Shown piece after piece: positions 1 to 20,755 of a DNA stretch of 20,755 nucleotides. Positions within the stretch are counted from its first letter, which is position 1. Each line of letters opens with the position of its first letter. The notes beneath the pieces were generated by a model. The model searched no databases. It worked only from the letters and a program-made list of their open reading frames with translations, and was not told the DNA's origin. The DNA is taken from IMG/VR virus record IMGVR_UViG_3300032242_000993, positions 1 through 20,755 of that record, one strand, 5' to 3'. The translations under genes and the position numbers were made by a program. Source of the DNA: a virus.

Positions 1-1170
1 CGCAAAGACGACAAGATCCCTGAGCTTGAGACCGCCGCCAAGGCTTTGCTGGCAGGCATCATCACCCGAGCCGAGTACGACAAGACCGTCAGTAAGCTCA
101 AGCCCGTCAAGCCCTACGAATCCATCCCCCGCCCTGCTACCGACGAGGAGGCTCTGAGCGCCCTGCATGAAAGCAAGCGCCCCAAGTGGCGTGCCGCCGA
201 CCAGTGGGAGCCGGGCCGCAATGTTGGCCTGAGACTCGACATCCCCGCTTACAGCGACCATGGCGTGTGGGTCAACTCCATCCATGATGAGGACAATGGC
301 GGCGTGGCCTACGGCCCTGTGTCGTCCGTCAGGAATGCCGTGTTTGATCCCGGCGCATCCAAAGCCCAGCGTGTGGCTACTGGCGAGGCCAACAAGTCAC
401 CCTTTGCCAAGATCAAAGGCGAGTGGGAGCCCATGACCGAGGATGAGGCCGTCGCCCACATGCAACAGCATTTGAGCCATCCTGACTATGTCCAAGTTGG
501 CTACGACCCTCGCCGCCGGGATTACTTTTATCACCGTGGTAACACCAAGAAGCCAATTACACATGCCGAGCACGTTGTTCAAATCGGCCCACTCGTGCTG
601 GCAAAGAACCCCGTGTACGGCAAGCGCAAGGACTTTGGGCTGGCTGGTGGCGGCGATGTTCACATGAACAAAGGTGGCAACTTAACCGTGGAAGAAATGC
701 GCAAGGCTATTGCCAAGGCATCTGGCTCCAATCCTCCAATGGCTGAGAAAAACCTCACGACCCTGCAAGACTTCCATACAAGCTTGGGTGACAACATCAG
801 AAAGCGTGCGGCTGACATGCAGAACATGATTGAGTCCACGCCCTTCAAGTACGATGTGGGGCATCATGTGTTTACAGAAGACAGCGCCAGAAGGAATTTA
901 CCTCCATTGAAAATTCTTTCTCGTGTAATGGTTGGCAACGACCCTATAAGAGTTGGTGGCATTGGCAGTAAGGTTGTTAAAGACCCAGCCACTGGCAAGA
1001 CCATGCGCACACCGCATGAGGCTGGGTATAGAGTAAGGCTTGAACATTCTCCAGAAAATTGGTCAGAGTTCCGCATCCCTGAGACAGCCATCAAAGGCCG
1101 AGTTGATCTGGCTCGCGGCGGCAGAGTTACCCACGCCCACCACTTAGATATTGAGGAGCGCCCCCTATGA
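1..1170 (+). CDS. Large polyvalent-type phage protein, C-terminal part (5' end outside window)
   Basis: The frame is open from base 1, so this is the 3' part of a longer gene. A TTG at 46 is only an internal leucine codon. About 389 residues are visible. The opening stretch (RAEYDKTVSKLKPVKPY, then GLRLDIPAY and an SIHDED segment) resembles modules I know from giant polyvalent proteins of uncultured phages. So does the middle part, with YDPRRRDYFYHR followed by VVQIGPLVLAKNPVYG. No catalytic motif could be assigned. Two short KGG/RGG motifs appear, HMNKGGN at 661-681 and LARGGRV near 1108, in the same style as motifs in later genes. The stop overlaps the next start as ATGA, so the two are translationally coupled and may act together. 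The family assignment rests on remembered similarity and is moderately sure; the biochemical role is unknown. Confidence 0.7.
   Translation, partial: RKDDKIPELETAAKALLAGIITRAEYDKTVSKLKPVKPYESIPRPATDEEALSALHESKRPKWRAADQWEPGRNVGLRLDIPAYSDHGVWVNSIHDEDNGGVAYGPVSSVRNAVFDPGASKAQRVATGEANKSPFAKIKGEWEPMTEDEAVAHMQQHLSHPDYVQVGYDPRRRDYFYHRGNTKKPITHAEHVVQIGPLVLAKNPVYGKRKDFGLAGGGDVHMNKGGNLTVEEMRKAIAKASGSNPPMAEKNLTTLQDFHTSLGDNIRKRAADMQNMIESTPFKYDVGHHVFTEDSARRNLPPLKILSRVMVGNDPIRVGGIGSKVVKDPATGKTMRTPHEAGYRVRLEHSPENWSEFRIPETAIKGRVDLARGGRVTHAHHLDIEERPL
1153..1158 (+). promoter_or_regulatory. Shine-Dalgarno GAGGAG for the 1081-aa gene
   Basis: GAGGAG lies 8 bases before the ATG at 1167 and inside the end of the preceding gene. 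It supports a real second start rather than a frameshifted continuation of the upstream polyvalent gene. Confidence 0.7.
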
Positions 1171-4100
1171 AGAAGCTGGTCGGCGAAGGAAAGCCACTGC
1201 ACTCTGCTGTTGATAAAGCCGCCAAGGGTTTGAAGCGCAAGGTGGGCACAGGCGCAGAGTTCATGAAGGAACTCATGGGCATCACTGGCATCAAGCCCAC
1301 TGAGATCCAAGAGCGCGGCCTCAATGAAGTTATGGGCATGCCTCGCATGACTCACGACCAGTTCATGGCAAACCTTGCCATTCGACCTACGCCAGCCATC
1401 CGTGAGAAGGTGTTGAGCGACGAAGATGAAGGTGAAGATGACCCTCGTTACCTGACCCCTGAAGAGCGCAATTACGGCCCAGACAATCAAACACATCATC
1501 GCCAGTGGACGTTACCCGGCGGCAAGAACTACCGCGAGATGTTGATCAAGTTGCCTGATGAACGCGCAGGCATGGATGAGAAACGATTTGAATTGGATGC
1601 CAAACTTCGTCGAGCCGCGCCAGAGAATCGTTCAGCCATCATGCGTCAGATGGATGAGTTGCGAAACAAGTACGAGAGCACCCCCGAGGTGTTTGAGGGT
1701 GTCGGCAGTCACTTTGGTGGCGAGCCCGGCATCCTTGCCAGCATGCGTCTGAAAGACCGCACTGTCCCCGGCGACATGGGCTACACACTGATCAACAAAA
1801 GGTCTGGCAACAAGTCTCAGCACTACGCAACCGCAGAAGAAGCGCAAGCGGCAATGCAAGGCATGCCCGAGTCCATTCGACCCATGCTATCAATCCAGCA
1901 GAGCCGTGGCCCTGACAAAAAGATGTTGCACCTTGAGGAGTTGCAGTCTGACTGGCATCAAGAAGGACGCAAACATGGCTACAAAGGAGATGTGCCGGAC
2001 TTAACGCCTGAGCAAAAAGCAAGGATAGAGGAGCTTGGAGAAAAGATTCGTAGAGGTGTTGGAACATCTGCTGAAATCGACGAAAGCAAAGCACTTAGAG
2101 ATCAGTTGTCAAAAAAATACAAAGCTGTGCCTGATGCCCCATTCAAAAAGAATTGGGAAGAGATGGCGCTCAAGCGTCTGATCCACCATGCCGCAGAAAA
2201 GGGCTACCACGGCATTGTGGTGACTCCCGGCGAAGAGCAGGCAGACCGTTACAGCTTGGCAAAGCATGTTGAAGGAATTCGCTTCACAAAACATGGAGAC
2301 AATAAATACAGCGCAGATGCTTTTAACAACGGAAGATCAATCGGCGCTGTTGAACGTGGTGACATTAACAAAATTTCCGAAATGTTTGGAAAAGAGATTG
2401 CCGACAAAATTCAAAGTCATGAAAATGAAGAAGGAATTTTGAGAGACCTTGATTTGCAAATCGGCGGCGAAGGCATGAAAGCCTTCTACGACAAAAAAGT
2501 CCCCAACATCCTTAACAGCATTGGCAAGAAGTACGGCGTAAAGACTCAGTTGCATGGAATGCCTCTGGCTAAAAAAGGCCGCGAAAGAACAGACGAAGAA
2601 TTTATAGAAGCTTTACGCAATGACAATTTAGTCAATGCCGATTACTTTCGATTGCCAGAAGAGGCAAAAGACAAGTATTCATATCATCAAGAGAATGTCG
2701 GTTTGCACCACTTCCCCATTACAGAAGAGATGCGAAAAGACGTATTAGCAAATGGCCTGCCCTTGTATTCACAAGGTGGCAAGGTGCACATGGCAGATGG
2801 CGGTGACATGGATCAAATGCAATTAGAGATAATGAACAAGAAGGCCAAAAAACCCAAGAAGCCACCAACGCCTTTACATTTTGCGCCTGCACCCGCGCTA
2901 TCAAAGAAGGAAATTGAGGCCCATGCTGAGCGCATTACACGCCAGATGGCTGGCTTGGATAACCCCAACAACAAGACCCTGCAACAGTTGGCGCGAGAGC
3001 AGAACCTGCATGTGGACATCCGTAGCGGCGGCCCCAAGTCAAACTTGCCTGTGATCGACTATTCCAAACTGGGCAAGAATGCATTCACCGTCGGCGTGCC
3101 GGGCGACCCAAGTATTGGTGGCCTTGTACCGCATGACGAGACCAATGAGCGTCACAGCATGGAGTACCCCAAGGCTGGCGAATACCTCAGAGGCATTGGT
3201 GGCGAGCAGTTGTCCAGTGAAGTGCCAATGTATGGCGGCTATATGTACGGTGGCTATGGTCATCCAGCAGGATGGGCCAGCGACCTTGGCGCAAGCCGTG
3301 GCATGTTCAATGTCGTGCAAAAGCTTGCCAAGGAAGATCCAAGCCGCGAGATTTACGGTCACTACCACAAGATGACACCTGAGTCGCTGAACCACGCCGT
3401 TCACTTCTTAGATGCCCTGATGACCCATTCGCAGTTGCACAACCTGACTGATGAACAGCGCAACATGCTGAACCACTTGATGCGCGAGGTGCAAACCACC
3501 ACGAACAAGAAGCATCGCCCATACCCATCTTTCCCCGGGTTTGAGAACCCTGCCGATGTCATGGCACACGCTCACCTGAGTTCTGACATGCGCAAGAAGA
3601 TCATCAGCCTGATTGGTAAAGAGAAGTATCTGCCCGGCGGCACTCAGCGTCTGGATGATGTGATTTTTGCCGCAAGTCATCCTGAACTGCGCAACATCGA
3701 AACTGGCGCTGGCGGCAACGCTGTGATCAAGTTCGATCCCAAGGGCAACTTGAAAAAGAGCTTGTCACCTCACCCAACCTATGGTCACGACATTCCGTCT
3801 CAAACCATCGGTCAGACGCGATACACGACTCCATTCCAAATTTTGGCCCCGCGCTCATATCACCGCGCCGTAACTCAGATTGCGTCTATGGGAAAAAAGG
3901 TTGAGCCGTTCAACATGGCGAAGATGAGCATCATTCGTGAGCCTATTGACGAGCAGTACATCAACCAGATGGGTCAATACGAGCAAGCTATGCGCAAGCG
4001 CCTTGGCTACAAGAAGGGCGGCAAGATCAAGAAGATGGCTGACGGCGGCTTGCTGAGCATCATCAAGGACAAAGGCGTGGAGGAAGCGCCCGACATGGAT

Positions 4101-4412
4101 GTCAAAGCGTTTATCATGCCCCGCGCTCCCATGTCCAACTCATTCCCCGTAGGTGGCATTCAGCAACCACCGCAGGCTCCACAAATGCCACAGCAGAGTG
4201 CGCCCGCTCCACAAGGCATGCCACCCCAAGGAGCGCCAGCACAACCTCCAAGCAACATCCTCCAGATGACGCCCCAAGGCCAAGCCATGAACGCCATCAA
4301 GCCGCCCCAAATGAAAAAAGGTGGCTCTACACGACGTGTTGCATACAATCACAGCAAAGACACCATGATGCTTGAACTCATGGACGCCAAGCGATATTCC
4401 AAAAGAAAGTAA
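1167..4412 (+). CDS. Large polyvalent protein, 1081 aa, two conserved modules
   Basis: The protein looks modular. Residues 1-85 carry a GTGAEFMKEL...EIQERGL opening. Around 170-450 sits a module with HFGGEPGI, then HLEELQSDWHQEGR (255-268), ALKRLIHHAAEKGY and GGEGMKAFYDKKVPN (about 433-447). This signature recurs in polyvalent proteins of marine and freshwater phages. A second module has FTVGVPGDPSIGG (from 640) and VPMYGGYMYGG. A Pro/Gln-rich, probably disordered stretch leads to a basic C-terminus. Two bipartite motifs occur: QGGKVHMADGG (536-546) and KKGGKIKKMADGG (949-961). KKGGS follows at 1050. Polyvalent proteins are thought to travel into the host with phage DNA and act on host defence or metabolism; that role is not visible here. 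It starts in a 4-base overlap with the upstream gene and ends 3 bases before the portal gene. Its precise activity is unknown. Confidence 0.8.
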   Translation: MKKLVGEGKPLHSAVDKAAKGLKRKVGTGAEFMKELMGITGIKPTEIQERGLNEVMGMPRMTHDQFMANLAIRPTPAIREKVLSDEDEGEDDPRYLTPEERNYGPDNQTHHRQWTLPGGKNYREMLIKLPDERAGMDEKRFELDAKLRRAAPENRSAIMRQMDELRNKYESTPEVFEGVGSHFGGEPGILASMRLKDRTVPGDMGYTLINKRSGNKSQHYATAEEAQAAMQGMPESIRPMLSIQQSRGPDKKMLHLEELQSDWHQEGRKHGYKGDVPDLTPEQKARIEELGEKIRRGVGTSAEIDESKALRDQLSKKYKAVPDAPFKKNWEEMALKRLIHHAAEKGYHGIVVTPGEEQADRYSLAKHVEGIRFTKHGDNKYSADAFNNGRSIGAVERGDINKISEMFGKEIADKIQSHENEEGILRDLDLQIGGEGMKAFYDKKVPNILNSIGKKYGVKTQLHGMPLAKKGRERTDEEFIEALRNDNLVNADYFRLPEEAKDKYSYHQENVGLHHFPITEEMRKDVLANGLPLYSQGGKVHMADGGDMDQMQLEIMNKKAKKPKKPPTPLHFAPAPALSKKEIEAHAERITRQMAGLDNPNNKTLQQLAREQNLHVDIRSGGPKSNLPVIDYSKLGKNAFTVGVPGDPSIGGLVPHDETNERHSMEYPKAGEYLRGIGGEQLSSEVPMYGGYMYGGYGHPAGWASDLGASRGMFNVVQKLAKEDPSREIYGHYHKMTPESLNHAVHFLDALMTHSQLHNLTDEQRNMLNHLMREVQTTTNKKHRPYPSFPGFENPADVMAHAHLSSDMRKKIISLIGKEKYLPGGTQRLDDVIFAASHPELRNIETGAGGNAVIKFDPKGNLKKSLSPHPTYGHDIPSQTIGQTRYTTPFQILAPRSYHRAVTQIASMGKKVEPFNMAKMSIIREPIDEQYINQMGQYEQAMRKRLGYKKGGKIKKMADGGLLSIIKDKGVEEAPDMDVKAFIMPRAPMSNSFPVGGIQQPPQAPQMPQQSAPAPQGMPPQGAPAQPPSNILQMTPQGQAMNAIKPPQMKKGGSTRRVAYNHSKDTMMLELMDAKRYSKRK

Positions 4413-4415
4413 GAC

Positions 4416-6863
4416 ATGGATGATTTAATTGAGAATGAAGACGGCTCGATGGATGTCGAGTTGCCTGAGATGAGCACCGAAGTTCAGGAGATGCCTGACG
4501 GCTCAGCCATTGTCACCATGGAAGACATCGAGGGCCCCGAGGAAGAGCCAGACTTCTACGAGAACTTGGCAGACACCATCGACGAGTTCAAGCTGTCCAG
4601 CATCTCCATGCGCTACCTTGAGTTATTGGAGAAGGACAAAGAAGCCCGCAAAGAACGCGACAAGAAGTACGAAGAGGGACTGAAACGCACTGGCATGGGC
4701 AATGACGCCCCCGGTGGCGCTACCTTCATGGGGGCATCCAAGGTAGTGCACCCTGCCATGGCTGAAGGCTGTGTGGACTTTGCCGCACGGGCCATGAAAG
4801 AGTTGTTTCCACCTGACGGCCCCGTGCGCACCAAGATCATGGGCAAGGTTGACGACGAAAAGACCGAGCGGGCTGAGCGCAAGCGCGACTACATGAACTG
4901 GCAGATCACCGAGCAGATCGAGGAGTTCCGCGACGAGCAAGAGCAGTTGCTGACTCAGTTGCCCCTTGGCGGCTCTCAATACCTCAAGATCTGGTACGAC
5001 GACAACAAGAAGCGCCCCTGCGTTGAGTTTCTTCCGATTGACCGTGTGATCCTGCCGTTTGCGGCAACCAACTTCTACACCGCCCAGCGTGCTGTGGACG
5101 TGAATGAGATTACCCAATGGGAATACAAGAACCGGGTCAGAAGCGGCATGTACCGCGACACCGACATTGTCAAAGCCTCCCAAGAAGTTACGCCCACCGC
5201 CGCTCAGAAGGCAAACTACAAGATCGAAGGAAAGCAATGGGAAGACAACGACGACGGCGTGCGCGAAGTCTTCCACATCTACACATGGTTGGAGCTTGAG
5301 GACGACAAGTTCTCCAAAGGCGAGTCTGCCCCCTACATCCTGATGATCGACAAGAACAGCACGGACGTGGTCGGCCTGTATCGCAATTGGGAGCACGACG
5401 ACGAGACTTTCACCAAGCTGGACTGGATTGTTGAGTTCAAATTCATCCCGTGGCGTGGCGTGTATGCCATTGGCCTGCCTCACCTGATTGGCGGCCTCAG
5501 TGCCGCCCTGACAGGCTCTTTGCGTGCCCTGCTGGACTCTGCGCACATCAACAACGCCGCGACCATGCTCAAGCTCAAGGGAGCCAAGATCTCTGGTCAG
5601 TCCCAGCAGGTCGATGTCACCCAAGTGGCTGAGATCGAGGGCGCTCCCGGCGTGGACGACATCCGCAAAATAGCCATGCCTATGCCGTTCAACCCACCTT
5701 CACAGGTGCTGTTTGAGTTGCTGGGATGGCTGGATACTGCCGCCAAGGGCGTGGTAACCACCGCCGAAGAGAAGATTGCTGACGCCAACTCCAATATGCC
5801 CGTGGGCACAACCCAAGCCCTGATCGAGCAAGGCGCTGTGGTGTTCTCAGCCATCCACGCCCGCCTGCACGACAGCCAAGGCCGGGTGCTGAAGATCCTC
5901 GGACGCCTGAACCGCTGGTACTTGGACGAACAACGCAAGGGCGAAGTGGTTGCCGACTTGGAAATCACTCGCCAAGACTTTGCCACCAACACCGATGTTG
6001 TGCCCGTCAGCGACCCGCACATCTTCTCTGAGACCCAGCGCATGGCTCAGATGCAGGCTGTTATGCAGTTGATGCAGAACAACCCTGATGTCTTCAACAA
6101 AAAGAAGGTCATCGAGCGGTTCTTGAAGCAGTTGAAGGTTCCAGCCATCAACGAGATCATGATCGACGTGCCTGCACCCGAGATGCGCACCGTGGCAGAC
6201 GAGAATGCGGCGATGTCGATTGGTCAACCAGCCTATGCATACATCCAGCAAGACCACATTGCCCACATTCAGGCCCATTTGCAGTTTGCAAACGACCCTG
6301 CATACGGCTCCAACCCGTTCTTTGCACCGCAATTCACACCTCACGCCATCGAGCACATCAAGCAACATATGACCTTGTGGTACTTGAACCGCATGAATGG
6401 CTATGTTGCGCAGGCTCGCGGTGGAAAACCTGTGAGTAACTACGAAGATCCAAAGCTCACAGCCATCATCGACCAAGTTTTTGCCGCTGTTGGACAACAT
6501 GTGAGCTTGGATACGAGCGAAGTGTTCCAGCAAATCATGCCTGCATTGCAACAATTGATGCAACGTGCCCAGCAATTTGCTCCAAAGCCTCAATTGCCGC
6601 CAGATGCGCAGGTTGTCAAGGACACCAGCATGGCAGAGACACAGCGCAAGCAACAAAAAGACCAAACCGACGCTCAATTTGCGGCCCAAAAACTGCAAGC
6701 GGAGCAACAAGAGCATCAGATGGACATCCAAGCAAAGATTGCCATCGAAAATGCAAAGCTGACGCACCAAACTATTCAAAATTTGGGGCAAGCTCAGCTA
6801 GATTTGGCGCAAAACGCGCCGCAACCACCACAACCACCACAAGGAGTGCCAAATGGCATCTGA
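4416..6863 (+). CDS. Portal protein (P22-type), 815 aa
   Basis: This is the dodecameric head-to-tail portal, through which DNA is packaged and ejected at one capsid vertex. Supporting features are an acidic N-terminus (1-50) and a helical entry segment (about 66-90). The segment GASKVVHPAMAEGCVDFAAR (107-126), the wing-domain segment LPIDRVILPFAATNF (near 205) and ANSNMPVGTTQALIEQG (about 456-472) are typical of large podoviral portals. A long C-terminal Gln/Lys-rich coiled coil (about 725-795) matches the extended barrel of P22-like portals. It then ends in a PQPPQPP tail. The length fits the P22 class (about 725 aa) with an added tail. No strong Shine-Dalgarno precedes the ATG, which sits 3 bases after the previous stop, so translational coupling is likely. 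The C-terminal third uses more CAA and AT-rich codons than the rest. The assignment is confident by family resemblance. Confidence 0.88.
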   Translation: MDDLIENEDGSMDVELPEMSTEVQEMPDGSAIVTMEDIEGPEEEPDFYENLADTIDEFKLSSISMRYLELLEKDKEARKERDKKYEEGLKRTGMGNDAPGGATFMGASKVVHPAMAEGCVDFAARAMKELFPPDGPVRTKIMGKVDDEKTERAERKRDYMNWQITEQIEEFRDEQEQLLTQLPLGGSQYLKIWYDDNKKRPCVEFLPIDRVILPFAATNFYTAQRAVDVNEITQWEYKNRVRSGMYRDTDIVKASQEVTPTAAQKANYKIEGKQWEDNDDGVREVFHIYTWLELEDDKFSKGESAPYILMIDKNSTDVVGLYRNWEHDDETFTKLDWIVEFKFIPWRGVYAIGLPHLIGGLSAALTGSLRALLDSAHINNAATMLKLKGAKISGQSQQVDVTQVAEIEGAPGVDDIRKIAMPMPFNPPSQVLFELLGWLDTAAKGVVTTAEEKIADANSNMPVGTTQALIEQGAVVFSAIHARLHDSQGRVLKILGRLNRWYLDEQRKGEVVADLEITRQDFATNTDVVPVSDPHIFSETQRMAQMQAVMQLMQNNPDVFNKKKVIERFLKQLKVPAINEIMIDVPAPEMRTVADENAAMSIGQPAYAYIQQDHIAHIQAHLQFANDPAYGSNPFFAPQFTPHAIEHIKQHMTLWYLNRMNGYVAQARGGKPVSNYEDPKLTAIIDQVFAAVGQHVSLDTSEVFQQIMPALQQLMQRAQQFAPKPQLPPDAQVVKDTSMAETQRKQQKDQTDAQFAAQKLQAEQQEHQMDIQAKIAIENAKLTHQTIQNLGQAQLDLAQNAPQPPQPPQGVPNGI
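6841..6846 (+). promoter_or_regulatory. Shine-Dalgarno AAGGAG inside the portal 3' end
   Basis: AAGGAG sits 6 bases upstream of the ATG at 6853. It supports translation of the overlapping 54-aa gene that begins before the portal stop codon. Confidence 0.65.
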
Positions 6864-7017
6864 TAACGAACAAAAAAGCCTGAATGTGCCTCAGCACAAG
6901 CGTCTTGCCATGGGCGAGAAGCTCGATGGCTCAAGCTACACCCCAAAAGGCGGTAGCGCACCTCAATCAAAATCTTCTAAACCCCAAGGTGGCTTGTCTG
7001 CCTTAAAGAAGAAATGA
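6853..7017 (+). CDS. Small basic KGG-motif protein, 54 aa
   Basis: The gene overlaps the portal end by 11 bases and the next gene by 4 (ATGA). A good AAGGAG lies in front of it. The protein starts MASDNEQKSLNV, contains HKRLAMGEKL, then PKGGS (31-35) and QGGLSALKKK at the C-terminus. It is hydrophilic and basic, without membrane segments, and probably disordered. The GG-containing basic motif is of the type seen in the polyvalent genes and the small genes further on. The function is unknown. The tight coupling to the portal and the ribosome site argue that it is a real gene. Confidence 0.7.
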   Translation: MASDNEQKSLNVPQHKRLAMGEKLDGSSYTPKGGSAPQSKSSKPQGGLSALKKK

Positions 7018-7190
7018 CCTCAGAACTGATCCACATGATCAAGCTGAGACAAGCTGAGATAGGGGTCTCATTGGCGCAGGGTAATGCCTCGACATGGGAG
7101 TCCTATCAAAGGATGGTTGGTGAAAACGTAGGACTCGCATGGGTTCTGGCAATGATCAATCAGAAATTGGAAGAAGAAAGCCGGAGTTGA
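7014..7190 (+). CDS. Conserved small protein downstream of portal, 58 aa
   Basis: Translation from the ATG in the ATGA overlap gives MTSELIHMIKLRQAEIGVSL, then AQGNASTWESYQRMVGENVG and a helical end LAWVLAMINQKLEEESRS. The pattern of an A-x-G-N-x-x-x-W-E-x-Y-Q-R-M-V-G-E core followed by an amphipathic helix is one I associate with short proteins next to portals in uncultured podovirus-like phages. The function is unknown. A role in portal or head assembly is only an inference from position. Start choice follows the overlap; no other start gives a comparable length. Confidence 0.72.
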   Translation: MTSELIHMIKLRQAEIGVSLAQGNASTWESYQRMVGENVGLAWVLAMINQKLEEESRS

Positions 7191-7216
7191 GATACCCCGA
7201 TCCGTTGCACTGAAAT
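7187..7216 (+). promoter_or_regulatory. Weak candidate sigma70-like promoter before the co-chaperonin gene
   Basis: TTGAGA at 7187-7192 matches the -35 consensus at 5 of 6 bases. TGAAAT at 7211-7216 matches -10 at 4 of 6, with an 18-base spacer. The 69-base gap 7191-7259 is one of only two larger gaps in the window and the only one without a terminator. The support is weak and the match could be chance. Confidence 0.22.
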
Positions 7217-7219
7217 ATG

Positions 7220-7249
7220 TGCGTGTTTGCGCTGAAAAATGCGCGTTTT
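7220..7249 (+). repeat. Two near-identical TGCGyGTTT boxes spaced 20 bp
   Basis: TGCGTGTTT (7220-7228) and TGCGCGTTT (7240-7248) differ at one base. Their starts are exactly 20 bases apart, about two helical turns, just before the GroES-like gene. This could be a pair of protein-binding half-sites, or chance. Confidence 0.35.
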
Positions 7250-7253
7250 GGAG
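7249..7253 (+). promoter_or_regulatory. Shine-Dalgarno TGGAG that fixes the co-chaperonin start
   Basis: TGGAG lies 6 bases before the ATG at 7260. The in-frame ATG at 7239 has no ribosome site and falls inside the second 20-bp-spaced box, so 7260 is preferred. Confidence 0.65.
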
Positions 7254-7259
7254 AAAACT

Positions 7260-7712
7260 ATGAGTGAAAAAGAGATTACTCTCATCGAGAGTGATGAAAG
7301 CTTGCCGTCTGCTGACGAGCTTAGCTGGGCCTTCCCCGATGTCAAACCCGGACAGAGCCCATTTGGAGGACGAGTCATCGTCCAACTCCGCCGAATCAAA
7401 CAAAAAACCGCTGGCAAGATCATCTTGGTTGAAGAGACCAAGGAGAACGAGAAGTGGAACAACATGATCGGCAAGGTCGTAGCCATCGGCCCCCTCGCCT
7501 TCAAAAATCGTGAAACCATGGCCTCATGGCCCGAGGGCTCATGGGCAGAGATTGGCGACTATGTCCGAGTCCCCAAGTGGGGCGGAGACCGTTGGGAGCG
7601 CCCTGCACCCGGCGACGACGACGAAGATCCCGTACTGTTCATGACCATCAACGACCACGAGTTGATTGCAAAGGTCACGGACAACCCCTTGTCCTTCAAA
7701 GCCTTTGTTTAA
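7260..7712 (+). CDS. Phage GroES-like co-chaperonin, 150 aa
   Basis: Residues 34-140 follow the Cpn10/GroES fold order. PFGGRVIVQL begins the barrel. It is followed by KQKTAGKIILVEET, which matches the GroES mobile loop; IIL (54-56) stands where GroES has the IVL that docks on GroEL. GKVVAIGP (71-78) and GDYVRVPKWGGDR (99-111) follow, then PVLFMTINDHELIAKV (124-139), equivalent to GroES EVLIMSESDILAIV. It is longer than host GroES (about 97 aa), with an acidic 33-residue N-terminal extension and an insertion around 79-98. Phage co-chaperonins such as T4 gp31 replace GroES on host GroEL to fold the capsid protein. The position just before the scaffold and capsid genes fits that job. No GroEL is encoded in the window, so it would have to use the host one. 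Confidence 0.85.
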   Translation: MSEKEITLIESDESLPSADELSWAFPDVKPGQSPFGGRVIVQLRRIKQKTAGKIILVEETKENEKWNNMIGKVVAIGPLAFKNRETMASWPEGSWAEIGDYVRVPKWGGDRWERPAPGDDDEDPVLFMTINDHELIAKVTDNPLSFKAFV

Positions 7713-7721
7713 GGAGCAACC

Positions 7722-8723
7722 ATGTCAGACGACAAAAAAGAGATAGAGATCCAAGTCAAGGAAGAAAAGGACGGTTCAGCAGTAGTTGACCTTCCGAACG
7801 ACATTGACATGGGTGACGATCTCGATGACAACATAGAGGTCATTGAGAAAAAAGCCGAGGGCGGTGAAGCCCGTGAAGCTCGTGAAGTTGCCGAAGATGA
7901 TGACGATCCAGATCATCCTGACGACACTGAGGCCATGCGTGCCGCCAAGCGGGCCAAGCGCCGCTCCAAAAAAGAACTATGGCGCAACACCAATAAAGAG
8001 CGCGAATTGCAACTTCAAGTTCTCAAGCGTCAGAACGATGAGATGGCCCGCCGACTGGCAGAAGTGGAGCAAAAAACTCGCTACTCCGAGATGAGTCAGC
8101 TTGACAAACAGATCGAAGACGAGGGCCTGCGCCTTGAATACGCCAAGATGAAAATCTCGGAAGCCACAGCGGCTGGTGATGGCGAAGCCATGATCCAAGC
8201 CCAAGAGGCCATGTTTGAAGCCAGACAGCGCCTGAATTATTTAGCTGGAGTTAAAAACAATGCTTCTAAACCTCAAGTTAATAATCATTCGCAACAAGCG
8301 CCAGATCCCCGGATGCAACACCAAGCCGCCAAGTGGATTCAGCGCAATGACTGGTACAAACCTGACCTGTCCGACGCCGACAGCAAGATCGCAAAGACGA
8401 TTGATGAAGAGTTGGTGGCAGAGGGTTGGAACCCAACCGAAGGCGATTATTGGGACGAACTCGATAACCGCTTGCAAAAATACTTGCCCCATCGCTACAA
8501 TGGTGTCGCAGAGCAAAGTTCGCCTGTTAGAAAACCAAGGAATGTAGTGGCAAGTTCAGGACGCGAAGCGTCAGCCTCTTTTGGTGGTTCAAACCGCACC
8601 TTTACGCTCTCACCCCAAATGGTGAGCGCAATCAAGGAAGCGGGAATGTGGGATAACGTCGAAGCCCGCAATCGAATGATCCGTCGTTATGCACAACAAG
8701 CCCGAAACATGGAAGGTAACTAA
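7722..8723 (+). CDS. Probable capsid assembly scaffolding protein, 333 aa
   Basis: The gene has AAGGAG overlapping the preceding TAA. The protein starts with a strongly acidic, low-complexity region (about 1-70), for example EDDDDPDHPDD. Next comes a basic patch AKRAKRRSKKELW and a long helical, probably coiled-coil segment (about 85-178). A Gln/Asn-rich linker leads to a globular or helical region with WIQRNDWYKPDLSDADSKIA and EGDYWDELDNRLQKYLP. The C-terminus is a basic helix (about 298-333, ending RRYAQQARNMEGN). Scaffolds typically have an acidic N-terminus, a coiled coil and a basic C-terminal helix that binds the coat. It sits upstream of the capsid gene, where a scaffold is expected. 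No sequence signature is diagnostic, so the call rests on architecture and position. Confidence 0.65.
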   Translation: MSDDKKEIEIQVKEEKDGSAVVDLPNDIDMGDDLDDNIEVIEKKAEGGEAREAREVAEDDDDPDHPDDTEAMRAAKRAKRRSKKELWRNTNKERELQLQVLKRQNDEMARRLAEVEQKTRYSEMSQLDKQIEDEGLRLEYAKMKISEATAAGDGEAMIQAQEAMFEARQRLNYLAGVKNNASKPQVNNHSQQAPDPRMQHQAAKWIQRNDWYKPDLSDADSKIAKTIDEELVAEGWNPTEGDYWDELDNRLQKYLPHRYNGVAEQSSPVRKPRNVVASSGREASASFGGSNRTFTLSPQMVSAIKEAGMWDNVEARNRMIRRYAQQARNMEGN

Positions 8724-8725
8724 TC

Positions 8726-9274
8726 ATGGCTGAAACAAGACTCAAAAAATCTCTGAATGCTGGTGGTCGCAATGAACGCGCAAGCGAGGACGCAAGCCGC
8801 CAAGCTCCAGAAGAAAAGTTCATTTCTACGCAGGAACGTAAACGCATGTGGAGCGAAGAATGGACGCAATCAGCATTGCCCAAACTACCGGGCCTCGATG
8901 GTTGGCATTTATGCTGGCTGTCATCAACAAATAGCTACGACAGCATTGACAAGCGAATTCGTCTTGGTTACGTCCCGGTTAAGTCCGAGGAATTGCCCGG
9001 ATACGAAGACTACCGAGTCAAGTCTGGCGAGCATGTTGGTTACATCTCATGCAACGAGATGTTGCTTTTCAAACTCCCAATGGATGTCTATCAGGAATAC
9101 ATGTTGCACATGCATCATGAACAGCCGCAAGAGGAAGAGGACAAAATCCGAATCCAAATAGAAAGCCTGCAAGGACAGCGAGACAGCAACGGAAAGTCGC
9201 TTGTGAGCGTTGAGGGCGAGGGTATGGGCACATTTGATCAGCAATCCGCAAGAGTTCCCGTTTTTCACGGGTAA
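8726..9274 (+). CDS. Conserved phage protein of unknown function in the capsid cluster, 182 aa
   Basis: GGAAGG precedes the ATG by 9 bases. The N-terminus (1-45) is charged and probably disordered. A compact core follows: LPGLDGWHLCWLSSTNSYDS (54-73), RIRLGYVPVKSEELPGYEDY (78-97), VKSGEHVGYISCNEMLLFKLP (98-118). A glutamate-rich helix (133-150) and a tail ending VPVFHG close it. I recall this core from head-gene clusters of uncultured podovirus-like phages, where it lies between the scaffold and capsid genes. I cannot assign a function. Candidates are a head completion or minor capsid protein. The last codons form a hairpin that wraps the stop codon. Confidence 0.72.
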   Translation: MAETRLKKSLNAGGRNERASEDASRQAPEEKFISTQERKRMWSEEWTQSALPKLPGLDGWHLCWLSSTNSYDSIDKRIRLGYVPVKSEELPGYEDYRVKSGEHVGYISCNEMLLFKLPMDVYQEYMLHMHHEQPQEEEDKIRIQIESLQGQRDSNGKSLVSVEGEGMGTFDQQSARVPVFHG

Positions 9275-9279
9275 TTTTT
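9257..9279 (+). terminator. Weak terminator or attenuator hairpin around a stop codon
   Basis: CCCGT (9257-9261) pairs with ACGGG (9267-9271) across a TTTTC loop. The TAA stop and TTTTT (9275-9279) follow. The stem is only 5 base pairs, so it would be a partial attenuator at best. Confidence 0.4.
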
Positions 9280-9298
9280 AACTTAAAGGAGCAAGACA

Positions 9299-9931
9299 AT
9301 GTCTTCATCAAACGCTCCGTTCGGTTTGCGCCCTGCGTTCCATCCTTCTGGTCTGGATCGCGCTCAGGCGCTTGCCAACGGCATTACGTCAGGCTTGGCT
9401 GTCAACATTCTCAAAGGCCAACCTGTCGTTTACTCAGTCGCCGCCACAGTTGGCTCAACTGGCGCGGCAAACGGCACGATCATCCCCGCTGGTACACCCG
9501 GCAACAGCGCCGCCTCCTCTGGCTACCAAGTCACTGGTGCGTTCGCTGGTGTTGAGTTCACCGACACTACTGGTCGTCGTCGCGTGTCTAACTACTGGCC
9601 TTCTGGCACTGCATTCCAAACTGGTTCATGCGTTGCTTATTTCTACAACGATCCCAACATCGTTTATGAAATTCAGGCTGACGGATCTATGGCGCAAACC
9701 ACCGTCGGTGGTGAATACAACTTCAGTGCAATTACCTCTGGTTCTACGACCACTGGTCTGTCTACAGCAACTTTGGCTTCTGCTTCTGCACAATCTAACG
9801 GCGCTCAAGGACAAATGCGTGTTGTTGATCTGGCTCCATATCCAGACAACGCTTGGGGTGACGCATACACGATTGTTCGTGTTGTGATGTCATATACACA
9901 ATTTAATGCGGCAACTACTGCTGTCGTCTAA
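9299..9931 (+). CDS. Capsid-associated structural protein, possibly head decoration, 210 aa
   Basis: AAAGGAG lies 7 bases before the ATG. The protein opens NAPFGLRPAFHPSGLDRAQ and is rich in Gly, Ser, Thr and small residues, suggesting a mostly beta fold. Recognisable conserved stretches are FAGVEFTDTTGRRRVSNYWP (82-101), NDPNIVYEIQADGSMAQT (117-134) and DNAWGDAYTIVRVVMS near the end. I associate this family with the gene directly before the major capsid gene in uncultured tailed phages. It has no signal peptide or membrane segment. A capsid decoration or cement role is plausible from location and composition but not shown. The gene ends in TAAGGAG, which also serves as the ribosome site for the capsid gene. 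Confidence 0.72.
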   Translation: MSSSNAPFGLRPAFHPSGLDRAQALANGITSGLAVNILKGQPVVYSVAATVGSTGAANGTIIPAGTPGNSAASSGYQVTGAFAGVEFTDTTGRRRVSNYWPSGTAFQTGSCVAYFYNDPNIVYEIQADGSMAQTTVGGEYNFSAITSGSTTTGLSTATLASASAQSNGAQGQMRVVDLAPYPDNAWGDAYTIVRVVMSYTQFNAATTAVV

Positions 9932-9941
9932 GGAGTAAATA

Positions 9942-10856
9942 ATGGCCGCACCAATGCGCAGTACGGACTTTCGTTCAATCGTTGAGCCTATCCTCAACGA
10001 GTGTTTTGACGGAGTCTATGACCAACGTGCCGACGAGTGGAGCCGTGTGTTCCGCGAGCAAGATGGCATCCCACGCAACTACCACGAAGAACCCGTCCTG
10101 TACGGTTTCGGAGCCGCCCCTCAGTTACCTGATGGCACTCCCGTTACCTATCAACAAGGTGGCGTCCTGTTCTTGAAACGCTATGTGTACAAGGTGTATG
10201 GCTTGGCCTTCGCTTTGACCAAAGTGTTGTACGAGGACGGTGATCACATCCGTATCGGTCAGGTTTATGCACGCCACTTGGCTCAATCTTTGGTGGAAAC
10301 CAAAGAATTGTTGTCAGCAAACGTGCTGAACACTGCGTTCAACTCCAGCTACCCCGGTGGCGACGGCGTGTCTTTGATCAGCACCGCCCACCCCATCGTC
10401 AACGGTACTGTCAGCAACCAGTTGTCCACCGCCGCTGTTTTGTCTCAAACATCTCTCGAACAGATGCTGATTCAAATCCGCCAAGCAGTTGACAACAACG
10501 GCAAGCGTATTCGTCTGGTTCCCCGCCAATTGGTGGTGGCCCCCGGCAATATCTTCCAAGCTGAAGTTTTGTTGAAATCTGTGTTGCGTACTGGCAATGC
10601 AAACAACGACATTAACCCCGTCAAGTCCATCGGTTTGTTGGACGAAGGCGCGGCTGTGTTGTCACGTTTGACTTCCAGCACCGCATGGTGGGTTCAGACC
10701 GACGCTCCCGAAGGTATGAAGCTTTTGATGCGTCGTCGTTTGGAGAAAACCATGGAAGGCGACTTCGAGACTGACTCTATGCGCTACAAGGCCACAGAGC
10801 GTTACGACGTTGGCTTCACCGACTGGCGTGCCATGTACGGCACACCCGGCGCTTAA
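9942..10856 (+). CDS. Major capsid protein, HK97 fold (Mu gpT-like group), 304 aa
   Basis: The ribosome site AAGGAG is embedded in the preceding stop. Conserved landmarks are KVYGLAFALTKVLYEDG (84-100) and ARHLAQSLVETKELLSANVL (110-129), the spine-helix region. These are followed by AFNSSYPGGDGVSLISTAHP (132-151), SLEQMLIQIRQAVD (171-184), LVPRQLVVAP (192-201), NNDINPVKSI (221-230) and a C-terminal ERYDVGFTDWRAMYGTPGA. This order matches capsid proteins of the Mu-type HK97-fold group found in many uncultured phages. The STAHP segment and the NDIN segment are the most telling. The region 50-80 would form the E-loop. A strong terminator follows at once, as often seen after capsid genes to set transcript levels. 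The assignment is confident. Confidence 0.9.
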   Translation: MAAPMRSTDFRSIVEPILNECFDGVYDQRADEWSRVFREQDGIPRNYHEEPVLYGFGAAPQLPDGTPVTYQQGGVLFLKRYVYKVYGLAFALTKVLYEDGDHIRIGQVYARHLAQSLVETKELLSANVLNTAFNSSYPGGDGVSLISTAHPIVNGTVSNQLSTAAVLSQTSLEQMLIQIRQAVDNNGKRIRLVPRQLVVAPGNIFQAEVLLKSVLRTGNANNDINPVKSIGLLDEGAAVLSRLTSSTAWWVQTDAPEGMKLLMRRRLEKTMEGDFETDSMRYKATERYDVGFTDWRAMYGTPGA

Positions 10857-10869
10857 TCAACGCCAAAAC

Positions 10870-10900
10870 GGGGAGGGGATAAAACCTCTCCCCATTTTTT
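10870..10900 (+). terminator. Rho-independent terminator after the capsid gene
   Basis: GGGGAGGGG (10870-10878) pairs with CCTCTCCCC (10885-10893), with one G-U pair and an ATAAAA loop, followed by ATTTTTT. It lies 14 bases after the capsid stop. No clear promoter follows before the next gene, so it probably reduces rather than abolishes downstream transcription. Confidence 0.88.
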
Positions 10901-10931
10901 AACATCGGTCAAACTTTTCAAGGAGCAGACC

Positions 10932-12197
10932 ATGCCTCAATTTGCAGATGACATCTTTTTAGGTGGCAACAGCGGTCAAACCTATATGGGTACTGGCACG
11001 CAAGCCGCCACTTCCGTTTTTACTGGAACAATCTCTAGCACCACTTTGACTGTTGTTTCGACTCAGTCTGGTGACGCTTTGGTGGTTGGACAGTACATCA
11101 CAGGTTCTAGCGTAACTGCTAACTCCTATATCACTGCCGCAACTGGTCAAAACAGTTCTGGTCAAAACACATACACCTTGTCTCAGTCATCCACTGTGTC
11201 GTCCAACACGACCATGTATGCTTCTGGCAATGCGTTGTTGGGCGATCCTGCACCAATGTCGCTGGGTGTTGGCCCCTTGGGCCGTGTTTATGTGTTTGAC
11301 ACCATTCCACAAACATTGCAAGCCGCAAACATTGCCGCTTCGCAAACCCCCGCCGCCGCTGGTAACTTGACATTGACCGCAGGCACTTCTGCCAAGTCAG
11401 TTATTCGCGCTGACGGTACAACCGTGATTCAGCTTGATGTGCCTCGCGCATTGCAAGTTGTAAGCGGCACTGCCGCCGCCGCGACATTGTCTTCTGTGAC
11501 TGTGTCTGGCACTGGCGCAAACGGCAAGATTGCCTTTACATCGCAAACAGGTTTGGTTTCTGGTCAACGTGTGACTGTGTCAGGCGCGGCTAGTGGTACT
11601 GGTTCAATCACTGGTTACAGCAACCCCACAACCTACATACTGACTGCTGTTACAGCTACCACTGCCATCCTGACCACCACGGCAGGCGCGGCAGTTGCAA
11701 CCAGCGCATCGGATGGCGGCACTTTGACCATGACCTTCACTTTGGGCGTGGCTCCTCAAAACATGACCGTGTCTGGTTATGACTACTACGGTCAATCAAT
11801 GACTGAAGTGATTACTTCCAGTGCCGCAGTCAGCACCGCAGTCAACGGCAAAAAAGCTTTCTATCAGATCGTTTCGATTGCCGCCGCAGGTGCAACTGGC
11901 ACAACCATTACCGCTGGCACAACCGACATTTTGGGTTTGCCAGTTCGGGTGATTGATGCTGGTTACGTTGTCAGTGCAAGCTGGGCAAACACCCTTGGCT
12001 TGAACTCTGGCACGTTGGTTAACGCCGACATGACTGCAACTGCAACCAGCACCACTGGCGATGTTCGCGGAACTTTCTTGCCTGCAACCAACGCAACCAA
12101 CGGCTCACGTCGTTTGGTGATGGCGATTGCAGTTCCTGCTATTGCTGTTGGCCCCAACGCAACTCGCGTCGGCGCTCTTGGCGTAAATCAAGCCTAA
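10932..12197 (+). CDS. Beta-rich virion structural protein with two inserted modules, 421 aa
   Basis: AAGGAG precedes the ATG. The opening MPQFADDIFLGGNSGQTYMG and the middle GPLGRVYVFDTIP...QTLQAANIAA form a backbone I recall from structural proteins beside capsid genes. Two Thr/Ser/Gly-rich modules interrupt it. Module A (about 31-96) runs from TGTISSTTLTVVSTQSGD through VVGQYITGSSVTANSYIT to YTLSQSSTVSSNTTM. Module B (about 180-270) includes GLVSGQRVTVSG and GTGSITGYSNPTTYILTA. Both resemble small Ig-like modules scattered through environmental phage virion proteins. Module B splits a backbone strand pair: LDVPRALQVVS resumes as NMTVSGYDYYGQSMTEVI. The protein is probably exposed on the virion, perhaps as a head decoration or neck component; the exact role is unknown. 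It ends with tandem in-frame stops TAA TAG, the second running into the next ribosome site. Confidence 0.72.
   Translation: MPQFADDIFLGGNSGQTYMGTGTQAATSVFTGTISSTTLTVVSTQSGDALVVGQYITGSSVTANSYITAATGQNSSGQNTYTLSQSSTVSSNTTMYASGNALLGDPAPMSLGVGPLGRVYVFDTIPQTLQAANIAASQTPAAAGNLTLTAGTSAKSVIRADGTTVIQLDVPRALQVVSGTAAAATLSSVTVSGTGANGKIAFTSQTGLVSGQRVTVSGAASGTGSITGYSNPTTYILTAVTATTAILTTTAGAAVATSASDGGTLTMTFTLGVAPQNMTVSGYDYYGQSMTEVITSSAAVSTAVNGKKAFYQIVSIAAAGATGTTITAGTTDILGLPVRVIDAGYVVSASWANTLGLNSGTLVNADMTATATSTTGDVRGTFLPATNATNGSRRLVMAIAVPAIAVGPNATRVGALGVNQA
11022..11219 (+). other. Inserted beta module A in the 421-aa protein
   Basis: Residues about 31-96 show the pattern ISxTTLTVxSxxSGxxxVGQxITGxxVTAxxxIT followed by YTLSQxxTVSSxTxM. 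It is Thr/Ser-rich and framed by backbone segments that read naturally without it. I know this pattern as a widely shared module of phage virion proteins. Confidence 0.6.
11469..11741 (+). other. Inserted beta module B in the 421-aa protein
   Basis: Residues about 180-270 contain GQRVTVSG, GTGSITGYSNPTTYILTA and AILTTTAGAAV. This pattern is also common in environmental phage proteins. It separates LDVPRALQVVS from NMTVSGYDYYGQSM, which look like neighbouring strands of one fold. Confidence 0.6.
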
Positions 12198-12209
12198 TAG
12201 GAGGTAGTC

Positions 12210-13637
12210 ATGGCTACAAAGAAAGACAGTGCAGGCGGCTTTAGCCAAATGCCAAAGATGATGACTGATGAGCCTTCTGTCATCCTGAAGATGAAAAAGG
12301 GCGGTCATGTGCATTCAAAGCACAAAGCCAAAGAAGAGCATGGTCACAAGTCTATGCATCACATGGCTCATGGCGGTCACGCCAAGCACCATGAGGTCAT
12401 GGAAGCTGAGCACGGCGCAAGCCCCAAGAAGCCTTCTATGCATGAGCGCAAGAAAGCTATGAGTGCTTCTTTGATGAAAAAAGGCGGCAAAGTGGTTCAT
12501 AAAGCCGACGGCGGCATGATGGGCGCACCCATGGCTAACCCTCAGATGATGGCGGCAATGGCAAACCCAGCTATTCGTCAAGCTTTGGCTCGTCGTGCTA
12601 TGGCTCAGCGTGCTATGGCTGGCGCACCCGCTGGCTTGCAACCCGGCATGAAAAAGGGCGGCATGGCTAAAGGCGGCGATATGGCTCAAGACAAAGCCAT
12701 GATCAAAAAGGCTTTCAAAGAGCATGACGCACAAGAGCACAAAGGCGGCAAAGGCACTCACCTGAAGCTGAAGTCTGGCGGCGGCTTGCAAAAGAAAGCG
12801 GAAGCTTTCGAGACCATGACCACCATCGAAAATGATGAGAAGCCTTATGTGCGCACTGAAATGCATGATGGCGATAAAACTGATCGTCGTCACGGCACAA
12901 AGGGCATCAAAGAGGCCAATGCTGGCGGCTACAAGCACGGCGGTCATGCCCACAAGAAGCATCACTATGCGGCTGGTGGCACGATTGAAGGCAATGAAGG
13001 CAAATTCGTCAAGACCGAGATGCATGACGGCGACAAAGCCGACAAAGCTCATGGCACTGGTGGCATTCGCGTGAGCAACGCTGGCGGCTTTAAGCATGGC
13101 GGTAAAGCAAAACACCACTACGCTCACGGCGGCACTGTCCCCGAAGGTGATTGGGAGCACCGCCCCGCCAATGGCACACCAAAAGGCGTTGTAAACACCA
13201 AAACTGGCGAAGTTAAAGAAGCCAATGCTGGTGGCTACAAGCACGGAGGTAAAGCCTCAAAAAAAGCCTACGCCACGGGGGGCAGTGTTAACGACGCTGG
13301 TCGTCCCGTGGCATACCCTGAGCGTCCAAGAGCACGTCCTGTAGTCAACACTGCTCAGTCTGGCACTTTCAAGCATGGCGGCAAAGTCCGCCGCTTTGAA
13401 GATGGCGGCGATGCAGTAGTGGCTCGTGAACAAGCTCGTAGGAAAGCTGAGCAAGCGCAAGACAAAGCAGACAATGAAAAATTACGCAACCAAGTGCTGG
13501 ACGTTCCGCGCTCCATGTACAACGGCGTAAAAAACTTCATCAATGACAACTTTGCGCCTTCTGGAAGCTATGGCAGGACAGATAAAAATTCTGCCCCTGC
13601 TCCTGCACAAAAACGTGGCGGTAGCGTCAAAAAGTAA
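12210..13637 (+). CDS. Lys/His/Gly/Met-rich repeat protein with many GGK motifs, 475 aa
   Basis: AGGAGG sits 5 bases before the ATG. The composition is extreme. Residues 29-70 hold 12 histidines within 33-68. Then KKGGKVVHKADGG (90-102), a Met/Ala-rich helix (about 104-145), KKGGMAKGGDM (148-158) and EHKGGKG follow. Residues 205-400 form four tandem units of about 42-53 residues, each carrying a [YF]KHGG core and ending in GG: 205-257, 258-308, 309-358, 359-400. Two units share TEMHDGDK and NAGG before the KHGG core. The last unit reads FKHGGKVRRFEDGG, matching the bipartite motif of the 1081-aa protein. The C-terminus is charged and ends QKRGGSVKK. There are no membrane segments and it is probably largely disordered. 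It is strongly basic, so it could bind DNA, metal or acidic proteins. The function is unknown. It lies between structural genes and ends at a terminator, so a virion role is likely. Confidence 0.8.
   Translation: MATKKDSAGGFSQMPKMMTDEPSVILKMKKGGHVHSKHKAKEEHGHKSMHHMAHGGHAKHHEVMEAEHGASPKKPSMHERKKAMSASLMKKGGKVVHKADGGMMGAPMANPQMMAAMANPAIRQALARRAMAQRAMAGAPAGLQPGMKKGGMAKGGDMAQDKAMIKKAFKEHDAQEHKGGKGTHLKLKSGGGLQKKAEAFETMTTIENDEKPYVRTEMHDGDKTDRRHGTKGIKEANAGGYKHGGHAHKKHHYAAGGTIEGNEGKFVKTEMHDGDKADKAHGTGGIRVSNAGGFKHGGKAKHHYAHGGTVPEGDWEHRPANGTPKGVVNTKTGEVKEANAGGYKHGGKASKKAYATGGSVNDAGRPVAYPERPRARPVVNTAQSGTFKHGGKVRRFEDGGDAVVAREQARRKAEQAQDKADNEKLRNQVLDVPRSMYNGVKNFINDNFAPSGSYGRTDKNSAPAPAQKRGGSVKK
12822..13409 (+). 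repeat. Four tandem coding repeats with KHGG core
   Basis: Units begin at 12822, 12981, 13134 and 13284. The first three encode 53, 51 and 50 residues, each ending KHGG[KH]A followed by a short basic stretch and GG. Units 1 and 2 are closest (TEMHDGDK, HGT, GGI/KGI, NAGG). Unit 4 is shorter and more diverged. Confidence 0.75.
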
Positions 13638-13640
13638 ACG

Positions 13641-13666
13641 GCGGGGGCTACGGCCCCTGCTTTTTT
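13641..13666 (+). terminator. Rho-independent terminator with UACG tetraloop
   Basis: GCGGGGGC (13641-13648) pairs with GCCCCTGC (13653-13660), one G-U pair included, around the loop TACG, followed by TTTTTT. The loop closed by C-G is a UNCG-type stable tetraloop. It lies 3 bases after the repeat-protein stop. Confidence 0.9.
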
Positions 13667-13683
13667 AATGCACAGGTGAAATA

Positions 13684-16317
13684 ATGTCACAACTCTCAGT
13701 CTATACAGGCCCAACGTCAAGCACGGACAATCAACTGCGTCTTCAACAAGCGCAACGCTCAGGCGCATACGATGCTGTCGATAAGATTCGCGTCTCGACA
13801 CCTCAATCACTTATTGACACCGATTTTGAATACGGTCAACAGCCTACAAAGTGGGAACAGCTTTCCCTGCAAAACAACCGTCAATCTTTGTACTATTTGC
13901 CAAATGCCGCATTACCTGTGTCGGCAATTACAGGCAACCAAGCAAACCAGTACCAATTGGTCATTACGTTTTCTTCAAACGTAACTGTCGCCACTGGCAC
14001 TCCATTTTTCATTGAAGACACCATTGACCCTAATGCTCAAGGTTGGGCTTATGTGGTCACAGGCGTCTCTGCTGGTACGTCTATTACTGTTCAGGTACAA
14101 AACGCAGTCACCACAGCCAACAACTACTCAGCCGCATCGACATATTGCTATCAAGGCTACATATATTCAAATTGCGGAATTGCCTTGACTGGCACTACTG
14201 CATTTATTTTCAGTGGCTCTACAGTTACTGTGACCACTTCGTTCCCTCATGGATTATCGGCAAACTCCGCAATCTACGTTACAGGAACAACTGGCCCAAG
14301 CACAGCGACTCAAATTAATGGTTCTCAAATCGTAGTTACTACGCCGACTGCTAATACTTTCACTTTCACCAACGTGAATGGCACGCCATCCACCACAATT
14401 GCCAATACTGCTGGTCAAACCAACCTGTATGCACGCCCCGTGGGTTGGGTTGATTGCCATGCTTATGACGGTTCAGTCAACTTCACTGCTGGCGCAAACA
14501 CGCCAAACCAACAGTTGTTCCGTCAGACTCGTCGTTACTTCCGTTACCAGTCAGGTAAGGGCATCCAGTTTTCCACTGGAACAATCATCAAGCCGCAGAT
14601 TGCGTTTACAACACTGACATCATCTGGAACAACAGTCACTGTTACCAGTAAGACACCTCACAACTTGACTGTTGGAACTTATGTTCAAGTGTCTGGATTT
14701 GATCAAGCGGCTTATAACGGCATTTTTAAGATTACTGCTGTATCAAGCGCGCTGGTATTTACCTACACAGCTTTGTCAGCCCCTTCAGCATCGCCTGCAA
14801 CAAGCACTGTTCCTTTGATTCCTCACGTCAGCCCATATTCTTGGTATGGCGCAAGCAACAAGATTGGATTTTTTGACAGCCAAAACGGAATGTTTTTCCA
14901 GTTTGATGGTCAAACCATGTATTGCGTGCTTCGCAACAGTGTGAACCAAATTACAGGAACCGTGAGTGCAACTCAAAACAGTTCTTTGGTGACAGGTAGC
15001 AACACCCAATTCACTACTCAATTGGTTGTGGGTGATTACATTGTCATTCGTGGTCAAACACATCGGGTGACCACAATCACCAGCGACACTCAGTTGTATA
15101 TCACTCCAGAGTATCGTGGATCAACAATTGCAAATGCGCTGGTCTCCAGAGTTGTTGAGGTAAAAATTCCTCAATCGCAATGGTGGGATGTTTGCGATGG
15201 ATCAAATTCAATTTCCAATCCATCCGGCTATAACCTTGACTTGACCAAAGTGCAGATGTTCTACATGGACTACTCTTGGTATGGAGCAGGCGTTGCTCGA
15301 TTTGGCTTCCGAGCAACAAATGGTCAAATCATTTATGTGTACGGTTTTCAAAACAACAACGTGCAATATCAGGCTTACATGCGCTCAGGCAACTTGCCAT
15401 CGCATTACGAGCAAAACACTGTATTGCCTTTGACCACGATCACATCAAGCATTGGCGTTTCGGACACATCAATCAACGTGTTGAGTACAGCAGGCTTTAA
15501 TCCAGCAGGCGGAACTGCAAGGATTATTGGTAATGGCGTATCTGGCACGATTGAATATGTGACCTATACAGGCTTGACATCAACCTCGTTGACTGGATTA
15601 ACTCGTGGCGCTACAGGTGGCTCATCTGCTACTGCATTCACATATTCAGCCACAGCCCCAATCTCTGTTGAATACTCTTCGCCTGATTCAGCCGCAATGC
15701 TGTCACATTGGGGTTCATCAGTAGTTATGGACGGCGGATTTACAAACGATGTTTCGCTGATCTACAACTACGGCATGACTTCAGCCGTTTCAACAACCAG
15801 TACAACCGCAGTGCCAATCATGGCAATTCGTGTCGCACCCTCTGTTGACAACGGAACTGTTGGCACGTTGGGCGTCAAGGAAATTATCAACCGCCTGCAA
15901 TTGCAAATGCGTGAGATTGCTATGTTGACCACAACCAGTTACTTGGTGCAGTTCATTCTGAATGGAGTGATTGGCGGTACAAGTGGCTTCACTTCGTTTG
16001 CATCTCCAACACAAAACAACACCAACACAACATCAATTGTGCAAGTGTCGACCAACACCAATACGGCAACCACCATTACTGGCGGCGAGTCAATCGCGGC
16101 GTTCTTTACCAACACTGCAGGCCAAACCACTTTGGATCTGACTTCTGTTGCGCCATTTGGTAATAGCATTTTGGGTGGCGGCTTGACAAACACAGTGCCC
16201 ACAAGCCAAGCAGGAACCTATCCTGATGGCCCCGACATTTTGTATGTCACTGTCAGTCAGATTGGTTCAAACGGCACTGCATTTGCTCGTTTGTCTTGGC
16301 AAGAATCACAAGCATAA
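13684..16317 (+). CDS. Large tail or neck virion structural protein with inserted beta modules, 877 aa
   Basis: AGGTGA precedes the ATG by 4 bases. The backbone contains WVDCHAYDGSVNFTAGANTP (255-274), RRYFRYQSGKGIQFSTGT (283-300), YSWYGASNKIGFFDSQNGMF (385-404), VVGDYIVIRGQTHRV (448-462) and IPQSQWWDVCDG (495-506). FYMDYSWYGAGVARFGFR (526-543) and YMRSGNLPSHYE (565-576) follow. I associate this series with a large structural protein of uncultured podovirus-like phages. Three modules appear inserted. At about 176-236 it reads FPHGLSANSAIYVTG...NTFTFTNVNG. At about 314-365 it reads TPHNLTVGTYVQVSGFDQAAYNGIF. At about 588-655 it reads VSDTSINVLSTAGF...SLTGLTRGATGG. The C-terminal part (660-877) has KEIINRLQLQMREIAML, then a Thr/Asn-rich beta region. 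No enzyme motif was seen. The tail or neck assignment is from composition and position. Confidence 0.75.
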   Translation: MSQLSVYTGPTSSTDNQLRLQQAQRSGAYDAVDKIRVSTPQSLIDTDFEYGQQPTKWEQLSLQNNRQSLYYLPNAALPVSAITGNQANQYQLVITFSSNVTVATGTPFFIEDTIDPNAQGWAYVVTGVSAGTSITVQVQNAVTTANNYSAASTYCYQGYIYSNCGIALTGTTAFIFSGSTVTVTTSFPHGLSANSAIYVTGTTGPSTATQINGSQIVVTTPTANTFTFTNVNGTPSTTIANTAGQTNLYARPVGWVDCHAYDGSVNFTAGANTPNQQLFRQTRRYFRYQSGKGIQFSTGTIIKPQIAFTTLTSSGTTVTVTSKTPHNLTVGTYVQVSGFDQAAYNGIFKITAVSSALVFTYTALSAPSASPATSTVPLIPHVSPYSWYGASNKIGFFDSQNGMFFQFDGQTMYCVLRNSVNQITGTVSATQNSSLVTGSNTQFTTQLVVGDYIVIRGQTHRVTTITSDTQLYITPEYRGSTIANALVSRVVEVKIPQSQWWDVCDGSNSISNPSGYNLDLTKVQMFYMDYSWYGAGVARFGFRATNGQIIYVYGFQNNNVQYQAYMRSGNLPSHYEQNTVLPLTTITSSIGVSDTSINVLSTAGFNPAGGTARIIGNGVSGTIEYVTYTGLTSTSLTGLTRGATGGSSATAFTYSATAPISVEYSSPDSAAMLSHWGSSVVMDGGFTNDVSLIYNYGMTSAVSTTSTTAVPIMAIRVAPSVDNGTVGTLGVKEIINRLQLQMREIAMLTTTSYLVQFILNGVIGGTSGFTSFASPTQNNTNTTSIVQVSTNTNTATTITGGESIAAFFTNTAGQTTLDLTSVAPFGNSILGGGLTNTVPTSQAGTYPDGPDILYVTVSQIGSNGTAFARLSWQESQA
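14209..14391 (+). other. Beta module 1 (HGL type) in the 877-aa protein
   Basis: Residues about 176-236 fit the pattern TVTVTxxxPHGLSxxxxIYVTG followed by NGxxIVVxxPTANTFTF. This is the same type as module 2 further on, so the two are probably duplicated or separately acquired relatives. Confidence 0.5.
14623..14778 (+). other. Beta module 2 (HNL type) in the 877-aa protein
   Basis: Residues about 314-365 read TTVTVTSKTPHNLTVGTYVQ, then VSGFDQAAYNGIFKITAV and VFTYTALSAPSAS. The H-x-L-x-x-G-x-x-V-x-V-S-G and YNG-x-F-x-I-T landmarks are those of a widespread environmental-phage module. Confidence 0.55.
15445..15648 (+). other. Beta module 3 (TAGF type) in the 877-aa protein
   Basis: Residues about 588-655 read SSIGVSDTSINVLSTAGF, then EYVTYTGLTSTSLTGLTRGA. 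The STAGF...YTG...LTGLTRG order is common as a short module in phage tail proteins. Confidence 0.5.
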
Positions 16318-16322
16318 GGAGG
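16316..16322 (+). promoter_or_regulatory. Strong Shine-Dalgarno AAGGAGG overlapping the upstream stop
   Basis: AAGGAGG starts within the TAA of the 877-aa gene and lies 4 bases before ATG 16327. It is among the strongest ribosome sites in the window and supports the 52-aa gene as real. Confidence 0.75.
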
Positions 16323-16326
16323 CTAT

Positions 16327-16485
16327 ATGCCATTGATCAAATCAAAATCCGAGAAAGCTTTCAAAAAGAATATTGCCACCGAGGTCAAAGCTGGGCGTCC
16401 CGTCAAGCAGGCCGTGGCAATTGCCTACAGCACCAAACGCGCCGCGCCACAAAAAAAGGCGGGTGGCGGAAAGTGTGAGTGGTAA
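16327..16485 (+). CDS. Small basic conserved phage protein ending in Trp, 52 aa
   Basis: The protein starts [20 protein letters not shown], continues [20 protein letters not shown] and ends [12 protein letters not shown]. The segment [30 protein letters not shown] is characteristic of a widespread family of very short phage proteins of unknown function (resembling DUF6496-like proteins, from memory). It should fold as two short helices with a basic tail. It has a strong AAGGAGG. It is the first of four consecutive short genes whose products end in tryptophan with a cysteine a little upstream. Nothing shows a catalytic role; nucleic-acid binding would fit the charge but is speculation. Confidence 0.82.
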
Positions 16486-16487
16486 TC

Positions 16488-16883
16488 ATGGCTAAAAGAG
16501 GCTTGTATGAAAATATTCATCGAAAACAAGAAAGAATCGCTGAAGGCTCTGGTGAGCGCATGCGCAAGCCGGGTGCAAAAGGCGCTCCAACTGCTGAAGC
16601 TTTCAAAGAATCAGCCAAAACAGCCAAAATGAGCAAGGGAGGCGTCTCTCTTGCCATTGGCAGGGGCGAGAAGCTTCCTGAGTCCAGAGGCGCTGGGTTG
16701 ACCGAAAAAGGCCGTGAGAAGTACAACCGGGAGACTGGTTCGCATCTGAAGGCTCCACAGCCCCAAGGCGGCGCTCGCAAGGATTCTTTCTGCGCCAGAA
16801 TGAGCGGTGTGGTCGAGCACTCCAAGGGTGACGCACCAAGAGCAAAAGCATCATTGAAACGCTGGAATTGCCCCGGCTGGTAA
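16488..16883 (+). CDS. DUF6321-like small basic phage protein, 131 aa
   Basis: The start is the ATG at 16488, 2 bases after the previous stop. A GTG at 16479 would overlap that gene and adds only three residues. The N-terminal part reads RGLYENIHRKQERIAEGSGE and RMRKPGAKGAPTAEAFKESA. Then KMSKGGVSLAIGRGEKLP follows, with a KGG motif. The C-terminal half, GLTEKGREKYNRETGSHLKA and RKDSFCARMSGVV up to LKRWNCPGW, matches the DUF6321 family as I remember it, widespread in phages and of unknown function. It is basic, has two cysteines (FCAR and NCPGW) and no membrane segment. It is the second of four short genes ending in Trp. The family match is confident; the role is unknown. Confidence 0.85.
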   Translation: MAKRGLYENIHRKQERIAEGSGERMRKPGAKGAPTAEAFKESAKTAKMSKGGVSLAIGRGEKLPESRGAGLTEKGREKYNRETGSHLKAPQPQGGARKDSFCARMSGVVEHSKGDAPRAKASLKRWNCPGW

Positions 16884-16893
16884 AGGAAAAGTC

Positions 16894-17085
16894 ATGCCAA
16901 TAGATACAACTGTTGAAACACCAGATGTGCCAGAGCCTCCCGCAGAAAGCGATGGTGGTACTGTTGGCACACAAAACTCTGTGCAACCGTTTCACCTCAA
17001 CAAGTACAAGCAAGGTGGCAAGGTTGATTTAAGCGACTGCAAGGTGTCCACGCACCAGAAAAGCAAGTCTTCTCCCAACTGGTAA
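16894..17085 (+). CDS. Small GGK-tagged protein ending in Trp, 63 aa
   Basis: AAAGGA overlaps the preceding stop and lies 6 bases before the ATG. The first 35 residues are acidic and proline-rich (ETPDVPEPPAESDGG). The last 26 hold HLNKYKQGGKVDLSDCKVST (34-53) and end KSSPNW. This C-terminal block closely parallels that of the next gene (KGGAINLDHCSVST...NSDW), while the N-termini are unrelated. It is short and hydrophilic with one cysteine. The function is unknown. The shared block looks like a tag rather than a domain because it is only about 25 residues long. Confidence 0.75.
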   Translation: MPIDTTVETPDVPEPPAESDGGTVGTQNSVQPFHLNKYKQGGKVDLSDCKVSTHQKSKSSPNW

Positions 17086-17094
17086 GGAATCATC

Positions 17095-17379
17095 ATGTTG
17101 AAATCAAGCCCAGCAGTTAAATCAGCAGTTGAAAGCGCCATGGAGCGCATGCAATCTGGCAAGTCTGATTCAAAACCAGAACCCAAGCCATCAAAACCTT
17201 ATTCTTTGTATGGCGGCCTTGGCTACGACAAGGTTATGGCAATGCAAAAAGCTGGTCACGGCTTTGGCAACTACAGCGGTGAGCCAAGGCCATGGAACAA
17301 AGCCAAGGGCGGTGCAATTAACTTGGATCATTGCAGTGTCTCAACTGCTCCCAAAGGCAAGAAAAACTCTGATTGGTAA
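17095..17379 (+). CDS. Small protein with the same C-terminal tag, 94 aa
   Basis: AAGGA in the TAAGGA junction precedes the ATG. Residues 1-35 are basic and helical then proline-rich (KPEPKPSKP). The middle (36-67) holds YSLYGGLGYDKVMAMQKAGH and EPRPWNK. Residues 71-94 read KGGAINLDHCSVST and end KGKKNSDW. The tag aligns with residues 40-63 of the preceding protein at GG, a V/I, a D/N, L, C, VST and the final Trp. Probably both are small virion or assembly accessory proteins, judged only from their position among structural genes. The function is unknown. Confidence 0.75.
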   Translation: MLKSSPAVKSAVESAMERMQSGKSDSKPEPKPSKPYSLYGGLGYDKVMAMQKAGHGFGNYSGEPRPWNKAKGGAINLDHCSVSTAPKGKKNSDW

Positions 17380-17387
17380 GGTAAAAA

Positions 17388-18461
17388 ATGGCGTACTCAG
17401 GCACAGTCGGACAAACGGTCATCACAGTCCAAAATCTGATTGATGATGGAGCACGTCGCGCCGGAAAACTGGCAGAGGAGTTGACCGACGAACAGGTTTT
17501 GTCTGCCAAGCGGTCTCTTTTTTACGTTCTCAGCAACCTGATCAACCAAGGCATTCAGTATTTCGCCATCAAAAAGCAGGTTTATGGCCTGAATGCCGAC
17601 CAGTATGAGTATTTGCTCCCTGTGGGTGGCAACGACGTCTTGAACGCCCTGTACCGACGCATGACACGCCCAATCGGTAGCTATGCAAGCTCCGCAGGCG
17701 GCACGGCTGTCTATGCTTTTGACAGCGACTTGAGCACCTACTGTCAGCAAACCAGCGCCAACGGCAACATCTCAATCACTTACGGCACGGGCTCGCCCAA
17801 CTACATTGGCTCCGTGGGCTTCATGCCATATATTTCGGGCGGCGGTAGCCAGACTTGGAACTATGTGCTGGAGACATCGTCTGACGGCTCAACTTGGAAG
17901 ACTTTGTACACCGGGACAGCCGAGACCGTGACTGACAGCCAGTGGGTTTGGAATGACATCGACCCCGGCGCGAACAACATTTACTACCGCATGCGCGCCA
18001 CGGGCGGCACTACTCTGGCTTTGCGGGAACTGTATTTCGGCACAAACAGCACCGAAATCACCATGGCTCGCTTGAATCGGGATGACTACACCAACCTGCC
18101 AAACAAGAATTTCACTGCAAACCAGCCATACCAATATTGGCTGAACCGCACCATTCCGCAAGCCACCATCACTTTGTGGCCCACCCCATCTGACCCTTAC
18201 ATTCAAATGGTGGTCTGGTATTCCTCGCAGATTCAAGATGTGGGCAAGCTGAGTGGGCAGTTGGCAATCCCTGACCGCTGGCTGATGGCAATCCAGAACA
18301 TGCTGGCCCACCAGATGGCTCAGATCCTGCCCGGCGTTGATGCGGCTCGAATTGGCTACCTCGAAGGCCAAGCCGAAAAATACTTCAACATGGCTGAACA
18401 AGAAGAACGCGACAAATCACCCATTTATTTTGCTCCAAATATCAGCGTTTACACGAGGTAA
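17388..18461 (+). CDS. Tail adaptor (P22 gp4-like or tubular A-like) with discoidin-like insertion, 357 aa
   Basis: AAGG lies 6 bases before the ATG. The N-terminal helices (12-60) read VQNLIDDGARRAGKLAEELT and SAKRSLFYVLSNLINQGI. YGLNADQYEYLLPVGGNDVL (66-85) follows. After residue 223 the backbone resumes with ITMARLNRDDYTNLPNK, QYWLNRTIPQATITLWPTPS, VVWYSSQIQDVG and LPGVDAARI. It ends EERDKSPIYFAPNISVYTR. This is the pattern of head-to-tail adaptor proteins placed under the portal of short-tailed phages. Residues about 94-223 interrupt it. They look like an F5/8 type C (discoidin) beta-sandwich, with AFDSDLSTYCQQTS, YVLETSSDGSTWKTLY and ALRELYFGTN. Such domains bind sugars, so the insert may be an exposed adhesion or decoration domain. 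Confidence 0.8.
   Translation: MAYSGTVGQTVITVQNLIDDGARRAGKLAEELTDEQVLSAKRSLFYVLSNLINQGIQYFAIKKQVYGLNADQYEYLLPVGGNDVLNALYRRMTRPIGSYASSAGGTAVYAFDSDLSTYCQQTSANGNISITYGTGSPNYIGSVGFMPYISGGGSQTWNYVLETSSDGSTWKTLYTGTAETVTDSQWVWNDIDPGANNIYYRMRATGGTTLALRELYFGTNSTEITMARLNRDDYTNLPNKNFTANQPYQYWLNRTIPQATITLWPTPSDPYIQMVVWYSSQIQDVGKLSGQLAIPDRWLMAIQNMLAHQMAQILPGVDAARIGYLEGQAEKYFNMAEQEERDKSPIYFAPNISVYTR
17667..18056 (+). other. Discoidin-like (F5/8 C) domain inserted in the tail adaptor
   Basis: Residues about 94-223 have the family landmarks: SSAGGTAVYAFDSDLSTYC at the start, ISITYGTGSPNYIGSVGF, YVLETSSDGSTWKTLY, then IYYRMRATGG and LALRELYFG at the end. The flanks MTRP and ITMARLNRDDY read as one continuous adaptor once it is removed. 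Confidence 0.65.
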
Positions 18462-18463
18462 TC

Positions 18464-18811
18464 ATGCCAAGATTCCTCGACACCACTGGCAATTCCTCGA
18501 TAGCCATTTTTATTTGCGACAGATGCCGCATGAAGAGGGCTATCGACGAAGCAATGCCAGACCCAAATTTCCCGGGTCTTTCCGTGTGCCAGCAAGGTTG
18601 CGCAGATCAGAAAGATCCATATCGTCTTCCTGCTCGCAAAACTGAGCGAATCAACCTAAAATTTCCCCGTCCAGATGTTAGTGTGGCTGTTGATCCAGAC
18701 GCAATTATTACGACTGGCAACAATCAGCTTGATTTGTCGCCAGAACAGAACGTACAGACACCTGAGAACAACGGAAACCTTGACACCTTGAGTCCATCAC
18801 CGGGGCAATAA
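18464..18811 (+). CDS. Small zinc-finger-like phage protein, 115 aa
   Basis: GAGG precedes the ATG by 5 bases. The protein starts MPRFLDTTGNSSIAIFICDR. It carries C18-x2-C21 and C42-x3-C46, a likely zinc-binding treble. DPYRLPARKTERINLKFPRP follows. I recall this CDRCRMK...DPYRLPAR family from the gene between tail adaptor and fibre genes in uncultured podovirus-like phages. The last 50 residues are polar, Asn/Pro-rich and probably disordered. A structural zinc knot that helps protein contacts is plausible; no enzyme motif is seen. It abuts the fibre gene with no gap (TAA then ATG). Confidence 0.78.
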   Translation: MPRFLDTTGNSSIAIFICDRCRMKRAIDEAMPDPNFPGLSVCQQGCADQKDPYRLPARKTERINLKFPRPDVSVAVDPDAIITTGNNQLDLSPEQNVQTPENNGNLDTLSPSPGQ

Positions 18812-20755
18812 ATGGCAAATATAACCATCACCCAATTACCATCAGCAGGCGCTATCACTGGCTCTGAGCTTGTCCCTATCGTTCAAAACGGCGTCACAGT
18901 TCAAACCACAACTGGCGCAATTGCTGTTCAGCCCACGCAGACTCAAACATTCCTGACTGCCACCCAGCAACCATCTCTGGCAAATTCACGCTATCTGGCG
19001 ACAGGCAGTGGCTTGTCTTTGACCGATGGCGGCGCTCAGGGCACGATGCAGATCAACTTGACTGGCGCGGCTCAGAGCTTGGACTCTGCTGGAACTGGAA
19101 TACAAGTCAAGACGGACGCAAACACAGTTACAGCACGCCAAATCACCGTAGGAACAGGTTTGGGTGTAACCAATGGCGATGGAGTATCTGCCAATCCCAC
19201 TGTTTCTCTTGGATCATTTCTTGCCAACATCAATTCATTGTCTGGCTCAAGTGGTTTAGTTGGTTTAAATTCAGGCACAGCAAGCACTCGGTCTATTGCA
19301 GGAACATCTGGGCAAATTAGCATCACAAATGGAGATGGAGCGTCGGGAAACCCAACAATTGGCTTGGCTACGACAACAGTAACTGCTGGCTCATATACGC
19401 TATCCAATGTGACTTTTGATGCCTACGGACGTGCCACAGCGGCTTCCAGCGCATCAACAACTGGTACTGGTAGTGTGGTTTTGAGCATCAGCCCAACATT
19501 CACAGGCATTCCATTGGCCCCTACTGCATCAAATGGAACAGCCTCACAACAACTTGCAACTACTCAATTTGTTCAAAATGCTGTCAGCGCATCAGGCGGC
19601 GGTACTGTGACAACTTTGTCTGTTGTGTCTGCAAATGGATTTGCAGGAACTGTTGCAAATCCAACCAGCACTCCAGCCATTACATTGACAACTACAATTA
19701 CTGGAATTATTAAAGGCAATGGAACTGCAATCAGCGCCGCAACTTCTGGTACTGATTACGCTCCTGCAACAAGCGGCTCTGCAATTTTGTACGGCAATGG
19801 TTCAGGTGGCTTCAGTAGCGTAACCATTGGAAGTGGCCTTACATTTTCCTCTGGAACCTTGTCAACAAATGCTAACGGTACAGTTACATCTGTTGCCCAA
19901 ACATTTACTGGCGGCATCATTTCAGTAGGCGGTTCGCCCATCACTACATCTGGCACTTTGGCGCTGACTGTGGCAGGTACAAGTGGCGGTATTCCCTACT
20001 TTTCAAGTGGAACCACATGGGCAACCAGTGCGGCTTTGGCGGCAAATTCAATTGTGCTTGGCGGTGGCGCAGGTGCGGCTCCAGCAACCACTACAACAGG
20101 CACAGGTGTTGTAACTGCATTGGGCAACACAACCAATGCGGCAAATGGTATTACCGTAAGAGATGCCAACAACAATGAAACGGTCAACTCAATTTTTGAA
20201 GGCTATTCAAATGTTGCCGCCGCAGGAACTACAACTGTACTTACAGCCGCCTCGGTTCCAAACTATGTTGTCACTGGCTCAGGTGGTCAGACATACCAGT
20301 TGCCTGATGCAACCACATTGCCAAGCGGTGCGGATTTCACATTCAACAACAATCAAAGTAGCGGAACAATTGTTGTCAAAAACAATTCAAGCACGACGAT
20401 TGTCACCGTACAGTCTGGCGCATTTATAACCGTCAGCTTATTGAGCAATTCAACAGCCGCAGGATCTTGGGATTACCACGCTGGCATTCCATCGGGTACT
20501 TCTTGGTCAACCAACACCTTGAGCACTGGAGCGGCAATTACATCAACACAGGCCGTCACTGGAAGCACGCTTATTTCAACTGTGGCAACTGGTACTGCGC
20601 CATTGACTGTAACCAGTACCACACAAGTGGCAAACTTGAATGCGGCAACCGCAGGAACAGCCACAAATGCAACAAACGTGGCGTTGTCGGCAGGCACTGG
20701 CGCAACCAACTATTTGACTTTTTCAGCGACGGCGACAGGCAATCAGCCCTTAACA
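18812..20755 (+). CDS. Tail fibre protein, N-terminal 648 residues (3' end outside window)
   Basis: The frame from ATG 18812 stays open to the window end, so the gene is truncated on the right. It begins MANITITQLPSAGAITGSEL, then VPIVQNGVTVQTTTGAIAV, an N-terminus I associate with tail fibres in such phages. Repeating beta-type segments follow. SPTFTGIPLAPTASNG and TTQFVQNAV lie at 227-260, and GTVTTLSVVSANGFAG starts at 264. ITGIIKGNGTAISAATSGTD starts at 296, GTVTSVAQTFTGG at 356 and GTSGGIPYFSSGTTW at 389. GTGVVTALGN comes later. These Gly/Thr/Ser/Ala-rich segments are typical of long phage fibres. No catalytic or receptor-binding tip is visible, as that part would lie past the edge. The start directly abuts the preceding stop, with a weak ribosome site, so translation is probably coupled. 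Confidence 0.82.
   Translation, partial: MANITITQLPSAGAITGSELVPIVQNGVTVQTTTGAIAVQPTQTQTFLTATQQPSLANSRYLATGSGLSLTDGGAQGTMQINLTGAAQSLDSAGTGIQVKTDANTVTARQITVGTGLGVTNGDGVSANPTVSLGSFLANINSLSGSSGLVGLNSGTASTRSIAGTSGQISITNGDGASGNPTIGLATTTVTAGSYTLSNVTFDAYGRATAASSASTTGTGSVVLSISPTFTGIPLAPTASNGTASQQLATTQFVQNAVSASGGGTVTTLSVVSANGFAGTVANPTSTPAITLTTTITGIIKGNGTAISAATSGTDYAPATSGSAILYGNGSGGFSSVTIGSGLTFSSGTLSTNANGTVTSVAQTFTGGIISVGGSPITTSGTLALTVAGTSGGIPYFSSGTTWATSAALAANSIVLGGGAGAAPATTTTGTGVVTALGNTTNAANGITVRDANNNETVNSIFEGYSNVAAAGTTTVLTAASVPNYVVTGSGGQTYQLPDATTLPSGADFTFNNNQSSGTIVVKNNSSTTIVTVQSGAFITVSLLSNSTAAGSWDYHAGIPSGTSWSTNTLSTGAAITSTQAVTGSTLISTVATGTAPLTVTSTTQVANLNAATAGTATNATNVALSAGTGATNYLTFSATATGNQPLT

Follow-up and report, generated by a model that had tools for sequence, protein, structure and literature searches.

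A phage head-cluster protein built of small beads joined at KxGG seams

What is the role of a basic, repeat-bearing protein encoded two genes behind the capsid gene of a phage? The window, that is, the whole analysed stretch of 20,755 bases (IMG/VR record IMGVR_UViG_3300032242_000993), carries a phage head and tail cluster. A tagged 374-aa protein, a tagged 1081-aa protein, the portal, a GroES-like protein, a 333-aa protein, the capsid protein and a 421-aa protein precede the protein in question, hereafter called the “string” protein, while a virion structural protein (phrog_5838), small proteins and tail genes lie 3′ of it. “Tagged” means carrying the KxGG motif described below. The relevant features of the window are as follows.

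46-1170, plus strand: tagged 374-aa protein, with ARGGRVTHAHHLDIEERPL at its C-terminus
1167-4412, plus strand: tagged 1081-aa protein, putatively multidomain and polyvalent-like
2799-2804 (residues 545-546) and 4017-4022 (residues 951-952), plus strand: GG in the 1081-aa protein
7239-7712: phage-encoded GroES-like co-chaperonin, within the head cluster
9942-10856: capsid protein
10932-12197: 421-aa protein, between the capsid and string genes
12199-12204: AGGAGG, ribosome-binding-like site of the string ORF
12210-13637, plus strand: bead-string protein of 475 aa, containing the repeats (ORF list and sequence)
13640-13661, plus strand: terminator-like hairpin 3′ of the string gene (consensus scan)
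16479-16883, plus strand: two-bead protein with a KGG seam and a C-terminal DUF6321 (Pfam 2.7e-16, phrog_16028 6.7e-24)
16894-17085, plus strand: small protein with the tail YKQGGKVDLSDCKVST...W
17095-17379, plus strand: small protein with the tail AKGGAINLDHCSVST...W

The string ORF has no PHROG match and no Pfam family at E 0.1, the stress-induced KGG model included. The hairpins at 10870-10893 and 13640-13661 bracket the 421-aa gene and the string gene, and terminator-like sites exceed the shuffled expectation only mildly in the consensus scan (16 vs 10.7).

How is the string protein organized? Its parts, all on the plus strand, are listed below.

12234-12311: conserved N-terminal segment, residues 9-34, with the first KKGG at its end
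12675-12782: bead AQDKAM...LKLKSGG, residues 156-191, common to a second string family
12834-12980: repeat unit U1, 49 aa
12981-13133: repeat unit U2, 51 aa, also the profile match to the second string family
13134-13283: repeat unit U3, 50 aa, with invariant V335, G346, G347, K351, K352, G357 and G358
13284-13409: repeat unit U4, 42 aa, of the SGTFKHGGKV type, behind which foreign beads enter in relatives
13410-13550: confident but poorly conserved helix, residues 401-447
13617-13622: C-terminal GG, residues 470-471, four residues before the end

The four KHGG units described by the original prediction are real, since their alignment scores lie beyond those of shuffled sequences. The Smith-Waterman score of U1-U2 is 176 (500 shuffles: 37.0, sd 6.8), and those of U1-U3, U2-U3, U2-U4 and U3-U4 are 94, 84, 49 and 48; none of these was reached by any of 500 shuffles, and the score of U1-U4, 41, was reached by one. 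The KHGG cores start at residues 242, 295, 344 and 388 (nucleotides 12933, 13092, 13239 and 13371). At the DNA level, a 42-nt core recurs three times and a 27-nt core four times, with spacings of 159, 147 and 132 nt, and Tandem Repeats Finder did not find an array of the unit. Among the words that the units had been said to share, KHGG occurs in all four, but NAGG is confined to U1-U3 and TEMHDGDK to U1 and U2. Similarly, the repeats do lie within 12822-13409, where they had been placed, but the ORF extends over 12210-13637 and has 22 GG doublets spread along its whole length, between residues 9 and 471, and the interval thus takes in only part of the pattern. The KHGG units are the densest part of a GG pattern that runs through the entire protein.

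The prediction of likely disorder agrees with the AlphaFold2 model (54 rows), in which the mean pLDDT is 53 and residues 213-351 fall below 50. The longest confident element is the helix at 401-447, and the region around it (396-450) has no column conserved at 90% in the 54 homologues that remain when 75 rows (74 complete ones out of 80, plus the window protein) are limited to less than 88% identity. In the same homologues, 16 of the 35 columns at residues 1-35 are conserved at 90% or more. The 13 invariant columns of the family all lie at 190-391 and comprise ten glycines, V335, K351 and K352, every one of them inside or adjoining the region predicted to be disordered. The invariant glycines are encoded by two to four different codons across the rows, indicating that the constraint acts on the protein. 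Moreover, the GG at 470-471 is kept in all 52 rows that have a letter there.

The protein was also said to be very basic, and it is: its pI is 9.99 and its charge +39.4, with 13.3% Lys and 6.9% His. These values, together with the predicted disorder, would suit a protein that condenses or coats DNA, in which the repeats act through charge alone and the motif has no specific reader, and lysines of the T4 internal proteins do touch DNA phosphates (PMC3012670). Nevertheless, the repeat region contributes a net charge of merely +11.8 across its 196 residues, the invariant columns are mostly glycine and not lysine, and the tag is also present on large proteins that are not basic coats. We thus regard such a purely electrostatic role as quite improbable.

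Are the repeats a product of recent slippage, as had been suggested? U1 and U2 use different codons at 18 of their 32 identical residues, and the units are therefore old. A near-identical internal DNA duplicate occurs in none of the 69 ORF-called homologues and in one of 80 in the first set. In the string ORF of locus L043, a tandem unit pair at residues ~141-220 shares 39 identical residues although 22 of 117 nucleotides differ, and over the segment compared by codon 21 codons differ synonymously and 1 non-synonymously; the preservation of the residues despite the base changes points to strong selection on the unit, not to fresh slippage. Units within one protein resemble each other more closely than permuted pairs do (48.6 vs 42.3%, 0/2000 permutations) in a comparison uncontrolled for relatedness, with medians that are nearly equal (43.6 vs 41.0). 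The many synonymous differences between units and the lack of near-identical DNA copies in the 69 homologues contradict recent slippage.

The string protein nevertheless changes quickly. In 142 pairs with a capsid identity of ~97% or more, the string proteins have a median identity of 69.1%, against 97.7% for the capsids, and between the window and locus L097 the identities are 99.3% (capsid), 59.4% (string protein) and 57.0% (421-aa protein). The 421-aa, 333-aa and 1081-aa families diverge as fast as the string protein or faster, so this rapid change is not peculiar to it. Unit number had been expected to vary between relatives, and the KxGG-unit counts, which are regex-based and rough, do range from 3 to 6 in the 69 homologues, so that the check proposed with the prediction does not refute it. 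The divergence and the length shifts (more than 15 residues in 110 of the 142 pairs, with the rough unit count differing in 75) are what one would expect of a low-complexity protein that is prone to slippage, decaying and weakly constrained, but the invariant columns, the synonymous divergence around preserved residues and the missing DNA copies largely refute this explanation, which we consider very improbable.

The changes in length tend instead to be other segments inserted at the GG seams. Of 37 insertions of at least 20 residues relative to the window protein, 17 have a GG no more than 6 residues from each edge and 36 have one so close to at least one edge; neither count was attained in 1000 random placements. 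A bead matching phrog_7884 occupies residues 405-455 of the string protein of L026, with similar beads in L043 and L086, and a bead of the type MPLKGHxYH lies between GG motifs behind U4 in L342-L348. Among the 63 of 80 loci classified for the latter bead (17 near-duplicates were omitted), it lies inside the protein in 36, stands alone in 15, and is found at the N-terminus in 8 and at the C-terminus in 4. For two bead sequences, a search of the phage collection yielded nothing at 1e-3.

The small neighbouring proteins are likewise mosaics, in which recurring beads are recombined with K-x-GG between them, or a bead carries a KxGG tail. In the fetched IMG/VR loci, the GLYANIH bead has GG at every inner edge in 102 of 102 distinct contexts (73 with GG on both sides, 26 with the ORF start and GG, 3 with GG and the ORF end), where the upstream GG includes the first glycine of the bead itself. 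These loci were obtained through queries with KxGG proteins or tagged neighbours, plus a few named phages, and the count accordingly describes those lineages. In the named phages, i.e., Cyanophage KBS-P-1A, Pelagibacter phage HTVC031P and phage DSL-LC05, the GLYANIH and DUF6321 beads are separate ORFs without KxGG seams, and the GLYANIH bead is the whole ORF in 3/3. The S-P4 label “structural protein” (T4-GC0119), which would suggest DUF6321 in virions, was dropped, since T4-GC119 is termed a hypothetical protein in PMC3037559.

How widely is the motif distributed? We scanned with the pattern [KR]x?GG[KRASHNQDG][VIAMLTS] in ORFs called as the longest non-overlapping frames, which include some antisense frames. 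All 69 string ORFs are tagged, with 525 tags against 51 in shuffles. Elsewhere, tagged ORFs number 19 of 22 in the 1081-aa family, 6 of 8 in a sister cluster and 33 of 78 in a small-protein family, the last count being low because the ORF calling lost the window ORFs 16479-16883 and 16894-17085. The fibre family is tagged in 2 of 80. In the ORF-called loci, the pattern scan found no tag in the capsid, portal, 421-aa, 210-aa, 182-aa, GroES and adaptor families. The same motif is thus present in a subset of other phage proteins, which above all supports the suggestion in the original prediction that the array could be the multivalent form of a dispersed tag. The 333-aa family, located 5′ of the capsid gene and likely the scaffold, is tagged in 6 of 46 and its counterpart in hub2 phages in 14 of 50; the tag is therefore not confined to cargo. 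The terminase family of the hub2 phages matches in 18 of 23, with RGGGI in the one inspected, so the pattern also catches unrelated sites. In cultured T7-like phages, 34 ORFs checked gave 2 pattern matches.

Nine contigs of 51-59 kb allow a tally of observed against expected tags: 72 vs 6.2 in string proteins, 14 vs 4.6 in polyvalent-like proteins, 9 vs 2.7 in proteins with a C-terminal W, 8 vs 0.6 in those with a THAHHL tail, and 22 vs 32.7 in the remaining 646 ORFs. As the ORF classes were defined by patterns after the data had been seen, this tally is a description and not a blind test. Conserved tails follow the last GG, in the forms THAHHL(D/E)IEERPL and K(V/I)xLxDC(K/S)VST...W. The former stands directly after the last GG in the 374-aa protein (46-1170) and its relatives. 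The small proteins at 16894-17379 and their relatives end in Trp in 80 of 83 cases, and many have GGK(V/I)..C..ST tails.

In the 1081-aa family, G951 and G952 are the sole invariant columns of a 20-row alignment reaching down to 21% identity, and the five nearly invariant columns include G545, G546 and K950; the alignment comprises 20 of 22 members (a duplicate contig and a fragment were omitted), and many rows are cut at the locus edge. The model of the protein shows several folded parts, and it places the tags in two segments of low confidence, 535-569 and 949-1035, at the edges of these parts. The fold search with this model gave no match at E 0.001 or better, NCBIfam gave none in 20 members, and solved-structure searches with two profiles yielded nothing better than E above 0.3.

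Is KxGG then simply a flexible, soluble linker, used wherever modules fuse and read by no partner? Its location at module seams and in low-confidence segments adjoining folded parts would be expected of a linker. Yet the motif is invariant where the modules vary, and it has preferred flanks at -3, -2, +1 and +2; its general form is [aromatic/hydrophobic]-[K/A]-x-G-G-x-[V/A]. Furthermore, in 59 of 69 string homologues only 2-5 residues separate the last GG from the C-terminus, where nothing is left to join, and a mere spacer is thus insufficient. We consider the linker-only explanation unlikely, though it deserves to be weighed.

The same architecture recurs in a second string family, which was first seen as a 382-aa KxGG-rich protein of a different phage, MW202675. 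This family has 277 related stretches, 51 of its 51 ORFs are tagged, and 7 of 38 rows match the stand-alone phrog_16028. Comparison of the two family profiles gave a probability of 96.9 and an E of 2e-10 over 48 columns spanning U2, as against 0.038 and 0.067 for reversed profiles and 0.24 or worse for 12 column shuffles. The bead AQDKAM...LKLKxGG is present in both families: the HMM of residues 148-191 matches 5 hub2 ORFs and L353 at E<=1e-3.

Other strings use a different seam. In L355, L356, L373 and L384, the same MPLKGHxYH bead is found in long strings with a recurrent seam, which is here acidic (EEVEQIDEL or EEVEIDEA) and not homologous to KxGG. Of the 14 strings examined, these 4 have 4-8 such seams each (0.2-0.5 in shuffles) and the remaining 10 have 0-2. 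Prohead protease gp21 of T4 cleaves at (I/L)xE, and by sequence the acidic seams look like such sites.

These observations bear on whether KxGG could be a processing site, with the strings being polyproteins that are cut after GG during head maturation to free the beads. Identical beads do occur as stand-alone ORFs, the acidic seams flank the bead in some strings without GG, and GG with a short tail resembles the ubiquitin-like precursors. Against this stands the complete genome of the relative MW202545: in a Pfam scan of 70 of its 72 proteins (two large tail genes were omitted), 25 of the 28 families listed include neither a prohead protease nor a cysteine protease, and the MCP matches capsid models only. 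The GG cleavage consensus of adenain has M/I/L two residues before GG; in the 926 tag contexts, by comparison, a hydrophobic residue is found at -3 in 53% and at -2 in just 6%, and an adenain-type site was rejected. A ubiquitin-type precursor was rejected as well, because the string model, albeit of low confidence, contains no strand of 3 or more residues before GG and hence no beta-grasp fold. Processing at KxGG is improbable in our estimation.

Where does the string protein occur? The family, which has no annotation, comprises at least 544 related IMG/VR stretches; it is often met in phage contigs from aquatic sources and belongs to the core head cluster. The 421-aa family is directly upstream of the string gene in 62 of 69 ORF-called loci, and the capsid gene is two genes upstream in 61 of 69. 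In the phage collection, the single record with a relative at E 1e-3 is MW202545, a 57-kb circular genome from Manatee Spring with a similar gene order. Nine of ten long contigs with a relative of the 374-aa protein have the string protein, and one contig of 44.7 kb lacks it. Three betaproteobacterial MAGs have contigs with the string protein, as does, weakly, one Akkermansia MAG, and freshwater betaproteobacteria are the first candidate hosts. Among 300 genomes of the order, however, the starting genome itself is the only one to contain it, which makes a resident prophage unlikely; that reading was set aside.

Computation establishes the bead-string architecture, the seam position of the motif, its protein-level conservation, its confinement to some of the proteins and its occurrence close to C-termini. 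What do they suggest together? We tentatively propose that the string protein is a modular internal head protein, in which KxGG serves as a sorting or docking tag comparable to the capsid-targeting sequence of T4, a reading that we find quite plausible though still short of probable. The internal-head part is suggested by the place in the head cluster, with the capsid gene two genes upstream in most loci, and the tag part by the restriction to a subset, the invariance in the 1081-aa family, the GG-edged insertions and the second string family. The proposed course is as follows. Small modules, some of which are also separate phage proteins, are joined by KxGG in a basic, mostly disordered chain. 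This chain would be made alongside the head proteins and enter the head. An assembly partner may read KxGG as a short linear tag, and proteins with one tag would then be packaged along with the multiply tagged string and the DNA, much as the capsid-targeting sequence of T4 brings in its diverse internal proteins. Finally, the lysines of the string could help to neutralize the DNA.

The comparison with T4 is instructive. Its internal proteins are diverse cargo with one conserved tag (PMC3012670), which is an N-terminal propeptide of 10-20 residues that is cleaved off (PMC5694885). The two systems have in common a fast-changing, diverse, lysine-rich protein set with one short tag, encoded among head genes, and conservation of a tag on an otherwise diverse protein is found in the GG of the 1081-aa family. 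They differ in that the T4 tag is N-terminal and removed, whereas KxGG is internal, repeated and C-terminal, with no protease seen in the MW202545 scan. The polyvalent proteins of phages, for which injection is predicted (Iyer et al. 2017, PMC5512222), offer a second parallel. They have many domains per chain, are mosaic and are encoded beside virion genes, and the tagged large neighbours may resemble them: the 1081-aa model has several folded parts but no assigned fold or family, and the string protein has modules but is mostly disordered. In the string proteins, by contrast, the beads are tiny and mostly without known enzymatic domains, and a single seam motif is conserved; the terms glycine and linker are absent from the text of PMC5512222.

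Disordered proteins of the RGG/KGG-box and YGG types also combine a basic residue and GG with nearby aromatics and disorder, but here the basic residue is Lys and not Arg, and the motif is at module seams and C-termini. In the literature searched, whose coverage left out most subscription papers and all preprints, the KxGG motif, the string family and DUF6321 are undescribed.

A bolder extension is that KxGG forms an assembly code that can be carried from protein to protein: it would be recognized by a partner from the phage or its capsid, any mini-protein acquiring it at a seam or as a C-terminal tail would be taken into the head and passed on to the host, strings would grow by bead insertion between KxGG motifs, and other phages would use acidic, protease-like seams. 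This is possible but, in our judgement, unlikely. Were KxGG a sorting tag, the sequence alone would reveal which small phage proteins travel in the virion, and T4 would no longer have the only such packaging signal, this being a second one. Whatever the function of the seams, their sharing shows how phages fuse and exchange mini-proteins. Among the other proteins of MW202545 (L083, L084), Pfam recognizes a Thoeris anti-defence Tad2-like domain, a Band_7 protein and a ketoacyl-synthase.

Follow-up and report, generated by a model that had tools for sequence, protein, structure and literature searches.

Between their head and tail genes, environmental phages carry many small genes of no known function. 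One such interval, within a virus record of 20,755 bp (the window), raised the question of why four consecutive genes should all encode proteins ending in tryptophan, each with a cysteine nearby. A first-pass annotation had proposed that the endings represent a selected C-terminal signature borne by otherwise unrelated proteins. Inspection of the ORFs confirmed the four Trp endings at their reported positions (Table 1), and comparison with related phages indicated that the observation had been understated. The phages with such endings form a freshwater group, and two contigs from betaproteobacterial MAGs suggest a Burkholderiales host.

The tagged genes of the window

The four genes lie head to tail, separated by gaps of 2 to 10 bases, in the space that separates the head genes from the tail adaptor gene (the slot). 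As the first-pass annotation had stated, their N-terminal parts belong to different families. Gene 1 has a phrog_2423 body; gene 2, most likely starting at the ATG at 16488, joins an N-terminal phrog_16028 module to DUF6321 and terminates with KRWNCPGW; genes 3 and 4 gave no family match in Pfam or PHROG. These last two carry two versions of one common 23-residue tag, starting with GGK or GGA. Four relatives of gene 4 were found on viral contigs, all matching its last 23 to 25 residues only, and it was thus the C-terminus that was first seen as the conserved part. Searches for solved-structure relatives of genes 1 and 2, of the helical A3 body family and of the capsid protein produced none that was convincing; a model of A3 gave 0 matches at E<=0.001 in fold searches.

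Two features of the neighbouring genes were recorded in passing. Residues 102-212 of the tail adaptor correspond to an F5/8 type C (discoidin-like) domain inside an SU10-type adaptor. Far upstream, two large proteins (46-1170 and 1167-4412 of the window) have GGK motifs in their interior and hardly any recognised domain; we take them to resemble the injected multi-domain (polyvalent) proteins of phages.

Table 1. Position of the tagged genes, their neighbours and examples of the second tag (window coordinates unless a locus is named)
Feature	Coordinates	Strand	Basis or remark
Capsid protein	9942-10856		Major capsid protein gene upstream of slot
GGK-repeat protein, [YF]KxGGK repeats	12210..13637	+	Motif in common with tags
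Virion structural gene (phrog_5838)	13684-16317		Upstream neighbour of tagged genes
Tagged gene 1, 52 aa, phrog_2423 body, end GGGKCEW	16327..16485	+	ORF, PHROG match
Tag of gene 1, GGGKCEW	16462..16482	+	Absent from homologues outside lineage
Tagged gene 2, 131 aa, phrog_16028 module + DUF6321 (PF19846), end RWNCPGW	16488..16883	+	Pfam/PHROG
Terminal CPGW of gene 2	16869..16880	+	PGW is a lineage-specific extension past the family's usual last Cys
Tagged gene 3, 63 aa, no known family, end DCKVSTHQKSKSSPNW	16894..17085	+	ORF
Tag of gene 3, 23 residues, GGKVDLSDCKVSTHQKSKSSPNW	17014..17082	+	
Tagged gene 4, 94 aa, end HCSVSTAPKGKKNSDW	17095..17379	+	N-terminus resembles helical A3 body family
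Tag of gene 4, 23 residues, GGAINLDHCSVSTAPKGKKNSDW	17308..17376	+	Relatives match last 23-25 residues only
Tail adaptor, untagged	17388..18461	+	Fixed downstream border of slot
DGCA-tag example, L217	4578-5168		
DGCA-tag example, L221	5524-7973		
DGCA-tag example, L241	4750-5920	reverse	

Tryptophan endings are confined to the slot

The frequency of terminal Trp was determined in 80 loci gathered by adaptor homology, blind to the tag, to which the window and three other loci were added. Genes were called with a purpose-written coding-potential caller and are computed, not curated, calls. Control positions, at least 10 genes upstream or from the adaptor onward, came from the same contig set as the slot genes. 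Loci retrieved through DUF6321 are biased because that query itself ends in Trp; the figures given here are those of the adaptor-based loci. Immediately upstream of the adaptor (position -1), 77 of 79 genes ended in Trp, followed by 49/75 at -2, 32/68 at -3 and 16/60 at -4, as against 5/557 at the control positions. The comparison between position -1 and the controls led us to reject chance as the source of the endings, in agreement with the first-pass annotation, which had also suggested looking for the signature in other short phage genes near tail adaptors; the probability of four out of four by chance is about 6e-9, before allowing for multiple looks. Each interval holds from 1 to 7 tagged genes, nearly every gene there obeying the Trp rule, and the principal families of head genes in the same operon lack terminal Trp.

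When bodies were clustered after removing the last 26 residues, 24 clusters were found to contain proteins ending in Trp, one of which also took in the GGK-repeat protein through similarity; outside this mixed cluster a single Phe is the sole exception to terminal Trp. More than 20 unrelated body families, nearly all with terminal Trp, thus occupy the slot. The adaptor tree (106 dereplicated rows; the loci are not independent) is deep and has W endings spread throughout. Four Phe endings fall on 4 separate branches, one ending is Ile, and the Cys endings form a single clade of two (L145 and L150). A fifth Phe ending occurs at position -2 of L084. Phe is encoded by TTT or TTC in each of the five cases, and conversion from TGG takes two base changes. 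A few members of the lineage are tagless, L071 among them. Gene content differs in 35 of the 178 pairs of loci whose adaptors are at least 90% identical. The first-pass annotation had staked its proposal on the conservation of Trp among close homologues and on its presence in more than one of the four families; Trp proved to be conserved among close homologues and present in all four.

The composition of the tag was analysed in 105 dereplicated proteins picked because they end in W and contain a GG motif, a choice that fixes the final Trp in this set, so that its conservation rests on the adaptor-locus and cluster counts. A Cys lies within the last 24 residues in 85 of the 105 proteins, and Cys accounts for 96 of the 2,415 residues in tags and for 2 of the 11,932 in bodies. 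Tags carry a net charge of +4.5 each, compared with about +1.1 for 24 residues of body. The form seen most often is [YF]xxGGKINLKDCxVSTAPKGKKNxNW, with GGKVKKSCW, GGSSCW and GGKCEW as shorter versions. In the A3 family, GGK and the final Trp alone are invariant within the tag region. AlphaFold modelling of A3 yielded block means of 76-88 for the body helices and about 50 for the tag, with almost no secondary structure, suggesting that the tag is probably disordered, without a fixed structure.

Families represented in the slot also occur elsewhere: DUF6321, phrog_16028 and phrog_2423 are found in cyanophages, pelagiphages and PB1-like phages. Outside the lineage, DUF6321 proteins end in RWKC, RWNC, RWNCN, RWNCGK or similar, without terminal Trp, and phrog_2423 proteins have Lys-rich tails, KSCS or another tail, none being GGKCEW. 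Since these homologues of genes 1 and 2 are devoid of Trp ends, -PGW and -GGKCEW are additions made in this lineage. Tags have also been exchanged. Loci L018 and L020 have a common body, mostly 90-100% identical in DNA up to TATGCCAAGGGTGGCAA (YAKGGK); past this point L020 has a KKKSHPNW-type end, which in L018 is the end of the next, unrelated gene. Thus, a near-identical body bears two different tags, a natural swap at the YAKGGK codons. Conserved where the bodies are not, added to pre-existing families and swapped between bodies, the ending strongly supports the notion of a selected C-terminal signature. When IMG/VR was scanned with a tag-core pattern that contained no Trp, 22 contigs matched; those inspected all belong to this lineage and have tagged genes in the same slot, with Trp ends and one Phe. 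A limited literature search found no description of such tags, and DUF6321 was not named in the literature searched. The cryo-EM study of cyanophage P-SCSP1u describes no decoration proteins, and a term search of it yielded nothing on that phage's DUF6321 gene.

A sister lineage bears another tag in the slot

In a sister lineage, whose capsid protein is related, the small genes preceding the adaptor share a different end, ADGCAx[RK]GKT[RK]GxMV, or in fuller form GG[KS]..SASSRADGCAx[RK]GKT[RK]Gx[MF]V. Among the matches listed, 86 of 101 ORFs have the DGCA motif at precisely 14 residues from the C-terminus, and at least two DGCA-tagged genes are present in 20 of 80 contigs. This tag was seen on L205-L284, in adjacent small genes with unrelated bodies. 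It resembles the W tag in its pre-adaptor position, GG[K/S] linker, single Cys, fixed distance to the end and unrelated bodies; it differs in sequence, in having no terminal Trp and in belonging to a different phage lineage, and it is far commoner than the W tag in IMG/VR. Body and label proved separable. A DUF6321 protein of the ..RINKSLRAWNC type has a PGW end in L191 (W lineage) and continues as ADGGYVSSADGCATQGKTRGRFV in L217, and similarly in others; a module with the motif MPSKSxAQHxxMEA is likewise found with either kind of end. The label thus follows the phage lineage.

What the tag may do

Selection for the ending might in principle operate on the nucleic acid, with a signal in the DNA or RNA of the gene junction (TGGTAAGGA for translational coupling, for example) forcing the Trp codon. 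Indeed, TGGTAAGGA is found at many junctions, with the next start 8-10 bases on. However, the stop following the Trp codon may be TAA (122 cases), TGA (14) or TAG (2), the bases downstream of it vary, as does the spacing (mostly 2 to 11), and synonymous codons for Gly, Cys, Asn and Pro vary at -2 and -3. This variation indicates that selection acts on the peptide and, along with the lack of terminal Trp in upstream genes of the same operon, led us to reject a DNA-level motif for the most part; we consider it highly improbable. Among peptide-level alternatives, the ends could be functionless leftovers, inherited when new bodies recombined into the end of an older gene. The YAKGGK swap shows that such exchange occurs, and many tags are clearly homologous, yet tags that have diverged widely keep Trp and one Cys, departures from Trp lead to Phe, the Cys clade or loss of tags rather than to one-step residues, and the -PGW of DUF6321 and the -KCEW of phrog_2423 are not copies of the long tag. 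This makes an origin as leftovers unlikely. We likewise doubt, to much the same extent, that the tag is a maturation signal in which a head protease would cut at or near GG[K/S], the Cys...Trp end, recognised by the protease or a scaffold, being then removed: GGK motifs are present within the GGK-repeat protein and the large upstream proteins, and tag length varies with GGK and Trp constant, but gene 2 has no GGK ahead of its CPGW end.

The first-pass annotation had listed protection from proteases among possible functions, next to recognition and partner binding. An ending at the extreme C-terminus might block host C-terminal proteases, or be read by one, and small basic proteins with flexible tails are natural protease targets. 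We know of no rule, however, tying terminal Trp and Cys to stability; other small or structural genes of the same phages lack the ending, and protection would explain neither the Cys, nor the GGK linker, nor the unrelated ending in the same slot of the sister lineage. Nothing specific was found to support it and a role in stability appears distinctly improbable. Recognition or partner binding fits best.

We therefore lean, with slightly better than even confidence, towards the tag being a lineage-specific, exchangeable C-terminal docking signal that recruits varied accessory proteins to a common head or neck partner. Variable bodies, a short label, a fixed slot, gene turnover and a lineage-dependent label are as expected of a docking or loading signal. 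We postulate that the interval between head genes and tail adaptor would serve as an exchange slot for small accessory proteins, each ending in a basic, probably disordered docking tag composed of a GG[K/S] linker, a single cysteine in most cases, and tryptophan (in rare cases phenylalanine) at the C-terminus. A single partner would read the tag, most probably a component present in many copies in the assembling head or neck; the unrelated bodies would thereby reach the virion, either inside, to be ejected with the DNA, or on the surface. Body and tag could have spread partly by recombination at gene ends.

Known systems offer parallels, none of them a family match. The capsid targeting signal of phage T4 is N-terminal and is removed by the head protease. 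T4 internal proteins are small and highly diverse, with only a short targeting sequence in common (PMC3012670). Both systems thus couple a short common sequence to diverse small proteins encoded among phage head genes, in a set that turns over fast; they differ in sequence and in that the W tag is C-terminal in every case, and T4 proteins are internal to the head whereas W-tagged proteins are known here from their genes. Encapsulin targeting (cargo-loading) peptides are short and C-terminal, with the consensus SDGSLGIGSLKRS (PMC8346489). Like the W tag, they are carried by unrelated proteins encoded near an HK97-fold shell gene, but their consensus is hydrophobic while the W tag is basic (GGK...C...W). 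McdB associates with a large polyhedral shell of protein through an invariant Trp in its C-terminal region, and other aromatic residues substitute partly for this Trp (PMC11321042), reminiscent of the Phe endings in the slot. McdB, however, is a single host family for carboxysome positioning, with no GGK/Cys tag common to unrelated proteins; it was absent from the Pfam matches of the scanned proteins and serves as a mechanistic analogue only.

A common exchangeable tag would mark such small genes as cargo of one sorting route and provide a simple rule for finding more; it would turn unrelated orphan genes into one question and make the part of the particle that reads the tag testable. The commoner second tag in the slot of another lineage suggests a general principle. 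Phages of this capsid type may possess a C-terminal address-label system, with one label and one cognate head or neck receptor per lineage, for loading fast-changing cargo, an idea that we regard as tentative and somewhat short of probable. If true, it would be a phage counterpart of encapsulin cargo peptides, and a tag together with a place in the slot would predict virion cargo among unknown phage genes.

Two gene products were considered as partners. The last residue of the GGK-repeat protein is Cys in 57 of 96 relatives, with few Cys elsewhere, and among GenBank phages the protein occurs in MW202545 only. Caulobacter phages whose capsid protein is 78% identical lack tagged genes, and the repeat protein was not detected in them, making it a candidate hub. 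L071, however, has the repeat protein but no tagged genes; the protein may be a hub or a sibling of the tagged proteins. The tagless Caulobacter phages also indicate that the capsid protein alone does not require tags. In the capsid protein, 71 of 76 members of the W-tag lineage retain Cys21, which is missing from the DGCA-tag lineage, a Caulobacter phage and L071. Cys21 was not adopted as a disulfide partner because it is also missing in the tagged loci L126, L146, L147 and L155, and because in the DGCA lineage the capsid protein mostly contains no Cys at all. Upstream of the capsid gene, a 150-aa gene (window 7260-7712) has a counterpart in MW202545 annotated as a 10-kDa chaperonin subunit (GroES type), and a gene of this type precedes the capsid gene in other relatives too.
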